A DNA stretch of 64,000 nt from Actinomycetota bacterium. GTDB taxonomy: Bacteria > Actinomycetota > CADDZG01 > WHSQ01. The stretch spans positions 359,895 to 423,894 of the forward strand of contig JAUJNI010000002.1 of the NCBI GenBank assembly GCA_030446465.1. The letters are read 5' to 3'. Both the position numbers and the translations under genes were made by a program. How positions within the stretch are numbered: position 1 is the stretch's first letter; every line of letters begins with the position of its first letter. This document shows positions 1 through 64,000 of the stretch, one piece after another. The notes beneath the pieces were generated by a model. That model was not told the origin of the DNA, did no database searches, and was given only the letters and a program-made list of their open reading frames with translations.

Positions 1-410
1 ACTTCGATGCCCTGAAGCTCCGCTCCGGTGATCGTCACTCGGTCTAGCTCTACGCCGTTTGCTTCTCGGACGGATATCCCGCTGGCTCCTCCGTGGATCG
101 CGAGCTCTTCGACGCGCGTTCCAGAGGCAGCGATGGTGAGCGCGGCGTCTGCTGCCCGGTTTGCGACCAGTCGGGCCCCCGGCCTCCCCCGAAGGGTCAC
201 CGCCCTTTCCAGCGTCACGGGACCTCGGTGCGTCCCCGGTTCGAGCACCACGGTTGCTGCTTCCGGCGCGTGTCGAAGCGCGGATTGAAGCGACGTTCCG
301 GACTCGACGACGATGTGAGTCGAAGGTTTAGGCAGCACCAACAGCATTCCCGCGGACGCGATTAGAGCTGCCGCAGCCGCGGCGTACTTCCTAGATCTGT
401 GCCCGCTCAC
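1..410 (-). CDS. Secreted or membrane-anchored right-handed beta-helix protein (partial, C-terminus beyond window edge)
   Basis: Read from a GTG at 410, the frame stays open to base 1 (about 136 residues seen). It begins with a basic stretch and one hydrophobic segment (residues about 8-25), a signal peptide or anchor. After that come short beta-rich repeats with the cadence of parallel beta-helix (NosD/pectate-lyase-like) proteins: an opening 'GTSLQSAL' segment, then VTLRGRPGARL, LTIAASGTRVEELAIHGG and similar rungs. The GTG overlaps the TGA of the upstream permease as GTGA, so translation is coupled to the sugar importer. It may be an extracytoplasmic polysaccharide-binding or lyase-like protein working with that importer. 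No catalytic residues can be judged because the C-terminus is missing; the fold call is by repeat pattern only. Confidence 0.6.
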   Translation of the reverse strand, partial: MSGHRSRKYAAAAAALIASAGMLLVLPKPSTHIVVESGTSLQSALRHAPEAATVVLEPGTHRGPVTLERAVTLRGRPGARLVANRAADAALTIAASGTRVEELAIHGGASGISVREANGVELDRVTITGAELQGIE

Positions 411-1291
411 TTCACCGAGCCGGCGAGCAACCCCTGAACGAAATAGCGCTGGAATGCGAAAAAGACGATTAGCGGCAGGATCATCGACAAGAACGCGCCG
501 GGGGCGATGACCTCGAGGTTGGCTCCGAACTGGCGTAGTTGTTGCTGGATGAAGACCGTAATCGGCGGATTCTCTCCTGCGAACACGAGCCCAACCAGTA
601 GATCGTTCCAGGTCCACAGGAATTGAAAGATCAACAGCGACGCGATGGCCGGCATACCAAGGGGCAGGACGATTCTGGCGAAGATCTGCCACTCGGATGC
701 TCCGTCGATGCGAGCCGCCTCCAGCAACTCGTGGGGGAGACCGATGAAGAAATTACGCAACAGGAAGATTGCGAAGGGCAATCCGAACGCGATGTGGAAC
801 ACGATTGCCGCCGTGACCGTTCCGAAGATGTTGACGATACCGAAGATGCGAGCCACCGGGATGAGCGCCATCTGCAGAGGTACAACGATGAGCGTCACGA
901 CGAAGAGGAAGAACCACTCACGGCCCTTGAACTCCATCCACGAGAAGGCGTAGGCGGCGAGGGCCGCAATCAGCACGACGAGGACCGAGGCGGGCAACGT
1001 GATCTTGATGGTGTTGAAGATCGCGGTTATCAGGCCGTCGTTGGCCAGGATCTTCTTGTAGGGCTCGAGTGTCAGCTGGCGGGGTTCCGTGAAGACGGTC
1101 CACCAGCCCGACTCGGAGTTATCGGCCGCGGTTCTGAAGCTGGTAATTAGGAGGCCGAAGCTCGGAGTCAACCAAAAGAGCGCCAGCCCGATCAGGAGGA
1201 CGTGCAGCGGCCCCTTGGACAAGAACCGAGAGAGACGTCCGCCAAGACCCTTCTTTTCCTCACCCGGCAGCCGCTCGGCAGCGTAGGCCAT
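407..1291 (-). CDS. Carbohydrate ABC transporter permease, MalG/AglG-like (CUT1 family)
   Basis: A 294-residue inner-membrane permease with six predicted hydrophobic segments. The conserved cytoplasmic EAA loop, which docks on the ATPase, is present as EAARIDGASEWQIFARIVLP, followed by the typical C-terminal segment ending RYFVQGLLAGSVK, the usual end of MalG-type proteins. I chose the ATG at 1291 rather than the longer open frame because the residues before it are non-membrane, compositionally odd sequence from another reading frame of the upstream permease, and because ATG overlaps the upstream stop as TGATG. The gene lies between the MalF-like permease and the beta-helix gene, so all are probably one transcript. 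Sequence style is closest to alpha-glucoside-type (AglG) permeases, but the substrate cannot be fixed from sequence. Confidence 0.93.
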   Translation of the reverse strand: MAYAAERLPGEEKKGLGGRLSRFLSKGPLHVLLIGLALFWLTPSFGLLITSFRTAADNSESGWWTVFTEPRQLTLEPYKKILANDGLITAIFNTIKITLPASVLVVLIAALAAYAFSWMEFKGREWFFLFVVTLIVVPLQMALIPVARIFGIVNIFGTVTAAIVFHIAFGLPFAIFLLRNFFIGLPHELLEAARIDGASEWQIFARIVLPLGMPAIASLLIFQFLWTWNDLLVGLVFAGENPPITVFIQQQLRQFGANLEVIAPGAFLSMILPLIVFFAFQRYFVQGLLAGSVK

Positions 1292-2640
1292 CAGCCCTCC
1301 CTTCTGAAGCGTCGGATGTTCATGATCATCACGGGGATGACCAACAGGAACAGCAGGACCGCTATCGCGCTGCCGAGCCCGTACCGAAAGGCGGTGAATG
1401 ACGTCTTGTACATGTCGAGTGCGATGACGTTGGCCTCGTCCTGCACGGAGCCGGGCGCCATAACAAAGACGATGTCGAAGAGCTTGAGCACGTTGATGAT
1501 CAAGGTAACGAAGACCACTCCGAGGACGGGCGCAAGCAGCGGCAAAGTCACGTGCCTGAACGTCTGCCACTCGTTCGCTCCATCGACGCGCGCAGCTTCG
1601 AGGACGTCTCGAGGCAGCGCCGCGAGACCGGCACCGATCACCACCACGGCGAAGCCGGCCCACATCCACGAGAACGCTCCGATGATCGCCGGCGTGACGA
1701 GGGCCGACCCCAACCACTCGATCCCCGTGAAGCCTTGATCGAAATTGGAAGCGGCAAGCCGTGTTTTGAAGGGACCACCGCCTTCGAGATCTTCGATCAC
1801 CGCGCTGCCGTCGGCACCGGTTGTCGTGCTGGTGACGACCTGACCGTCTGCGTTGAGGACCTCGACCGTCGCTCCCGGCATACCTAGCTCTCCCTGGTCG
1901 ACCACACCGGGCTCGCCCCCTCCGGGGGTGAAGTCCCTCCACACCACTACTCCAAGCCCCTGTCCGGCTTGAGGCTCCGCAGCCTGGACCGCCTCCTCCG
2001 GCAGATCGGCCTCGGTGAGGCCGACCAGCCCGAGGTGAGCTACGTCGCCGGCTTCGAAGGCGTCCTTCGTGACGACGGCACCACCTTCGGCTTTTTGCAG
2101 AGGCGCGTCGGGAAGCGCCTCTGCAGTGGGATAAGGGCCTGCTCCGGCCCCCACCATATTGGTGGCCCCTCTAATTCCGGCGTTGATAAAGCCGAGTTCG
2201 GTCGAGTCGTCATACATCACCCGCCAGATGACGCCCGTTGCAAGGAACGAGATCGCCATCGGCATGAACACGATGATCTTTATGGCCGTGGAGTAACGGA
2301 CACGCTCGGTCAGAATCGCGAAGATAAGTCCCAATCCAGTGATGATCGCGGGCGCCGTAAGTACCCAGATCGCGTTGTTCTTGATCGCCGCGAGCGTGCT
2401 GTCCCGTTTGACCACCGTTTCGTAGTTCTGGAGCCCGACGGTGGCCGTGCGATCGTCGTTTTGGAAGCTCTGCACGATCGTGTCGACCGTCGGATAGATA
2501 ACGATTGCTCCGAGCAGCACCAGGGCCGGGATCAAAAAAGCTACCGCGACCCACTTCCTCGCCCCCCCGGGAGGGGGCTTGACCTTGACCTTGGTCTTCG
2601 TGCCGACGTTCGTGCGAACTTCGGCCGCAGTTGCAGCCAT
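1291..2640 (-). CDS. Carbohydrate ABC transporter permease, MalF/AglF-like, with a prealbumin-like external insert
   Basis: A 449-residue permease, about 120-150 residues longer than usual AglF proteins. Residues 1-27 are a charged cytoplasmic tail; hydrophobic segments lie near 30-50, 90-110, 118-142, 311-340, 370-392 and 420-441. The EAA loop is EAARVDGANEWQTFRHVTLP. The unusual part is residues about 156-305, between the third and fourth membrane segments, the place of the periplasmic P2 loop in E. coli MalF. It contains a Gly/Ala/Glu-rich linker and then, at 250-298, a pattern typical of SdrD-B/carboxypeptidase-regulatory domains (PGATVEVLNADGQVV, TTTGADGSAVIEDL). The insert should face outward and could contact the binding lipoprotein. 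A strong RBS (AAAGGAGG) precedes the ATG at 2640. Confidence 0.92.
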   Translation of the reverse strand: MAATAAEVRTNVGTKTKVKVKPPPGGARKWVAVAFLIPALVLLGAIVIYPTVDTIVQSFQNDDRTATVGLQNYETVVKRDSTLAAIKNNAIWVLTAPAIITGLGLIFAILTERVRYSTAIKIIVFMPMAISFLATGVIWRVMYDDSTELGFINAGIRGATNMVGAGAGPYPTAEALPDAPLQKAEGGAVVTKDAFEAGDVAHLGLVGLTEADLPEEAVQAAEPQAGQGLGVVVWRDFTPGGGEPGVVDQGELGMPGATVEVLNADGQVVTSTTTGADGSAVIEDLEGGGPFKTRLAASNFDQGFTGIEWLGSALVTPAIIGAFSWMWAGFAVVVIGAGLAALPRDVLEAARVDGANEWQTFRHVTLPLLAPVLGVVFVTLIINVLKLFDIVFVMAPGSVQDEANVIALDMYKTSFTAFRYGLGSAIAVLLFLLVIPVMIMNIRRFRREG

Positions 2641-2660
2641 CGTTTAGTCCTCCTTTCGGT

Positions 2661-3977
2661 CTACTCCTTGAAGGCTGCGGCTGCGTCCTCCTCAAGCGCC
2701 TTGGCTATGGCTTCTGGGTCGTCTGGATTCTTCAAGAAGTCCTGGAAGCGCAGGAACAGGCCCTTCCCGACCGTGCCGCCGAACTCGGCCGGCTGGAGGT
2801 CGGACATGTCGAATCTGATGACCTCAGCGGACAAAAGCGCCTCGGCGATCTGGCGCGTGTTGTCGTCCGGGTACACCGCCGTGTCCATCGACTCGTTCGG
2901 CGAGATGAATCCACCTCGCTCCGCCCACGCTTGCGCTGCCTCCGGCGTAGTCAAGAAGGTCAACAGCTCCTGAGCACTCTCGCTGTCGGTTAGGGCCACC
3001 GCGACATCTCCGCCGCTGATCGCTGCCGGCTCGGAGCCGTCGATCGAGGGAAAGTCGAAGAAATCGAAGTCGGTCCCGGCCTCTGCGCCGGTCTCACCGG
3101 TGATCACGCCTGCGACGAAGTCACCCTCATAGACGGTTGCTGCCTCCGGCGGATCGGAGAAGACTTGCGTCACCGAGGTGGTGAAGTCGGTCTGAAGGGC
3201 TCCGGAAGTGCCGCCCGCGAGGTTGCTCTCATCACCGACGAGCTCCCCGAAGGTCTCCAGCGCGGTGATCACCGATTCATCGGTCCAGGGGATCTCGTGG
3301 TTCGCGAGCTGGTCGTACATCTCGGGTCCTGCAGTCCTTACGTAGATGTTTTCGAACCAGTCGGTCAACGTCCAACCGTCGGCCCCACCCATCGACACCC
3401 ACGGAGTTCCCGAGGAATTGACGGTCTGGGCGGTCTCGAGCATCTCGTCCCAGTCGGAAGGGGCCTCGACCCCTGCTTGCTCGAAGACCGACGTGTTGTA
3501 CCACCAAGTCGACTTGCTGGCGGCCTTGAAGTAGACGCCGTAGAGGGTCCCGTCCTGGGAGCCCAGCTCGGTCCACACCGGCGCGTAGTTGTCTTCGAGG
3601 CCTTGAGCCGCCTCTTCTCCAACCTCCTTCAGGGACCCGTCCGCCGCGAGGTCGCGAAGCAACCCTGGTTGCGGGAGCATGGCGACATCCGGAGGGTTGC
3701 CGCCCTCGATCTGGGTTCCGAGGAACGCGCCGACATCGTCGCCGGTGGACTTGTAGGTCGCGTCTATGCCGGTCTCCTCGGTGAAGGCATCGAGAACTGC
3801 CTCGAAGCTCGCCTGCTCTTCCCCCGTCCACACCGCAGCGACCTGGATGGCCTCGCCGCCCTCGGTGTCGCCTCCATCATCCCCGCCTTCTTCGATGTCC
3901 CCGCCCGCGCAGGCCGACAACACCATCACCAGCGCCAAGAACATCCCCCAAATCAGATACCTGCGTCGTTCGGTCAT
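2661..3977 (-). CDS. Extracellular sugar-binding lipoprotein of the CUT1 importer
   Basis: A 438-residue solute-binding protein of the MalE/AglE type. The N-terminus is a lipoprotein signal: basic MTERRRY, a hydrophobic core, then a lipobox LSAC followed by an acidic Gly-rich linker that tethers the domain to the membrane. The mature part carries the familiar cluster B features, such as IQVAAVWTGEEQASFEAVLDAF at its start, PDVAMLPQPGLL, and GGDVAVALTDSESAQELLTFL near the end. I took the ATG at 3977, preceded by GGGGGA, and not the upstream in-frame ATG at 4046, which would overlap the ATPase gene and put 23 residues in front of the signal peptide. It sits between the ATPase and permease genes and feeds sugar to that pair. 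Confidence 0.94.
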   Translation of the reverse strand: MTERRRYLIWGMFLALVMVLSACAGGDIEEGGDDGGDTEGGEAIQVAAVWTGEEQASFEAVLDAFTEETGIDATYKSTGDDVGAFLGTQIEGGNPPDVAMLPQPGLLRDLAADGSLKEVGEEAAQGLEDNYAPVWTELGSQDGTLYGVYFKAASKSTWWYNTSVFEQAGVEAPSDWDEMLETAQTVNSSGTPWVSMGGADGWTLTDWFENIYVRTAGPEMYDQLANHEIPWTDESVITALETFGELVGDESNLAGGTSGALQTDFTTSVTQVFSDPPEAATVYEGDFVAGVITGETGAEAGTDFDFFDFPSIDGSEPAAISGGDVAVALTDSESAQELLTFLTTPEAAQAWAERGGFISPNESMDTAVYPDDNTRQIAEALLSAEVIRFDMSDLQPAEFGGTVGKGLFLRFQDFLKNPDDPEAIAKALEEDAAAAFKE

Positions 3978-4020
3978 CGAAACGTCCCCCTTCTGCTCTA
4001 GCTTGCTGATTAACTGCTGC

Positions 4021-5238
4021 CTACTTGCCGTCTCCGTAGATCCCAAGGCTCGTCTTGGGGTCGAAGAAATGCATCTGCGACGTATCGACTACGAGCTCGA
4101 CCTGCTCGCCATTCTTCACGCGGCTCTTCGGGTCGAGCTGAGCGACGAACTCATTGCGTCCTTCCTCCGCCCGCTCCTGGAGCCTCTGGAGCTGATCGGC
4201 GCCGACGTCTGCTGCGAGCTCCTTGATGTCTTCCGTTACAACCGCAGGAGCATCGACCGCGAAGTGAATCTGGGTCTCGGTGCCGAGAGCCTCAACCAGG
4301 TCGACCTTCGCTCGCAGCCTGCAGTGCTGGGGCGCATCCGAGGCGAGCGACGCGTCTTCGAGGTCTTGCGGGCGGATGCCAACGATGACCTCTTTGCCCG
4401 CGTAGCTCTTGAGATCCGGGCGTCGCGAGGTTGCCTGGTCGTCAAGAGTCACTTGCTGGCCCCCGATGTTGACCTTAATGCTGCCGTTGGCCTGCTCGAG
4501 CCTCGACGCCACGATGTTCATCGACGGGCTTCCGATGAAGCCGGCGACGAAGAGGTTCTTGGGTTGGCCGAACAAGTTGGTAGGGCTCCCGACCTGCTGC
4601 AGCTCTCCCTTTCTGATCACGGCCACCCGGTCGCCCATGGTCATGGCCTCGACCTGGTCGTGTGTCACGTAGACGGTGGTCACCGAGAGATCGTCCTGGA
4701 TTCGAGCGATCTCGGCCCTCATCTGCACCCGAAGCTTGGCATCGAGATTCGACAGCGGCTCGTCCATCAGGAACGCTTGCGGATTGCGAACGATGGCACG
4801 TCCCATTGCAACGCGCTGACGCTGACCTCCCGACAAGGCCCTCGGCTTTCGGTTCAAGAACTCCTCGAGGCCCAGGATCCCTGCGGCTTCCTTGACTCGT
4901 TTGTCCATCTCGCTCTTGTCCGTCTTGGCGAGCTTGAGGCCGAAAGCCATGTTGTCGTACACGGTCATGTGCGGATAGAGCGCGTAGTTCTGAAACACCA
5001 TGGCGATGTCCCGGTCCTTGGGAGCGACATCGTTTACGATCCGATCGCCGATCCGTATCTCGCCTTCCGTGATCGCCTCGAGCCCGGCGATCATTCGGAG
5101 AGCCGTGGTCTTTCCGCACCCTGAGGGACCCACGAACACCATGAACTCGCCATCACGGATATCGAGGTCCAGGTCGCTCACCGCAAGCGTGTCGCCGGCG
5201 TATCGCTTGGTCACGCTGTCCAACACGATCTCAGCCAT
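4021..5238 (-). CDS. Sugar ABC transporter ATP-binding protein, UgpC/MsmX/MalK type
   Basis: A 405-residue cytoplasmic ATPase. Visible motifs are Walker A GPSGCGKTT, the Q-loop region VFQNYALYPHMTV, the signature LSGGQRQRVAMGRAIVR, Walker B AFLMDEPLSNLDA and the switch His in TVYVTHDQVEAM. The C-terminal third (from about residue 240) is the TOBE/OB-type regulatory domain found in MalK, UgpC and MsmX. Such ATPases often serve several sugar importers. It is the first gene of the leftward operon; its ATG at 5238 follows a GGGGGA ribosome site, and the promoter should lie in the 163-base gap shared with the rightward gene at 5402. The stop at 4021 is about 40 bases upstream of the lipoprotein start. 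Confidence 0.96.
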   Translation of the reverse strand: MAEIVLDSVTKRYAGDTLAVSDLDLDIRDGEFMVFVGPSGCGKTTALRMIAGLEAITEGEIRIGDRIVNDVAPKDRDIAMVFQNYALYPHMTVYDNMAFGLKLAKTDKSEMDKRVKEAAGILGLEEFLNRKPRALSGGQRQRVAMGRAIVRNPQAFLMDEPLSNLDAKLRVQMRAEIARIQDDLSVTTVYVTHDQVEAMTMGDRVAVIRKGELQQVGSPTNLFGQPKNLFVAGFIGSPSMNIVASRLEQANGSIKVNIGGQQVTLDDQATSRRPDLKSYAGKEVIVGIRPQDLEDASLASDAPQHCRLRAKVDLVEALGTETQIHFAVDAPAVVTEDIKELAADVGADQLQRLQERAEEGRNEFVAQLDPKSRVKNGEQVELVVDTSQMHFFDPKTSLGIYGDGK

Positions 5239-5401
5239 ATGTTCCCCCTTACTTAACCCAGGACCCAGAATCTAACGCTAAAGGCCGGGGCCACACTACT
5301 CCGGTAGGACGGTCACCGGAAGGGCCGCACGCCACCCAGGGCCAGCCACCGGAAGAAGCAGGAGGTGGAGTGCACCGCCACTTTCCACTAAGGTTCCAGC
5401 C

Positions 5402-6001
5402 ATGTCGAACCTACTGAGCTACAACCGGATCTTCGTGAACCAGAAGGGCAAGCTGATCGAGGTCACGAACGAGTACCACATTCGTGACGAAGACGGCAAT
5501 GACATCGGAGTGATCCGCCAGGAGGGCCAGAGCGCTCTGAGGAAGGTTCTGCGCTTCTTCTCGAAGCTCGATCAGTACCTCACGCACCACTACGGGCTCT
5601 ACGAGGAGTCTGGGGTGGCGGTCATGCGGATGACCAGACCCCGTAAGTTCGTGAGGTCCCGGGTGCTGGTGTCACATGGGGACGGGCGGCCGGCCGGCGA
5701 GATCGTGCAGGAGAACGTCTTCGGCAAGATCAGGTTCGGGATCCAGGGACCCGGAGGGGCTCCCCTAGGCCAGATCAGAGCCGAGAACTGGCGGGCGTGG
5801 AACTTCGCCATCGTTGACACGAACGAGCAAGAGCGGGCCCGGATCACCAAGAAGTGGGCCGGCCTCGTCAAGGCTGCGTTCACCACCGCGGACAACTACA
5901 TGCTCGACGTGGACCCGACCTTGCAAGGCGATCTGCGGTTCATGACCTTCGCCTCGGCCGCCGCGATCGACACCGCGCTCAAGCAGGACTCGAGGGGCTA
6001 G
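5402..6001 (+). CDS. LURP-one/phospholipid-scramblase-related protein (tubby-like fold)
   Basis: A 199-residue soluble-looking protein with no signal peptide. The pattern of the bacterial scramblase-related/LURP-one family is clear: an opening NRIFVNQKGKLIEVTNEYHI, a repeated 'G.I.Q' strand arrangement (DGNDIGVIRQEGQSALRKV), then VLVSHGDGRPAGEIVQENVFGKIRFGI and a final NYMLDVDP segment. The family adopts a 12-strand beta barrel around a central helix, as in tubby and plant LURP1 proteins. Its biochemical role in actinobacteria is unknown, and lipid scrambling should not be assumed. It is divergently transcribed from the sugar-importer operon and seems monocistronic. Confidence 0.8.
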   Translation: MSNLLSYNRIFVNQKGKLIEVTNEYHIRDEDGNDIGVIRQEGQSALRKVLRFFSKLDQYLTHHYGLYEESGVAVMRMTRPRKFVRSRVLVSHGDGRPAGEIVQENVFGKIRFGIQGPGGAPLGQIRAENWRAWNFAIVDTNEQERARITKKWAGLVKAAFTTADNYMLDVDPTLQGDLRFMTFASAAAIDTALKQDSRG

Positions 6002-6034
6002 CAAGAGCGGCGGACGGTGCCTCCGGGGTGGCGC

Positions 6035-6664
6035 TCAGTCCCCCGTGAACCGCCCAAAACCATTTTCGGGAGCGGAGTCCTCGGCCACCTCGCCGCCGTC
6101 CGTCTCGCGACCGACAAGCCTCGTTGTCAGTCTCCACTCGAAGTCGTCGGGAAAGCTGGGGAGCTTGCTTGGGACCATACGGACGATCAAGGAGTTCCCG
6201 TTTCGCTCGATCTCTCCGGGGAAGCTGCCGTCTACCGTGCCCCCTCCTTCATTGGTCCGGGGATTAAAGATGGTTGCGTTCGGACCGATGTCGAGGCTCG
6301 CCGACAGAATCCATGCGGTCGTGTCTTCCTGTCGTATCTCCCACCGCCAGCTCATCGACTGATTCTTCAGCTCGACGGGGACCTCGCTGCCCATGAGGGC
6401 CTCGAAGACGATCTCGTTTCCTTCGGATCGAACGGCAGCCGACTCGATGTCGGCGAGGTCGCCCGGCGCCGGAGTCTTTGGCTCGCGGTCCTTGGGCGTA
6501 GCGTCTGGCGGGGTGGCCGTGGCGATGTCTCCCGGGGTTGTCTCGCGCGCGCCCGGGCGCGACTGTTTGTCGGTGCTCGTGTCGTCCTTGTTGGCTAGCA
6601 GCAGAGCCAACCCCACCGCGGCCACCACAACGATTGCGGCGAGCAAAACCACGGTGCGCTTCAT
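6035..6664 (-). CDS. Membrane-anchored hypothetical protein
   Basis: A 209-residue protein with a short basic start (MKRT), one hydrophobic segment at residues 4-23, then a Thr/Pro/Asp-rich linker (about 25-70) and a compact C-terminal domain (about 72-209) with beta-type patterns such as MSWRWEIRQEDTTAWILSA and FEWRLTTRLVGR. This is the architecture of a cell-surface protein held by an N-terminal anchor, with a disordered spacer crossing the wall. I do not recognise the domain. It lies downstream of the subtilase gene on the same strand but is separated from it by a strong hairpin terminator, so it probably has its own promoter. Confidence 0.72.
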   Translation of the reverse strand: MKRTVVLLAAIVVVAAVGLALLLANKDDTSTDKQSRPGARETTPGDIATATPPDATPKDREPKTPAPGDLADIESAAVRSEGNEIVFEALMGSEVPVELKNQSMSWRWEIRQEDTTAWILSASLDIGPNATIFNPRTNEGGGTVDGSFPGEIERNGNSLIVRMVPSKLPSFPDDFEWRLTTRLVGRETDGGEVAEDSAPENGFGRFTGD

Positions 6665-6691
6665 TGGGGAGGGGTCACGGTCAACGGTATG

Positions 6692-6723
6692 AAAAGGCGG
6701 CCCCCACTGGGGGGCCGCCTTTT
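6692..6723 (-). terminator. Intrinsic terminator of the subtilase gene
   Basis: A 14-bp perfect stem, AAAAGGCGGCCCCC paired with GGGGGCCGCCTTTT across a 4-base loop, beginning 19 bases after the stop of the subtilase gene. Because the stem ends in A/T tracts on both sides it can act in both directions, but only the leftward transcript needs it here. Confidence 0.85.
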
Positions 6724-6741
6724 CCTTGTTCCTGCCCGCGA

Positions 6742-9700
6742 TCAGCCGCCGTTGACTTCCACGGCTTTGGCACGCGAGGCCCCGGCCTCGTGATCATCAT
6801 CGCTCTTTGAGGACTTGATCTTGAAGACGGAATCCCGCCGAATCGTGCGTTTGAAGCTTGCCTCACACTGGGCGTTCGTCTCCTTGCTGCCGACTTCAGC
6901 AAACTCGCCGTCAATCCGCTTGTACAGGAACACCGGGTCGCCGGGGTGGTCGGCTTGGGGGTCGTCCGGTGGGCCGCACGGCTGCACTTTCCCGGTGATC
7001 CTGACCGTGTCACCCTTGTCGACCCGGCGGTCGGACAGCTGGATCGTGGTCTGCTTGCTGACCAGCACATACTCGATGTTCGAAGAGGCGGCCGCGCATT
7101 GAGAATTCCTCGGCACCTTTGCCACGTAGCTCGCGCTTCGGTCCGAGCGCTCTACCTCGACCACAAAGCCGCCCCCTTCCCCTGTGGTTGCAGTCCTGAA
7201 CGACCTGTACCTGGTGTCGCCGCCGACCACATCCCGCCGGATGTCGACAACCACGCCGTTGGTGCACTCCTGGGGAGCGTCGGCGTCGCGTGAGTCGATC
7301 GTCCCGCTGAGCTGGAAGCCGTTGGGGTAACGCACTCGGTTCTTGGAGGCATCCAGAGTGATGTCTCTGGGTGACCGAGCGTCGGGATCCGGGTCGGGAT
7401 CCGGGTCGGTCCCGCCCCCGGTCGCCGGGGCGCACAGGGCCGTTCCTGCCTTCAGATCGGCCTGGGTCGGTTTCGCTCTGGTCGCCGGCGGGTTCAGGCC
7501 CTCGGCGCCCGCCGACACCGGCGGTGCCCCCTCGGTCAGACGTGGTGTCGGATCCTCCTGGGCGGGGGCCGGGCGTCTGCCGAGCGAGACGTCATCGACC
7601 GCAACACCGTTGAAGAGGGGCGACGAGATCAGCTCGTCGCTCACGAACCTGAAGCGGATCTTCAGCGGTCCCGCGGGTGCCTTAAACAGGACCTCCTTCT
7701 TGTCGAATGCTGGATAGCTCTCGTTCTGGCCGTCGAACGCCTCCGCGGTCACCCACTCGGTGCCTCCGTCGGTCGAGTAGTCGACGTAGAGGAAATCGAA
7801 CTCCGGCTCGGTGTCGATCGACAGGAAGAATTCCACCGACGCAAGGGCGTCGCCGCCGGTGTAGTCGATCGCGGGCGAGATGAGCCGCTCGTCCGCCTCG
7901 TCCGTGTAGGGCTCCTTGCGGAACGCGTTCGGCGAGTTGTTGTGGCCCTCCGGCCTTCGCTGCCACGGCGGCTCCAACGGGTTCGCCGACTTGCTCTCCG
8001 TGGTCCAGCCCTCGTCACCCTGATCGAAGGTGTAGGTCTCGCTGATCTGCGTCCGGGGGCCCGGCTGGGGCGGCGGCGGCAGGAAGAACTGGTAGCCCTG
8101 CCCGCCGTTCGTGTCGGTGGTTGTCTCGCCGTTGCAGGCGGCCGAGCGCACCGCGAACTCGTACTCCTTGTCGGGATTGAGGTTCTTGACCTCGACCATG
8201 TGGTGAGTGGTCCTCACAGGAGATCCGACCTCGATCCAGTCGCTGGTGCCTTGCTCCCTGAAGAGAACCAGCGAATCCGACGAGACGTCGGTACGCCACG
8301 TGACGACCGAACCGGTCTCCTTGCCTGCCTCGGTCGGCGCAACCGTGATGTCGGAGATCGTGGGCGCCGCAGTGTTGGGGTCGCACGGGAAGGGGTCGGT
8401 CTGGCCCCCGCTGCCGTCGTCGAGGTAGAGGACCAGCTTCGGCCTCTGGATCGGGCCGCGCGACCTCCGGTTGAAGCCGATGTCGTAGGAGAACAGCGAT
8501 TCCTCCTCCCAGCCCGGCAGGCCGAGCGCCCTGAAGGCGGCCTTGCGCTCCTCACCGTCGTCGTCGAGAGTCGTCTTGAGCTGGCCTAGCTGCTCGCAGT
8601 CGAACGCATAGGTGTAGGGAACGCCTCCGCCAACCCGGTCCGCCATCGTGGGATTGAGGCGGGCCAGCTGCTTGGCCTCGCGGATCCGACGGTAGTTCTG
8701 CGTGCGCCACTCGGGCTCGACGCTCTCGTCCAGGAGGTCTACGACGTAGCGAGCATCGTCCTGGTAGGTCTGGGTGATGTCGTGCCAGCTTTGGAGCTGG
8801 ACCGCGGCCCCCGTGATCCTGCTGGGGTCGACGCTTCCGGGCAGCCTGAACATGAACGCTCCGAGGGCGCCCGTCTCCGAGTCGAGCTTGCCCACGTACA
8901 TCTGCGTGCCGACCGGCTCATCACCCCGCCGGCCGTCTCCTTCGCCTTCGTAGAACTGTCCAACATCGGGGGCTGCCACTCCGAACTTGTCGAGGCCGGT
9001 CTCGAGCGGGCCCCCGGGCGCCTCTGCCGTGATGCCTCCGCGGTCCTTCGCTCTTATCGAGGTCTGGTAGGTGATGCCGCCTTGCAGGCCCGTGATCAGG
9101 GCCTCGTGTCGGGTGCCAAGCATGGGCTTGTCGCCGTACTCCTCGCTGGTCTCGACCGGTCCTTCCTCCATCCCGTCGAAACCGTCCTCCCGGCTGCCGT
9201 CGTTATCCTTTCGGTCGACGTTGTAGCTGTCGACGAAGGAGTCGGTCCGTCCGGCGCCGGTCACGACGACCTCTCCGGTCGTGGGCTCGCTGGTCCTCCA
9301 GGTCGCCCAGGCCGTGTCGGCCGTGACCGGAGTGATCTCGACGTTGGAGATGGTCGGGGGGCCGTCCTGGTCGGGCAGCAGACCCGGGCCCCTGGCGGGC
9401 GCGCCCTCTCCCGTTAGTGCGCCGCTCGCGGCAAGCGCGAAGCCCTGGGGGCCGTCGAGAATCAGCGGCGCCGACACTGTGATGGTGTAGGTGCCGGGCT
9501 GGGGATCCGCGATCCGGATCCGTTCCTCGAGGTTGTTCGCGTTGTTGATGCGGGCGTTCAGGGGGTCGGCGTCCGGCGGGCCGGGAATGGTCTCCGCCTC
9601 GTCGACCTCTGGGTTGCTCTCAGAGTTGAAGTTGTTGCCGAAGTAGACCTGACCGTCGGGTCCGGGCCCCGTCACCGTCATGTCGACCTGGTTGACGATT

Positions 9701-11856
9701 GCGGGGGTTCCCGCTGGGAGCGCGTTGGGCGCGTCGGTGTAGACCATGCTGACGTCGAACGGCTTGCCCGCCTCAACCTGCAGCTCATAGGTGCGCTCGC
9801 GATCGGTCGACAGCACTTCGAAGGCTTCCTCGTCGGCGCGCCACACGTCGTGGTACCAGGTGTTCAGGTCGTCGCCCTCGAAGAACAGGGAGTTGTCCAG
9901 GTTTACGAGCCCGAAGCCCTGGCCGTAGCTCGGCCACTTGCCGTCCTCGGCGCGGTTGCTGCCGTCGTCGCCGGTGTAGTAGCCCTTCATGCGCTCGGCG
10001 CCGTTGGCGAAGATCGCCTTGATGAGCGCTGCAGAAGGATTGTGCCGGCGCTCCACATTTGCGGCGCCCTCACCGAAGCCCTTGCCGTTGGCAGGGCCGT
10101 AGCCGTCCCAGAAGTACTGACGCATCAAGGTCGCGAGGCCCGTGAGCACCGGGGAGGACATCGACGTGCCCTGAAGGGTGTGCTCTTCGTCGGCGCCGCC
10201 GCCTTTGGCCGAGATGACGATCTGGCCGGGCGTTGCGACCGTGGGACCGATCCGGCTGTCGGCGGTCGGTCCGTGCGACGAGAACGATGCCAGCGAGTCG
10301 ATCGACACCATCGGCTGACGTCCGTTGGCCGACGCCGCCGAGGACAGGATGTTCTTGGCCACCGAGGGAGACCCTATGGTGGCGGGTCGTGGCCCGGAGT
10401 TTCCGGCCGACACGGACGGGATCATGTCCTCGTGCTCCCAGATGAACTCATCGAAGCGGTTGGCGTCCTCCAAGTCGATGAGGGGCACGATCAGCCCGTA
10501 GGAGTTGTTGTGCGTGCGCGCATCCTCGTTCGGCACGTAGTTCTTGTAGTCGTCGGGGTTGTATCGCCTCGGCACGCCGCCAGGGTCGCGGGGCCTGTAG
10601 GCCTGGGCCAGCAGGTCGTAGGAGTCCTGGGGCAGCCTCAGTCCACCCGACAGAGTCGAGATGTTCTGGTGCACGAGGCGGGCCGCTGGGGCCATGCCGT
10701 CGGCACGCTGCCACGTCCCGTTGGCGCCGATGTCGCCGGTGACCGAGCCGGCGACGTGCGAGCCATGCGATCCTGCGTCGGGCGGTACCGCACCGGACTC
10801 GCCGATGTCGAAGTAGGCCGCCATCTTGCGGTGATTCGTCTGGTTGTTTGCGACGGTGTTGAGAGCGTTTCTGCTGCTGCCGGCGACCTTCTGGGTGTAG
10901 TCGGCAAGCTTGCAGTTGAGGTTCCCCGAAGCGCAGTCCCTGAAGTAGGCCTGGGCCTTGTTGTTCGGGTCGGTCACGTAGTTGATGGCCGTGTCCGCCA
11001 CGCCGGCGGTCTGCCCCTCACCTGTAAGGCGGCCGACCTTGGCGGCCGCGTAGACGTCGCGGATCCCGGTGTCGGTCACCCACCGGGCGTTCATGTTGAG
11101 CGGCACTGCCTGGCTCGGGACGCCGATCCACTCGACGCCCTGGATTCCGGCAATGGCGGGGATCTGGTCGGCCGAGGCCCGGACCGTGAAGACCTTGTCG
11201 CTGCCCGGCGAGACGAGCGTCACGCCGCCGAGCGAGGCCACCTGGTTCCGAACTGCGTCTACGTTCGGCTCCGTATCGAACACCCAAACGCGGTAGGTCT
11301 GGGGGCCCTCGAGATCCAGAAGGCCGGGAAGCTCAGAGGTCCTGGGTGCGAACTTCCAGCCCGGCTGGTAGAGGCCACTCCAGCGCACTGCATCCGAGGC
11401 GTCGAAGGCTGCCCGTTGCTGCAGCGTCGCCCGAACGAAGTAGGTGCGCTCTGGAACGACGCCTGCGATGGAGGCTCCGGAGTCCCTGATCGCCGTGACC
11501 GCGTCTGGGACGGCGTCGTTGTCCTTCACCTGCACGAGCCAGTAGACGGGATCGTTGGGTGCAAGGTCGTCTATGGCGACGCCCTGGATGAGGCTCGGCG
11601 CCAGCTTGTCGAGAGGATCGAACGCACCGGCCGCGATCCTTACCAAGTTGGAGCCCGGCGCCGTGTACGCGGGCACCGCAGGTCTCGACGAGCTGGTGGG
11701 GAGGTCACTGGTGTCGCCCGCCCCCGTGGTCGCCCCCGTCTGCTGCTGCGCCGAGGTAGTCGCGGGCAACGACAGGAGGCTGCCGATCAACGCGATCGTG
11801 AAGAAGGCTGCGGAAAGCGGTCGGATCCGAGAAGCTCTTGAGCGCACGAAGATCAC
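6742..11856 (-). CDS. Giant secreted S8 (subtilisin-like) serine protease with FN3, jelly-roll and Ig-like C-terminal domains
   Basis: About 1704 residues from the GTG at 11856, preceded by GGGGAAAGGA; a second GTG four codons later is also possible. A signal peptide (RSRASRIRPL, then a hydrophobic core ending TTSAQQQ) is followed by a long prodomain-like region (about 50-270). The catalytic domain has Asp288 in VADTAIN (the usual D-S/T-G is altered), His364 in SHGSHVAGS and Ser565 in GTSMSSP. Then follow a beta domain after the catalytic unit, two fibronectin-III-like segments (VTADTAWATWRTSEPTTGE; SVVTWRTDVSSDSLVLF), a MAM/jelly-roll-like domain opening YTFDQGDEGW, a (DP)4 spacer, and two Ig-like domains at the end. 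There is no LPXTG or membrane anchor. It is probably an exported protease for degrading proteins outside the cell, and is transcribed alone. Confidence 0.92.
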   Translation of the reverse strand: MIFVRSRASRIRPLSAAFFTIALIGSLLSLPATTSAQQQTGATTGAGDTSDLPTSSSRPAVPAYTAPGSNLVRIAAGAFDPLDKLAPSLIQGVAIDDLAPNDPVYWLVQVKDNDAVPDAVTAIRDSGASIAGVVPERTYFVRATLQQRAAFDASDAVRWSGLYQPGWKFAPRTSELPGLLDLEGPQTYRVWVFDTEPNVDAVRNQVASLGGVTLVSPGSDKVFTVRASADQIPAIAGIQGVEWIGVPSQAVPLNMNARWVTDTGIRDVYAAAKVGRLTGEGQTAGVADTAINYVTDPNNKAQAYFRDCASGNLNCKLADYTQKVAGSSRNALNTVANNQTNHRKMAAYFDIGESGAVPPDAGSHGSHVAGSVTGDIGANGTWQRADGMAPAARLVHQNISTLSGGLRLPQDSYDLLAQAYRPRDPGGVPRRYNPDDYKNYVPNEDARTHNNSYGLIVPLIDLEDANRFDEFIWEHEDMIPSVSAGNSGPRPATIGSPSVAKNILSSAASANGRQPMVSIDSLASFSSHGPTADSRIGPTVATPGQIVISAKGGGADEEHTLQGTSMSSPVLTGLATLMRQYFWDGYGPANGKGFGEGAANVERRHNPSAALIKAIFANGAERMKGYYTGDDGSNRAEDGKWPSYGQGFGLVNLDNSLFFEGDDLNTWYHDVWRADEEAFEVLSTDRERTYELQVEAGKPFDVSMVYTDAPNALPAGTPAIVNQVDMTVTGPGPDGQVYFGNNFNSESNPEVDEAETIPGPPDADPLNARINNANNLEERIRIADPQPGTYTITVSAPLILDGPQGFALAASGALTGEGAPARGPGLLPDQDGPPTISNVEITPVTADTAWATWRTSEPTTGEVVVTGAGRTDSFVDSYNVDRKDNDGSREDGFDGMEEGPVETSEEYGDKPMLGTRHEALITGLQGGITYQTSIRAKDRGGITAEAPGGPLETGLDKFGVAAPDVGQFYEGEGDGRRGDEPVGTQMYVGKLDSETGALGAFMFRLPGSVDPSRITGAAVQLQSWHDITQTYQDDARYVVDLLDESVEPEWRTQNYRRIREAKQLARLNPTMADRVGGGVPYTYAFDCEQLGQLKTTLDDDGEERKAAFRALGLPGWEEESLFSYDIGFNRRSRGPIQRPKLVLYLDDGSGGQTDPFPCDPNTAAPTISDITVAPTEAGKETGSVVTWRTDVSSDSLVLFREQGTSDWIEVGSPVRTTHHMVEVKNLNPDKEYEFAVRSAACNGETTTDTNGGQGYQFFLPPPPQPGPRTQISETYTFDQGDEGWTTESKSANPLEPPWQRRPEGHNNSPNAFRKEPYTDEADERLISPAIDYTGGDALASVEFFLSIDTEPEFDFLYVDYSTDGGTEWVTAEAFDGQNESYPAFDKKEVLFKAPAGPLKIRFRFVSDELISSPLFNGVAVDDVSLGRRPAPAQEDPTPRLTEGAPPVSAGAEGLNPPATRAKPTQADLKAGTALCAPATGGGTDPDPDPDPDARSPRDITLDASKNRVRYPNGFQLSGTIDSRDADAPQECTNGVVVDIRRDVVGGDTRYRSFRTATTGEGGGFVVEVERSDRSASYVAKVPRNSQCAAASSNIEYVLVSKQTTIQLSDRRVDKGDTVRITGKVQPCGPPDDPQADHPGDPVFLYKRIDGEFAEVGSKETNAQCEASFKRTIRRDSVFKIKSSKSDDDHEAGASRAKAVEVNGG

Positions 11857-11952
11857 GTGTCCTTTCCCCTGAGGCACCCCCGAGACCCCATCCCCACGGA
11901 CGAGAGTGAGCGCCCACCTGAATTCGAGCAAGCTACCGGAAGATTGGCTCTA

Positions 11953-11964
11953 AATGTTCACATT
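11953..11964. promoter_or_regulatory. Short palindrome upstream of the subtilase gene (possible operator)
   Basis: AATGT-TC-ACATT is an exact inverted repeat in the gap between the subtilase start (11856) and the thiolase stop (12014). It is AT-rich in very GC-rich surroundings and lies where the subtilase promoter must be. The binding protein is unknown, and so short a palindrome can arise by chance. Confidence 0.3.
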
Positions 11965-12013
11965 CCTGCTCGGGATTTCGGTGAGCGGCGCCGACGGCAC
12001 CGGCCTGAGGGGG

Positions 12014-13177
12014 CTAGCTCAGGCGCTCCACGATCATGGCCATGCCCTGCCCCCCGCCCACACACATGGTCTCGAGCCCAACGGTGCCATCAGTGGTGGC
12101 GAGCCCGTTGAGCAGGGTGTTCATGATCCTGGCCCCCGTCATCCCGTAGGGATGCCCCAGCGCAATGGCTCCGCCGTTCGGGTTGAAGCGGTCGTCGAAC
12201 GGATCCATCCCAACCTCCCGGCAGACCGGGAGCACCTGGGCCGCGAACGCCTCGTTCAGCTCCATGATGTCGATGTCGTCGATGGACATCCCCGCCTGCT
12301 TCAGCACCTTGCGCACCGCCTCGATGGGTCCCACGCCCATGATCTCAGGCGCCACCGCCGACACCGATGACGCGACGATCCTCGCCAGGGGCTTCAGCCC
12401 CAACTGGCGCGCCCGTTCCTGGCTTACGACGAGGACGGCGGCGGCACCGTCGTTCAGAGGGCACGAGTTGCCTGCCGTCACCTTCCCGTCGGGTCTGAAC
12501 GCGGGGTCGAGTGCCTGAAGCTTCTGAAGCGTCGAGCTGGGCCGGGGGCCGTCGTCTGCCTCCACGACCGTCCCCTCGGCTGTGGGATAGGAAGAGAGCT
12601 CGCGGTCAAAGAAACCGGACCTTTGGGCTTCCACGGCGCGCTCCTGGCTTCGCTGAGCGAAGCGGTCCATCTCGTCCCTGCTGACGTCGTAGCGTTCGGC
12701 GACGTTTTCTGCCGTGAGCCCCATCGGGATGTAGACGTTCGCGATCTCGGCGTCGTCGCCGAACAGCTTGGGATGGAGCTCTTCGGTGTCCTTGGGGTAG
12801 CCGTCGACCTGCGAGATCGACTCCACGCCTCCTGCGAGATAGACGTCGCCCTCTCCAGCCTTGATCGCGTGAAACGCCATGCGGATGGTCTGGAGGCTCG
12901 ACGCGCAGAAGCGGTTGATCGTGGCTCCGGGAACATGCTCCGGCAGGCCCGCGAGCAATGCCGCCCGCCGTCCCAGGTTCATGCCCTGTTTCTGCTCGGG
13001 AAAGCCGCACCCGATCATGACGTCGGTGATCTCTCCTGGGTCGACCTCGGGGGCCTTCTTCAAGGTCTCTTGGATTGCGAACGCCATCAGGTCGTCGGGG
13101 CGGACGTCTGCCAGCGATCCTTTCCTGGCGCGGCCTATCGGGGTCCGAGCAACAGCGGCGATGACGGCTTCTGGCAT
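12014..13177 (-). CDS. Acetyl-CoA C-acyltransferase (thiolase)
   Basis: A 387-residue thiolase, the normal length. The acyl-accepting Cys91 lies in NRFCASSLQT, the active-site His in GHPYGMTGARI near the C-terminus, and the second catalytic Cys in CVGGGQGMAM. The NEAFAAQ motif is present as ELNEAFAAQVLPV. It cleaves 3-ketoacyl-CoA in beta-oxidation or condenses acyl-CoAs; the sequence style (MPEAVIAAVARTPIGRARKGSLADVRPDDL) matches the broad-range FadA-type enzymes of actinobacteria. No hydratase/dehydrogenase partner gene is adjacent. The gene is transcribed leftward from a 157-base divergent gap shared with the cupredoxin gene. Confidence 0.95.
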   Translation of the reverse strand: MPEAVIAAVARTPIGRARKGSLADVRPDDLMAFAIQETLKKAPEVDPGEITDVMIGCGFPEQKQGMNLGRRAALLAGLPEHVPGATINRFCASSLQTIRMAFHAIKAGEGDVYLAGGVESISQVDGYPKDTEELHPKLFGDDAEIANVYIPMGLTAENVAERYDVSRDEMDRFAQRSQERAVEAQRSGFFDRELSSYPTAEGTVVEADDGPRPSSTLQKLQALDPAFRPDGKVTAGNSCPLNDGAAAVLVVSQERARQLGLKPLARIVASSVSAVAPEIMGVGPIEAVRKVLKQAGMSIDDIDIMELNEAFAAQVLPVCREVGMDPFDDRFNPNGGAIALGHPYGMTGARIMNTLLNGLATTDGTVGLETMCVGGGQGMAMIVERLS

Positions 13178-13334
13178 GTCGTTCTCCTTGGTTGGTGGGA
13201 GATCACGAGACTAAGCGCGGCCGCACCGTCGCCCGAAGTGGATGGTCCGGCGTAACAACAGCGACTCCCTTTCACGTTGATCTTGCCAGCGGCTAGCCTG
13301 CACCTCGCCGGCTGGATCTCGACAAGGAGGAAAG

Positions 13335-13718
13335 ATGCGGAGTCGTCACCTTTGGATTCTTCGAATAACTACGGTTGTGGCGTTTGCCGCTGTGCTCTTC
13401 GCCGCGTGCGGTGGCGATGACGGAGGTGGAGCCGAAGGAGAGGACGAGGGGGGCTCGAGCATCTCTTTGTCCGCGGTCGACAACTCTTTTGAGCCAGCTG
13501 AGCTGGAGGTGCCCTCGAGCGGGCAGGTCACGGTCGAGTTCACCAACGACGGCGACAATCCCCACACCTTTACGAGCGACGAGGGTGGCTTCGACAGCGG
13601 CACGGTTGAGGGTGGGCAATCCAAGACCGTGACGTTTGAAGCTCCCGACAAGGAGATCTCCTTTCTCTGCACCGTCCACGGGGAGTCGATGAGCGGAACC
13701 ATCGTTCCGGAGGGTTGA
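13335..13718 (+). CDS. Cupredoxin-domain lipoprotein (probable type 1 copper protein)
   Basis: A 127-residue lipoprotein: a signal with lipobox FAAC, an acidic Gly-rich linker, then a plastocyanin-like domain of about 85 residues. The copper ligands are all visible in their standard order: His in DNPHTF, and Cys, His and Met in FLCTVHGESM. The ligand loop spacing (C-x2-H-x3-M) fits a small blue copper protein. It should sit on the outer face of the membrane and pass electrons or bind copper; the partner is unknown. A clear RBS (AAGGAGG) precedes the ATG. The thermonuclease gene follows after 68 bases and may be co-transcribed. Confidence 0.88.
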   Translation: MRSRHLWILRITTVVAFAAVLFAACGGDDGGGAEGEDEGGSSISLSAVDNSFEPAELEVPSSGQVTVEFTNDGDNPHTFTSDEGGFDSGTVEGGQSKTVTFEAPDKEISFLCTVHGESMSGTIVPEG

Positions 13719-13786
13719 TCCAACCGGATCGCGGTTCGCATGGCGCGGGCCACGTTGCGGTCGTAGTCGCGCCTTAGCCTGAGTGG

Positions 13787-14356
13787 ATGCCCAGACGCTT
13801 TGTGGTCTCTTTCCTGTGCGCGGCGCTGGTGGCTTGCGGTGGCCATGCAGTCGATCTCAGCCGTCAGGCCCCCGCAACCCTGGCGCAGGAACCGCAAGGG
13901 TTCGAGCGGGCAACGGTCACCAGGGTGATCGACGGGGACACCATCGAGGTCCAGATCATCGAACGAAGGGACGGACCCGGAGCGGGGGCCGCGGAGGTCG
14001 GACAGCGGTACGACGTGCGGCTGGTCGGCATCGACACTCCCGAATCGGTAAAGCCCAACTCGCCGGTCGAGTGCTACGGCAAGGAAGCTTCCGCCGCCAC
14101 CGCAGCGTTGCTGGAAGGTTCCGAGGTCACGCTCATCAAGGACGTCGAGGAGGCCGATCAATACGACAGGATCCTTCGTTACGTCTACCTCGGCGAGGAG
14201 ATGGCGAACGCCCGGCTAGTCGTGAACGGCTACGCGGCGGTCTATACCTATCCGCCGAACGTCCGCCACGCGGACCTGTTCGTCCAACTCCAGCGGGAAG
14301 CAAGAAAAGAGGATCGCGGCTTGTGGTCTCAAGACACGTGTGCCGGCAACAGCTAA
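13787..14356 (+). CDS. Thermonuclease-family (SNase-like) lipoprotein
   Basis: A 189-residue exported nuclease. The N-terminus has a lipobox (LVAC), placing it on the outer membrane face. The staphylococcal-nuclease (TNase) domain spans residues about 43-183: VTRVIDGDTIEV with the metal-binding Asp, VRLVGIDTPES with the catalytic Arg and Asp, ECYGKEASAAT with the catalytic Glu region, and DQYDRILRYVYLG with the second Arg. NARLVVNGYAAVYTYPPN and the final EDRGLW are also typical. It hydrolyses DNA or RNA, probably for nutrient scavenging. The ATG lies close to the preceding gene without a strong RBS. Confidence 0.9.
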   Translation: MPRRFVVSFLCAALVACGGHAVDLSRQAPATLAQEPQGFERATVTRVIDGDTIEVQIIERRDGPGAGAAEVGQRYDVRLVGIDTPESVKPNSPVECYGKEASAATAALLEGSEVTLIKDVEEADQYDRILRYVYLGEEMANARLVVNGYAAVYTYPPNVRHADLFVQLQREARKEDRGLWSQDTCAGNS

Positions 14357-14441
14357 GAGGTAGTTCTCGAAGCTGGTTAGATCGAGGCAGGCGACGCCGA
14401 CGGAGACCGCGAGGCGGCCCGGCCCAACACATGGAGACACG

Positions 14442-16834
<2,393 letters not shown>

Positions 16835-17097
16835 CCGAGCGCCACCGTGAGACGAGTTCTCTCATCTGTTTTCGACTCGTCCACTCCACCGTCGATACGC
16901 CCTCCCGAACAGCCCATCGAGTTCTGCACCAGACTGCTGCAGTCAAGTTGGCCCCTGGCCAGCTACGAGAGGCGCGCGAGCCTGATCGCTGAAGCGAAGC
17001 GCAGCGTAGTCATTACGCGGTTTCTGGCAACGTTCGTCCTCGCCAAGTCGACCGGCTAGAGCCGATTCGTGTCGTACCCCCGCGTCATGATGATGGC
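16835..17097. other. Intergenic region of 263 bases without recognisable content
   Basis: Between the UvrA-like gene and the DUF222-HNH gene. Short open frames exist on both strands (for example 16847-17059 on +), but none has a ribosome site, a recognisable domain or codon use like the neighbours. No hairpin terminator, tRNA or repeat was seen. Confidence 0.5.
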
Positions 17098-18207
17098 ATG
17101 GGAACGGACATCCTGGCTGCCATCGAAGGGCTCGAAAAGGAGAACGCAAACCTCGAACCCGAGCTCCTTACGACCGCGGCCGCGCGCGAGCTGATGGCCG
17201 CATACGCCCGGGCCGAAAAGCTGGTCGCGTTCGGGATCGCGGCGCTGTCCCACAAGCTCGACGACTCTGCGGAGCTGGCACGGGTGACCGGCTCGTCGGT
17301 CGGCAAGGCCAAGAGCGTGGTCGCCACGGGCAGGGTGATGGCGGCATCGGAAGAGCTGAGCGCGGCCCTCCAGCAGGGGGACATCTCACTCGATCAAGCC
17401 GTCGAGATCGCAGCCGCCGAAGAGTCGGCTCCCGGTACCGCTGCAGAGCTGGTGACGATTGCTCAGGAGGAGTCATTCCACGTGCTCAAGGACAAGGCGC
17501 GTCAGAAGAAGCTCGAGGCCGAGCAGCATCGTGATCTCGGCGCCCGTCAACATGCCGCCCGCAGGGCCCACAGCCACCGCGGCGAGCTCGGCATGATGCA
17601 CATCCACATCGAGCTCGAGCCCCACGTCGGTGCACCCATCGTGGCGCGGGCCGAGGCCGAGGGGCAGCGACTCGCCCGCAAGGCCAAGGGCGCAGGCGCC
17701 GACGAGCCCTTCCACCGCCATCTCGCCGACGCCTACGCGTCGCTGCTGGCGGGCTTGGGCAGCGGGCGCGCCAAGCGCCCCGAGCTGGTCGTGCTGGTGA
17801 GCCACGAGGTCGCCAAGAGGGGCTGGACCGATGTGCGCGCGGGCGAGGTCTGCAAGATCCCCGGCGTCGGGCCGGTCGCACCAGGGGTGGCCAAGCAGAT
17901 CGCCAAGGATGCCTTTTTAAACGGCGTCTTCTACGACGGCAAGGACCTCAGACAGTTCAAGCGCTGGTCACGAGACATCTCGATCGAGCTGCGGGTCGCG
18001 CTCGAGCTGGGCGAGGGGCCCGGGTTCAACGGGGTCCTCTGCACCGACTGCGGCAACCGCTTCAGGACCGAGTTCGATCACCAGGTGCCGCGCGTATCGG
18101 GCGGCCCCAACTCCACAGGAAACTTGAGGCCGCGCTGCTGGTCGTGCCACCGTGCCAAAACCGCCCGTGATCGGCGGGCCGGGCGCCTGCGACGTCCCGA
18201 CCCCTGA
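17098..18207 (+). CDS. DUF222 and HNH-endonuclease-domain protein
   Basis: A 369-residue member of the actinobacterial DUF222/13E12-repeat family. Residues about 20-240 form the mostly helical DUF222 region. The C-terminal HNH domain (about 315-360) has the zinc pair CTDCG, the HNH core FDHQVPRVSGGPNSTGNL with the metal-binding His and Asn, and a second pair CWSCHRAKT. Proteins of this family occur in many copies in actinobacterial genomes and are often carried by mobile or variable regions; the DNA target and function are unknown. Alternative starts downstream cannot be excluded because no clear ribosome site precedes the ATG at 17098. Confidence 0.9.
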   Translation: MGTDILAAIEGLEKENANLEPELLTTAAARELMAAYARAEKLVAFGIAALSHKLDDSAELARVTGSSVGKAKSVVATGRVMAASEELSAALQQGDISLDQAVEIAAAEESAPGTAAELVTIAQEESFHVLKDKARQKKLEAEQHRDLGARQHAARRAHSHRGELGMMHIHIELEPHVGAPIVARAEAEGQRLARKAKGAGADEPFHRHLADAYASLLAGLGSGRAKRPELVVLVSHEVAKRGWTDVRAGEVCKIPGVGPVAPGVAKQIAKDAFLNGVFYDGKDLRQFKRWSRDISIELRVALELGEGPGFNGVLCTDCGNRFRTEFDHQVPRVSGGPNSTGNLRPRCWSCHRAKTARDRRAGRLRRPDP

Positions 18208-18285
18208 CCTTCTCCCACCGTTGTCATGACTGCATCGAGCTGAACCCGTGGAATGTGCGCCCAACGCCGAGGTACCGTCGGCAGC

Positions 18286-19473
18286 GTGACTGCTGAGGCT
18301 GTTACGCCGCCGAGCCGACGGATTCTGCGCGAGGAGGGTGTCGAGGCGCGCGTGTCGCCGCTCGAGCTGTTCTTCGACCTTGTCTTCGTCTTCGCGCTGA
18401 CCAAGGTCACGTCGGGAATGGCCGGCGACCCTACGTTCACCGGCCTGCTGCACGGGATGCTCGTGCTCGTCCCGCTGTACTGGGCCTGGTCCGGGTACGC
18501 GTGGCTGACGAGTACCGTCGATCCCGAGCTCGTGCTCACCCGGGTCGTGATGTTCGCGGCGATGGTCGGCATGGGGATCGCCGCGATCGCGACGCCTGGG
18601 GCGTTCGGCGAGGACACGCTGGCGTGGGGCTTGGGATACCTGATGGTTCGGCTCGTCCACGTCGCGCTGTTCGCCGTTGCCGCGCGCGGCAACCCGGATC
18701 TCCTGCGGCAGGTCATGAGCCTCGTCCGGGCACTCGCACCGGGCACCGGCCTCATTCTCGTCGCCGGGCTCGCGTTCGACGGGACCGCCCGAGACCTGCT
18801 GTGGCTCGCGGCGATCGTGCTCGACTTTGGGATCGTCCTCGGCGCGGGCGTCGAGGGCTGGGTCGTGCATGCGGAGCACTTCGCCGAGCGCTTCGGCCTG
18901 GTGCTCATCATCGCCCTGGGCGAGTCGATCGTCGCGATCGGCGCCGGGGACTTCGACCTCGGCGTCTCGGAGATCGCCGCCGGCGCGGTCGCCATCCTGA
19001 TCATCGGCATGCTGTGGTGGGCGTACTTCGACGTGTACGCGCTGGTCGCCGAAAAACGCTTTCACGAAGCGGTCGGGGTCGAGCAACTGCGCATCGCCCG
19101 TGACTCCTACGCGTTGTTGCACCTGCCGATGATCGCCGGCATCGTGCTCTTCGCCCTTGGTGTCAAGAAGGTGCTGGAGCACACCGGGAACCCGATGAAG
19201 GAGATGCCCGCCGTCGCGCTGTGCGGCGGGTTGGCGCTCTACGCGCTGGCCTACGTCGCGTTCCGTCGGCGCAACACCGGGAGCTTCTCGGCGCCCCGCA
19301 CCGTCGCGGGTCTCGCGTGCCTTGCGGTCATCCCGCTCGCGCTGCAAGCGACCGCACTCGTCGCCCTCGCCGTGCTCGCTCTGATCTGGACCACGCTAAT
19401 CGTCCTCGAGACGATCAGGTACGGGAGCTACCGTCAAGAGGTGCGCAGCGCTCGTGCCCACCATCCCCTATGA
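18286..19473 (+). CDS. Low-temperature-requirement protein A (LtrA) family membrane protein
   Basis: About 395 residues with roughly ten to twelve hydrophobic segments. The family signature VSPLELFFDLVFVFALTKVT lies just after the N-terminus, and a second conserved block HFAERFGLVLIIALGESIVAIG lies mid-protein. LtrA was named from a Listeria mutant unable to grow in the cold; the molecular function is not known. I prefer the GTG at 18286 over the in-frame ATG at 18253, because conserved sequence begins only after it and no ribosome site favours the earlier start. An attC-like palindrome follows 7 bases after the stop. Confidence 0.9.
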   Translation: MTAEAVTPPSRRILREEGVEARVSPLELFFDLVFVFALTKVTSGMAGDPTFTGLLHGMLVLVPLYWAWSGYAWLTSTVDPELVLTRVVMFAAMVGMGIAAIATPGAFGEDTLAWGLGYLMVRLVHVALFAVAARGNPDLLRQVMSLVRALAPGTGLILVAGLAFDGTARDLLWLAAIVLDFGIVLGAGVEGWVVHAEHFAERFGLVLIIALGESIVAIGAGDFDLGVSEIAAGAVAILIIGMLWWAYFDVYALVAEKRFHEAVGVEQLRIARDSYALLHLPMIAGIVLFALGVKKVLEHTGNPMKEMPAVALCGGLALYALAYVAFRRRNTGSFSAPRTVAGLACLAVIPLALQATALVALAVLALIWTTLIVLETIRYGSYRQEVRSARAHHPL

Positions 19474-19479
19474 CGCCGT

Positions 19480-19529
19480 CCGCCTAACCGGTGCGCAGTG
19501 CGTTCGCCAGGGCTCGCGGAGTTAGGCGG
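19480..19529. other. attC-like inverted repeat
   Basis: CCGCCTAAC at 19480-19488 and its exact reverse complement GTTAGGCGG at 19521-19529 flank 32 bases. The inner seven bases of each arm, GCCTAAC and GTTAGGC, fit the integron inverse-core (RYYYAAC) and core (GTTRRRY) consensus in the right order. It lies between the LtrA stop and the methyltransferase start. The total length (about 50 bases) is below the usual attC minimum, and I see no convincing L-box pairing inside, so a simple terminator-like hairpin is the main alternative. Confidence 0.35.
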
Positions 19530-19594
19530 TCTCGTCGAGCGGTAAGCGAGGGCCCGGCATCGCTTTGCGTCAGTGTGCGGGGTAGGTTCCGGCA

Positions 19595-20353
19595 ATGCAT
19601 GACGACGACGGCTACTTCGACGAGCGGGTCGCCGCTCGCTACGACGAGTCGGAGGCCGAGATGTTCGACCCCGCGGTCCTCGACCCGGTCATCGACCTCC
19701 TCGTCGAGATCACCGGCAGCGGACGCGCGCTCGAGCTCGGGATCGGCACGGGCCGGATCGCGTTACCGCTCGCGCAGCGGGGAGTGCCGGTGCACGGGAT
19801 CGAGTTGTCGAACGCGATGGTCGGGAGGCTGCGCGCGAAGTCAGGCGGCGAAGACATCGGCGTGACGATCGGTGACTTCACGACGACGGCCGTGGACGGG
19901 ACCTTCTCCGTCGTCTACCTGGTCTTCAACACGATCATGAACCTGACGACGCAGGCCGCCCAGGTCGCCTGCTTCCGGAACGCTGCCGCGCATCTCGAGC
20001 CCGGCGGCTGCTTCGTCATCGAGGTGGGCGTCCCCGGGCTCCAACGGCTCCCGCCCGGAGAAACCATTCGTGCCTTCGAGGTGAGCGAGAACAAATGGGG
20101 GTTCGACGAAATCGACGTCGCTACGCAACGCCTCACGTCCCATCACTTCGAGATCGTCGACGGAACGGTCGAGCGCCTCTCGATTCCGTTCCGGTACGCG
20201 TGGCCCTCGGAGCTCGACCTCATGGCACAACTCGCCGGGATGAGGTTGCGGGAGCGCTGGAGCGGGTGGAGGCGGGAGCCGTTCACAGGCGACAGCCGCC
20301 AACACGTCTCAGTCTGGGCCAAGCCGCCTCCAGGTCACGTGGTTGGACAGTAG
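19595..20353 (+). CDS. Class I SAM-dependent methyltransferase
   Basis: A 252-residue Rossmann-fold methyltransferase. Motif I is ALELGIGTGRIALPLAQRG, followed by the ribose-binding acidic residue in VHGIELSNAMV, motif II/post-I TIGDFTTTAVDGTFSVVYLVFNTI and the motif LEPGGCFVIEVG. The N-terminal block DGYFDERVAARYDES is typical of the small-molecule methyltransferases annotated as class I. The methyl acceptor cannot be predicted. The gene stands alone between an attC-like palindrome and the metal-transport cluster and ends with a C-terminal Pro-rich tail. Confidence 0.9.
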   Translation: MHDDDGYFDERVAARYDESEAEMFDPAVLDPVIDLLVEITGSGRALELGIGTGRIALPLAQRGVPVHGIELSNAMVGRLRAKSGGEDIGVTIGDFTTTAVDGTFSVVYLVFNTIMNLTTQAAQVACFRNAAAHLEPGGCFVIEVGVPGLQRLPPGETIRAFEVSENKWGFDEIDVATQRLTSHHFEIVDGTVERLSIPFRYAWPSELDLMAQLAGMRLRERWSGWRREPFTGDSRQHVSVWAKPPPGHVVGQ

Positions 20354-20373
20354 TGTTAACCGTGGCTAAACTT

Positions 20374-20390
20374 TTGATATGTCTAATCAA
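20374..20390. promoter_or_regulatory. Inverted repeat TTGAT-N7-ATCAA in front of the metal cluster (possible operator)
   Basis: The 40 bases before the ATG at 20396 are strikingly AT-rich compared with the flanks and contain TTGAT and ATCAA as a 17-bp dyad ending 5 bases before the start. The position would block transcription or translation of the first gene if bound. The four-cysteine regulator encoded at 23524 is the obvious candidate ligand, but this is inference. Confidence 0.4.
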
Positions 20391-20395
20391 TTAAG

Positions 20396-20941
20396 ATGGA
20401 GTTGGGCGTGAGCGACTTCCAGACAAGAGGACCCGTAATAGCTAGCGCTACCACCGGACGGATTCGGCTGCGCGTGTTGCGAGGCCCCCGTACATCAGCC
20501 GAGTTAGCGGCCTTAGCGCAAACCCTGGAATCCTTCCCCGAGGTTGTGGACGTGAAGCCCAGGCCTCATAGTGCCAGCGTAGTTATCGGGTTTGACTCCC
20601 GGGACACGGCGACCGTCGAGGCGCACCTACATGGTCTGGGGATATCCAACAAACGACAGAGCGCTGCAGAGCCGCCTCCACGAGATCCCGCGGCGACGAT
20701 CCGAGACGCCGCCACCGCGATCGATCGCGCTGTGGGGAACCGGGTGCCTGGAGCGAACCTTCGGCTGCTCGTCCCTCTGACGCTTGGCCTGCTATCGCTT
20801 CGCCAGTTGGTTCGGGGCGACGACCGCTTGAGTGACGCTCCGTGGTATCTCCTGGCGATGTACGCGGCAGATTCCTTCTCTAGGCTCCAGCCCGGACCGT
20901 CGTCGCCCAGGGGCGCTGGGGACGCCGGCGACGACGTATGA
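20396..20941 (+). CDS. HMA-like (HMA_2) domain membrane protein, P-type ATPase partner (FezC-like)
   Basis: A 181-residue protein. Residues about 14-85 follow the heavy-metal-associated ferredoxin-like fold (IASATTGRIRLRVLRG; ESFPEVVDVKPRPHSASVVIGFD), but the metal-binding CxxC is absent, as in the HMA_2 variant. A linker leads to one or two hydrophobic segments at about 123-160. The next gene, a P1B-type ATPase, starts inside its stop codon (ATGA overlap), so the two are coupled and probably work together at the membrane. In ferrosome (fez) loci a small HMA-domain protein accompanies the P1B-6 ATPase; the arrangement here is similar. Substrate unknown. Confidence 0.75.
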   Translation: MELGVSDFQTRGPVIASATTGRIRLRVLRGPRTSAELAALAQTLESFPEVVDVKPRPHSASVVIGFDSRDTATVEAHLHGLGISNKRQSAAEPPPRDPAATIRDAATAIDRAVGNRVPGANLRLLVPLTLGLLSLRQLVRGDDRLSDAPWYLLAMYAADSFSRLQPGPSSPRGAGDAGDDV

Positions 20942-23136
20942 GGGCGGCATCCACGCCCGCCACCACCGAGGTGTACAGCCCCTCGGTCGTTCCCGAACAC
21001 ACCGTTGTCCACGAGCTTCCCGGTCGTCTTCGCTGTCGCACACTCCGGATACGGACTGACGAGGCGTACGCGCGCCGCCTGACCACCCTCGCTGAAACCG
21101 ATGAGGGCGTGACCAAGGCCCGCGTCATCCGATCAGCTGCATCGGTGGTTATCGAATGGGCGCCGTCACTACCGCCCCGGGATGCACGCGCACGGCTGGT
21201 GGAACTTCTGCGGGATGCGGAAATGGCGTCCGATCTTGCGACTAAGCCTGCTCACCCATTACAGGAAGGGCGCCGGCCGAGACTTGTCCTCGTGGGCCTA
21301 GCCGGGGCAGTTGCTCTCGTCGGCCGCTTGTTCGGCTTTGTGATTCCCGCTCCGATCGGGGCACTGGTGATGCTAAGCGCCTCTATCCCCATCGCACGGC
21401 GTGCTTACCGAAGTCTCACCGTGGATCACCGGCTGAACCTCGACGTTCTCGACATCACTGCCATTGCTCTTACGACTATGCGCGGCTCGCTGCTGGCGCC
21501 GGCGTCGATCATCGGACTCGTAGAGGTTGGTGAGGCTATACGGGAGCGAACCGCTCGGGCTTCCCGCCGGGAATTGCTCGATCTCCTTGATTCGATCTCT
21601 GAGACGGCCTGGGTCGTACGCGGCGGTGAGCGTCATCAGGTTCCGATCCACCAAGTCAGACGTGGCGATGTGCTTGTCGTCTATCCGGGTGACCGCATCC
21701 CGGTTGATGGCCGTGTGCTGGAGGGCAGAGCGTTGATCGACGAGCACGAGCTGACGGGCGAGTCGATGCCGGTGCTCCATGAAGAAGGCCAGCTCGTCTA
21801 CGCCTCGACCTTGATGCGTGAAGGTCACCTCCACATCGCGGTGGAGCAGGTCGGCGGCGAAACTCAAGCCGGGCGGATTGTCCAGCTCATGCGTGAGGCG
21901 CCGGTTCACGATACCCGCATCGAAAATCACGCCGGCAAGATCGCCGACCGGATAGTCCTTCCTTCTTTCCTCCTAGCGGGGGTGATACTGGTATTGACCC
22001 GTAATCCGACACGGGCCGCGTCGATCCTTATCGCGGACTTCGCTACGGGCATCCGCGTCTCCGTCCCAACCACCGTGCTCGCCGCGATCACAAGCGCCGC
22101 GCACGCGGGTGTTCTGATCCGCAGCGGGCGCGCCCTAGAGCAATTGGCCGCTGTCGATACGATCGTTTTCGATAAGACCGGCACCGTCACCGAGGGCCGT
22201 CCCGCAATCCTCGACGTCACGGCAGTCACGCCGGAGGTCAGCGTGCGGGAAGTGCTCCAAATCGCTGCCAGTGCCGAGCAGCGGCTCACGCACCCCGTAG
22301 CCGAGGCCATCATGCGTTATGCCGCGGAGCGAGGGATAGCGCCGGGACGCCGCAGTCAGTGGCATTACGACATCGGCCTCGGGGTCCGCGCGCGCATCGG
22401 CGACGCGGACGTGCTAATCGGCAGTGACCGGCTCATGGAAGGAGACGGCGTGGAGGTCTCCAGCATCACGCCGGCAGACGGGGCTCGACGGTCCCAGATC
22501 TACGTCGCCGTAGATGGCCGCCTGCGCGGTGTCATGTCCTACGCCGATCTCGTTCGAACGGAAGCGAAGCAGGTCATAGCCGAGCTGCGTGACCGGCATG
22601 GGATGGACATCCACCTCCTAACCGGCGACAAGTCGGAGACCGCCCGGGCCGTCGGACACCATCTCCGCATCCCTCCGGCGAACGTGCATGGCGAGCTCTT
22701 TCCCGAGGAGAAGGCGGTCGTGGTACAGGAACTCCACCGTCGCGGGCGACGCGTAGCGTTCGTTGGAGATGGGATCAACGACTTGCCGGCTCTGGCCTAT
22801 TCCGACGTCTCGGTCTCGTTCGGTGGTGCGACTGCCGTCGCTCGAGAGACGGCCGACGTTGTCCTGGTCGAGAACAATTTGGCTGCGCTTCCTGCAGCCG
22901 TTTCAGTAGCTCGCGACGCCCTTCGCCTTGTCCGACAGAACATCGGGATCGTGGTCGGCGTCAACCTCCTGACCGGCGCAGCCGCAACCTTTCGAGGCCT
23001 TGGCCCCACCGTGGCGGCGGTCATTCACAACGGGACAACAGTTGTCTCGGCAGTCAATGGTCTGCGACCACTTCTCGGAAACGAGAGCCATAGAAGGAGC
23101 AGGAATCATCGGGCGAAGGAGGCGAACCTTGAGTGA
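20938..23136 (+). CDS. P1B-type (P1B-6-like) heavy-metal-translocating P-type ATPase
   Basis: A 732-residue P-type ATPase. Residues about 20-80 form an HMA_2-like domain without CxxC. The actuator motif LTGES is near 271-275, the phosphorylation site DKTGT begins at Asp412, the P1B hallmark HP dipeptide is in RLTHPVAEAI, and the hinge motif is VGDGINDLP near 610. The transmembrane metal site, CPC in Cu/Zn pumps and S-C-A in P1B-6 enzymes (context D-Y-S-C-A-L-K-L-S-T-P), reads D-F-A-T-G-I-R-V-S-V-P at 367-377. The alignment puts this protein in or next to P1B-6, with the Ser-Cys-Ala replaced by Ala-Thr-Gly. P1B-6 pumps include FezB, needed for iron-filled ferrosomes. The transported ion here is uncertain. 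Confidence 0.9.
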   Translation: MRAASTPATTEVYSPSVVPEHTVVHELPGRLRCRTLRIRTDEAYARRLTTLAETDEGVTKARVIRSAASVVIEWAPSLPPRDARARLVELLRDAEMASDLATKPAHPLQEGRRPRLVLVGLAGAVALVGRLFGFVIPAPIGALVMLSASIPIARRAYRSLTVDHRLNLDVLDITAIALTTMRGSLLAPASIIGLVEVGEAIRERTARASRRELLDLLDSISETAWVVRGGERHQVPIHQVRRGDVLVVYPGDRIPVDGRVLEGRALIDEHELTGESMPVLHEEGQLVYASTLMREGHLHIAVEQVGGETQAGRIVQLMREAPVHDTRIENHAGKIADRIVLPSFLLAGVILVLTRNPTRAASILIADFATGIRVSVPTTVLAAITSAAHAGVLIRSGRALEQLAAVDTIVFDKTGTVTEGRPAILDVTAVTPEVSVREVLQIAASAEQRLTHPVAEAIMRYAAERGIAPGRRSQWHYDIGLGVRARIGDADVLIGSDRLMEGDGVEVSSITPADGARRSQIYVAVDGRLRGVMSYADLVRTEAKQVIAELRDRHGMDIHLLTGDKSETARAVGHHLRIPPANVHGELFPEEKAVVVQELHRRGRRVAFVGDGINDLPALAYSDVSVSFGGATAVARETADVVLVENNLAALPAAVSVARDALRLVRQNIGIVVGVNLLTGAAATFRGLGPTVAAVIHNGTTVVSAVNGLRPLLGNESHRRSRNHRAKEANLE

Positions 23137-23380
23137 GATGAGAGAGAGAAGATCTGAGGTCTGGAAGGGCATCCGAAAAGGGGCGGGGTGGACTATGGGC
23201 GCGGGAATCGTGGTTTCGGCCGCCGCGATTATTCGGGAGGGGCCACGACGAGCTGTCAAGGCGGCGATCAAGGCTGGGCTTCGTGGTGGTGAGGTGGCGG
23301 CGGAACTGACTGAACAGCTTCGTGACGTCTACGCCGAAGCTCAAGTCGAGCGGAGCGGGTCTCCCCACAGCGATCAGTAA
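23129..23380 (+). CDS. Small DUF5132-like protein coupled to the P-type ATPase
   Basis: An 83-residue protein. I start it at the TTG at 23129 because a perfect AAGGAGG lies six bases before it; the ATG at 23138 is the alternative. The frame overlaps the end of the ATPase gene by 8 bases. A basic N-terminus is followed by a Gly/Ala-rich hydrophobic segment (residues about 19-36, with GxG steps) and an amphipathic Lys/Ala and Glu-rich helix (RRAVKAAIKAGLRGGEVAAEL, then EQLRDVYAEAQ). This pattern resembles DUF5132 proteins, which commonly neighbour P1B-type ATPases with HMA_2 partners. It may be a membrane-associated accessory or scaffold; function unknown. Confidence 0.65.
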   Translation: MSEMRERRSEVWKGIRKGAGWTMGAGIVVSAAAIIREGPRRAVKAAIKAGLRGGEVAAELTEQLRDVYAEAQVERSGSPHSDQ

Positions 23381-23497
23381 AGGGACGGTTCCCAAACTCA
23401 GTTGCGCTAGAGGCGCGCGGCACCGCTAGCGGTGGACCCGGAGGCTATGGCCCTTCTCCTGCCTCCAGCGAGGAACGAGGGCCCAATCATTCCACAA

Positions 23498-23509
23498 ACC
23501 ATTATTGGT
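23498..23509. promoter_or_regulatory. Palindrome ACCA-TTAT-TGGT upstream of the four-cysteine regulator
   Basis: A 12-base dyad in an AT-rich island 14 bases before the regulator's ATG at 23524; a wider pair CCAAT/ATTGG surrounds it. The location suits autoregulation. Too short for certainty. Confidence 0.3.
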
Positions 23510-23523
23510 GATATGAATGCGCC

Positions 23524-24234
23524 ATGGAAAAGGTACGACCTGTTGACGTGGCCGCCCTGGCGGCTCTCGACGAGCCGGTACGGTGCCGCCTCTACGAATA
23601 CGTGAGGGATCGAGGCGCACCCGTAACGCGGGAGGCAGCGGCCGCTGCGGCTGGGACCTCGATCAACCTCGCGGCCTTCCACCTGGACAAACTGGTAGCC
23701 CTGGGCCTCCTTGCAGCGCATTACGGACGCCCACCGGACGCGCCCCCGCAGCGGGGAAGGAGCCCGAAGCTCTACCGAGTATCGGATGCCGAGTTCAGCA
23801 TCTCGGTCCCGGCTCGCCGCTACGACCTTTCGGGCGAGATCCTGCTCGACGCACTCGAAACGCGCCAAGCCGGGGAGACGTCGCAGACGGCGGTGCAGCG
23901 AGCCGCCCACAACCGAGGCAAGCAGGTCGGCTACCGGGTCAAGACACAGAAACGCCTGCGTCGCCTACCAAGAGCGCAAATCGTGGATGTGGCACAGCAG
24001 TTGTTAGAGGAACACGGCTATGAGCCGTACGTGGACCAGGATTCCACTCTCCGGCTGCGCAACTGCCCCTTCAACCAGCTCGCACAGCAGTCCCGCGAGC
24101 TTGTCTGTTCGATGAACCGCGCCTTCATCGACGGGCTGCTGCGCGGGCTCGGCGACGACCTCTCCGAAGCTGCTCTCGTCCCTCGGGAGGGCGAGTGCTG
24201 CGTTGCAATTTCAGCAGCAAGGGAGACGGCGTGA
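23524..24234 (+). CDS. SufR-like helix-turn-helix regulator with four C-terminal cysteines
   Basis: A 236-residue regulator. Residues 8-70 form a winged helix (ALAALDEPVRCRLYEYVRD; GTSINLAAFHLDKLVALGLL), with a basic wing RGRSPKLYRV. The C-terminal sensor domain carries Cys181, Cys195, Cys225 and Cys226 in LRNCPFNQLA, ELVCSMNRAF and GECCVAI. Spaced C-terminal cysteines of this kind hold a 2Fe-2S or 4Fe-4S cluster in SufR, the repressor of Fe-S assembly genes, so iron or redox sensing is the likely input. The spacing differs from cyanobacterial SufR (here C-x13-C-x29-CC), so the cofactor is inferred. It lies just downstream of the P1B-6-like cluster and upstream of a DUF2231 gene on the same strand, and probably controls one or both. 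Confidence 0.8.
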   Translation: MEKVRPVDVAALAALDEPVRCRLYEYVRDRGAPVTREAAAAAAGTSINLAAFHLDKLVALGLLAAHYGRPPDAPPQRGRSPKLYRVSDAEFSISVPARRYDLSGEILLDALETRQAGETSQTAVQRAAHNRGKQVGYRVKTQKRLRRLPRAQIVDVAQQLLEEHGYEPYVDQDSTLRLRNCPFNQLAQQSRELVCSMNRAFIDGLLRGLGDDLSEAALVPREGECCVAISAARETA

Positions 24235-24291
24235 CATCGACACAACCTCGATTTACGAACCGGTCACATGGAGTCTCTAAAGGAGGGCATC

Positions 24292-24888
24292 GTGAAGAAG
24301 TTTTCATTTCGGCCGGCGATTGAGCTCAGGGGGCGCAAGTTCAAGGGGGTGCGCGGCTTTGCCGGCAAGCCATTCCACCCCCCGCTGACCGACGTACCCG
24401 TTGGGGCTTACACGATCGGTCCGATCCTGAGCATCGTCGCGTTCCTCTTTCAGGACGCATCTTGGGCGAACGAGGTCTGGAGCGCTGCCGGTTACACCAT
24501 GCTCGTCGGCGCAGTCGTTTCGGTTGCGACGTCGATCACCGGGTTCGCAGACTGGTTGAACACCCAAAAGGGCACGCAGATCCGACGGATGGCCAACGCG
24601 CACATGTGGACCATGCTCACGATGACCCTCATCGTCCTGGTGGCGCTTGCGTTGCGCTTCATCGATGGACGTAACGAGTCGCCGGACACCGTGGTCCTCG
24701 TGCTGGACCTGCTCATCCTCGCGCTCGTGACGGTGGGCGGGACGATCGGCGGATCAATGACCTACGACTTTGGCTTCAACGTCGAAACCGCAGGAGACAA
24801 CCACGTCTACCATGTGAGCGAGCACGACATCGTCCATCCACACGACGAGCCACCCCCAGAGACCAAGCGCGAACTCACGGGGAGCTGA
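24292..24888 (+). CDS. DUF2231-family membrane protein
   Basis: A 198-residue protein with four hydrophobic segments (about 36-52, 64-86, 104-122, 136-158). The DUF2231 signature is present near the start: GFAGKPFHPPLTDVPVGAYT, normally G-H-P-L-H-P-x-L-T-D-I-P-x-G, and the later TGFADW motif follows. The C-terminal tail is His/Glu-rich (HVYHVSEHDIVHPHDEPP) and may bind metal. I take the GTG at 24292 as start because AAAGGAGG sits five bases upstream; the ATG at 24268 has no ribosome site. Members of this family often neighbour regulators and ferredoxin-type genes, but the function is unknown. Confidence 0.85.
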   Translation: MKKFSFRPAIELRGRKFKGVRGFAGKPFHPPLTDVPVGAYTIGPILSIVAFLFQDASWANEVWSAAGYTMLVGAVVSVATSITGFADWLNTQKGTQIRRMANAHMWTMLTMTLIVLVALALRFIDGRNESPDTVVLVLDLLILALVTVGGTIGGSMTYDFGFNVETAGDNHVYHVSEHDIVHPHDEPPPETKRELTGS

Positions 24889-24897
24889 CCCTCAGGG

Positions 24898-25293
24898 ATG
24901 GACAAGCGGAGGGTCTCGCGCTTCCTCGCCCGCTACTTCGTCAATCCCATCGTGGCTCGGGTGGCGGGCTTCGTACCGTGGTGGTCGTTGCTGGAAACGA
25001 CAGGTCGAAAGAGTGGCAGGCCGCGGCGCAATCCGGTCGGTAACGGTCTCGACGGCGACACCTTCTGGATCGTCGCCGAGCACGGCTACCGCTCGGGCTA
25101 CGTCCGCAACATCCAAGCCAATCCCCAGGTGCGGGTGAGAGTGGGAGCCCGGTGGCGTCGGGGCAGCGCGCGGCTGCTCCCCGAGGACGACCCGCGCCAA
25201 CGCCAGCGGCGGCTCCGCCCCTTCAACGCTGCAATCGTGCGCTTGATGGGAACCGAGCTCCTGACGGTGCGGATAGATCTGGAGCCCCGCTGA
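24898..25293 (+). CDS. Ddn/nitroreductase-family deazaflavin-dependent protein (DUF385)
   Basis: A 131-residue split-barrel protein. The family block LLETTGRKSGRPRRNPVGNG is diagnostic, followed by FWIVAEHGYRSGYVRNIQANPQVRVRVG. Relatives such as mycobacterial Ddn bind reduced cofactor F420 and reduce quinones or nitro-compounds. Its presence suggests the organism makes or uses F420, though no F420 biosynthesis gene lies in the window. It starts 10 bases after the DUF2231 stop and may share that transcript. Confidence 0.9.
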   Translation: MDKRRVSRFLARYFVNPIVARVAGFVPWWSLLETTGRKSGRPRRNPVGNGLDGDTFWIVAEHGYRSGYVRNIQANPQVRVRVGARWRRGSARLLPEDDPRQRQRRLRPFNAAIVRLMGTELLTVRIDLEPR

Positions 25294-25407
25294 TTGAATG
25301 GCTGATGCTTTGGGTGGGGCTAGCCGGATCACCGCTGCGGTGAGTGGAGGGCTCTCAACCGCTCGTGCAGAGCCAGAGCTACGATGGTTGGCAAAGGAGG
25401 GGACGTG

Positions 25408-26349
25408 ATGAGGATAGCTGCGGCCCAGGCCCACCCCAAGTGGCTCGACGCGGGTACCACTACCAAGAAGGTGCTCGGCCTTGTCGAGGAGGCGGCTGCT
25501 GAGAGAGTCGAGCTGTTGGCCTTTCCCGAAACCTTTCTTTCCGGCTATCCCTTCTGGCTGGAGCGCACGGACGGCGCCCGGTTCAACGACGCGCGGCAGA
25601 AGGCCGCTTAGGGGCACTACCTCGACGCGGCGGTCGAGATCGGCGGCCCGGAGCTGGCCCAGATCACCGAGGCCGTTCGTGACCTCGGCGTCTTCACCTA
25701 CCTCGGCATCACCGAGCGGGGGAGCGGCCCCGCCCACGGCACGGTGTTCTGCACGCTGCTGGCGATCGACCCGCGCCACGGCATCGTCAGCCACCACCGC
25801 AAGCTCGTCCCTACCTTCGAAGAACGGCTGGTGTGGGAGCACGGCGATGGTCACGGCCTGCGCGTACACCACCTCGGTAAGGCGCGGGTCGGGGGTCTCA
25901 ACTGCTGGGAGAACTGGATGCCGCAGGCGCGCCACGCCCTCTACGCCGCGGGGGAAGACATCCACGTAAGTGTGTGGCCCGGCTCCGAGCGGCTGACCCG
26001 CGACATCACGAGGTTCATTGCCCTCGAGGGCAGGGTGTACTCGCTGGCGGCGAGCGGACTGCTATCACTGGAGGACGTGCCGTCCGACTTCCCGCTGAGG
26101 GATGCCCTCGAAGAGCAAGGGCACGACCTTTACCACAGCGGCGGCTCGGCCATCGCCGCGCCCGACGGCACCTGGGTGATCGAACCGGTCGAGGGCCACG
26201 AGGGCCTGATCGCCGCAGACGTCGACCTCACTTCAGTTGGACGGGAACGGCAGAACTTCGATGCGAGTGGGCACTACAGCCGCCCGGACGTGTTCGACGT
26301 CAGGGTGGACCGGCGTCGGCGAGCGGCCGCAACCTTCATCGAAGAGTAA
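25408..26349 (+). pseudogene. Nitrilase-family carbon-nitrogen hydrolase interrupted by one amber codon
   Basis: The frame from ATG 25408 (with AAAGGAGG upstream) to TAA 26349 encodes a full-length nitrilase of about 313 residues except for a single TAG at 25609-25611, in RQKAA-stop-GHYLD, where relatives have an aromatic residue. The catalytic Glu-Lys-Cys triad is intact on both sides of the stop: Glu in LAFPETFL, Lys in HHRKLVPTF, Cys in GGLNCWENW. Such enzymes convert nitriles to acids plus ammonia, or hydrate cyanide. Everything else is in frame with normal codon use, so the stop is recent or is a one-base sequencing error; readthrough is possible but unsupported. Confidence 0.85.
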
Positions 26350-26399
26350 GCGAGCCTGGACGCCCTGCGTAGTCGCGAACCGCTCTGAGAACGGCAGAG

Positions 26400-27794
26400 C
26401 TAGGGGGCGGGCGAAGAGGGAACCGGCGAGGGAGCCGGCGGCGACGGGGCCGGTGAAGGAGCCGGAGTCGGCGCGACGGTCGGCTGTGACGTGGCCCCCG
26501 GGGTTGGCTCCGGGCGTGGGGACGATCTCGCTTGGGGTTCCGGCGCAGGGTTGGCCTTCGATCCGGAGGGGCGGCGACCTCGGGGGTCCCGGTTACCGGC
26601 TGATTGCGTCCGCCCGGTGGCGGGAGCCGACACGAGGCTGGGAGCTGCCCGCGGCGTGACCGAGACGGCGGGAGCGCTGCTCGCTTTTTCTTTGCGGTCA
26701 CCTTTCCCGTCCTTGCGGTTCTCGACCGGCGCCGCGACCCGGCCACCGGGAGCGTCGGGTGCCGCCGGTTCGCGCTCTGGACCTCCGAGCAAGAAGACTG
26801 CCGCGCCGACCGCCATGGTTGCCGCGATGACGGCCGCCGCCAGCAGCGGACCACGTCTGCGCCGGGCCGGCGCCCACGCCTCTTCATAGTCGTCCCCGTA
26901 CTCGTCGGGGTACTCGTGCTCGCCTTCGTGGTCGTCGACGCTCTGGAGGGGCCCCGCGAGCGGCTGGTCGCGCCGTCTGGACTCGATCGCGTCGGCGAGG
27001 GCGTTGCCATCCTCGAAGCGCCGCTCGGGGTCTTTCTCCAGGCAGCGCATGACCAGGGCGTCGATGTCGGGGTCGAGGCCGGGGGCGTGGACGCTCGGGG
27101 GCTCCGGCTCCCTTTCGACGTGCTGGATTGCAAGAGCCGTCACCGACTCAGCCTCGAATGGCTTTGCGCCGGCGAGCAGCTCGTAGAGCACGACGCCGAG
27201 GGCATAGACGTCGGAGGCCGGAACGGCACTGGCCCCGACGACCTGCTCTGGGGAGATGTAGTGAGGGGATCCGAGCGCTTGCCCGGTCCCGGTCAGACGC
27301 TCGCCCCCGCGAGCCGCGGCGATTCCGAAGTCGGCCAGCTTGGGGCGCTCATCTTCGGTCAGAAGGATGTTCGGGGGTTTGATGTCGCGGTGAACCACCC
27401 CGATGGCGTGGGCCGCGCCGGCGCCGCGGGCCGCCTGTCGGACGATGTCGAGGGCTCTTTCCGGCAGCATCGGTTCGCCCACTAGGAGCGACAGGGCTCC
27501 TCCCGCGACGTACTCGGTGACGAGATAAGAGCCTGCGTCCGTCGCTCCGAAGTCGAACACCGACACGACGTTGGGGTGATTGATGGCAGCAACCGACTGT
27601 GCCTCCGCAAAGAACCGGACCATGAACTCCGGCTGCTCGAGCAAACGCGCATCGAGGAACTTGATGGCGACCGGGCGGGACAGATGCTCGTCGGTGGCGC
27701 GCCAGACCTCCGCCATGCCACCGGTGCCCAGCGGTGCCTCCAGCCGGTAGCGGCCTCTGATCGTGTCGCCCACCCTCATGCCAGCATCTTCCAC
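26400..27794 (-). CDS. Membrane serine/threonine protein kinase, PknB-like, with Pro-rich external tail
   Basis: A 464-residue Hanks-type kinase. Gly-rich loop LGTGGMAEV, ATP-binding Lys45 in VAIKFLD, catalytic loop HRDIKPPN with Asp137, DFGIA with Asp155, and SPHYISPEQ in the activation segment complete the kinase domain (about 14-275). A juxtamembrane acidic linker precedes a single transmembrane helix at 316-338. The outer part (about 340-464) is disordered, rich in Pro/Ala/Ser, and ends in PAPSPAPSP-type repeats; there are no PASTA domains, so cell-wall muropeptide sensing is not implied. The GTG at 27794 follows GAGGGGAT; an ATG five codons later is an alternative start. Confidence 0.94.
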   Translation of the reverse strand: MEDAGMRVGDTIRGRYRLEAPLGTGGMAEVWRATDEHLSRPVAIKFLDARLLEQPEFMVRFFAEAQSVAAINHPNVVSVFDFGATDAGSYLVTEYVAGGALSLLVGEPMLPERALDIVRQAARGAGAAHAIGVVHRDIKPPNILLTEDERPKLADFGIAAARGGERLTGTGQALGSPHYISPEQVVGASAVPASDVYALGVVLYELLAGAKPFEAESVTALAIQHVEREPEPPSVHAPGLDPDIDALVMRCLEKDPERRFEDGNALADAIESRRRDQPLAGPLQSVDDHEGEHEYPDEYGDDYEEAWAPARRRRGPLLAAAVIAATMAVGAAVFLLGGPEREPAAPDAPGGRVAAPVENRKDGKGDRKEKASSAPAVSVTPRAAPSLVSAPATGRTQSAGNRDPRGRRPSGSKANPAPEPQARSSPRPEPTPGATSQPTVAPTPAPSPAPSPPAPSPVPSSPAP

Positions 27795-27917
27795 GATCCC
27801 CTCGGCAACAGATCTACCTCTGAAGGCGGGACTTCAATCGAGATGGTCCGGGCGACGCGACCGCGACGCAGATGCGTCACACTTGGACGACGTATGGCTG
27901 ATCGAGGAGGGCGTGCA

Positions 27918-29027
27918 ATGGAGCACTTCGACCCGAGGAAGCTTCCAGACCTGCCCCAACTGATGATCGCCGGCCCCGGCGAGCTTCACGAGGAAGACCT
28001 CGATGTCCTCGGCCACCAGGTCATTGCGCATTACGGCGCGGTGTGGACCCGACTGCACGAGGACGTCGTCGCTGCAATGGGGGACCTGCTTGGCGCCGCA
28101 GACCCTCCCTACGTCATCCCCGGAAGCGGAAGCACGTGCCTCGATGCAGCCATGTTCAACCTCTTCGAGCCGGGTCAGAAAGTGGTGATCCCTCGCACCG
28201 GTTTCTTTGGGACGAGGCTCATGGAGATCGCACAGGCGCACCGCCTCGAGGTGATCGAGGTGCCGGTTGAGCCAGGGGCGGCGGTCGACCCCGAGCGCAT
28301 CGCCGAGGCCGCGTCGGGGGCGGACGGCGTCGTGTCCGTCCACGTCGAGACCGCCACGGGGGTGTGTCACCCGGTCGACTCGATAGTCGCCGCCGCCCAC
28401 GACGCCGGAGCGGTCTGCGTGATCGACGGGATCGCGTCGGTCGGCGGCGAGCTGGTCAACGTCGACGCCATGGACATCGACTGTCTCGTGACCGGCTCGC
28501 AAAAGGGCCTCGAGGCCCCCCCGGGTCTGGGGATCGTGGCCTTGGGACAGGGGGGCCGAGCCCGGGTCGAAGCCAGGAGCCGGCCCCCGGAGACCTTCTA
28601 TCTGGACTTGAAGAGGTGGGACTGGTATCGCAAGGAATGGGGTGAGTGGCACCCCCATCCCGTCACCATGCCGACGAACCTGGTGCTGGCCCTTGCCTCG
28701 AGCGTGCAGCGGATCCTCGAAGCGGGCCTCGACAAGTGGATTGCTCGGCGCGCCGATCTGGCAGCCCGCTGCCGCAAGGGGCTCACGGACCTGGGTCTTG
28801 AGCCCGTCCCCCACGAGGGAGTCGAGGCAAACCTGGTCCTCGCCTTCTGGGCTCCCGACCCCACTGCCATACAAGGCCATCTGATGACCCAAGAGGCGAT
28901 CATGATCTCCGGCGGCCTGGAGCCGACGGCCGGCAAGGCGATCAGAATCGGCCTCATGGGAAGCACCGCGACCGAGGACATGGTCGACCGGCTGGTTTCG
29001 GGGGTGGGGGCCGCTCTCGCGGCCTAG
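27918..29027 (+). CDS. Class V aminotransferase (alanine/serine-glyoxylate aminotransferase type)
   Basis: A 369-residue fold-type I PLP enzyme. The PLP lysine is Lys196 in VTGSQKGLEAPPGLG, with the cofactor aspartate in CVIDGIASVGGE and the substrate-binding segment VHVETATGVCHPV. These are hallmarks of the alanine/serine/ureidoglycine-glyoxylate aminotransferase group. The exact amino donor is not resolved. I chose the ATG at 27918 (GAGGAGGG seven bases upstream) because the longer open frame extends antisense into the kinase gene. It is divergent from the kinase. Confidence 0.92.
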   Translation: MEHFDPRKLPDLPQLMIAGPGELHEEDLDVLGHQVIAHYGAVWTRLHEDVVAAMGDLLGAADPPYVIPGSGSTCLDAAMFNLFEPGQKVVIPRTGFFGTRLMEIAQAHRLEVIEVPVEPGAAVDPERIAEAASGADGVVSVHVETATGVCHPVDSIVAAAHDAGAVCVIDGIASVGGELVNVDAMDIDCLVTGSQKGLEAPPGLGIVALGQGGRARVEARSRPPETFYLDLKRWDWYRKEWGEWHPHPVTMPTNLVLALASSVQRILEAGLDKWIARRADLAARCRKGLTDLGLEPVPHEGVEANLVLAFWAPDPTAIQGHLMTQEAIMISGGLEPTAGKAIRIGLMGSTATEDMVDRLVSGVGAALAA

Positions 29028-29087
29028 CTGATCACTCGGTGGCGCGAAAGCAGCTAAATCATCGCACCCCATCGCTATGGTGGATCA

Positions 29088-30071
29088 ATGCGCATCTCGG
29101 TCGAGGCCTGGAGTCCCGAATACGGCGGTGCGCTTGACCTTGGTCCCCAGGACCAGACGGTCGAGCAGATCGACACCCGCTGTGAATCGTCGGAGTGGGC
29201 ACCCGTGGCGCCGTCCTACTCGGGCCCCTTGGTCGAGGATCCGGTGGGGTTCGTCGACGGAACCAGGCGCATTGACGCGCGCCTGTTCGTAACCCCAGAG
29301 GATGGGATCCCGATTCCTGGAGTGGCTGGCTCCGTGGGGGCCGGTGCGGTCGTGTGCACTCCTCCAAACGGCCACGGTCCCGCCCACGCCGACATCGTGG
29401 CCCTTCGGGTCGTGCGCAGCCTTGCGGTGGGAAAGGGCACCTCGGTCGGTCTCGCCGCCGGCACCGCGCTCGACTATCGGGCGCTGCCCGTGCCGGGGCA
29501 GGCGGTGGATGGACTGGTCTACGCGGTTCACGACCAGATGAGAAATCTCGAGGCACAGCTGGCGCAGGAGCTCGCCGACGATGGCCGCCTCGTCTTCGTC
29601 GATGGTCCGCTCGCCGTCATGCGTCCCGGCCCCCAAAAGATCGTCGGGTTCATCAAGGCGCACCACCGGCGTTACCTGGAACTAGAGGAGGAGGCCGTGC
29701 TCGAGTCACTGAGTTGCGGACAACGGACTCCGGTTTTCGCCTTTGGTGAGCCACGCCCGCGCTACTCCTGGTACCTCAGGCTCTGCGCCAGGGACGACTC
29801 CTGCCACGCGTGGCACGGCCTTGTGCGCTGTGAGGTCCCAGCGGCCCTGCCCATGGACGACGTGATCGATCTTGCTGACGTCTCTGCGATGATTCTTCCG
29901 CGCTTTGCCTCGTTGCCACAGTGGGACAAGAGGGCGCCGCAGAACCTCGTGCCCGTGGCAGGACTCGAAAGGAAGCTGAGGCACCTGTTGGGCGACAGGG
30001 AGCTGGTCTACAGGATGATCAGGGACGCCGCCGCGCGCCCCGCGAGCAACGGGGCGGGCCAGGTTGCCTGA
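29088..30071 (+). CDS. nurA: NurA-domain 5'-3' nuclease
   Basis: A 327-residue protein with the NurA pattern: motif I VGFVDGTRRIDARLF containing the metal-binding Asp57, and the second conserved block DGRLVFVDGPLAVMRP. NurA folds like RNase H and, with the HerA translocase, degrades one DNA strand at double-strand breaks. The following gene encodes HerA and starts within the last codons of this one; Mre11- and Rad50-type genes follow. The operon context makes the call much firmer than sequence alone. The N-terminal 50 residues are less conserved. Confidence 0.87.
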   Translation: MRISVEAWSPEYGGALDLGPQDQTVEQIDTRCESSEWAPVAPSYSGPLVEDPVGFVDGTRRIDARLFVTPEDGIPIPGVAGSVGAGAVVCTPPNGHGPAHADIVALRVVRSLAVGKGTSVGLAAGTALDYRALPVPGQAVDGLVYAVHDQMRNLEAQLAQELADDGRLVFVDGPLAVMRPGPQKIVGFIKAHHRRYLELEEEAVLESLSCGQRTPVFAFGEPRPRYSWYLRLCARDDSCHAWHGLVRCEVPAALPMDDVIDLADVSAMILPRFASLPQWDKRAPQNLVPVAGLERKLRHLLGDRELVYRMIRDAAARPASNGAGQVA

Positions 30072-31797
30072 TCAAGAGGGCCGGCCTCAGCCGGTCGGCC
30101 TGGTTCTGGGCTCCGAGGCGACAACCACGCAGGAGTGGCGCGTCGTGCTGCACGAGGACAACTACCTGCAGCTCGACGATCTCGTCGTCGTGAAGACCCT
30201 CGTGCCCAAGGTCGGCGAAGTCTCGACCTACGGCATCGTGATCGAGACTTCCACCCGCTACGAGGGGACCGCGTTCGAGTCCGACACGTTCCGGGTAGCC
30301 GTCGAGGGGACCCTGCCCGCCGACAAGTCGCGCACCGCCACGGTCCAGACGGTCCGGGTGGCACCGGAGATCTGGATCGCGCCCGACTCCGGCCAGGAGG
30401 TCTTCAGGGCGACCGGCGATGAGCGCGAGCGCGCGCTCTACGTCGACGAGATGCGGGATCGAGACCGTGACCGAGCACTGCCCGTGGGGCTCACTCGGGA
30501 CGGCGAGCCGGTGTGGGTCGACGTCGACTTCTTCGACGGCACCAAAGGCGCGCACATGAGCATCTCGGGGGTATCCGGCGTCGCCACCAAGACCTCATAT
30601 GCCCTGTTCTTTCTGCGCTGCTTGACGTCTCACCCAGAGATCCTCGGTGCGGGGGCCAGGAATCTTCGAGTGCTGGTGTTCAACGTCAAGGGCGAGGACC
30701 TGATGTTCCTCGACAAACCAAACAACAACTTCACAGAAGATGCGAGCGACGCGTGGGCTTCCCTTGGGATGGAGCCCTCTGCGTTTCCCTCCGTGTCCTT
30801 CTGGGCCCCCATGCAAGAAGAGGGCATCCCGGCTAGCTCGGCCCGCATGGAGGGTGTGTCCGCGTTCCGTTGGACTCCTAGAGAGTTCGTAAACGAACGT
30901 CTCTTGTCCTATCTCTTCACCGAATCGCACGACGTCAGGCAGCAGCTCACCTTTCTCGCCGAACGGGTGACGAGGCAACTCGAGCGCTTTGCCGTCGATG
31001 TCTCAGGAGAGGAGGGTGCGATCGTCCTGCGCCACCCACTCGATGACCAGTCGGGCGACTCGGTCGTTCCATTTGCGGGCGAGCGGATTATCCGGTCGTT
31101 GGACGATCTCGTGGAAGCGGTGGGCGAGTTCCTCGAGCCCGAGTCGGGTGAGGAAGGCGACTTCGCATGGACCGGGCGAGTGGCAACTGGAACCGTTGCG
31201 GCGTTCATGCGCAGGCTGCGGGGAGCGTCGGCGAGGATCGGTCGCCTGGTCGCCTCGGGGCCTTCCCGCCGGATCGACCGGGGCCGCGACGCCGTCACGG
31301 TTGTCGATATTCACGACCTGCACGAGGCCGCGCAACGCTTCGTGGTGGGCGCCCTCATATCCGAGGTTCATCGCGAGAAGGAGGGCAAGGGTCGTTTCCC
31401 GTTGTCGGCCATCCTGCTGGACGAGCTCAACAAGTACGCGCCCCGCGAGGGATGGTCGCCAATAAAGGACACGCTGGTGGACATCTCTCAAAGAGGGCGT
31501 TCTCTCGGCGTTCTGTTGATTGGTGCCCAACAATCTGCGGCGCGCGTGGATCCCGATGTCCTTGCGAACGCATCCATCAAGGTGTCGGGGCGACTCGACT
31601 CCGCGGAGGCCGAGCGTTCCGAATACGGCTGGATGCTTCCGTCCACCCGGGCCCGGGCGCGCCTCCTCAAACCGGGGACGATGGTGCTGTCACAACCCGC
31701 GATTCCGGCCCCCACGGTGCTCACGTTTCCCTACCCGCCCTGGGCCACGCGGCCCGAAGAGGCCGTCGAAGCGGATGATCCGTTTGAAGGCATCTAA
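30064..31797 (+). CDS. herA: HerA-type hexameric DNA translocase/helicase
   Basis: A 577-residue ATPase of the HerA/FtsK superfamily. The N-terminal beta-barrel (HAS-barrel, about 10-100) is followed by Walker A GVSGVATKTS at 169-178, a long insertion typical of HerA, and Walker B AILLDELNKYAP with Asp453-Glu454. GVLLIGAQQSAARVDPDVLANAS is the sensor region. HerA forms a hexameric ring that feeds DNA ends to NurA. The start is a TTG at 30064 overlapping the end of nurA by 8 bases; conserved sequence begins immediately after, and no better start exists nearby. HerA proteins also occur in defence systems, but the mre11/rad50 neighbours argue for repair. Confidence 0.9.
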   Translation: MPDQEGRPQPVGLVLGSEATTTQEWRVVLHEDNYLQLDDLVVVKTLVPKVGEVSTYGIVIETSTRYEGTAFESDTFRVAVEGTLPADKSRTATVQTVRVAPEIWIAPDSGQEVFRATGDERERALYVDEMRDRDRDRALPVGLTRDGEPVWVDVDFFDGTKGAHMSISGVSGVATKTSYALFFLRCLTSHPEILGAGARNLRVLVFNVKGEDLMFLDKPNNNFTEDASDAWASLGMEPSAFPSVSFWAPMQEEGIPASSARMEGVSAFRWTPREFVNERLLSYLFTESHDVRQQLTFLAERVTRQLERFAVDVSGEEGAIVLRHPLDDQSGDSVVPFAGERIIRSLDDLVEAVGEFLEPESGEEGDFAWTGRVATGTVAAFMRRLRGASARIGRLVASGPSRRIDRGRDAVTVVDIHDLHEAAQRFVVGALISEVHREKEGKGRFPLSAILLDELNKYAPREGWSPIKDTLVDISQRGRSLGVLLIGAQQSAARVDPDVLANASIKVSGRLDSAEAERSEYGWMLPSTRARARLLKPGTMVLSQPAIPAPTVLTFPYPPWATRPEEAVEADDPFEGI

Positions 31798-31809
31798 GCC
31801 GGCTCGCTG

Positions 31810-32964
31810 ATGCGCATCCTGCATACGGGCGACTGGCACGTCGGTAAGAAGCTGGGGCGCATCGACCGCTCGGATGAATGTGAGCGGGTCCTCGCCGAGC
31901 TCGTTCAGGCGGCGCACACCGCGGAAGCGGATCTGGTGGTGGTGGCCGGTGACTTGTTCGATCGTGCCCTGCCCCCGTTCGTCTCCCTGCGGCTCGTTCT
32001 CACCACTCTGGTTGACCTCGCCTCGACCGGCGCCAAGGTCGTTGCCATTGCAGGCAACCACGACTCCTCCGACCTCTTCGAGGTGCTTGCTCCCTATCTG
32101 GAGCCGGTGGGCATCAGCCTGGTGCACAAGCCTCTTCGGGCCGAGCAGGGCGGTGTCAGGACGATCCCGTCGCGCGACGGTAAGAGCGCGGCTCGCGTCG
32201 CTTGCTTTCCCTTCTTGCACGAGGCTCAAGTCGTCGACTTCATGGACCCCTCGGAGGAGTGGTTCAAGTCCTACGCGGACCGCGTCAGGCGCATCGCCTC
32301 TTATTACGCCGACTGGATGGTGGCGCACGCAGAACGCAACATCGTCGACATCCTCGCCGGCCATTTCATGGTGCACGGGGCAGTGCCTTCCGGCAGCGAG
32401 CGCAAGCTGCACATCGGCGAGGCGTACATGGCTACGTCTGGCGCCCTTCCCCCCGCGTTTCACTACGGCGCCCTCGGCCACATCCACCAGTGTCAAAGGG
32501 CGCCCGGTGCGTCGGCCGAGGCGTGGTACTCGGGCAGCCTCATGCAACTCGACTTCGGCGAGGCGGGGCAAGAAAAGTTCTGCCTTCTCGTGGACGTGAC
32601 GCCCCAGCGAACGCGTGTCGAGCAAGTGCCCTTAACGGCAGGTCGCGACCTCATCAAGGTCGAAGACACCCTCGAGTCGTTGAGGGCCCGCGCCGACGAG
32701 CTCGGTGACGGGATCCTGGACGTCGGGGTCCTGACCGACGGTCCCAGCCCGGGGTTGGCAGACCAAGTCCGTGACTTTCTTCCGAACGCCCTACACGTGC
32801 GAGCCGTCTACGAGCGCGCCGCCACCGAGCAGGTGGATCGCGAAGGGATGTCGCTCGACGATCTCTACGCCGATTACGTGAGGCGGTCCAGCGGGGCGGC
32901 CCCGAGCCAGGACCTCATGTTGGCATTCAAGGAGCTGCGAGACCAGGTGGGAGTCGCACTGTGA
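31810..32964 (+). CDS. sbcD: Mre11/SbcD-type DNA exonuclease subunit
   Basis: A 384-residue metallophosphoesterase. The five phosphoesterase motifs are intact: HTGDWHVGK, VVAGDLFDRA, AGNHDSSDL, LAGHFMVHG and GALGHIHQCQ, giving the two-metal site. The C-terminal part (about 265-384) is the capping and Rad50-binding region. With SbcC/Rad50 it opens protein-blocked or hairpin DNA ends. Its last codon overlaps the sbcC start as GTGA, so subunit synthesis is coupled. Placement directly after herA is the archaeal style of organisation. Confidence 0.95.
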   Translation: MRILHTGDWHVGKKLGRIDRSDECERVLAELVQAAHTAEADLVVVAGDLFDRALPPFVSLRLVLTTLVDLASTGAKVVAIAGNHDSSDLFEVLAPYLEPVGISLVHKPLRAEQGGVRTIPSRDGKSAARVACFPFLHEAQVVDFMDPSEEWFKSYADRVRRIASYYADWMVAHAERNIVDILAGHFMVHGAVPSGSERKLHIGEAYMATSGALPPAFHYGALGHIHQCQRAPGASAEAWYSGSLMQLDFGEAGQEKFCLLVDVTPQRTRVEQVPLTAGRDLIKVEDTLESLRARADELGDGILDVGVLTDGPSPGLADQVRDFLPNALHVRAVYERAATEQVDREGMSLDDLYADYVRRSSGAAPSQDLMLAFKELRDQVGVAL

Positions 32965-35393
32965 GGCCGCTGCGCCTGACGCTCGCCGGCTTTCGTTCAC
33001 ACGAACGAACCACCGAGCTGTCCTTCGAGGACCGAAGTCTTCTGGCGATCGTAGGCCCTACTGGCGCCGGGAAGTCCTCGATCCTGGACGGGATCTCTTA
33101 CGCGCTCTACGGCAAGACGCCCCGCGAGCAGCGGGCGGTCAAGAAGCTGATCTGCTCGCGGTCGGACGAAGCTCGCGTTCAATTCCGGTTCTCGGTCGAC
33201 GGGCGAGACTTCGAGATCACAAGGGTGCTCCGCAGAAAGCCGGGCCCCGCTCCCCACGTTCTTCACGATCACTCGTCAGGCGAAACCGTCACCGGCGAAG
33301 CCTCGGTGACGGAAAAGGTTATCGAGCTCGTGGGCCTTGACTTCTCCGGTTTTAGCTCTTCTGTGCTGCTCGCTCAGGGCGAGTTCGCGCAGTTTCTCCG
33401 GGCCACCCCGACCGACCGCGGCCGGATCCTCAAGGGCGTCTTTCGACTCGAGCAGGTCGACGGCCTAAGAGAGGCCGCGCGCTCGCGCGTCGATCAGCTC
33501 GGCGGAGATCTCCGTGAGATCGAAGGTGAGAGGCGGGGGATCCCCCCAGACGTCGAGGACCTGCTGAGCAAAGCAGCCGAACGCAAGCAGGTCGCGTCCA
33601 GGAGAGCCGAGGTCTTGGTTGCGGCGATTCCGAGGGAGCAGGAGCTCGAGGCCGCGCTGAAAGGGGCCGCTGGGGAGCTCGAGGGCGCCGTCTCGGAGCG
33701 CGCCCGGCTTCAGACGGCGACCAAGGCCGTCCCCTCCGCCGGTCACCTGGAAGACCTCCAGCGGGAAGGCTCGAGCATCGATGAGCTCATCGACGAGGCG
33801 AAGTCCGCCCTGTCGGTCGCCCTCGAGGATCGAACTGCCGCGGTGGCCGCGAGGGCGACTCTGGAGGCCGAGCTGGGCTCCGAGGTCGCCGTTGTCGAGC
33901 TGCGCTCCAAGGCGCTCGAGCTCGGCAGGGTCAACCGGGCAATGTCCGAGCGGCAAGAGGCCCTCCGTGGGCACGAGCGTGTGCTCGAGACCTTGTCCCA
34001 AGAGGCTGCCACCGCCGAAGCCGAACGCAAGTCGGCCACCGAGGCCGCCGAAGCTGCCATCGCAGAGCGACTGCAGACCGAGCGCGCCCACGCCGCGCAC
34101 GCGCTGCGCGCCGCGCTGGAACCAGGCGAGCCATGCCCCGTGTGCGAGGTCATCCTCGAAGAGGTGCCCACCGGCAAGCCCCTCGCGGCGATCGAGAAGA
34201 TGAAGGCCCGGGAGCGGAAGGCCAACGACATCCTCGAGCGAGCCACCCGGACGACCGCCCAGGCCGCCACCGCGCTGGCGGTTGCGGAGGCGAAGAAGAC
34301 CCATCTGGTTGCCGACCTAGCCGCCAGCGAGGAGCGAAAGCGCGAGATCGACGGTGACTTGGGGGCCGCGTTGGGTGCAGTTGCCGACCCGCTGGCCGAG
34401 ATAGAGCATCGCCTGGAGCGTCTTGCCGCTGGAAAGGCTCGGGTGGAGGCCGCCGGTGAAGCCGTCGTCAAGGCCGAGCAGCAACTTCACGAGCACGAGG
34501 CTCTCCGGGACGATTTCGCCCGTCTCTGCCGGCAGTCGGCGGCAGCCCTCATTGGAGTTGCTGGTCTAGTTGGCGTCGTTCCACCGGGGGTCGACGACGC
34601 CGTCGAGCGGTTGCTCGAGCGAGCGGCGGAGACCAGGCAGGCGCTTGCGGCGCAGATGGCGGACGTCGAGATGCGATTGGATCGAGCGCGGCGGGCGGAG
34701 CAGGAAATCGGCAAGGACCTAAACGAGCTGCGCGCCGGCCTCGACCTGCCCGACGACAGCACCATTGCAGCATCCTTTGCCGCTGCTCGATCGGAGGCCG
34801 ACCGGGCGGAGGACCAGTGCGCAGACCTCGAGAAGAAGCGCGTGCGCGCCCATGAGCTGGACGAGCAGGAAGCGGCGGTGGTTGGTCGTCAGAACATCTT
34901 CAAGCAACTCGCGACAGACCTGACCGACAGGAAGTTCATCAGCTTCCTGCTCGAGGAAAGAACCCAGCTGCTGCTCGAGCTCGCCTCCGAGCGGCTCAAC
35001 ACCATGACCTCTCGCTATCGCCTCGAGATGGACGACAAGAACGAGCTAAACGTGATCGACGAGCTCGACGCAGACAAGCGAAGGGTCGTCGACACCCTGT
35101 CGGGGGGAGAGACCTTTCTCGCGTCGCTCGCGCTCGCCCTGGCTCTTGCAGAGCTGGTGACCAGGGCCGGAGGGCGCTTGCAGTGCTTCTTTCTCGATGA
35201 GGGCTTTGGCTCTTTGGACCCCGAATCGTTTGACCTGGCGATGGAGGGGATCGAGCGGATCGTGTCTGAGGACCGCTTGATTGGGCTCGTGTCCCACGTG
35301 CCCGCGCTCGCCGCTCGGGTAGACGACCGCATCGTGTTGGACAAGGGCGCCGACGGGATGACCGTCGTCAGAGATGGAGCGGCCCTCGGGTAA
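32961..35393 (+). CDS. sbcC: Rad50/SbcC-type SMC-like ATPase
   Basis: An 810-residue Rad50-like protein. Walker A VGPTGAGKSSILDGISYALYG is near residue 31-50; FSSSVLLAQGEFAQFL is the Q-loop region. Two long coiled-coil arms (about 170-385 and 400-650, rich in Ala/Glu/Arg) meet at the zinc hook CPVC (Cys392, Cys395), which dimerises the arms. The C-terminal ATPase half has the signature LSGGET from residue 713 and Walker B CFFLDEGFGSLD. The coiled coils are shorter than in E. coli SbcC (1048 residues) but typical of actinobacteria. Start is GTG at 32961, overlapping the sbcD stop. Confidence 0.95.
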   Translation: MRPLRLTLAGFRSHERTTELSFEDRSLLAIVGPTGAGKSSILDGISYALYGKTPREQRAVKKLICSRSDEARVQFRFSVDGRDFEITRVLRRKPGPAPHVLHDHSSGETVTGEASVTEKVIELVGLDFSGFSSSVLLAQGEFAQFLRATPTDRGRILKGVFRLEQVDGLREAARSRVDQLGGDLREIEGERRGIPPDVEDLLSKAAERKQVASRRAEVLVAAIPREQELEAALKGAAGELEGAVSERARLQTATKAVPSAGHLEDLQREGSSIDELIDEAKSALSVALEDRTAAVAARATLEAELGSEVAVVELRSKALELGRVNRAMSERQEALRGHERVLETLSQEAATAEAERKSATEAAEAAIAERLQTERAHAAHALRAALEPGEPCPVCEVILEEVPTGKPLAAIEKMKARERKANDILERATRTTAQAATALAVAEAKKTHLVADLAASEERKREIDGDLGAALGAVADPLAEIEHRLERLAAGKARVEAAGEAVVKAEQQLHEHEALRDDFARLCRQSAAALIGVAGLVGVVPPGVDDAVERLLERAAETRQALAAQMADVEMRLDRARRAEQEIGKDLNELRAGLDLPDDSTIAASFAAARSEADRAEDQCADLEKKRVRAHELDEQEAAVVGRQNIFKQLATDLTDRKFISFLLEERTQLLLELASERLNTMTSRYRLEMDDKNELNVIDELDADKRRVVDTLSGGETFLASLALALALAELVTRAGGRLQCFFLDEGFGSLDPESFDLAMEGIERIVSEDRLIGLVSHVPALAARVDDRIVLDKGADGMTVVRDGAALG

Positions 35394-35402
35394 CCTGCCG
35401 TG

Positions 35403-36071
35403 ATGGACGGAAAGCTCTTCGGCACGCGCGCTGAGCGTCTCTCCGACGCAACCGTTATCGCCATCTTCAGGATGCACGAGGCCGAGCATGCGGTGGAGGG
35501 GATCTCCGCCGCGGTACGCGGCGGATTCGACGCGGTCGAGATAACCATGAACAGCCGGGGCGCGACAGACGCCCTTGCCGAGGTCGCCGGACGAGTGGAC
35601 GCGATCGTCGGGGCGGGGACGGTTCTGGCCCCCGAGCAGGTCAAGGAGGCCTACGACGCGGGCGCCGAGTTCATCGTTACCCCGATAGTGGCCCCCGAGG
35701 TGGTGGACGCGGCTCACGACCTCAGCCTGCCGGTCGCTATGGGCGCTTCAACGCCCACAGAGATCTTTAACGCCCGCCGGGCGGGGGCCGACTGGGTCAA
35801 GGTCTTTCCGGGCGAAAGCCTGGGTGGCCCCAACTACATCGAGATGGTGCTGGGCCCCCTGAACGACACCCCGATCCTCGTGACCGGGGGGCTCACCGCC
35901 GAGAACTACCTCGGCTACCTCGATGCGGGGGCCGAGCTCGTGGGCTTTGCCGATTCGGTCTTCGATCCCGATCTTGCCGCAGAGGGCCGCTACGACGAGT
36001 TCGAGCGCAGGGCCATCGAGGTCGTTCGCCGGCTTGACGCCTACCTGACCGAGGACGGGGCCGGAAGCTAG
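35403..36071 (+). CDS. eda: KDPG/KHG aldolase (2-dehydro-3-deoxyphosphogluconate aldolase)
   Basis: A 222-residue class I aldolase. The Schiff-base Lys133 is in WVKVFPGES, the catalytic Glu47 in AVEITMNS, and AGTVLAPEQV and LVTGGLTAENY complete the phosphate-binding pattern. It splits 2-keto-3-deoxy-6-phosphogluconate to pyruvate and glyceraldehyde 3-phosphate at the end of the Entner-Doudoroff pathway, or in sugar-acid catabolism. It starts 9 bases after sbcC (a GTG at 35400 immediately precedes the ATG), so it may be transcribed with the repair operon although functionally unrelated. A tandem repeat pair follows its stop. Confidence 0.9.
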   Translation: MDGKLFGTRAERLSDATVIAIFRMHEAEHAVEGISAAVRGGFDAVEITMNSRGATDALAEVAGRVDAIVGAGTVLAPEQVKEAYDAGAEFIVTPIVAPEVVDAAHDLSLPVAMGASTPTEIFNARRAGADWVKVFPGESLGGPNYIEMVLGPLNDTPILVTGGLTAENYLGYLDAGAELVGFADSVFDPDLAAEGRYDEFERRAIEVVRRLDAYLTEDGAGS

Positions 36072-36076
36072 CTCGC

Positions 36077-36190
36077 CGTCCAGTGTTGATTGGCCACCCG
36101 CGACGGGGTCTCCATTAACAACGAACGGACGCACTGCACCGTCCATTGTTGATTGGCCAGCCGCGAGGGGGGCCGGATTAACAACGGACG
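36077..36190. repeat. Long inverted repeats, tandem pair (locus 1 of 3)
   Basis: Copy 1 is 36077-36131 and copy 2 is 36140-36190. In copy 2 the outer arms CGTCCATTGTT and AACAACGGACG are reverse complements but for one base, and an inner GGCC/GGCC pair lies inside, so a hairpin of about 50 bases can form. Copy 1 is the same element with a few mismatches. The pair fills the gap between the convergent eda and ubiA genes. Related pairs lie at 47900-48038 and 61324-61446. Confidence 0.75.
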
Positions 36191-36221
36191 GGTTGAGTGG
36201 AGGGCCCCACGGTTTCCTCGG

Positions 36222-37067
36222 TTAGAGCACTCCGCTCAGCAGCAACACAAGTGCCATGGCGGCGACCGCGGCGATCGTTAGATAGAAACCCAGGCGTCCG
36301 CGGCCCCTTGCGCCCGCCCACACGATCGCTACGACCAGACCGCCGGCCGCGACGCTTACCAGCCCCGGGGGGCTCACAGGCGTCTTCCAGCTCTGCGTGC
36401 GAACCACCACCACGGCAAGCTGGGTCGCGAGAAGGCCACCGGAGGCCAGCAGGGAGCCGCGGAGGCCGAGACGGTGGGGGAGAGCTCGAATGCCCTCGGC
36501 CTCGTCGGCTTGCAGATCCGGGATGACGTTGGTGAGGTGGGCGGCGAAGGCGAGCAGCGAGGCCGTCAGGACGATCCAGCCCGGTGGCAGCTCGTCTCGG
36601 GCCGCGAGCCAGGCAAAGACCACGAGCAGCCCGAACGACACCACGTAGGGGGCCCAGCTGAACCACGTGCTCTTCAATCCAAGGTTGTAGAGCCACGCCG
36701 ATGCGAGGGCGGTTGCCAGAACGACCGCTTCGGCGCCACCCAGCGCCAGGGCGACGAGTGGGGACGCAATGAGGCACGCCACCGCGGCCCCGATGACGAC
36801 ACCGGGCGCCACCTCCCCCTGGGCCACCGGCTTGTCTCGTCTTCCTGCGGCCGCATCTCTGAAGCGATCGACGTAGTCGTTGCACCATCCGACCGAAGCC
36901 TGGCCCAGCGCCATGGATGCCACCGCCAGCCCAACTCGAGACGACGGAGCTCCGAGGCCCCCCATCAGAGCCCCGGTCAAGGCGGTCACCGAGGCCGCGG
37001 GGAGGGGATGGGTCGCCCGAATGAGGGCGCCCAAGCGCGGCGCGGTGCCCAAGCTCGACCTCGACAT
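36222..37067 (-). CDS. UbiA-family membrane prenyltransferase
   Basis: A 281-residue protein with about eight hydrophobic segments. The first Asp-rich motif is NDYVDRFRDAA (NDxxDxxxD) and the second is PDLQADEAEG (DxxxD), the paired magnesium/diphosphate-binding sites of UbiA enzymes. It transfers an isoprenoid chain to an aromatic or other acceptor; candidates include menaquinone-type quinones or lipids, and the acceptor is not readable from sequence. Neighbouring genes do not suggest a pathway. It is divergent from the LVIVD/RTX gene. Confidence 0.88.
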   Translation of the reverse strand: MSRSSLGTAPRLGALIRATHPLPAASVTALTGALMGGLGAPSSRVGLAVASMALGQASVGWCNDYVDRFRDAAAGRRDKPVAQGEVAPGVVIGAAVACLIASPLVALALGGAEAVVLATALASAWLYNLGLKSTWFSWAPYVVSFGLLVVFAWLAARDELPPGWIVLTASLLAFAAHLTNVIPDLQADEAEGIRALPHRLGLRGSLLASGGLLATQLAVVVVRTQSWKTPVSPPGLVSVAAGGLVVAIVWAGARGRGRLGFYLTIAAVAAMALVLLLSGVL

Positions 37068-37134
37068 CCTGGAGCTAGCTTCCTCCGTCGTCGTCCGTGG
37101 GGTCGAGTGGATGCAGGCCCCCGGTTTCGTAAAA

Positions 37135-37163
37135 GTGCCCCCGTTTCATCGAAAATGGGGCAC
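37135..37163. promoter_or_regulatory. Interrupted dyad upstream of the LVIVD/RTX gene
   Basis: GTGCCCC (37135-37141) and GGGGCAC (37157-37163) flank a second small stem TTTC-ATC-GAAA. It sits in the divergent gap about 50 bases before the ATG at 37211. It could be an operator or a 5' leader hairpin; there is no T-tract, and a terminator is not needed here. Confidence 0.4.
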
Positions 37164-37210
37164 AATGGGGATGCGTTCCTAGCCAGGCGGTTCGATATCC
37201 AGGGGGATAG

Positions 37211-39154
37211 ATGAAAAACAGATTCAGGATTCTGGCCGTAGTGGGTACGGTAGCGATGCTTGCCGGTGGACTGGGCAGCATCCCGGCGTCTGCCGGCCAC
37301 AACCCGGACGACATCCACTCGGACAACGCCAAGAAGCTCGCTCGCGAGCCGATCACGATTGGTTCTGACAGGCCGGAGGTCACTAATCAGCACGCCCGAG
37401 GCAGCGACCTGGCGTTCCAGCGGAGGCTCATGGTGGCGGGCACCTATGAGGGGACCGCGCTGTTTCGAATGCAGCGAGGGAGCCCGGAGCTGAAGCAGGT
37501 CGGGTTCCACGACTGCCCGGGGTCCCAGGGCGACCCCTCCATCTGGAACGACATCGTATTCGTGTCGGTCGACTCGCCGGGCTCCAACAACGTCGAGAGC
37601 GACACGTGCAACAACACCGGCACGACAGGAGAGGCCGGGCCGTCCGATAGCTCGTTGAAGAAAGAGGGGATCCGAGTGGTCGACATCTCGGACAGAAGCA
37701 ACCCTCGGCAGGTGGGCTTCGTCGAGACCGCGTGCGGCTCGCACACGCACACCCTCGTCCCGGCAGGCGACTTCGTCTACATGTACGTCCAGTCCTATCC
37801 GCTGGGGACCGCGACCCTGGTCTGCAACAACGTGACCTTTGACTACTTCTCGATCCTGAGGTTCCCCAAGGAGGATCCCTCGCAACTTGAGTTCGTCGGC
37901 AGGGGCCCGGTGCGGAGGCCTTCCATCGGGTGCCACGACACGACCGTCTACCCCAAGAAGGGCATCGCAGTGTCGGCCTGCCTCCAGAACAGTCTCGTCC
38001 TCGACATCAAGGACCCTGCCAATCCGAAGGTCCTTGATGTCATCACCAACCCGGCGATCGAGTTCCATCACACGACGGCGATCACGTGGGACGGCGACTA
38101 TGCCATCGTCAGTGACGAGCACGCCGGCGCGGCGGGAGGAGGCGGCTGCGAGGGCGGCAAAGACGGGATCGTCGGCGAGATGTGGTTCTACAACATCAAC
38201 AACCCGAGCGCGGCTCACACCCGAGACGACTGGCATTACCAGCTGCCGCGCCAGCCTGTGCCAAGCAGTCCAGAGGAGCTCGAGGCCTACCGCTGCACCA
38301 CCCACAACTACAACATCCTCCCGATGCGCGACCGCAACCAGTACGTCGCCGTGTCGGCCTATTACGCCGGCGGCTGGTCGATGGTCGACTTCAGCGACCC
38401 GGGCAACCCCAAAGAGATCGCCCACTACCTCCCCAAAGTCGATGGTGCCCTGCCCGACATGTGGTCGACCTACTGGTACAACGGCCGCATCTACTCGAAC
38501 GAGCACAGGACTAGGTTCGGCGTCAGCGCGTTCAAGAAGACCGACAGCGGGCGGGCACAAGTGCGCTTCTTCAAAGGGCGCCTCAACCCGCAAACTCAAA
38601 TGGCCAACTTCCAGCAGGGGCCGGAAGACACCTTGTCTTCGGGAGCTTGCAAGGGCTTTGCCAGTGGTTCGAGGACCGACCGTATCGGCGGTGGCAAGGT
38701 CATCGTAGGTACGGCGGGTCATGACGTTTTGACGGGCACCGCTGGAGACGACGTCATCTGCGGACTCGGTGGCAACGACATCATCGACGGCAACGCCGGC
38801 CAAGACGAGATCGTGGGCAACGGTGGCGCCGACACGATCACCGGTGGCGCCAACAAGGACAGCATCCGGGGCGATAACGGTCGAGACGCGATCGACGGGA
38901 CGCGCGGTAACGACGTGATCCTCGGCGGGGCCGACAACGACGCTCTGCGGGGCAACCAGGGGTGGGACACGCTCAGGGGCGCAGGAGACCGCGACACTCT
39001 GCAGGGCGGGGACGGCAACGACGCCCTGCGCGGCGGCTCCGGAGACGACACCTTGAAGGGTTTTGCAGGCTCAGACCTCTTGAACGGGGATGCCGGCACG
39101 GACACCTGTGACGGTGGCAGTGGCGACAACGTCGAGAGGAGCTGCGAGAGGTAA
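37211..39154 (+). CDS. Secreted LVIVD-repeat beta-propeller-like protein with C-terminal RTX calcium-binding repeats
   Basis: A 647-residue exported protein. The signal peptide ends near ASAGHNPDD. Residues about 60-470 contain LVIVD-type repeats (GIRVVDISDRSNPRQVGFVE; LVLDIKDPANPKVLDV; WSMVDFSDPGNPKEIAHYL), likely a beta-propeller, with several Cys residues suggesting disulfides. From about residue 497 to 640 there are roughly fifteen nonapeptide repeats of the GGxGxDxhx type (GGNDIIDGN, GNGGADTITGG, GGDGNDALRGG), which bind calcium and fold outside the cell. No protease or lipase motif is seen. RTX repeats are usual in type I-secreted proteins of Gram-negatives; here a Sec signal is present instead. 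Strong RBS (AGGGGG). A terminator follows. Confidence 0.88.
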   Translation: MKNRFRILAVVGTVAMLAGGLGSIPASAGHNPDDIHSDNAKKLAREPITIGSDRPEVTNQHARGSDLAFQRRLMVAGTYEGTALFRMQRGSPELKQVGFHDCPGSQGDPSIWNDIVFVSVDSPGSNNVESDTCNNTGTTGEAGPSDSSLKKEGIRVVDISDRSNPRQVGFVETACGSHTHTLVPAGDFVYMYVQSYPLGTATLVCNNVTFDYFSILRFPKEDPSQLEFVGRGPVRRPSIGCHDTTVYPKKGIAVSACLQNSLVLDIKDPANPKVLDVITNPAIEFHHTTAITWDGDYAIVSDEHAGAAGGGGCEGGKDGIVGEMWFYNINNPSAAHTRDDWHYQLPRQPVPSSPEELEAYRCTTHNYNILPMRDRNQYVAVSAYYAGGWSMVDFSDPGNPKEIAHYLPKVDGALPDMWSTYWYNGRIYSNEHRTRFGVSAFKKTDSGRAQVRFFKGRLNPQTQMANFQQGPEDTLSSGACKGFASGSRTDRIGGGKVIVGTAGHDVLTGTAGDDVICGLGGNDIIDGNAGQDEIVGNGGADTITGGANKDSIRGDNGRDAIDGTRGNDVILGGADNDALRGNQGWDTLRGAGDRDTLQGGDGNDALRGGSGDDTLKGFAGSDLLNGDAGTDTCDGGSGDNVERSCER

Positions 39155-39180
39155 GGGCAGCTCCACATCCGTAAAAGCGG

Positions 39181-39214
39181 CAGGGGGCCGGGTTGCATCA
39201 CACCCGGCCCCCTC
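39181..39214 (+). terminator. Intrinsic terminator of the LVIVD/RTX gene
   Basis: AGGGGGCCGGGT and ACCCGGCCCCCT form a 12-bp perfect stem with an 8-base loop, 28 bases after the stop, followed by CTGTTGT. The T-run is weak but the stem is strong. Confidence 0.75.
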
Positions 39215-39248
39215 TGTTGTACGGGGATGTCTCCTGTCTGGCCTGTTC

Positions 39249-39608
39249 CTAGGCGGCCTCCTGGTCCCGATCGGTCGAGGTCGTCGTCGCGGTGCGCCGC
39301 CGTCCGGAGCAATACAGCTTCACCGTCCGGGGCAGTTGCTGAGCTTTCCACAGAGCAAGGGGGATGAGCACGCCCTTGCCCTTGCCCTTGCCGCCACCTC
39401 CCTTTTTTTTGCCGCCACCCTTCTTTCCATCCCCTCCGCCGATGTTGAGCTCGACCCCCAGGAGGACGAGGGGCCACAGCAGCACACCGAGAATCGCCGA
39501 AACCACCGACTGCAGGTCGTCGACCCCCTTGAAGTAACCGTCTGACCTGGCGACGAACACCCCGATCACGAGATAGACGATGAAGATCACAAGCCCCAAC
39601 CGACGCAA
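39249..39608 (-). CDS. Small membrane protein with Gly/Lys-rich low-complexity tract
   Basis: A 119-residue protein. Two hydrophobic segments (about 4-20 and 36-54) are followed by a run of nearly pure Gly and Lys at about 57-79 (GGGDGKKGGGKKKGGGGKGK) and a basic C-terminal tail. The N-terminal half (VIFIVYLVIGVFVARSDGYF; LQSVVSAILGVLLWPLVLLGV) resembles small actinobacterial membrane proteins of unknown function. The polycationic tract could bind nucleic acid, membrane phosphate or teichoic-type polymers. The tract is encoded by a run rich in poly-C/poly-G, which is prone to slippage. Confidence 0.68.
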   Translation of the reverse strand: MRRLGLVIFIVYLVIGVFVARSDGYFKGVDDLQSVVSAILGVLLWPLVLLGVELNIGGGDGKKGGGKKKGGGGKGKGKGVLIPLALWKAQQLPRTVKLYCSGRRRTATTTSTDRDQEAA

Positions 39609-39676
39609 ATCGGACCTCCTCCTCTGGCGTCCAGAACACGGGTGACGTTACCGGACGGACCGGCTCGCTGCTAGGA

Positions 39677-41071
39677 CTAGAGGTCGACGCCTTCCTCGAT
39701 CGCCCCGATTAGCTCGGCGATCGATTTCTCGATGCCCTCGGCAAGCTGCTCGAGATCCCGCGCCGTGTCGTAGTCGCCCAAAAGGCCAAAGCCGATGGTG
39801 CCGTTGTAGGAGAGAAGGGCCACCCCGAGCGTGGTGGTGTCGGTCAGCGGAAGGACAGGATAGACCTCATCCATCTCCCGTCCGAGCGTATAGAGCGGCA
39901 GCTGGGGGCCGGGCACGTTGGTCACCACCAGGTTGAAGGCTCGCTGACGAGCGACGACTCGAGCCGCCTGAGCCAGGATCGTTGGAGGGGCCCATTCGCC
40001 CAGCGTCGTCAGGAGCTGCGCGCCGACCGCCTGACCAGAGTTCTTCAGATCTTTCATCTCGTCACTGACGATGCGCAGGCGCTCCACGGGGTCCGGCTCG
40101 TAAATGGGCAGTGAGGCCCACATGTTGGCGACTCGGTTGCCAAGACTGCCTCGTTCGTGATCGGCGCGGACGGACACCGGGACCATCGCCCGTAGCTCCA
40201 GATCGTCGACGGCCTCGCCGCGCAGCTCCAGCAGCCGTCTTATCCCGCCCGCTACGACGGTCAGGACCACGTCGTTGACGGTGCCTCCGAAAGCGTTCTT
40301 CACCCGCTTGAGCTGATTGAGATCTGCAAGCACGGTCTCGAACCTTCGGTGGGGCCCAATCGACTGGTTGAGCGAGGTAGGGGGCGCCGCGAACGAGTTG
40401 CCCAAGAAAGCACCGACGGCACGGGCGGACTCCATGACTCTGGCAGGAACGCCCCCAGGATCGGTAGCGGCGGACTGGATGGTCCGGATCACCTCGGCCG
40501 GTGACGTGAGCCGCTCCCTGACCGCATCGATCAGAAGTTGATCGGCCGTCGGCTCCGGCCGCGGGTGCCAGGTTTCTACGGGACTCCTTTGTGGTTCTCG
40601 ATCGAGATCGAGGATGACCGACATGATGTCTGCTCCTGAGACGCCGTCGACCAGACAGTGGTGGGTCTTGGAGATAAGGGCGAAGCGGTCGCCTGCAAGC
40701 CCCTCCGCGAACCAGATCTCCCACAAGGGCTTGGTCCGATCGAGCTGCTGGCTCATGATCCTTGCCGCAAGGCGATTCAGCTTGTCGCGGTCCCCGGGGG
40801 CCGGCAGAGCGGTGTGCCGAACGTGGTACTCGAGGTTGAAGTGGGGATCATCGACCCACGCCGGCCTGCCCAGCCCAAAGGGCACGAAGGCAAGCTTCTG
40901 ACGGAATCGAGGGACCAGCTGAAGGCGGCTCCGCACCATGTCGAGGACGTCCTCGTAGTCGGGGGGCCCGCCCTTGAAGACAGCGACGCCTCCGACGTGC
41001 ATGTGCGTGTCTTCGCCCTCAAGGTGCAAGAACATCTCGTCGAGAACGGTTAGGCGGTCGTAGGAAGGCAT
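39677..41071 (-). CDS. Wax ester synthase/diacylglycerol acyltransferase (WS/DGAT)
   Basis: A 464-residue acyltransferase of normal length. The catalytic HHxxxDG motif is KTHHCLVDGVSG, with His137-His138 and Asp142-Gly143. The N-terminal LTVLDEMFLHLEG and the later NVPGPQLPLYTLG block are family signatures. It makes triacylglycerol or wax esters from acyl-CoA, the storage lipids typical of mycobacteria, rhodococci and relatives. It is a strong pointer to an actinobacterial host. Transcribed leftward as a single gene, divergent from the phosphoesterase. Confidence 0.95.
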   Translation of the reverse strand: MPSYDRLTVLDEMFLHLEGEDTHMHVGGVAVFKGGPPDYEDVLDMVRSRLQLVPRFRQKLAFVPFGLGRPAWVDDPHFNLEYHVRHTALPAPGDRDKLNRLAARIMSQQLDRTKPLWEIWFAEGLAGDRFALISKTHHCLVDGVSGADIMSVILDLDREPQRSPVETWHPRPEPTADQLLIDAVRERLTSPAEVIRTIQSAATDPGGVPARVMESARAVGAFLGNSFAAPPTSLNQSIGPHRRFETVLADLNQLKRVKNAFGGTVNDVVLTVVAGGIRRLLELRGEAVDDLELRAMVPVSVRADHERGSLGNRVANMWASLPIYEPDPVERLRIVSDEMKDLKNSGQAVGAQLLTTLGEWAPPTILAQAARVVARQRAFNLVVTNVPGPQLPLYTLGREMDEVYPVLPLTDTTTLGVALLSYNGTIGFGLLGDYDTARDLEQLAEGIEKSIAELIGAIEEGVDL

Positions 41072-41180
41072 GGTCGAGATGATAGCCAGCCCTCGTGATC
41101 CGGTGGAGGCGCAGGACTACGGCGCCAAGAGTCGTATAAACCCCTCTGGGGCAAAGACCTTCTAAGGAGGCAGGATCCAT

Positions 41181-42098
41181 TTGAGACTGGCGGTTCGAGT
41201 TCTGGTCGTTGGCGTGGTCGCATCGTTGCTCGCAGGATGCGGTGGCGGCTCGGCCAGCCGTTCGCCCGCCCAGTCGACCGAAGCCGCCCAGTCGACCGAC
41301 CGTATCTCGCTGGCCCCGGCAAGCTCGACGGCCGCGGGCTCCAGCACGTTCAGATTTGCCGCTATCGGCGACTGGGGGAGTGGAAGCTCGGCGGAGTACG
41401 CGGTCGCGCGCCGCATGTGTGCCTGGAGAGGCTCCCACCCGTTCAGCATGGTCGTAACGACCGGGGACAACATCTACCCGGACGGCTCGCCCCTCTACTT
41501 CCAGCAGAAATTCTTCGACCCCTTCGATTGCCTGCTCGACGCGGGCGTCCAGTTCCGAAGCGCTCTCGGCAATCACGACGTGATGACGCTGAATGGCGCC
41601 CCCGAGCTCAACACTCCGGAATTCGGCATGAAGGGCCGCAACTACGTCATCCGCACGTCGGGGGTTCGTTTCGTGATCGCAGACTCGACCGATCTCAAGC
41701 GGGACTGGCTGAGGCGTGCTCTCATTGCCGAGCCCGGCGATCGCTGGACGGTCGTGGCGTTCCATCACCCCGTGTTCTCGCCCGGCGTGGAGCATGGATC
41801 AACCGAGGGGTATCGTCCCTCTCTGCCGCGCCTGTTCCGCCGAAAAGGCGTTGATCTGGTTCTGAACGGTCACGACCACATCTATGCGGCTACCAAAGAC
41901 ATGCGGGGGATTCGGTACGTGGTCACGGGAGGAGGTGGGGCATCCATCTACGGCTGCTCGAACCGCTGGTTCGTCCGCAAGTGCGCCGAGCGTTATCACT
42001 TCCTCTACGTCGTCGCCCGGGCCAACGAGCTCGTGGTGAAGGCGGTCCCGAGCTCCGGCGAGGTCCTCGACCGCTTCTCGACCACCGGCCGCGACTAG
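41181..42098 (+). CDS. Secreted metallophosphoesterase lipoprotein (purple-acid-phosphatase-like)
   Basis: A 305-residue lipoprotein started at TTG 41181, with AAGGAGG ten bases upstream. Lipobox LLAGC, then a Ser/Ala-rich linker with a duplicated AQSTE/AQSTD stretch. The metallophosphoesterase core has AAIGDWGSG, VTTGDNIYPDG, SALGNHDVM, VAFHHPVF and LNGHDHIY, a full two-metal set arranged as in tartrate-resistant/purple acid phosphatases. It should act outside the membrane on phosphate esters. The substrate is unknown. The PLP-enzyme gene follows 41 bases later, possibly on the same transcript. Confidence 0.9.
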   Translation: MRLAVRVLVVGVVASLLAGCGGGSASRSPAQSTEAAQSTDRISLAPASSTAAGSSTFRFAAIGDWGSGSSAEYAVARRMCAWRGSHPFSMVVTTGDNIYPDGSPLYFQQKFFDPFDCLLDAGVQFRSALGNHDVMTLNGAPELNTPEFGMKGRNYVIRTSGVRFVIADSTDLKRDWLRRALIAEPGDRWTVVAFHHPVFSPGVEHGSTEGYRPSLPRLFRRKGVDLVLNGHDHIYAATKDMRGIRYVVTGGGGASIYGCSNRWFVRKCAERYHFLYVVARANELVVKAVPSSGEVLDRFSTTGRD

Positions 42099-42139
42099 TC
42101 TCTCCCGCGGGACAAGCCCCCGAGAGAGAAAGGCAGTCG

Positions 42140-43426
42140 GTGGTCACCAGCCAGATCAGAGAAAGCTCCGGACAGGATCGTTTCGGCAATCGCTTTGCCC
42201 CGGGCCTGCCTTATGCCAGGGGCAGCCTGTTGTCCACGACCGAAGACGACTACACCAAGCTCAAAAAAGCCCAGCAGGTGATTCGGACACGAATCCAGGA
42301 GCAGGGTAGGTCGAGCATCTACAATTTCAGTGGGCTGCAGCGCTCGCTGTCGCTCGACGGCGTCGAGCCGTGGCTGCTGGATGACGAGGTGGCCCCCGCC
42401 ATCTACGGCCAGGAGCTCACCGAGCTCGGCCTGGCTCACCTGGGCGGAACCCCCGCTAGCGACGACGTGATGGTCTTCAACCGAGCGACTGCGGCTCTGT
42501 TCGCCGTGCACCTGGCGATGGTCGACGGCGGACAGTCGGTCGTTGGCTTCTCGCCCTCCTACAGCCATCCAGTCGTCTCCAGGTCCGCCGCCAGATGCGG
42601 TGCGAGCTTCGTGGACACGACCTCGCTCACGCGCTTGAAGGAACTCTGCGACGAGTCGCCGGCCCCCGCCCTCGTCGTCGTAACCAGGCTCGCCGTCAGC
42701 TACGAGATCCTGCCCGAGCAAGAGCTTCTCGAAGCCGTCGAGATCGCCCACGACAGGGGCATTCGCTGCCTGCTCGACGACGCGGGAGGCGCCCGAGTGG
42801 GCCCCGCCGTGTACGGACAGCGGCGGGCCCTCGAGCTGGGCGTCGATGTGGCCGCGACCGGTCTGGACAAGTATGGGACGCAGGGGCCGCGACTCGGTCT
42901 CCTCGCCGGCCGCAGTGACATCGTCGCCGCCGCTCGAGCCCGAGCCTTCGAGTTCGGTTTGGAGGCCAGGCCGATGCTCTACCCCGCCGTCGTCGGCTCC
43001 CTGCGAAGCTACTCGCCACAGAGAGTGGTGGAACGAGTGAAGGCGACGTCGGCGGTTGCTGATTCGTTGCGGGCAAGGATTGGCGACAGGGTCGTCGCCA
43101 ACGAGGTGAGCGTCCAAGTTCAAGCGGAAAGCCTGCTGGCCGAGCTGCTCGACCGGGCCGGGTCAACCGATGCGCCGCTCGTGCCCTACGAAGCCACCGC
43201 TGCGGTGGCCATGCGTCTGCTCCTTCACCACGGGATCCTTACGGTTCACTTCGCCGGGATGCCCCCCGGCACGTCGGCCCTGCTATTCAAGTTTTTGGAC
43301 CCCAATGAGCTGGACCGCTATGGTGGCCCCGACGCGCTGGCCGACACGATCGACAACGAGATCACCGAGCTGGCGCGACAGCTAGGTGATGTTTCGACAT
43401 TGGGTCGCCTGCTGCTCGAGGTCTGA
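42140..43426 (+). CDS. SelA-like (MJ0158-type) PLP-dependent enzyme
   Basis: A 428-residue fold-type I PLP enzyme. The cofactor-binding Asp lies in RCLLDDAGGARVGP and the Schiff-base Lys244 in ATGLDKYGTQGPRLGLLAGR, the layout of selenocysteine synthase (SelA)-like proteins and the archaeal MJ0158 family. No selenocysteine system is visible here, and the archaeal relatives do not make selenocysteinyl-tRNA, so another amino-acid reaction (racemase, lyase or transferase) is more likely. The GTG at 42140 follows GAGAAAGG; the longer open frame reaches back into the phosphoesterase gene. It converges with a polar amino-acid importer. Confidence 0.72.
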   Translation: MVTSQIRESSGQDRFGNRFAPGLPYARGSLLSTTEDDYTKLKKAQQVIRTRIQEQGRSSIYNFSGLQRSLSLDGVEPWLLDDEVAPAIYGQELTELGLAHLGGTPASDDVMVFNRATAALFAVHLAMVDGGQSVVGFSPSYSHPVVSRSAARCGASFVDTTSLTRLKELCDESPAPALVVVTRLAVSYEILPEQELLEAVEIAHDRGIRCLLDDAGGARVGPAVYGQRRALELGVDVAATGLDKYGTQGPRLGLLAGRSDIVAAARARAFEFGLEARPMLYPAVVGSLRSYSPQRVVERVKATSAVADSLRARIGDRVVANEVSVQVQAESLLAELLDRAGSTDAPLVPYEATAAVAMRLLLHHGILTVHFAGMPPGTSALLFKFLDPNELDRYGGPDALADTIDNEITELARQLGDVSTLGRLLLEV

Positions 43427-43455
43427 CTCGCCGGCCCGGCCGGCCGGGTAAGACG

Positions 43456-44280
43456 CTAACGAGTGCTCGTCTGGAGGGCGACCTGGTCCTCGAGGCCGGT
43501 CACGGCCTGCATCTCAGTGGTCGCGAGCATCCTGCGTTCGCGGACCTCGAGGCGCCTCGAGAGGAGGGACAGCAGCAGATTGAACAGCACGAACATGGCG
43601 CCCACCACCAGGAAGACGTGCAGGATCGGCGCCGGCACGTTGAGGCCCACGAAGGGATTATCCGAGGTGCCGACCACGATCCTGCCGTGGCGCACCAGCT
43701 CGGAGATGGCAAGAATGCTGATGAGAGAGGTGTCCTTGGTCAGCGTGATGAGTTGGGACACCGTTGCTGGGACCATGCGCCTGAGCCCTTGGGGCAGGAT
43801 AACCAGCCGCATGGACTTCCAGTAGGTCAAGCCGAGGGCCGCCGCGGCCTCACCCTGTCCTCGCTCGAGGCTGTTGATGCCGGCCCGCATTATCTCGGCT
43901 ATCACCGCTGAGTTGTAGATCGTGAGGCCGAGGATCGCGGCGATGATCTGCGGCTCCTGGAAGGCGTCGGGGAGGAACTGGGGAGCGTTGTCCGCGTATG
44001 AGCTCTTTATCCAGTTTGGTAGCCCCAGGAAGAAGTAGAGAAGGATGAACACGAGAGGAAGGTTGCGCCAGGCGTCGATCCACAGTCCTGCCGCGCCGGA
44101 GGCGACGGGATTGCGGGCGATGCGAGCAAGCGCGAGGCCAAGTCCGATGATCATGGACAGCGCCATGCACAGCAGAGCGATCTGGAGATTGACCAGAAAG
44201 CCCTTGAGCAAGAACATCGCGTTGCTGCCCGCAAGGAGCCAGCGCCAGTTGTCGGGGTCGATGAAGTAATAGGGATCCAT
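43456..44280 (-). CDS. Polar amino-acid ABC transporter permease (GluD/GltK-like)
   Basis: A 274-residue His/Glu/Gln-type permease with five or six hydrophobic segments. The conserved block EIMRAGINSLERGQGEAAAALGLTYWKSMRLVILPQ contains the cytoplasmic EAA-like loop of this family, and KDTSLISILAISEL is the following conserved segment. It pairs with the permease at 44291 to form the membrane channel. It is the last gene of a four-gene leftward operon in the order ATPase, binding protein, permease, permease, the gluABCD order of corynebacteria. Confidence 0.94.
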   Translation of the reverse strand: MDPYYFIDPDNWRWLLAGSNAMFLLKGFLVNLQIALLCMALSMIIGLGLALARIARNPVASGAAGLWIDAWRNLPLVFILLYFFLGLPNWIKSSYADNAPQFLPDAFQEPQIIAAILGLTIYNSAVIAEIMRAGINSLERGQGEAAAALGLTYWKSMRLVILPQGLRRMVPATVSQLITLTKDTSLISILAISELVRHGRIVVGTSDNPFVGLNVPAPILHVFLVVGAMFVLFNLLLSLLSRRLEVRERRMLATTEMQAVTGLEDQVALQTSTR

Positions 44281-44290
44281 CGCTAGCCCG

Positions 44291-44956
44291 TCACCGCCGT
44301 ATCACCAGCCTGCGCTCCAGGTAGCGCACCACCAAGGTCGCGGTAAGTGTGAGAACCAGATAACCCATGCCGGCCCAGAAGAACGTCTCGGTTGTCTTGA
44401 AGGTGTTGTTTTGGATGATGCGCGCGGTCTTGAGAAGGTCCGGCCGGATGGTGACGAGGGATGCACCGACGATCGCTGAGTTCTTGATCATCGCGATCGT
44501 GAGGTTGCCGAGCGGGGGGATCACCGTACGGAACGCCTGCGGCAGGATGATCTTTCTCAACGTCCTGCGAAAGGTAAGCCCCAACGATTGCGCCGCGTCG
44601 ATCTGGCCTTTGCCGATGGCAAAGACCCCCGACCTGATCGCCTCGGCGACGTACGCGGCGGTGTAGAGGCCGAGGCTCCCGGTGGCCGCCGCAAGCGGCG
44701 GCACCGGGAAACCTCCACGCGCGAATCCGGCAAAGGAGATGAACAGCAGTACCAACAGCGGCACGTTGCGGAATGCCTCGACGTAGGTGGCACCGAGCCA
44801 GTTCAACGGCTTCAACGGCGCGAGCCGAAGCGACGCGACGACCGTGCCCACGACGAGCGCGACAACAAAGGAGATGGCGACGAGCTGACAGGTGACCCAG
44901 AACCCCGAGAGGAAGGCCGGGAAGTTGTTCTGGATAACCTGCAGGAAGTCGCTCAC
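44291..44956 (-). CDS. Polar amino-acid ABC transporter permease (GluC/GltJ-like)
   Basis: A 221-residue permease of the same family as its neighbour. EAIRSGVFAIGKGQIDAAQSLGLTFRRTLRKIILPQAFR is the ATPase-contact loop, and AMIKNSAIVGASL is the typical next block. Start is a GTG at 44956 with AGGGAG six bases upstream. Ten bases separate its stop from the second permease. Substrate probably glutamate or a similar polar amino acid, by operon order and the binding protein. Confidence 0.94.
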   Translation of the reverse strand: MSDFLQVIQNNFPAFLSGFWVTCQLVAISFVVALVVGTVVASLRLAPLKPLNWLGATYVEAFRNVPLLVLLFISFAGFARGGFPVPPLAAATGSLGLYTAAYVAEAIRSGVFAIGKGQIDAAQSLGLTFRRTLRKIILPQAFRTVIPPLGNLTIAMIKNSAIVGASLVTIRPDLLKTARIIQNNTFKTTETFFWAGMGYLVLTLTATLVVRYLERRLVIRR

Positions 44957-44987
44957 GACTTCTCCCTGCGGCCCCGCTTACGACGGC

Positions 44988-45941
44988 CTAGAACTGCGGG
45001 TCCTGGATGTCCTGCTCTTCCTCGGCCTCCTTGCAGAACTCGTCGCAGGGGAACAGCTCGTATGCGTCGCTGAGCGTGAACTCCTCTGGTTGCTCCGCCT
45101 CCTCGCCGGTGTACTTGCCGACCCACTTGTCGTATATCTCGTCCCAGGCGCCGCTCTCGAAGCTCTCGTCGATGACGCCGCTCACGAACTCGGCGAACTC
45201 CTGATCCCCGTCCGGGATACCGGCGCCGTAGGGCTCGGTAGTCAGCTCCTCGCCGACCATCTGGAGGCTCTCGTCCTGGATGATCATGCCGGTCAAGATC
45301 ACGTTGTCGGTCGACACCGCGTCAACCGCGCCGTTCTGCACGAGCTCGAAGCACTCGGAATACGACTCCACGAGCTTGAGGTCCGCCTCGGGCGCCTGCT
45401 CCGCGAGTGTGGACTCGTAGCTGGAACCCAGCCCCGTGCACACCTTCTTACCTGCAAGGTCGTCGACGCCCTGGATGTCGGAGCCCTCGGGCACGAGGAT
45501 GCGGCCGTGTGCAATGAAGTAGGGCCGCGAGTAATCGATCTCCACGGCCCTGTCGGTCGTGATGGTCATCGTCGACAGGATGAGATCGACCGTGCCGTCC
45601 TTGAGGAATGGGATCCGGTTGTCGGAAATCGCTTCGACGAACTTCGGCTCGACCCCGAGCTCGTCAGCAATGAGGTTGCCCATGTCGATGTCGAAGCCCT
45701 CGATCTCGCCCGACTGCGGGTTCTCGAAGCCAAATGGCGGAACGTCGTACTTCACACCGATGCGGATCTCACCAGCGTCCTGGATGGCACCCATCGTCGT
45801 GTCGGCGGGGAACTGCTCGACCTCGCCGCCGCCACCTCCGGCCGGCTCCTCACCGTCCCCGCCCTCGCCACAGGCCGCTGCAATCAGACCCAGCGCCGCG
45901 ATCAGCGCGAGCAACAGCCTCCACCTCTTGTCGCTCCTCAT
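44988..45941 (-). CDS. Glutamate-type amino-acid-binding lipoprotein
   Basis: A 317-residue periplasmic-binding-protein family 3 lipoprotein. Lipobox IAAAC is followed by a Gly/Glu linker. The mature domain shows IRIGVKYDVPPFGF, GFDIDMGNLIADELG, VDLILSTMTITTDRAVEIDYSRPY and DLAGKKVCTGLGSSYE, all typical of GluB/GlnH proteins. The C-terminal tail is acidic with two Cys (PCDEFC). It follows a strong AAAGGGGG ribosome site. It should deliver glutamate, glutamine or aspartate to the two permeases downstream. Confidence 0.94.
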   Translation of the reverse strand: MRSDKRWRLLLALIAALGLIAAACGEGGDGEEPAGGGGGEVEQFPADTTMGAIQDAGEIRIGVKYDVPPFGFENPQSGEIEGFDIDMGNLIADELGVEPKFVEAISDNRIPFLKDGTVDLILSTMTITTDRAVEIDYSRPYFIAHGRILVPEGSDIQGVDDLAGKKVCTGLGSSYESTLAEQAPEADLKLVESYSECFELVQNGAVDAVSTDNVILTGMIIQDESLQMVGEELTTEPYGAGIPDGDQEFAEFVSGVIDESFESGAWDEIYDKWVGKYTGEEAEQPEEFTLSDAYELFPCDEFCKEAEEEQDIQDPQF

Positions 45942-45973
45942 CCTTGTTCCCCCTTTCTCGTTGCGCTTCCCAG

Positions 45974-46729
45974 TCAGTGATGCAGGATCTTGTCGACGAA
46001 CTCCCTGGCGCGCTCACTCTGAGCGTTCTTGAAGAACTCCTCGGGAGGCCCTTCCTCCACGATTCTGCCGTGATCTATGAACGCTATCCGGTCGCAGACC
46101 TCTCGGGCGAAGCCCATCTCGTGAGTCACGACCACCATTGTCATGCCTTGCCGGGCGAGATCGCGCATGACGTCCAGCACCTCGCGGATCATCTCGGGGT
46201 CGAGGGCCGAGGTCGGCTCGTCGAACAGCATGAGCTTCGGCTCCATGGCGAGAGCGCGCGCAATGGCGACCCTTTGCTGCTGGCCCCCGGAGAGATCGGC
46301 GGGATAGGCCTCCGCCTTCTCGCCGATACCAACGAGCTCGAGGAGCTCCTTTGCCTTGTCTTTGGCCCCCTGCCTGGGCATGCCCTTGACCTCGATCGGG
46401 CCGAGGGCGATGTTGTCGATGACGGTCTTGTGAGGGAAGAGGTTGAAGGATTGAAAGACCATCCCCATGTGGGCCCGCAGCCGGTAGATGTGCTTGCCCG
46501 CTTTGGGTATGGAGTCGCCGTCGAAGCGGATGTCGCCAGAGTCAATCGACTCGAGGCCGTTGATGCAACGCAGCAGCGTCGATTTCCCGGACCCAGACGG
46601 CCCTGCCACGACCACGGCCTCCCCGCGCGCGATGGTCAGGTCGACATCGTCGAGGACGACCTGGCTGCCGAAGCTCTTGCGGACGCGTTCTACTTCAACG
46701 AGCCGGCCGTCGCTTTGTTGCTCCCCCAT
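45974..46729 (-). CDS. Polar amino-acid ABC transporter ATP-binding protein (GluA/GlnQ-like)
   Basis: A 251-residue ATPase: Walker [11 protein letters not shown]-loop [13 protein letters not shown], signature [17 protein letters not shown], Walker [16 protein letters not shown] and switch [10 protein letters not shown]. This is the first gene of the importer operon. No ribosome site is visible before the ATG at 46729 (upstream TTTTACAC), so the message may be leaderless, which is common in actinobacteria. The divergent gap to rmuC (121 bases) holds the promoter. Confidence 0.95.
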
Positions 46730-46850
46730 GTGTAAAACAGAGTCTAAACGGCACCGGGGTTATTGAAGGGGGTTACCGCCCCCATCGTTTCCGACGAGCT
46801 GCAGCGGGCTAAATCCCAAAACTGTCGTACTCCCTCCCTACAGTGGGTCT

Positions 46851-47912
46851 ATGGAACTAGCCGTGGTGGCACTACTCGTGGCGACTGGTGCGTTGCTCGT
46901 CGCACTGCTGATGCAGGGTAGGCGCGCCAGCTCGGCGGACGGCGGGGAAGTTGCCAGGGAAGTGGAAGCCGTGCGGGACGAGATGCGTCTCATGTCCGAG
47001 CGGCTCGCCACCGAGGCGTCCGGGCTGAGCCGTCGCATAGAGGGCATCGACACGCGCATGTCCCAGAGTCAAGTGTCCAATGCGGATTTGGCGCGTGGCA
47101 TCTTCGACACGCTCGGGGACGTGCGCCGGGCGACGACATCCGTTGCGGAACAGGCCCGCGAGTTCACCTCCCTGCAGGATCTCCTGAAGGCCCCGAAGGC
47201 CCGTGGGGGGCTCGGTGAGGCGATGCTCGAGGAGCTCTTGCGACAGGTGCTCCCTCCGCAGGCCTTTGCCATGCAGCATCGTTTCACCTCTGGTGCAACG
47301 GTCGACGCCGTCGTTCGAGCCGGCGGCAGGGTGGTGTGCGTCGACTCGAAGTTCCCGCTGTCGAACTACAGGCGGATGTGCGCCGCGACGGAGGAGGGTG
47401 AGCGGGCCGAGGCGGAGCGCGCCTTCGCTGCCGATGTCGACCGGCACATCAAGGACATCTCGATCCGATACGTCGTACCCGATGAGGGAACCTTTGACTT
47501 CGCGGTGATGTACGTGCCGGCCGAGGGTGTCTATGCAGAGGTCCTGAGGCTGGCGCACAGAAAAAGGCCGCTGTTCGAGTCTGCGCTCGAGTCGCGCGTC
47601 GTTCCGATGTCGCCGCTCACGCTCTTCGGCTACCTGCAGACGGTCCTGTTCGGTCTGAAGTGCCTGCGCATCGAGCAAAGCGCCGAAGCGATCCTCGGGC
47701 ACTGTGGCAGGCTCGGCCAAGACCTCACGCGCTTTGCCACCGAGTACGAGACGCTCGGCAAGCACCTTGGCAACGCCCGCGCCAAGTACGAGGAAGGCCA
47801 GCGCCGCCTCGATCGGTTCCGAGACAAGCTCGACAGCGTCGTGGACCTCGGCGCCGGCGATCTCGACACGCCCCCGTCGCTGGAGGTCGTGAACGACGCC
47901 GTCCATTGTTAA
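46851..47912 (+). CDS. rmuC: DNA recombination protein RmuC
   Basis: A 353-residue RmuC. Residues 2-22 form a membrane anchor, 30-100 a coiled coil, and the rest the restriction-endonuclease-like domain: GGLGEAMLEELLRQVLPP, VDAVVRAGGRVVCVDSKFPLSNYRRM and FAVMYVPAEGVYAEVL are family signatures. RmuC limits recombination at inverted repeats and acts on DNA ends. The gene's stop codon (TAA at 47910-47912) and last four codons lie inside a copy of the window's inverted-repeat family, so the repeat determines the C-terminus (DAVHC). Confidence 0.93.
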   Translation: MELAVVALLVATGALLVALLMQGRRASSADGGEVAREVEAVRDEMRLMSERLATEASGLSRRIEGIDTRMSQSQVSNADLARGIFDTLGDVRRATTSVAEQAREFTSLQDLLKAPKARGGLGEAMLEELLRQVLPPQAFAMQHRFTSGATVDAVVRAGGRVVCVDSKFPLSNYRRMCAATEEGERAEAERAFAADVDRHIKDISIRYVVPDEGTFDFAVMYVPAEGVYAEVLRLAHRKRPLFESALESRVVPMSPLTLFGYLQTVLFGLKCLRIEQSAEAILGHCGRLGQDLTRFATEYETLGKHLGNARAKYEEGQRRLDRFRDKLDSVVDLGAGDLDTPPSLEVVNDAVHC

Positions 47913-48038
47913 TTCGGCCCCGACACAGAGGCTCGATCAACAATGGAGCGCACGCCCCATCCGCGGCTCCAGCCCGGCCCTGTTCCGGCCCATTGTTAAT
48001 TCGGCCCCCGCCACAGAGGCTCGATCAACAACGGAGCG
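47900..48038. repeat. Long inverted repeats, tandem pair (locus 2 of 3)
   Basis: Copies at 47900-47950 and 47989-48038, nearly identical to each other. Outer arms CCATTGTTAAT and ATCAACAATGG pair with one mismatch, enclosing a GC-rich core (CGGCCCC...CAGAGGCTCG). Copy 1 overlaps the end of rmuC and supplies its TAA. The rest of the gap to 48167 has no gene; I see only short GC-rich sequence there. Confidence 0.75.
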
Positions 48039-48167
48039 CAGGCCCCCGCCATCAGCCTTACTTGCGCTACTTAGCAGTCCACCGGACGCCTACACACCGA
48101 TGCGGTGCGTAAACGTCCACCGAACGCTCTTTGCCGTCGGAGAGTCCGTTGTCCGGGATGCGTCCCC

Positions 48168-48503
48168 TCATGCCGCGATTCGGCTCAGGTAGTCGTCCGT
48201 GACGTCCACGAGCTCCGCCACCAGCTCTGCGGCCCCCTCGAAACCGTCTTCGACCAGGCGATCTCTCAGCCCTGCGAGGGTCCCGGCCAGCAGCACCACT
48301 ACCAGGTCTCCAAGGTCGGGCGCCGCATCGGAGGCCTCGCCCAGCCCGAACTCGGAGGCCTCGCCCAGCCCGGGGTCGGGCGCATGGTCCCGCCCCAGGT
48401 TAGGGACGTGGTCCCGCCCGGACACTTCGTTTCGCCCGACGCCGGTGGCGTGGCCGCTGCCGTGGTCTCGCCCGAGATCTGGTGCGTGGTTGCGGCCCTT
48501 CAT
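48168..48503 (-). CDS. Small protein with degenerate GRDH/GLGEAS repeats
   Basis: A 111-residue protein starting at ATG 48503, which overlaps the stop of the upstream zinc-finger-like gene as ATGA. Residues 1-60 consist of degenerate repeats: GRNHAPDL, GRDHGSGH, GRDHVPNL, GRDHAPDP, then GLGEASEF and GLGEASDA. The C-terminal 45 residues form a likely helical hairpin (VVVLLAGTLAGLRDRLVEDGFEGAAELVAELVDVTDDYL). No known domain was recognised. The repeats may be slippage-generated. Coupling suggests it acts with the small protein upstream. Confidence 0.55.
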   Translation of the reverse strand: MKGRNHAPDLGRDHGSGHATGVGRNEVSGRDHVPNLGRDHAPDPGLGEASEFGLGEASDAAPDLGDLVVVLLAGTLAGLRDRLVEDGFEGAAELVAELVDVTDDYLSRIAA

Positions 48504-48676
48504 CGACCGCCGTCCCCGCTCGAGTCCAGCATGACGTTGCGGTGCTTGCTCCAGTAGTGCCGGCGGGTGGCCGCGCCCGGGCTCCATCCCTTGGGCACGT
48601 ATATGCGCTTGTCGCACCTTCGGCAGTGGGGCGCCTTGGGCTTGGACGCGTCTTTCTTGACGGGCTTTGTGGGCAC
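48500..48676 (-). CDS. 58-residue C2H2-type zinc-finger-like protein
   Basis: Started at GTG 48676 because a perfect Shine-Dalgarno GGAGGTGA lies five bases upstream; the frame is open further but without such a signal. A Lys/Pro-rich N-terminus leads to HCRRCDKRIYVPKGW and RRHYWSKHRNVM, giving C-x2-C-x18-H-x4-H (Cys18, Cys21, His40, His45), a plausible zinc-binding finger. Basic residues around it suggest nucleic-acid contact. The downstream repeat gene starts inside its stop codon. I do not recognise a named family. Confidence 0.6.
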   Translation of the reverse strand: MPTKPVKKDASKPKAPHCRRCDKRIYVPKGWSPGAATRRHYWSKHRNVMLDSSGDGGR

Positions 48677-48779
48677 TTCAGTCACCTCCCACGGCCCGGG
48701 AGTCGCGGCGAGCCCCACGCTACCGGCGGTGTGCGACACCTAAAGTGACAAGCACAACCCTGTCGGGTATTCAGGGTCC

Positions 48780-49808
48780 ATGAAAACCGTGGCAATCGAC
48801 GGGTACGGCATCGAGCACGTCAGGCTCACGGAGCTCCCCGACCTCGAACCCGGCCCCGGAGAGGTCGTCGTCAGGATCAGGGCCGCGGCCCTCAACAGGC
48901 TCGACCTCTGGACTCTGTCGGGCGATCTGAAGATCGAGCACGACTTCCCCCACGTTCTGGGTGCCGACGGCGCCGGAGAGATTGCCTCGGTGGGCGAGGG
49001 AGTAAAGGGCTTGAAGGGGGGAGTGCCGGTGCTAATCAATCCCGGGCTCTCGTGCGGATCCTGCGAGTTCTGTCGTGCGGGGGAACAGTCTCTGTGCCCG
49101 ACGTTTTCCGTTCTCGGGGAGCACCGACCGGGAACGCTCGCCGAGTTGGTGAAGGTGCCGGCGTCAAACGTCTTTCCTTTCCCCCAGCACCTGTCTTTCG
49201 GGGAAGCTGCGGCGCTCGGACTGACTGCGATCACCGCCTATCGCATGTTGTTCCCCCGCGCCCGATTCAAGCCGGGGGAGTGGATTCTCATCACCGGAAT
49301 AGGTGGCGGGCTGGCGCTGGCCCTCTTGATGCTGTCCCGGCCCGTTGCGGGGCGTCTCTTCGTCACCTCTTCCTCACAGGACAAGATCGACCGGGCCCTC
49401 GCCATGGGGGCCGATGCCGGCGTCAACTATCGGGAGGAGGACATCGGCAAGTCGATCAAGCACCTCACCGCAAAGAGGGGAGTCGACGTGGTTGCCGACT
49501 CCGCAGGCGGACCGGCGCTCGAGCACTCGCTTAGAGCTCTCGCGAAGGGAGGGCGTGTCGTCATCGCGGGGGCCACTGCAGGAGGCTCGGCCGAGATCAA
49601 TGTGCGCCGGCTGTTTTGGAGCCAGCTCCAGATCATCGGGTCGACCATGGGGTCGAACGAGGACGTGGCCAACATGCTTCGGATGGTCGCCGGCGCCAGA
49701 CTGAGGCCGGTGGTCGACCGCACCTATTCGCTGACGGACGCGGCTGAAGCGCTCCGCTACCTCGAGTCGGGGAAGCAGTTCGGCAAGGTCGTCATCGAGG
49801 TCCCCTAG
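48780..49808 (+). CDS. Zinc-containing MDR family oxidoreductase (alcohol dehydrogenase/quinone reductase-like)
   Basis: A 342-residue medium-chain dehydrogenase/reductase. The structural zinc site is complete: CGSCEFCRAGEQSLC. The catalytic zinc Cys of alcohol dehydrogenases is replaced (ALNRLDLWTLSG), which is the pattern of quinone-reductase-like members. The cofactor fold has ITGIGGGLALALL and VTSSSQDKIDRA, with no acidic residue, compatible with NADPH. Hence a reductase of unknown substrate. Monocistronic and convergent with the peptidase gene. Confidence 0.9.
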   Translation: MKTVAIDGYGIEHVRLTELPDLEPGPGEVVVRIRAAALNRLDLWTLSGDLKIEHDFPHVLGADGAGEIASVGEGVKGLKGGVPVLINPGLSCGSCEFCRAGEQSLCPTFSVLGEHRPGTLAELVKVPASNVFPFPQHLSFGEAAALGLTAITAYRMLFPRARFKPGEWILITGIGGGLALALLMLSRPVAGRLFVTSSSQDKIDRALAMGADAGVNYREEDIGKSIKHLTAKRGVDVVADSAGGPALEHSLRALAKGGRVVIAGATAGGSAEINVRRLFWSQLQIIGSTMGSNEDVANMLRMVAGARLRPVVDRTYSLTDAAEALRYLESGKQFGKVVIEVP

Positions 49809-49827
49809 CCCCCTCTCCCGCTAACGA

Positions 49828-49864
49828 CCCCAGCCGGCTCCGAGCTCAAAGACCGGCACCGGGG
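49828..49864. terminator. Imperfect hairpin between convergent genes
   Basis: CCCC-A-GCCGG at 49828-49837 pairs with CCGGC-ACC-GGGG at 49853-49864, with small bulges. It lies between the stops of the MDR gene and the P1 peptidase gene. There is no clear T-run; listed as a possible shared terminator. Confidence 0.35.
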
Positions 49865-49887
49865 TACCGATTGCCCCCTGGGCTCAG

Positions 49888-50775
49888 CTAGGCCACCGCG
49901 TTTCTCACCGCCCGGGCGACGGCCTCAGTGGCGAGGGCCCCCAGCAGGTCGAGATCGGGCTCCGCACCGCCGGGAGCGGCCGATGCGAACACCACGTCTC
50001 CGTCATATCGAGTATGCGCGGGCCTCACCGACACGGTGATGCCGTCGGAACCGCGAGCCGCCAGCCACTGAGCGTCTCGCTTCTCGATGCGCCCCTTGGT
50101 GCAGACAACCGCCAGAACGGTGTTGCCAGGGAACTCCGGCGACTCCGGCTGCTCAGGCGGTTTCAGCTCACCGCCCGAAGAAAACGAGGACCCGGCCACG
50201 ACTGATCCGTCCTCTGAGATGACATCTCCGACCGAGTTGACGACCGCGAGTGCCGAGACGGAAGACCCCTCCGCGTGCGCCACGCCGACTCCAATTCCGC
50301 CCGGCGCCGCGCGCTCCCGACCCGCCCACTTGCCCACAGTCGCCCCGGCCCCCGCGCCCACAGGCCCGGTCTCTAGCTCCCCCTCGGTCGCCGCGCTGCA
50401 TGCTGCTCGGCCGGCTTCTGGCCCCGGTCGCACGTCGCTCCTGCCGACGCCGAGGTCGAAGACCACCGCCGCGGCGACTATCGGGACGGGCACCACCTTC
50501 GTCCGGTACCCGGTGCCACGTTCGGCGAGCCATGCAACGACTCCGTCCGCAGCGGCGAGCCCGAACGCGCTTCCTCCCGTGAGAAGGATGGCGTGCACCT
50601 CGGTGAGCCTGCGTTTGGGATCGAGCAGCGCGAGCTCGCGGGAGCCCGGAGAAGAGCCCCGAATGTCGCACGAGGTGACGTTGCCGGCTGGGGGGAGCAC
50701 CACGGTGCAGCCGGTCATGGCCTCCCGGTCGGTCCAGTGGCCGACCTTGAACCCGAAGCCGAGCTGCGCGGTCAT
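49888..50775 (-). CDS. P1/S58 family peptidase (DmpA-like aminopeptidase)
   Basis: A 295-residue N-terminal-nucleophile hydrolase of the DmpA/P1 family, counted from ATG 50775. The N-terminal block FKVGHWTDREAMTGCTVVLPP and LTGGSAFGLAAADGVVAWLAERG are typical, as is GGIGVGVAHA. The autoprocessing site is in FPGNTVLAVVCTKG, where Thr would become the N-terminal nucleophile after cleavage. Members cleave D- or L-amino-acid amides and beta-peptides; the substrate here is unknown. The longer open frame upstream runs into the divergent PNPOx gene and lacks conserved sequence. Confidence 0.87.
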   Translation of the reverse strand: MTAQLGFGFKVGHWTDREAMTGCTVVLPPAGNVTSCDIRGSSPGSRELALLDPKRRLTEVHAILLTGGSAFGLAAADGVVAWLAERGTGYRTKVVPVPIVAAAVVFDLGVGRSDVRPGPEAGRAACSAATEGELETGPVGAGAGATVGKWAGRERAAPGGIGVGVAHAEGSSVSALAVVNSVGDVISEDGSVVAGSSFSSGGELKPPEQPESPEFPGNTVLAVVCTKGRIEKRDAQWLAARGSDGITVSVRPAHTRYDGDVVFASAAPGGAEPDLDLLGALATEAVARAVRNAVA

Positions 50776-50893
50776 GGCCGGCAGTGTAGGTCGCCCCCGG
50801 CGGGTCGTGTCGGTGACAATCGGGCCTGGCCACCGAGAGTTGGTGTGTACATTCACCCAATGACAGCAGCCCGGCAGGAAGCGGAGGTCCGTC

Positions 50894-51361
50894 ATGGCGA
50901 GCTGGAACGAAGTTCGGAGCGCCACGCCTGAGCTGGCAGATGCCGTAAGCGCCGCGTTCGACGCACATCGTCACAAGACCATGGCGACGCTCAGAAGGGA
51001 TGGATCACCCCGCATCAGTGGCGTCGAGGCGTATTTCTCTAAGGGAGAGCTGTGGCTGGGCATGATGAAGGAGTCGCGCAAGGCCCTCGACCTTCTGCGG
51101 GATCCGAGAGTTGCGTTGCATAGCTCGACCGCAGACCCGTCCATGTCCGGTGGCGACGCCAAGATCAGTGGCCGCGCGGTTGAGATCACCGACCGGGACG
51201 CGACCGCGACGCCGGATGGCAGCGCGGAAGGCCAGGATTCGCATCTCTTTCGAGTTGATGTGACCGAGGTCGTGCTCACGACAATCGGGGATCCGGCAGA
51301 TCATCTGGTCATCGAGAGCTGGCACGAGGGCAAGGGCTCCAAGCGCGTCGAGCGAAAGTGA
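50894..51361 (+). CDS. Pyridoxamine-5'-phosphate-oxidase-like split-barrel protein (FMN/F420 type)
   Basis: A 155-residue split beta-barrel protein. TMATLRRDGSPRISGVEAYFSKGELWLGMM is the family's cofactor-binding strand pair, and DLLRDPRVALHSS follows. Such actinobacterial proteins bind FMN, F420 or heme; which one cannot be told here. Its stop overlaps the GTG start of the next gene (GTGA), starting a three-gene coupled set with the membrane protein and the MBL hydrolase. Confidence 0.85.
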   Translation: MASWNEVRSATPELADAVSAAFDAHRHKTMATLRRDGSPRISGVEAYFSKGELWLGMMKESRKALDLLRDPRVALHSSTADPSMSGGDAKISGRAVEITDRDATATPDGSAEGQDSHLFRVDVTEVVLTTIGDPADHLVIESWHEGKGSKRVERK

Positions 51362-52563
51362 GGCCTCCCTCCGGGTGGATGCAGGCGGTCGGCGCCGCCG
51401 CTTTCTGCTTTTTGTCGCTGCTGGGGTTGGGCGCCGTCCTGGTTATTGCCGCCAAGTTGGCTAACCCCGCTCTGGGAGCAGGCGCGGGCCCCCTCGATGT
51501 GATGTCCGGGATCGTGGTTCTTGGTCTTGCAGGCATCGGCGTCACGCTCGAGCTCGGTCGGCTCTCCCTAGAGGCCCTCCCGCTGGGGGCCGTCTTCCTC
51601 TGGGGATGGATCGTCTCTTGGGCGGCGCGCACCGCGGTCCACAGACGCAATCCCGGCGGCCACACGGCGGCCGCGATCGAGGGCATGAAGCTCGCGGTCC
51701 CTCTCGGTCTCATTTGCTTCGTCGCGGCGCTGGTGTTCCGGGTGGGGCAAGCTCCGGATCTGGTGAGGGTGGACCCCGCGATGGCGTTGTTCGTCCCGTC
51801 GCTGTGGGGAGCCTTATTCGGGGCGGCCGGCGGCCTACGCTCGAGGGGATCGCTCGCATCGCATGCCGGCAGGGCCCTCGCACGGATCGGAGAGTCACGG
51901 AGGTGGTGCTTCGAGGGGGTAATCGCTGCAGCCAACATGCTCGTCGTGACCGCCGTGCTGTCGAGCGTCGCCCTGCTGGTGATCGTCATGGTCACGGTCA
52001 TAGGTGGCCGCCCCTCGCCGCAGGTGACCGTAGGCGATGCCCTGTCAGTACTCGTGTACCTCGTGGTCTTTGGCCCCAATCTCGTTGTGCTGCTCGCTTG
52101 CTTCGCCCTGGGGACGCCGGTCGAGGTCGGCGCCAGAGTGGCGTTCGGTGCCCGGCCCATCGGCGGATTCGAGAGCGTCTCGTTGCTTGGATGGGCTGGG
52201 TCGAGCCCTGGACGGATCGCACTGCTATTGCTCTTAGTGCCCCTTTGCGGCTGCCTCCTGGGTGCCTTCATGACGGGACGCAACAGCTCCGGGACCACGA
52301 GATCGCTGCAGGCTCTCGGCATCGGCGCGGTCGTCTATGCCGCCGGTCTGTCTTTGCTGGGGTGGCTGAGTGGTGTCCGGATCGACGGCGGGATCCTGGG
52401 GCCGGGCAGCGGCCGTCTGGCCCCCGAAGCCGACACCGCCTTTCTTCTCGCGTTGCTGTGGGCCTTGGGGGCGGGATGGATCGGTGGCAGGCTGGCGGAG
52501 GTCTCGGGCCCTCGGACTTCGATTGCCCGTTGGACCGGTCGCACTGTCAGGCTCAAGCGATGA
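51358..52563 (+). CDS. Polytopic membrane protein of unknown function
   Basis: A 401-residue protein with about nine to ten hydrophobic segments spread over the whole length and Arg/Gly-rich loops. It resembles the streptophobe-type membrane proteins of actinobacteria in length and hydrophobic layout, but I see no decisive motif. It starts at a GTG overlapping the previous stop and ends in ATGA overlap with the MBL gene, so the three products are made in step. No transporter, kinase or enzyme signature was found. Confidence 0.75.
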   Translation: MRPPSGWMQAVGAAAFCFLSLLGLGAVLVIAAKLANPALGAGAGPLDVMSGIVVLGLAGIGVTLELGRLSLEALPLGAVFLWGWIVSWAARTAVHRRNPGGHTAAAIEGMKLAVPLGLICFVAALVFRVGQAPDLVRVDPAMALFVPSLWGALFGAAGGLRSRGSLASHAGRALARIGESRRWCFEGVIAAANMLVVTAVLSSVALLVIVMVTVIGGRPSPQVTVGDALSVLVYLVVFGPNLVVLLACFALGTPVEVGARVAFGARPIGGFESVSLLGWAGSSPGRIALLLLLVPLCGCLLGAFMTGRNSSGTTRSLQALGIGAVVYAAGLSLLGWLSGVRIDGGILGPGSGRLAPEADTAFLLALLWALGAGWIGGRLAEVSGPRTSIARWTGRTVRLKR

Positions 52564-53219
52564 GCTTCCGGATCTTCTTGCACCGTGAGGTCGGCCCGCT
52601 TGCCTGCAACTGCTACGTCGTCGGCGATGCCGCCACGCGCGCCGCGGTCGTGATCGATCCAGGCGGTGACGCAGACGAGTTGCTGACGGCGATCACCGAG
52701 CAGGGCTTAACCGTTACGGCGATCATCGCCACGCACGCGCATTTCGACCACGTCATCGCGGCCGAGCAGTTGCGGGCCCAGACGGGCGCGCCGTTCTACC
52801 TTCACGAGAGCGACTCGCCGGTTCTCGACTGGTACCAGGCATCCGGCAAGCTCTTTGTTGGAATCGAGCTTCCTCCACCGCCCGTAGTCGATGCCTCCAT
52901 CCACGAGGGGGACGTAGTGGGGGCCGGCTCGGTCGACCTGCAGGTGATCCACACACCCGGGCATTCGCCGGGGTCGATCTCGTTGATCACCGACCAAGCC
53001 GTCTTCTCAGGAGACACCTTGTTCGCCGGCTCGGTGGGGCGTACCGACCTGCCCGGAGGCGACACCCAGACTCTTGTGGACGTCGTCAAACGCAAGCTCT
53101 TTGTCCTGGATGCCAAGTTGGATGTCTATCCCGGCCACGGTCCTGCCACTACTTTGGAGAGGGAGCGAAAGACCAACCCATTCGTGGGCGAGGCAGCAGG
53201 CATGTGGGGGCCGAACTAA
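52560..53219 (+). CDS. MBL-fold hydrolase, glyoxalase II-like
   Basis: A 219-residue metallo-beta-lactamase-fold enzyme. The metal motif HxHxDH is THAHFDHV, with further ligands in HTPGHSPGS, FSGDTLFAGSVGRTD and the final YPGHGPAT. The arrangement matches the short glyoxalase II-like thioester hydrolases (YcbL type), lacking the C-terminal glutathione-binding helices of classical GloB. Likely hydrolyses a small thioester. It starts within the stop codon of the membrane-protein gene. Confidence 0.93.
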   Translation: MSFRIFLHREVGPLACNCYVVGDAATRAAVVIDPGGDADELLTAITEQGLTVTAIIATHAHFDHVIAAEQLRAQTGAPFYLHESDSPVLDWYQASGKLFVGIELPPPPVVDASIHEGDVVGAGSVDLQVIHTPGHSPGSISLITDQAVFSGDTLFAGSVGRTDLPGGDTQTLVDVVKRKLFVLDAKLDVYPGHGPATTLERERKTNPFVGEAAGMWGPN

Positions 53220-53225
53220 AGGTGC

Positions 53226-53468
53226 CTAGGCGATGTAGGGAGGGACACCCGCGACGGGGACCCCAGGGTACTTCTCGACCTCGCGCTCGAGCGTGACCTT
53301 GAAATGGTCCTCTCGGGCGACCATCTTCCGATCGGTCTCCCTAAAGCCGAGCTTCTGAAGCCTGCGGATCTCGCCTGCGTAGGACTTCCTCACCTTGCCC
53401 CCGGGCGCGGTCAGAAAGACATCGAGGGTGATCCGTTGCGTGATCTTCTTTTGCTTACCGTCTGCCAT
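53226..53468 (-). CDS. Small conserved hypothetical protein
   Basis: An 80-residue basic soluble protein counted from ATG 53468 (an in-frame ATG two codons earlier is possible). It has the pattern KKITQRITLDVFLTAPGGKVRKSY and LQKLGFRETDRKMV, then HFKVTLEREVEKYPGVPVAG. No membrane segment, no Cys, and no domain I recognise. Codon use matches the neighbours. It is convergent with the MBL gene, 6 bases from its stop. Confidence 0.65.
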   Translation of the reverse strand: MADGKQKKITQRITLDVFLTAPGGKVRKSYAGEIRRLQKLGFRETDRKMVAREDHFKVTLEREVEKYPGVPVAGVPPYIA

Positions 53469-53512
53469 GAGCAAGCGATGCTAGCAGCCGCCGAGCGGTC
53501 CGCTCGCCACGG

Positions 53513-54120
53513 TCAGATCCAGCCCTTTCGCTTCAAATAGACGTAGAGGGCCGTGACGCTGATCGCTATCAATGTGAGTGCGAACCAGAATCCGAACGGT
53601 TCCCCGTCTTCCGCATAGAGGGCGAAGTTTCATGCCGTAGATGCCGGAGATCAGTGTGGGCACCGCGATGATCGCGTCCATCCAGTGAGTTTCTTGGTCA
53701 CCTCGTTGAGTGAGTTGGTCTGCGCGGAGCGGCGCTTCGGTCAACGAGGCAACTACCCGAGCGCTGGGCAACGCATAACGCCTCAGAGGGGCCAGCCGCT
53801 GTTTTATCGAGTACAGCCTCCGTTGGATGGAGGCGTTCGACTCTCGAGACAACGCCCTCGGCTTTCTGCGAGGTCCTGGTAGTGGTCGACGATCGCGTCG
53901 AACAGGATGCGGTCTCACAAATGAGGCGATCTGAGTGGCCTCCAGCTGTCCATCCTGCTCGTCCAACTGGTGCATGACGACAAAGGGATGAGATTCGAAG
54001 ACGTCGAGCTTCGGACGCTGCCTGAGGTGGATCGCGTCCTGGACGGCAAGGGGATTGAGCTCGAACTCATCGGTGATCAGCTCGATGTCCTTGGGCTCGA
54101 GCTCCTACCGCGTTCTCATC
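53513..54120 (-). pseudogene. Decayed CorA-type magnesium/cobalt transporter
   Basis: Pieces of a CorA protein occur in order but in different frames: ELEPKDIELITDEFELNPLAVQDAIHLRQ and DVFESHPFVVMHQLDEQDGQ from about 54110 to 53950, then SNASIQRRLYSIKQRLAPLRRY, then MDAIIAVPTLISGIYGM (containing the remnant of the YGMNF channel signature), and finally FGFWFALTLIAISVTALYVYLKRKGW ending at a TGA at 53513. At least three frameshifts and an in-frame TAG just upstream show it is dead. Its loss would remove one Mg2+ uptake route unless another copy exists. Confidence 0.82.
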
Positions 54121-54177
54121 TGCAACCGACGCACATAGTCGGCTAGATGCAGCATGGAACGCGTAGATCGCCGGGCT

Positions 54178-54462
54178 TTACAGGAGGCGACTTAACAGCT
54201 CCACCACGGCAATGGTGAGCAAGCCGCCTGCGGTCAGCGCCCCGCCCACCTGCGTCAGGCGAATTGAAGGGGACCCTTTCCGCTCGATTCGCCGGAGTCG
54301 TCGGGCGTGGCGCTTGCCGAACACCTCGGCCTCGAGAGGATCCGAGTCCTCCCGGCCGAGCAGCCGCTCTGCCAGCGAGAGGCCCCAAGCGAGCACGAGA
54401 AGAAAGGCACCCAACGCAGTCACGAGCATGGCGACGAGCTCCACTGCGGCGTCGCCCCTCAC
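54178..54462 (-). CDS. Small two-helix membrane protein
   Basis: A 94-residue protein with a hydrophobic segment at about 8-30, a basic loop (KRHARRLRRIERKG) and a second segment at about 69-91. The loop positive charge predicts both ends outside and the loop in the cytoplasm. No family recognised. It lies between the corA remnant and the aldehyde dehydrogenase gene, divergent from the latter. Confidence 0.6.
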   Translation of the reverse strand: MRGDAAVELVAMLVTALGAFLLVLAWGLSLAERLLGREDSDPLEAEVFGKRHARRLRRIERKGSPSIRLTQVGGALTAGGLLTIAVVELLSRLL

Positions 54463-54582
54463 AGTGGTGGTCGAGAGCGCTTCACCGACCGTCGATCTTA
54501 AGGTGGGCGGCTAGCATCGGGGTTGAGGCGCGAGCGCAACGAGGAGGCTGGCGATGTATCCGAGCAGCTGCGACGACGAGTG

Positions 54583-56013
54583 ATGGCGGCGATGGACAAG
54601 TACCTGGTGGCGGGGGAGTGGCGCAGCGGCTCCGACACCTTCGAGGTCAAGAGCCCTTATGACGGTTCGGTAGTCGCCACGCTGCCTACTCCGACCGACC
54701 AAGACATCGAAGACGCAATCGAGGCGGCGCACAGGGTCTTTGCCGAATCCCGGTTGCTTCCCATCTACAAGCGAGCCGCGGCGCTCATGCACATCTCCAC
54801 CCGGCTCGAAGAGCGCAAGGAGGAGGTCGCCGAGCTCATTGCACGCGAGGGCGGCAAGCCACTCAAGTGGGCGAGGGTCGAAGCGGCCCGCGCGGTTTCG
54901 ACCTTCCGCTGGGCGGCCGAGGAGTGCAGGCGCGCAGAGGGCGAGATCATGCGCTTCGATACCGAGGAGTCGCTCGGCTCCCGCATGGGTTTGGTCAGAC
55001 GCTTCCCCCGCGGCCCCGTGCTCGCAATTAGCCCCTTCAACTTTCCCGTCAACCTCGTCGCGCACAAGGTGGCCCCTGCGCTTGCGGTGGGAGCCCCCGT
55101 CGTGGTCAAGCCGGCAACCAAGACGCCGCTCGGCGCGCTGCTGCTGGGTGAGCTGTTCCTCGAGACAGAGCTGCCCAAAGAGATGATGTCTGTGCTGCCC
55201 GTCGGAGGAAGCGAGTCGGCCAAGCTCGTAGAGGACGATCGCTTCGCCAAGCTGTCGTTCACCGGTTCCTCCGAGGTCGGCTGGCAGCTCAGGAGGGCCG
55301 CCCCCAAGAAGGCAATGACCCTGGAGCTCGGCGGCAACGCAGGTGTGATCGTTCACTCGGACGCCGATCTGTCTCTTGCCGCCAAGCGAGTTGCCTTCGG
55401 GGGTTACTACCAGGCCGGCCAGTCCTGCATCGCGGTGCAGCGCGTCCTCGTGCATGAAGAGGTTGCATCTGAGTTCAATGAGTTGCTCGTGGCCGAGGTC
55501 GAGAAGCTGAAAACGGGTGACCCGCTCGACGAGTCGACCGACGTGGGCCCGGTGATCGATCGAGGCGCTCTCGATCGCGTCTCCGCGTGGGTCGATGAGG
55601 CGGTGCAGGCGGGGGCCGAGGTCCTAACCGGCGCCAAGCGAGAGGACCCCTTCTACCTGCCCACCGTGCTGTCCAACACCGAAGCCTCGATGAAGGTGCG
55701 CTGCGAGGAGATCTTCGGGCCGGTCATCACCGTCGGTACCTACGGGAAGTTCGAGGACGCGATCGGAGAGGTCAACAACTCGAAGTACGGCCTCCAGGCC
55801 GGGATCTTCACCTCCGACGTCGACCGGCTGTGGCTCGCGTGGCGCGACATCGAGGTTGGCGGCCTCATCGCCAACGACGTCTCTGCCTTTCGCGCCGACC
55901 AGATGCCCTACGGAGGCAGCAAGGAATCTGGGAGCGGCAGAGAGGGTCTGCGGTGGGCCATGGAGGAGATGACCGAGACGCGGGTCCTCGTCCTGTCGAA
56001 CATCCCCCTCTAG
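54583..56013 (+). CDS. NAD(P)-dependent aldehyde dehydrogenase
   Basis: About 476 residues from ATG 54583 (an in-frame TTG at 54523 and ATG at 54592 are alternatives; no ribosome site decides). The cofactor block AISPFNFPVNLVAHKVAPAL, the Glu motif in TLELGGNAG and the catalytic Cys282 in GQSCIAVQRV are intact, as is EEIFGPV near the C-terminus. The sequence resembles the broad ALDH group that includes succinate-semialdehyde and glyceraldehyde dehydrogenases; the aldehyde is not known. The short HExxH gene follows after 9 bases. Confidence 0.92.
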   Translation: MAAMDKYLVAGEWRSGSDTFEVKSPYDGSVVATLPTPTDQDIEDAIEAAHRVFAESRLLPIYKRAAALMHISTRLEERKEEVAELIAREGGKPLKWARVEAARAVSTFRWAAEECRRAEGEIMRFDTEESLGSRMGLVRRFPRGPVLAISPFNFPVNLVAHKVAPALAVGAPVVVKPATKTPLGALLLGELFLETELPKEMMSVLPVGGSESAKLVEDDRFAKLSFTGSSEVGWQLRRAAPKKAMTLELGGNAGVIVHSDADLSLAAKRVAFGGYYQAGQSCIAVQRVLVHEEVASEFNELLVAEVEKLKTGDPLDESTDVGPVIDRGALDRVSAWVDEAVQAGAEVLTGAKREDPFYLPTVLSNTEASMKVRCEEIFGPVITVGTYGKFEDAIGEVNNSKYGLQAGIFTSDVDRLWLAWRDIEVGGLIANDVSAFRADQMPYGGSKESGSGREGLRWAMEEMTETRVLVLSNIPL

Positions 56014-56022
56014 TTCAGAGCC

Positions 56023-56388
56023 GTGCGTCGCCTACTGAAGATCGCGTGGGCGGCCCCCGGCTCACTCATTGGGGCACTGCTGGCCCCCTTCTTCGACAAG
56101 CGCTACGTCGCACGGGGAGTGATCCTCTGCGAGGGCGCGCGCTGGCCGCGGCGCCTACGGTGGTCCTACCGTGCAATTACCTTCGGTCACGTCGTCCTCT
56201 CGATCGACGAGCTGGATGATGCGACCTTCCGCCACGAGCTGGTGCACGTAAAGCAGTACGAGAAGTGGGGGCCGCTTTACTTTCCCGCCTACGCCATCGC
56301 ATCGGTGATCGCCGGACTGAGGGGTGGCCACTTCTATCGAGACAACGCCTTTGAGATCGCAGCCCGACTACAACCTTCAGACCACTGA
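56023..56388 (+). CDS. Small membrane-associated protein with HExxH metal motif
   Basis: A 121-residue protein from GTG 56023. A hydrophobic N-terminal segment (about 4-23) is followed by a small domain with FRHELVHVKQYEKWGPLYFPAY, an HExxH (H-E-L-V-H) zincin-type motif, and a second hydrophobic stretch. This resembles short actinobacterial proteins related to DUF4157-type metallopeptidases, but a third zinc ligand is not obvious, so catalysis is uncertain. It may be co-transcribed with the aldehyde dehydrogenase. Confidence 0.65.
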   Translation: MRRLLKIAWAAPGSLIGALLAPFFDKRYVARGVILCEGARWPRRLRWSYRAITFGHVVLSIDELDDATFRHELVHVKQYEKWGPLYFPAYAIASVIAGLRGGHFYRDNAFEIAARLQPSDH

Positions 56389-56440
56389 GGCTCTTAATAG
56401 ACCACCCTGTGATGTGGCCTCGGATATTGAACTGGAGTCT

Positions 56441-56650
56441 CTAGGGATCCGATTGACCGGAAAACAACGAGAAGCTGGCGCCTTGCGGGTCCGCTACTGC
56501 CGCGAAGGTTCCGAACCCCATCTCCAGTGGCTCCATATGAACCTGACCGCCCAGCTCACGCACGCGTTCGACGGCTCTGCGGCAGTCCTCGACCGTGAAG
56601 TAGACGCCCCAGTGTGGAGGGATGCCTGCCATGTCCTCTGACAGCGCCAT
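56441..56650 (-). pseudogene. Truncated VOC/glyoxalase-family gene remnant
   Basis: The leftward frame encodes only the C-terminal part of a glyoxalase/bleomycin-resistance-type domain: IPPHWGVYFTVEDCRRAVERV, GGQVHMEPLEMGFGTFAAVADPQGASFSLF, where PxHWxxYF, GFG.FA...DPQG and FSLF are typical. The N-terminal half expected upstream is missing; beyond 56650 the DNA belongs to an unrelated EVE-domain gene on the other strand. The in-frame ATG at 56650 is probably accidental. Confidence 0.7.
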
Positions 56651-56652
56651 GA

Positions 56653-56958
56653 TCCCGCATCGCCTATTACTCCGGCCAGCAGCGCCTGGGCGAGAAAGAG
56701 CCGTGCAAGGCGTTCACTGCCGTCGGCAGGGTCGCCGACGATGACGTCTATGAGTTCGACATGGGCAACGGGCTCGTGCCCTTTCGTCGCAACATTGCCT
56801 TTGCGCCCGCGCGGGACGCGCCGATCGAGCCCTTGCTCGAGCACCTGAGCTTCATAAAGGTCAAGCGTCGTTGGGGCTATCCGTTTCGCCGCGGTTACTT
56901 CGAGATACCTGAGCGCGACTTCAAGACGAGCGCGAAAGCCATGGGTGCCGATACATAA
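56653..56958 (+). pseudogene. Truncated EVE-domain (PUA-like) gene remnant
   Basis: After an in-frame TGA at 56650, the rightward frame reads AYYSGQQRLGEKEPCKAFTAVG, VYEFDMGNGLVPFRRNIAF, PIEPLLEHLSFIKVKRRWGYPFRRGYFEIPERDF, the C-terminal two-thirds of an EVE-domain protein (a fold that binds modified bases). The N-terminal third and start codon are absent; the first ATG is at 56761. Together with the VOC remnant this marks a deletion junction near 56650. Confidence 0.75.
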
Positions 56959-56967
56959 TCGCCCTCC

Positions 56968-56995
56968 TTGACGTATTTAGCTAAATAGCTAATAT
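56968..56995 (+). promoter_or_regulatory. Promoter with embedded ArsR-type operator
   Basis: TTGACG (56968-56973) and TAATAT (56990-56995), 16 bases apart, form a sigma70-type promoter. Between and overlapping them is the inverted repeat TTAGCT-AAAT-AGCTAA (56977-56992). The ArsR-family gene starts seven bases later, so bound repressor would cover the promoter: a textbook autoregulatory layout. Confidence 0.7.
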
Positions 56996-57001
56996 CAAAA
57001 C

Positions 57002-57313
57002 ATGGGCAGTGCGCAGGTCTTCAAGGCTCTTGCCGACCCGACTCGTCGTCAGATCCTCCAGGAGCTAAAGGACGGCGAGCTTGCTGCCGGGACGATCGCG
57101 GGGCGCTTTGACATGTCGGCCCCATCCGTTTCGCGACATCTCTCGATCCTCAAGGCTGCAGACCTGATCACAGAGCGCCGTGACGGCAACCGAATCCTTT
57201 ACCGCTTGGAACCTGAGCGCCTGGCCATGTCCCTCGGAGATTTTCTGAGCGCGGTCTGTCCAACACAGATGTCCCATCGGAAGAGGACGAGAGCCAGGAG
57301 GTCAACGACATGA
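57002..57313 (+). CDS. ArsR/SmtB-family transcriptional repressor (SdpR-like)
   Basis: A 103-residue winged-helix regulator: VFKALADPTRRQILQELKDG at the start, recognition helix MSAPSVSRHLSILKAADLI, wing ERRDGNRILYRLEPERL. No metal-binding cysteines in the usual alpha3N or alpha5 positions (the single Cys is C-terminal), so it is probably of the metal-independent SdpR type. Its own promoter carries a matching dyad. The next gene starts inside its stop (ATGA), so the regulator and the NDUFA9-like reductase form one operon. Confidence 0.9.
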   Translation: MGSAQVFKALADPTRRQILQELKDGELAAGTIAGRFDMSAPSVSRHLSILKAADLITERRDGNRILYRLEPERLAMSLGDFLSAVCPTQMSHRKRTRARRSTT

Positions 57314-58254
57314 AGATAGCGATCACCGGAGGGACCGGTTTCGTCGGGAGGCACCTTGCGAGAGCACTCAGCTCGTCGGGGCACGAGGTCGTACTGATCG
57401 CGCGAGGGGTTGATAGGCGTGACGAGAGCGTGCTTTCCCTTCAGCACACGACCTTGGTCCAGACCAGCGTCGCGGATGAACAGCAGTTGACGAAGGCTCT
57501 TCAGGGATGCGACGCCGTTGCGCACTGCGCTGGAATCAACCGCCAGATCGGTGCCCAGACTTATCAAGCGATCCACGTCGAGGGAACATTGAACGTCGTC
57601 AACGCCGCGGCCCGGGCCGGAGCCAAGAAGGTCGTTCTACTCAGTTTCCTTCGCGCTCGACCCAACTGTGGATCCCCGTATCACGAGTCGAAGTGGGCGG
57701 CCGAGGAGATAGTGCGGAACTCGGGACTCGACTACACGATCGTCAAGGCAGGGATGATCTACGGCCGTGGGGATCACATGCTCGACCACCTGAGTCATCT
57801 CATCCACACGATTCCTTTGTTCGTCGCGGTCGGCTTGCGAGAAAGGCCGATTCGACCGCTCGCGATCGATGATCTCGTCGATATTCTGGTCGCTGCCCTC
57901 GTCGAAGGGCGGCTGACCAGGCAGACGATTGCGGCTACGGGGCCCGAACAAATCACTCTTAGTGAAGCGGCATCGAGGATCGCAAGGCTCAACGACAAGA
58001 GGCTGGTCTTTCTGAAAGCGCCGGTTTGGGTCCACCGGCTCTTGGCAGTCTTCTTCGAGCTCATCATGAAGGTCCCTCTCGCGTCTCTAGCTCAGGTTCG
58101 GATACTGGGCGAGGGAGTGGTCGAACCGGCACCTCCATGCCGGACGCTGCCGGCCGATCTAGCACCAAGGCGACCGTTCTCCGAGGGACAGATCCTGTGT
58201 GGTCTTCCGGCACCAGGACCCTTCACTGTCAAGGATCTGCGTTTCGTCGGCTGA
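57310..58254 (+). CDS. NAD(P)-binding atypical SDR, NDUFA9/epimerase-like
   Basis: A 314-residue extended short-chain dehydrogenase. The nucleotide site is ITGGTGFVGRHLARAL; the active-site Tyr/Lys of classical SDRs is altered to YHESKWAAEEIVRNSGLDYTIVKAGMIYG, the pattern of NDUFA9-like and NAD-dependent epimerase-type proteins. RPLAIDDLVDILVAAL is another family block. It may bind cofactor without ordinary catalysis, or reduce a quinone-like or sugar compound. Coupled to the ArsR-type repressor, which likely controls it. Confidence 0.87.
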   Translation: MKIAITGGTGFVGRHLARALSSSGHEVVLIARGVDRRDESVLSLQHTTLVQTSVADEQQLTKALQGCDAVAHCAGINRQIGAQTYQAIHVEGTLNVVNAAARAGAKKVVLLSFLRARPNCGSPYHESKWAAEEIVRNSGLDYTIVKAGMIYGRGDHMLDHLSHLIHTIPLFVAVGLRERPIRPLAIDDLVDILVAALVEGRLTRQTIAATGPEQITLSEAASRIARLNDKRLVFLKAPVWVHRLLAVFFELIMKVPLASLAQVRILGEGVVEPAPPCRTLPADLAPRRPFSEGQILCGLPAPGPFTVKDLRFVG

Positions 58255-58351
58255 GATCGGCTCGCTCGAGAGCACGGAACAAGTCAACTGAGACTTCAAC
58301 TACTAACTGGATAACCGGGCTGCGGCATGTGGGTTTCTGTAGGTTGCTTGG

Positions 58352-58840
58352 ATGGAAGACGGTTCCCGAGAGCGAAGGGTGAGAGACAAGACATCGACTT
58401 GGTTCGGTTTCGTCGAGGACAGCCTCTACGTCGTCGTTGCCCTTGCCCTCTCGATTGCCGGATTGATCCTGTTCGGCTACTCGATCTACACCTTCGTAAA
58501 CGACGCCTCCGAGAGCTCCCTATCCAGCAGCATCCTGGAGTTGCTCGACAATCTGTTGCTCGTCTTCATCGTGACGGAGTTGATACACACCATTCGAGCG
58601 ATCATCGACGAGAAGGTGCTTCTCGCAGAACCCTTTCTGGTGGTAGGCATCGTTGCTGCCATCCGCCGTCTGATCGTCGTGAGCGCGGAGGTAAAGAACC
58701 TTGTGGGGACACCCGACTTTTCGGACGCGATGCTGGAGATCGGCCTCCTTACGGGAACGGGGTTGCTTCTGACCTTGGCCGTCTTTTTGTTGAGGCATAC
58801 GTCCCACAGCGAACCGCGACCCTCCCACGAACCCGACTAG
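58352..58840 (+). CDS. PsiE-family (phosphate-starvation-inducible) membrane protein
   Basis: A 162-residue protein with four hydrophobic segments. FVEDSLYVVVALALSIAG, the central LELLDNLLLVFIVTELIHTI, the following FLVVGIVAAIRRLIVVSAE and a last segment LLTGTGLLLTLAVFLL match the PsiE family. The function is unknown; the name comes from phosphate regulation in E. coli and no pho box was identified here. Its stop codon overlaps the stop of the next, opposite-strand gene within the four bases CTAG. Confidence 0.82.
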   Translation: MEDGSRERRVRDKTSTWFGFVEDSLYVVVALALSIAGLILFGYSIYTFVNDASESSLSSSILELLDNLLLVFIVTELIHTIRAIIDEKVLLAEPFLVVGIVAAIRRLIVVSAEVKNLVGTPDFSDAMLEIGLLTGTGLLLTLAVFLLRHTSHSEPRPSHEPD

Positions 58841-59790
58841 GGAACCCGACCCATCCCCCGGTCCGGCTCCGGACCGGGGGAGGTGTGCAAGAAGAGGATC
58901 GGCCCGTCCACCCCCGCCCGCGCCGCGTCGACTAGAGCCGCGAAGGCTTTCGCCCCGTAGGTGAGGTCGAGTGCCAAGCCATCGCGACCGGCGATCTCGG
59001 CTGCCTCGAGCGCCGCTGCATGCGGCTTGCCGTAGCCGGGGCCGAACTGCGAGTCGACTCCCTGGATGAACGACATGCCCGCGGCGGGCACACGCAAGTC
59101 GTTCAGACGCCTCCTCAACGCTCTCATCCTGCGGTCGATCAGCTTCAAGGTGCCGAGTGGTCGCGGCGTGACCCTGACGGCTACGACCCCACAGTGACAA
59201 GCACGCATCGCCATGCCAACGGCAAGCCCGGCAGCCGTTCCGCCGGTGCCTGCCGCAACGAACGCATTCGCGGGCGCCGGCATCTCGCCACGCTCGACCG
59301 CCTCGGCAATCTCGATCCCCGCATGCGCCGACCCGAGGTCTCCAGCGCCCCCGCTGCCTCCCGCTGGCAGCACCCGGGCGTTGCGTCCGGCCACGGCTCT
59401 CGCCAGCGCAGCCGCAAGCGGGACGCTGCCCAGCGCCGCCAGCCGAATGACTCGGGTGCCCATTCGGTCGTAGAACCGCCGGTGGGGGGCCGGCACGTCG
59501 CCACCCAGCCCGAGCGTCACCTCGAAGCCATGCGTCTTCGCGTGCAGTGCGGTGGCCACGGCCCACGTGGAGCCCCCCGCGCCGTAGGTCACCAGCTTGC
59601 GTGCCCCGGAGGAGCGCGCCGCGCCCAGCAGGTACTCGAGCTTTCTCACCTTGTTGCCGCCCCACGCTCCGCAGTCCTCCTCGGTTTTTGCCCAGACCTC
59701 GCAACCGAGAGCCGAGGAGGTGTGGTCCAGCCTCCGAATGGGGGTCGGCCACCTGCCGATCTCTAGCCGCGGCACGTCGAACAGCTCCAT
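58837..59790 (-). CDS. 1-aminocyclopropane-1-carboxylate deaminase/D-cysteine desulfhydrase family PLP enzyme
   Basis: A 317-residue fold-type II PLP enzyme from ATG 59790. The PLP lysine lies in GGNKVRKLEYLLG (Lys47), and TYGAGGSTWAVATALHA and the phosphate-binding GTGGTAAGLAVG are typical. ACC deaminases and D-cysteine desulfhydrases differ in few residues, which I cannot resolve here. It frees ammonia from a small amino acid, or H2S from D-cysteine. The long open frame upstream (to 60609) runs antisense through the R2-like gene and is not part of it. Confidence 0.88.
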   Translation of the reverse strand: MELFDVPRLEIGRWPTPIRRLDHTSSALGCEVWAKTEEDCGAWGGNKVRKLEYLLGAARSSGARKLVTYGAGGSTWAVATALHAKTHGFEVTLGLGGDVPAPHRRFYDRMGTRVIRLAALGSVPLAAALARAVAGRNARVLPAGGSGGAGDLGSAHAGIEIAEAVERGEMPAPANAFVAAGTGGTAAGLAVGMAMRACHCGVVAVRVTPRPLGTLKLIDRRMRALRRRLNDLRVPAAGMSFIQGVDSQFGPGYGKPHAAALEAAEIAGRDGLALDLTYGAKAFAALVDAARAGVDGPILFLHTSPGPEPDRGMGRVP

Positions 59791-59862
59791 CGCCCTACAG
59801 GTTGTCGTATGTTGCGGTCCAAGGCGTACGAAATGTCTGGTCCGCCACCGTGAGGAGACGCC

Positions 59863-61323
59863 GTGGCACTCGCAGAGAACACGAGGAATCTGACGAAGCT
59901 CGCCAACGTCAATCCGGACGCGATCCTCAATCGCCTCAACGACTCGATTGCCCGAAGGATGCCGACCTATCGTGAGCTGTACCTCAGGTGGGAGCGGCTC
60001 AACTGGAGCGTGGCCGACCTCGACTTCTCCCAGGACGTCCGCGACTGGCGCAACCTGAGCGAGCACTACAAGGAGCGGTTGTTGTGGACCCTCGCCGCCT
60101 TCTACGTCGCCGAGCAACGGGTGGCGGCGACGCTCACCCCATACGTAACGGCCGCCCCCGACCCCCAACAGAGGATCTTCCTTGCTACCCAGTGCGTTGA
60201 CGAGGCTCGTCACGCGGTCTTCTTCGATCGCTTCTTCGAGGAGGTCGTTGCGGCCGGCGACGGCGATCTCGCCAAACGGCTGCGCTCGGGTCGCCAGTGG
60301 GTCGGGCCCGGCTTTGCGCCGCTGTTCGACGACTACCTCGAGGACATCGCTCAACAGCTGAGGGACCGTCCCGGCGACATCGTCGCCTTCGCCAAGGCCA
60401 TCGCCGTCTACCACATCGTCATAGAGGGGGTGCTGGCGCTTACGGGGCAGAAGTTCATCCTGGCGTGGGCGCGCAACGCCAACATCCTGCCCGGCTTCCG
60501 AGCAGGCTTCACCGCCGTCGCTCGGGACGAATCCCGTCACGTCTCCTTTGGCGCAAGAGTCATCCGCGATCTGCTCGACCAGGACCCATCGTTGATTGGC
60601 CCCATTCACGAGGGCATCACGGAGACCACCACCCTGGGGACCTGGCTCTACCAGCCACCGGGAGGCGACGTCACCTACACCTCTGCCTTTGGCTACTCGT
60701 TGGGTGACCTCTTCAACTACGGAGGGATCCAGCTCGAGAAGAAGATGCGAGCGATCGGCGCCCCCATGCCCGAAGTCGACATCTTCACTCCGGCGATGGA
60801 GGCACCGTGGCCTCCGGACAACGCCGGGCTGGTCCCGAGCGACGTGCGTCAGCGCATGGGCATGAGGGGGATCGGGCTCTTAGGAAGGGTGGCGCCCCGT
60901 TTTGCGCCCGGGGTCGCCATGATGACGCTCCACTTCGCCTTCGACGCGGCGGCCGCAAGCGGCCTGGACGCGCTTTACGAGTTCGACCTCGAGGGCCCCG
61001 GCGGAGGCCTCTTTACCGTGGCCATAAAGGATGGGGCCTGCCGGATCTCCGTCGGTCCTGGGGCCCGGGAGCCGGACGTGCGCTACGAGCTGGAGGCAGC
61101 CACCTGGGTCGCCATGACCGAGGGACTGGTCACGGGCGACGAGGCCATCCTTCTCGGGAAGATGCGAATCAGAGGAGATGTATCGCTCGGGCGCAGGTTC
61201 GGGGAGCTGTTTCCCGCTCGGGGTGACCCTCGGTGGAAGACCACGATGCCGGAGCCCGGCGACGGCGGGAGCCGATCAGACGAGGCGCCGGCTCGCTCAC
61301 AGGGAGACGGCCGAGCCGCCTGA
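59863..61323 (+). CDS. R2-like ligand-binding oxidase (R2lox)-type ferritin-like protein fused to an SCP2 domain
   Basis: A 486-residue protein. Residues about 10-300 form a ribonucleotide-reductase-R2-like four-helix bundle with a complete two-metal site: Glu84, Glu114/His117 (DEARH), Glu188, Glu223/His226 (DESRH). The R2lox hallmark pair is present: Val87, three after the first Glu, and Tyr183, five before Glu188, at the positions cross-linked in known R2lox proteins. After a linker (300-350), residues about 351-450 form an SCP2 sterol-carrier-type domain (LDALYEFDLEGPGGGLFTVAIKDG; WVAMTEGLVTGDEAILLGKMRIRGD). So the oxidase may act on a lipid ligand. The C-terminal tail is Gly/Arg-rich. No ribonucleotide reductase large subunit gene is nearby. 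Confidence 0.85.
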   Translation: MALAENTRNLTKLANVNPDAILNRLNDSIARRMPTYRELYLRWERLNWSVADLDFSQDVRDWRNLSEHYKERLLWTLAAFYVAEQRVAATLTPYVTAAPDPQQRIFLATQCVDEARHAVFFDRFFEEVVAAGDGDLAKRLRSGRQWVGPGFAPLFDDYLEDIAQQLRDRPGDIVAFAKAIAVYHIVIEGVLALTGQKFILAWARNANILPGFRAGFTAVARDESRHVSFGARVIRDLLDQDPSLIGPIHEGITETTTLGTWLYQPPGGDVTYTSAFGYSLGDLFNYGGIQLEKKMRAIGAPMPEVDIFTPAMEAPWPPDNAGLVPSDVRQRMGMRGIGLLGRVAPRFAPGVAMMTLHFAFDAAAASGLDALYEFDLEGPGGGLFTVAIKDGACRISVGPGAREPDVRYELEAATWVAMTEGLVTGDEAILLGKMRIRGDVSLGRRFGELFPARGDPRWKTTMPEPGDGGSRSDEAPARSQGDGRAA

Positions 61324-61446
61324 CCGTTGTTCATCGTGAGTCCAGCACCCGTCACCGGGGCCGGATCAACAATGGACGAGGGGCCGTCCGTTCATCGTGA
61401 GTCCAGCACCCGTCACCGGGGCCGGATCAACAATGGACGAGGGGCC
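61324..61446. repeat. Long inverted repeats, tandem pair (locus 3 of 3), 61-bp period
   Basis: Copies at 61324-61378 and 61385-61439. A 56-base segment beginning TTCATCGTGAGTCCAGC is repeated exactly with a period of 61 bases (61330 and 61391). Each ends in GGATCAACAATGGACG, the same right arm as in the other two loci, while the left arm (CGTCCGTTCATC or CCGTTGTTCATC) is more diverged. It lies between the R2lox-SCP2 gene and the terminator. Confidence 0.8.
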
Positions 61447-61452
61447 CCACGC

Positions 61453-61480
61453 GAAACGGCCCCCCAAAGGGGGCCGTTTC
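61453..61480. terminator. Intrinsic terminator, bidirectional
   Basis: GAAACGGCCCCC (61453-61464) and GGGGGCCGTTTC (61469-61480) form a perfect 12-bp stem with a 4-base loop and A/T-rich ends on both sides. It can end the R2lox-SCP2 transcript from the left and the GlsB transcript from the right. Confidence 0.8.
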
Positions 61481-61549
61481 TCATTTGCACGCCGGTCGGT
61501 CGCGGGTCCAGCCGGAGTGCAGAGGCAGCGCTGGCTCGCTGCTGCAGGC

Positions 61550-61825
61550 CTAAGCTGTGGTTCGGCTCCTGCCGCCCATGGCCTTCCTGATGACGAAGAG
61601 CAACACCATGGCGACGAGGATGGATCCGATCCAGGCAATTCCGTCTTGATCGTCACCGAAGATTGCCTCCCACAGATACCCACCGATGAGTGCTCCGACG
61701 ACGCCGACGAGGATCGTCCCTACGAGCCCGATTGGATCCTCGCCAGGCAACAGGAACCGGGCGATAAGGCCGATCACGAGACCGGCGATTACGTAAATCA
61801 GGATGGTCCCGATCGAGAAGTCCAT
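61550..61825 (-). CDS. GlsB/YeaQ/YmgE-family stress-response membrane protein
   Basis: A 91-residue transglycosylase-associated-protein-family member with three hydrophobic segments. AGLVIGLIARFLLPGEDPIG, the central VGVVGALIGGYL and the final ILVAMVLLFVIRKAMGG match the family. The PG/GG turn motifs are conserved. Members are induced by envelope or acid stress; no enzyme activity is established. Monocistronic. Confidence 0.92.
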   Translation of the reverse strand: MDFSIGTILIYVIAGLVIGLIARFLLPGEDPIGLVGTILVGVVGALIGGYLWEAIFGDDQDGIAWIGSILVAMVLLFVIRKAMGGRSRTTA

Positions 61826-61996
61826 GTCCCTCCTTCTTCGGACGACCGCCGTCCGAGTGCCGTATAGACGTAGGGTCTGTACCCCTGGAAGGCCGCGGCG
61901 AAACCGGAAGCTCTCGCTCTCCAGATCAGCGGGCAGCTCCCCGGGGCCGCTTCGCCGTTGTGGCTCCGCGTCGGTTCCTAGCAGGAGGTTTCACTC

Positions 61997-62788
61997 ATGA
62001 TCGTGTCTGGAAAGGTCTGTGTAGTGACGGGGGCGTCCAGTGGGATCGGACGTCGGGTGGCGCTCGACCTCGCCGCGGGAGGGGCGAAGGTCTGCGTGAC
62101 CGCTCGAAGGACGGAGAGGCTGGAGGAGCTCCTCGGCGAGCTCGGCGACGGACGCGGTCATTCCTTGTTCACGGCCGACGTCGGCGACAGGAACTCCGTG
62201 CGCGCCCTGGCGGACCACGTTCGAGACACCTACGGCCGGTGCGATGTCCTGATCAACAACGCGGGCTATTCGGAAGAGAGCCACTTCACCGGCCCCGACG
62301 ACGTCGCGGAGCTCGAAAGGGTCATGCAGACGAACTTCTGGGGGACCGTCTACTGCACCGCCGAGCTCCTGCCCCTGCTGTCCGACTCCGCTCCTGCCAG
62401 CGTCGTGAACGTAGCCTCCATGGCGGGGCGGCTTGCGGTCGGCGGCGCGTCGTCTTACTGCGCCTCCAAGTTCGCAGTGGTCGGGTGGTCGGAGGCCCTC
62501 GCATCGGATCTTGCCGAGCGGGAGGTCTACGTCAGCGTCGTGGAGCCGGGCTTCGTACCGACGGAGGGCTTCCCGCAACACGACATGGTTGGGGACCCGT
62601 TCCTGAAATACATGTTGGGAACCGTCGAGCAGGTCTCGGCCGCAATCCTCGATGCCATCGAGAACCGCAAGCTGGAACGGGTAGTGCCGCGCTGGTACTA
62701 CCTCTTGCAAGTCCCTCGAGTGGTGACCCCGTGGCTCTACCGGTGGGTTCTGCGGAACGCAGTCGAGCCTCGCCAAAAAAGAGAATGA
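61997..62788 (+). CDS. Short-chain dehydrogenase/reductase (SDR)
   Basis: A 263-residue classical SDR. Cofactor motif TGASSGIG, NNAG motif in LINNAGYSEES, catalytic Ser in VNVASMAG, and Tyr/Lys in SSYCASKFAVVG. The Arg-rich VTARRTERLEELL after the second strand suggests NADP(H). VEPGFVPTEGF is the P-G motif. The substrate is unknown; the C-terminus (residues about 225-255) is hydrophobic-aromatic, as in lipid-directed SDRs. A hairpin terminator follows. Confidence 0.92.
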   Translation: MIVSGKVCVVTGASSGIGRRVALDLAAGGAKVCVTARRTERLEELLGELGDGRGHSLFTADVGDRNSVRALADHVRDTYGRCDVLINNAGYSEESHFTGPDDVAELERVMQTNFWGTVYCTAELLPLLSDSAPASVVNVASMAGRLAVGGASSYCASKFAVVGWSEALASDLAEREVYVSVVEPGFVPTEGFPQHDMVGDPFLKYMLGTVEQVSAAILDAIENRKLERVVPRWYYLLQVPRVVTPWLYRWVLRNAVEPRQKRE

Positions 62789-62808
62789 GCGCCTGATCGA
62801 CCAGATCG

Positions 62809-62855
62809 TTCTTTTCCCCCGTGACGGCGATAGTGACCGCTGAAGGGGAAAAGAA
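62809..62855. terminator. Hairpin between convergent SDR and phosphoesterase genes
   Basis: TTCTTTTCCCC (62809-62819) and GGGGAAAAGAA (62845-62855) are exact reverse complements 25 bases apart, located in the 80-base gap between convergent stops. The A/T-rich stem base gives a U-run on either strand. The loop is long for a terminator. Confidence 0.6.
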
Positions 62856-62868
62856 TGGTGGGAGTGAG

Positions 62869-64000
62869 TCAGGCGGTCCAGACGAAGGCCCGGTCGGCGT
62901 CGCTGCCGGTTGCGTAGCGGCGGTGGATCAGGCTTGCCGACTTGTAGGCGTCTCGCAGCAGTCCCTCGTCCGACAGCTGGAAGAACCGGTAGGCGTAGCC
63001 CCGAGCCGTCACGTCAACGAGGGCATAGCCATAGGGGAAGTCGCGGGGGATGCCAACCTCGTGGACGGGCACCCGGCCGAAGGTCCGTGACCGCTTGTTG
63101 CGGTGCGTGTGGCCCGCGAACACACCCCACACGTTGCCCGAGTCACACACCGCATGGAGCCGTCCCGAGTCCTCGTCGCGCAGCCCGAAGATGATCGGGG
63201 GAAAGCTGGTGAACGGCTGTGGCGGGTGATGCAGGAACACAAAGGCGGGAGGTCTCGAAGGCGCCGCTACTTCTGCGAGGAGCTCGTGCTGGGGCACGGT
63301 GAGCGACCCCCGCACGACTGCGCCCCCACGTCCGCCGAGGAACTGGCCCGTCACCAGGCTGAACGGAGCAAACGGCGACCCCAGCGGCTCGGCCGAGTCG
63401 AGCACTGCGAAGCGAAAGCCTTTGTGCTCGAGCAGCACGCCGTCCGCCTCGCGCCCGAACGAGGCTGGGTAGTAGTCCCGTCCGGACAGTCGCTCCTCTT
63501 TGTAGGAGAAGACGTCGTGGTTGCCCATCATCGTTGCGAGCGGCATGTTCAGCTCGCCGAGCACCTCGACCGCGAGCTCAAACTCCTCTTTGTCTCCATG
63601 GTCGGTGATGTCGCCGAGCTGAACGACGAGCTCGGCCCCCGAGCGGTTGAGCTCGGCAATCGCCGCTTGTGCCATTGTGGCCCCAAGAGGCGAGCCGATG
63701 TGGAGGTCACCGAGGATGCCGAAACGGAACAACACGTCCCCAGGTGGCTCGGCCGGGGGAGTGCCCACGGGCTCGAATGGGGGTGCGGCTGGAAGGCTAC
63801 TCGGGAATTGGAGACTCGACCGCTCCTCCTCGCCGATCGCCTTGAGCTCGTCGGGTCCTTCGGCCAGGAATGCGCCTGCGTGCCCCTCGACCCAGTCGCC
63901 CAGGCGGGCGATGAAGATCTCTGCGAAGGGAGTGTCGGAGGGGTGCGGCCCGAGCAGGCTCGTTATCCAGGCCGCGTGGGGCTCGGCGAGATGCTGGTCG
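62869..64000 (-). CDS. Metallophosphoesterase (calcineurin-like), N-terminus beyond window edge
   Basis: The leftward frame ending at 62869 is open to base 64000 without a stop, so the protein is at least 377 residues; the ATG-like start at 63768 (a GTG) is internal. The N-terminal part seen (about 75 residues) is helical and acidic (EIFIARLGDWVEGHAGAFLAEG). The phosphoesterase core has FGILGDLHIGS, VVQLGDITDHGD, MMGNHDVFS, FLHHPPQP and VFAGHTHRN, a full two-metal site of the cAMP-phosphodiesterase/Icc-like type. No signal peptide is visible in the part present. Substrate unknown. Confidence 0.88.
   Translation of the reverse strand, partial: DQHLAEPHAAWITSLLGPHPSDTPFAEIFIARLGDWVEGHAGAFLAEGPDELKAIGEEERSSLQFPSSLPAAPPFEPVGTPPAEPPGDVLFRFGILGDLHIGSPLGATMAQAAIAELNRSGAELVVQLGDITDHGDKEEFELAVEVLGELNMPLATMMGNHDVFSYKEERLSGRDYYPASFGREADGVLLEHKGFRFAVLDSAEPLGSPFAPFSLVTGQFLGGRGGAVVRGSLTVPQHELLAEVAAPSRPPAFVFLHHPPQPFTSFPPIIFGLRDEDSGRLHAVCDSGNVWGVFAGHTHRNKRSRTFGRVPVHEVGIPRDFPYGYALVDVTARGYAYRFFQLSDEGLLRDAYKSASLIHRRYATGSDADRAFVWTA

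Follow-up and report, generated by a model that had tools for sequence, protein, structure and literature searches.

The cysteine chemistry of TM4 is used for assigning substrates to P1B-type ATPases. Among these pumps, the P1B-6 group is listed with Fe(II) as its substrate (PMC7558416), and the article by Boudehen et al. (PMC9374683) describes an HN motif in TM6 as conserved in P1B-6, as well as DUF6110 small proteins that go with these enzymes. The same article presents PacL proteins as scaffolds that stabilise CtpC within membrane platforms in M. tuberculosis, and such platforms were later confirmed (PMC13043812). In ferrosome (fez) systems of the Desulfovibrio type, FezC is a DUF4405-related cytochrome (PMC10979944). 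In C. difficile, where the ferrosome operon is under Fur, FezA and FezB are named as required (PMC12574912), and systems of this type may need no FezC.

The locus described here lies within the window, by which we mean the whole stretch of 64,000 nucleotides that was analysed, on contig C6 of a 2.76 Mb assembly from an uncultured member of the Actinomycetota. The conserved unit of this locus is a three-gene cassette comprising a putative HMA_2-like adaptor, an ATPase sister to P1B-6, and a putative small DUF5132-like scaffold.

Architecture and recurrence of the three-gene operon

The genes for the HMA_2-like protein, the P1B-type ATPase, and an 80-aa membrane protein lie together on the forward strand (20396/20408-23380). 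The first of them (20396..20941) has two start candidates, ATG 20396 and GTG 20408; the latter matches the MSD start of the related locus L051 and is probably the genuine one. Its stop codon shares an ATGA overlap with the ATPase start (20938-20941), pointing to translational coupling, and a 1-nt gap separates the ATPase stop (23136) from the start of the small gene (23138). This arrangement agrees with the sequence-only reading, which had described an HMA_2-type protein, a P-type ATPase, and a small amphipathic protein as coupled in one operon. A sigma-70-like promoter (TGGACA-N17-TAAACT; 20344..20372, forward strand) is predicted just upstream of the cassette from consensus match alone, and its -10 hexamer is alike in the related upstream regions (TAAACT in L051; TACACT in L052 and L037).

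Within Actinomycetota, nine further occurrences of the cassette were found, namely L049 (contig C3 of the same assembly), L050 (G020), L051 (G005), L052 (G380), L117-L120 (G439, G600, G686, and G479), and L037/L121, the Thermoleophilaceae MAG JAUJNT010000001, apparently identical with genome G582. All nine places retain the small gene; the HMA gene is likewise retained except at L120, where no such gene was detected. Members of G380's class (L052, L117-L121) carry an extra small gene between the HMA and ATPase genes. Relative to the L049 copy, the dN/dS values of the three cassette genes (approximately 0.16, 0.23, and 0.20) indicate purifying selection; given this selection and the recurrence at nine other places, the cassette is not a chance arrangement. 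A contig scan with a single protein as query returned L037 as its sole match, and a scan of viral contigs yielded distant ATPases and nothing closer. At L119 (5430-6191), the HMA_2 protein and small protein A are fused in a single frame.

The 9.3-kb contig C3 (G000:C3:1-9300) is 98.3% identical over its full length to G020, which belongs to a different family, and in that genome a marker stretch taken from the window reaches only ~70% identity. IS110-like transposase genes adjoin this copy of the cassette. Because contig C3 may be mis-binned or the product of a very recent transfer, L049 was not counted as independent evidence.

The product of the first gene was recognised by the Pfam HMA_2 model with an E-value of 4.5e-4, under the curated cut-off, which upholds at that level the earlier assignment to the HMA_2 type. 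It carries a GRIR motif but neither CxxC nor any other cysteine. Its structural model (mean pLDDT 62) opens at the N-terminus with a ferredoxin-like domain of beta-alpha-beta-beta-alpha order (pLDDT 75-86) and continues as helices, and the PDB fold matches of this model, among them a metallochaperone and CopA/ATP7B domains, included none that was significant. A profile match (90%) linked the protein to the HMA2 protein of an Azospirillum fez-like operon. The motif R-x8-GR[IVL]R of fez proteins was absent in its exact spacing from both the HMA protein and the ATPase N-terminus in a motif search.

The small membrane protein (23138..23380, forward strand) was analysed through a nine-orthologue alignment, HMM searches, and hydropathy, which revealed a glycine-rich helix followed by an Ala/Glu-rich tail (..AELTEQLRDVYAEAQ..) with no metal-binding tail. 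A Pfam scan gave neither a DUF5132 call nor a DUF1490 match. A profile HMM of all nine small proteins nevertheless detected, 5' of the Gloeothece ATPase at locus L038, a relic that is DUF5132-like (E 2e-5 among 9096 ORFs), which supports the earlier description of this protein as DUF5132-like even though Pfam is silent; against the Pfam-matched DUF5132 protein of L038, the same HMM gave E 0.02. The relic itself (L038:5106-5309, on a plasmid of Gloeothece verrucosa PCC 7822) is an unannotated, apparently frameshifted DUF5132-like gene 5' of a P-type ATPase. In layout the small protein is reminiscent of the PacL and DUF6110 scaffolds. Its similarity to PacL (DUF1490) itself was not significant (HMM E 0.28; hhalign probability 3%), and the C-terminal His/Asp metal-binding motif of PacL was absent from its tail in the nine-orthologue alignment.

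Phylogeny and metal site of the ATPase

The second gene (20938..23136, forward strand) encodes a P1B-type ATPase of 732 aa that matches NCBIfam TIGR01525 above its cut-off (E 1.4e-150) and retains an intact P1B catalytic core (LTGE 272, DKTGT 412, HP 452, GDGIND 610). A tree built from 36 P1B ATPases placed it within a nine-member clade (support 99/98) that also holds proteins of the cyanobacterium Gloeothece, Deinococcus peraridilitoris, and Methylobacterium radiotolerans, the last of these on a long branch whose placement is less sure. All clade members from beyond Actinomycetota are plasmid-borne, other phyla having been sampled through plasmids. The P1B-6 rows, among them pumps associated with DUF6110 and others from multi-gene HMA2/YtxH operons but not FezB itself, were identified from their motif, their DUF6110, HMA2, or YtxH neighbours, and what PMC9374683 says of the group. 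These rows and the window clade were jointly supported at 98/96, the window clade being sister to the D[YI][SA]C rows, and the monophyly of P1B-6 excluding the window clade reached 88/85 only. Masking the TM4 motif left the topology unchanged, with an SH-aLRT of 97 on both branches. By this phylogeny, the ATPase is a sister of P1B-6 and belongs to a separate clade. The sequence-only reading had aligned it with P1B-6 enzymes, which are indeed its nearest relatives, and had named membership of Cu, Zn, or Mn clades as the outcome that would speak against its view; AU tests rejected grouping with Cu (p-AU 3.7e-5), Zn/Co (3.3e-6), and CtpC-like (2.9e-4) enzymes.

An alignment of 30 P1B ATPases revealed that the TM4 motif of the window ATPase reads DFATGIR (aa 367-373; 22036..22056, forward strand) and that the whole window subclade follows the pattern D-[FL]-[AG]-[TS]-G-I-R, with no cysteine, whereas the P1B-6 rows have D-[YI]-[SA]-C, with the cysteine in every sampled one, and CPC, SPC, or CPH occurs in other P1B pumps. 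The cassette is rare, its cysteine-less TM4 pattern occurring in 4/396 sampled genomes of the phylum, 3/24 of the host's class, and 6/399 of G380's class. Since the clade has no TM4 cysteine, no thiol is available to the pump at the canonical TM4 position; the ATPase has one cysteine in all (C33, in the N-terminal domain), and the HMA and small proteins have none. At the canonical site positions, the subclade has Asp, Thr/Ser, Asn, and usually His/Asn, and the conserved Asp367, Thr370, TM5 Asn, and TM6 His/Asn are candidate ligands. The TM6 HN motif (IHNGTT, aa 697-698; 23026..23031, forward strand), located by alignment and motif search, and the TM5 Asn are both typical of P1B-6 and are kept in the Actinomycetota members. 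A plasmid ATPase of Priestia megaterium (L058:2498-4612), adjacent to an HMA_2 gene (E 4.5e-18), carries the TM4 motif DFICGIK; by this motif it looks like an intermediate between P1B-6 and the cysteine-less clade, its position in the tree being weakly supported.

Neighbouring genes and genomic iron context

Two further genes follow the operon on the forward strand. The first (23524..24234) encodes a regulator with a Pfam HTH_20 match (E 2e-7) and four conserved C-terminal cysteines (C181-x13-C195-x29-C225C226) in addition to C21. It had been described as a four-cysteine SufR-like regulator; the cysteines are there, but the NCBIfam scan of this protein returned no SufR model at E<0.1. The membrane protein noted after it (24268..24888) belongs to the DUF2231 family (Pfam E 2.7e-18) and has a four-helix model. 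Neither gene lies beside the cassette at any of the nine other places (0/9), their homologues elsewhere have unrelated neighbours without the cassette, and G005 holds a DUF2231 copy, 83% identical, on a contig other than the one with its cassette. Given the 0/9 co-occurrence and the unlinked G005 copy, the idea that the regulator and the DUF2231 protein are parts of the system was rejected. The proposed iron link through an iron-responsive regulator next door fails because the pair adjoins the cassette only here, and the regulator is of the HTH_20 type, not Fur/DtxR.

The DUF2231 protein was also considered as a FezC-like cytochrome, an idea that gained no support, since its best PDB matches include cytochrome b561 but with E 0.6 and a TM-score of ~0.4. 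His37 and His112 are conserved, the homologues have invariant histidines in HPPLTD and NxHMxxML, located at or near different helices of the model, and the protein might be an uncharacterised b-type cytochrome.

Across the loci examined, no conserved Fur-/DtxR-type regulator and no iron-uptake genes were found beside the cassette. The sole other locus with metal genes was L119 (DtxR-family repressor, NicO, and a weak ZIP match), the neighbourhood of which also contains a BFD-type oxidoreductase. Pfam gave no DUF4405/FezC match among the five window genes; the host genome has one DUF4405 gene, on contig C1 and unlinked to the cassette, and one ferritin-family gene.

Several other loci were observed in the course of this comparison. 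At L012 (G048, Actinomycetota), a DtxR-like regulator, recognised by eye, lies close to a DUF6110-like small protein and a DYSCAIK P1B-6 ATPase, so that, as an actinobacterial candidate for a ferrosome cluster of the C. difficile kind, this locus is better than the window's own cassette. On plasmid pORIO2 of Cereibacter azotoformans (L053:4182-8650), small proteins, a P1B-6 ATPase, and HMA2 form a fez-like operon flanked by genes for FeoA, a TonB-dependent receptor, and FecR, and this plasmid-borne operon is a candidate mobile ferrosome cluster with strong iron context. A likely fez-type cluster is the unannotated operon L041:4283-8046 of Vibrio sp. THAF190c, in which an HMA_2 gene and a DYSCALK P1B-6 ATPase accompany three genes for small Gly/Ala-rich membrane proteins. 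We take L041 and L053-L055 to be fez-type from their layout, in view of the six-gene organisation of fez operons.

Function and comparison with known systems

We see an even chance that the cassette encodes a pump platform in the membrane whose cargo is a hard divalent cation, with Fe(II) favoured by kinship alone. The pump would export such a cation from the cytoplasm, Fe(II) being the most likely by kinship and Mn(II) or Mg(II) the alternatives. The HMA_2 protein would be an adaptor or regulator of non-thiol type that docks to the pump; the small protein would cluster or stabilise it in the membrane, by analogy with the action of PacL1 on CtpC. Because the loss of the cysteine may mean a changed substrate, relatedness to Fe(II) pumps argues only weakly for iron. 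Efflux across the plasma membrane appears somewhat more likely than the filling of an internal vesicle.

The alternative that survives best is nonetheless unlikely in our judgement: a ferrosome-like system in which the pump would fill lipid-bounded vesicles with Fe(II), while the HMA_2 and small proteins would shape or target the vesicle in the manner of FezA/FezB. The sister relationship of the ATPase to P1B-6 is consistent with it, as is the layout suggested by the sequence-only reading, in that the combination of HMA_2, P1B-6-like, and small proteins does resemble the presumed fez-type operons L041, L053 (with its FeoA and TonB neighbours), L054, and L055. A small cassette could also suffice, since FezA and FezB are the components named as required in C. 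difficile (PMC12574912). Against this likeness stand the absent TM4 cysteine, a cassette with no FezC/DUF4405, the lack of a conserved Fur/DtxR-type regulator or iron-uptake genes beside it, and the presence of a ferritin-family gene in the host. A storage organelle is thus a possible hypothesis drawn from kinship only.

We regard it as distinctly unlikely that the pump has abandoned transition metals and moves a hard ion such as Mg(II) or a monovalent cation, with the HMA_2 and small proteins as retained assembly factors. A clade with no TM4 cysteine and a single cysteine (C33) across the three window proteins would suit such a change, and the Thr/Ser substitution would leave an all-oxygen/nitrogen site; however, the P1B-6-typical TM6 HN and TM5 Asn are kept in the Actinomycetota members, and no neighbour genes point to Mg or K transport. 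Similarly improbable, in our estimate, is a second, non-thiol ferrosome branch, in which this TM4-cysteine-less sister clade of FezB would deposit Fe or some other hard cation in membrane-bounded stores; its carriers would be the cassette in some Actinomycetota and related clusters in a cyanobacterium and a Deinococcus. The least probable alternative is a PacL/CtpC-type Zn(II) or Mn(II) efflux platform with the small protein as a PacL homologue and the pump as a CtpC-like exporter, for although the genes are similarly ordered, the small protein has a similar build (glycine-rich helix, Ala/Glu tail), and CtpC-like pumps share the HN motif and the GRxR N-terminal domain (our alignment; PMC9374683), a joint clade with CtpC-like enzymes was rejected (p-AU 2.9e-4), TM4 has no CPC, and the small protein has neither the His/Asp tail nor a Pfam DUF1490 match.

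The retention of the P1B-6 scaffold, the TM6 motif, and the partner genes alongside the change of cysteine to Thr/Ser in several phyla provides a natural experiment on iron-pump selectivity. The clade also gives further systems in which to look for ferrosome-like storage or for pump platforms of the PacL kind.

Set beside described systems, the cassette resembles P1B-6 (FezB-type) pumps in the TM6 HN, the Asp before the TM4 site, the TM5 Asn, the N-terminal GRxR HMA_2-like region, and the presence of HMA_2 and small membrane proteins as gene neighbours; it departs from them in having DF[AG][TS]GIR in place of D[YI][SA]C, with Thr/Ser instead of the TM4 cysteine. With the mycobacterial PacL1-CtpC effluxosome it shares a P1B-6-like ATPase whose N-terminus carries GRxR and, in an adjacent gene, a small Gly-motif membrane protein with an Ala/Glu tail, but it has no CPC and no PacL metal-binding tail, contains an extra HMA_2 gene, and does not form a joint clade with that system. 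Like the fez operons, the cassette combines HMA_2, a P1B-6-related ATPase, and a small membrane protein, and it differs from them in the missing FezC/DUF4405, the missing conserved iron regulator, and a pump that lacks the TM4 cysteine. The plasmid cluster of Gloeothece PCC 7822 (L038) is ordered as DUF5132 relic, ATPase, DUF1345, DUF5132, and HMA2; unlike the window cassette, it has NN instead of HN in TM6, an additional DUF1345 gene, and another gene order, and it shares with the cassette the same ATPase clade (41.7% identity), DUF5132-like small proteins, and an HMA2 protein.
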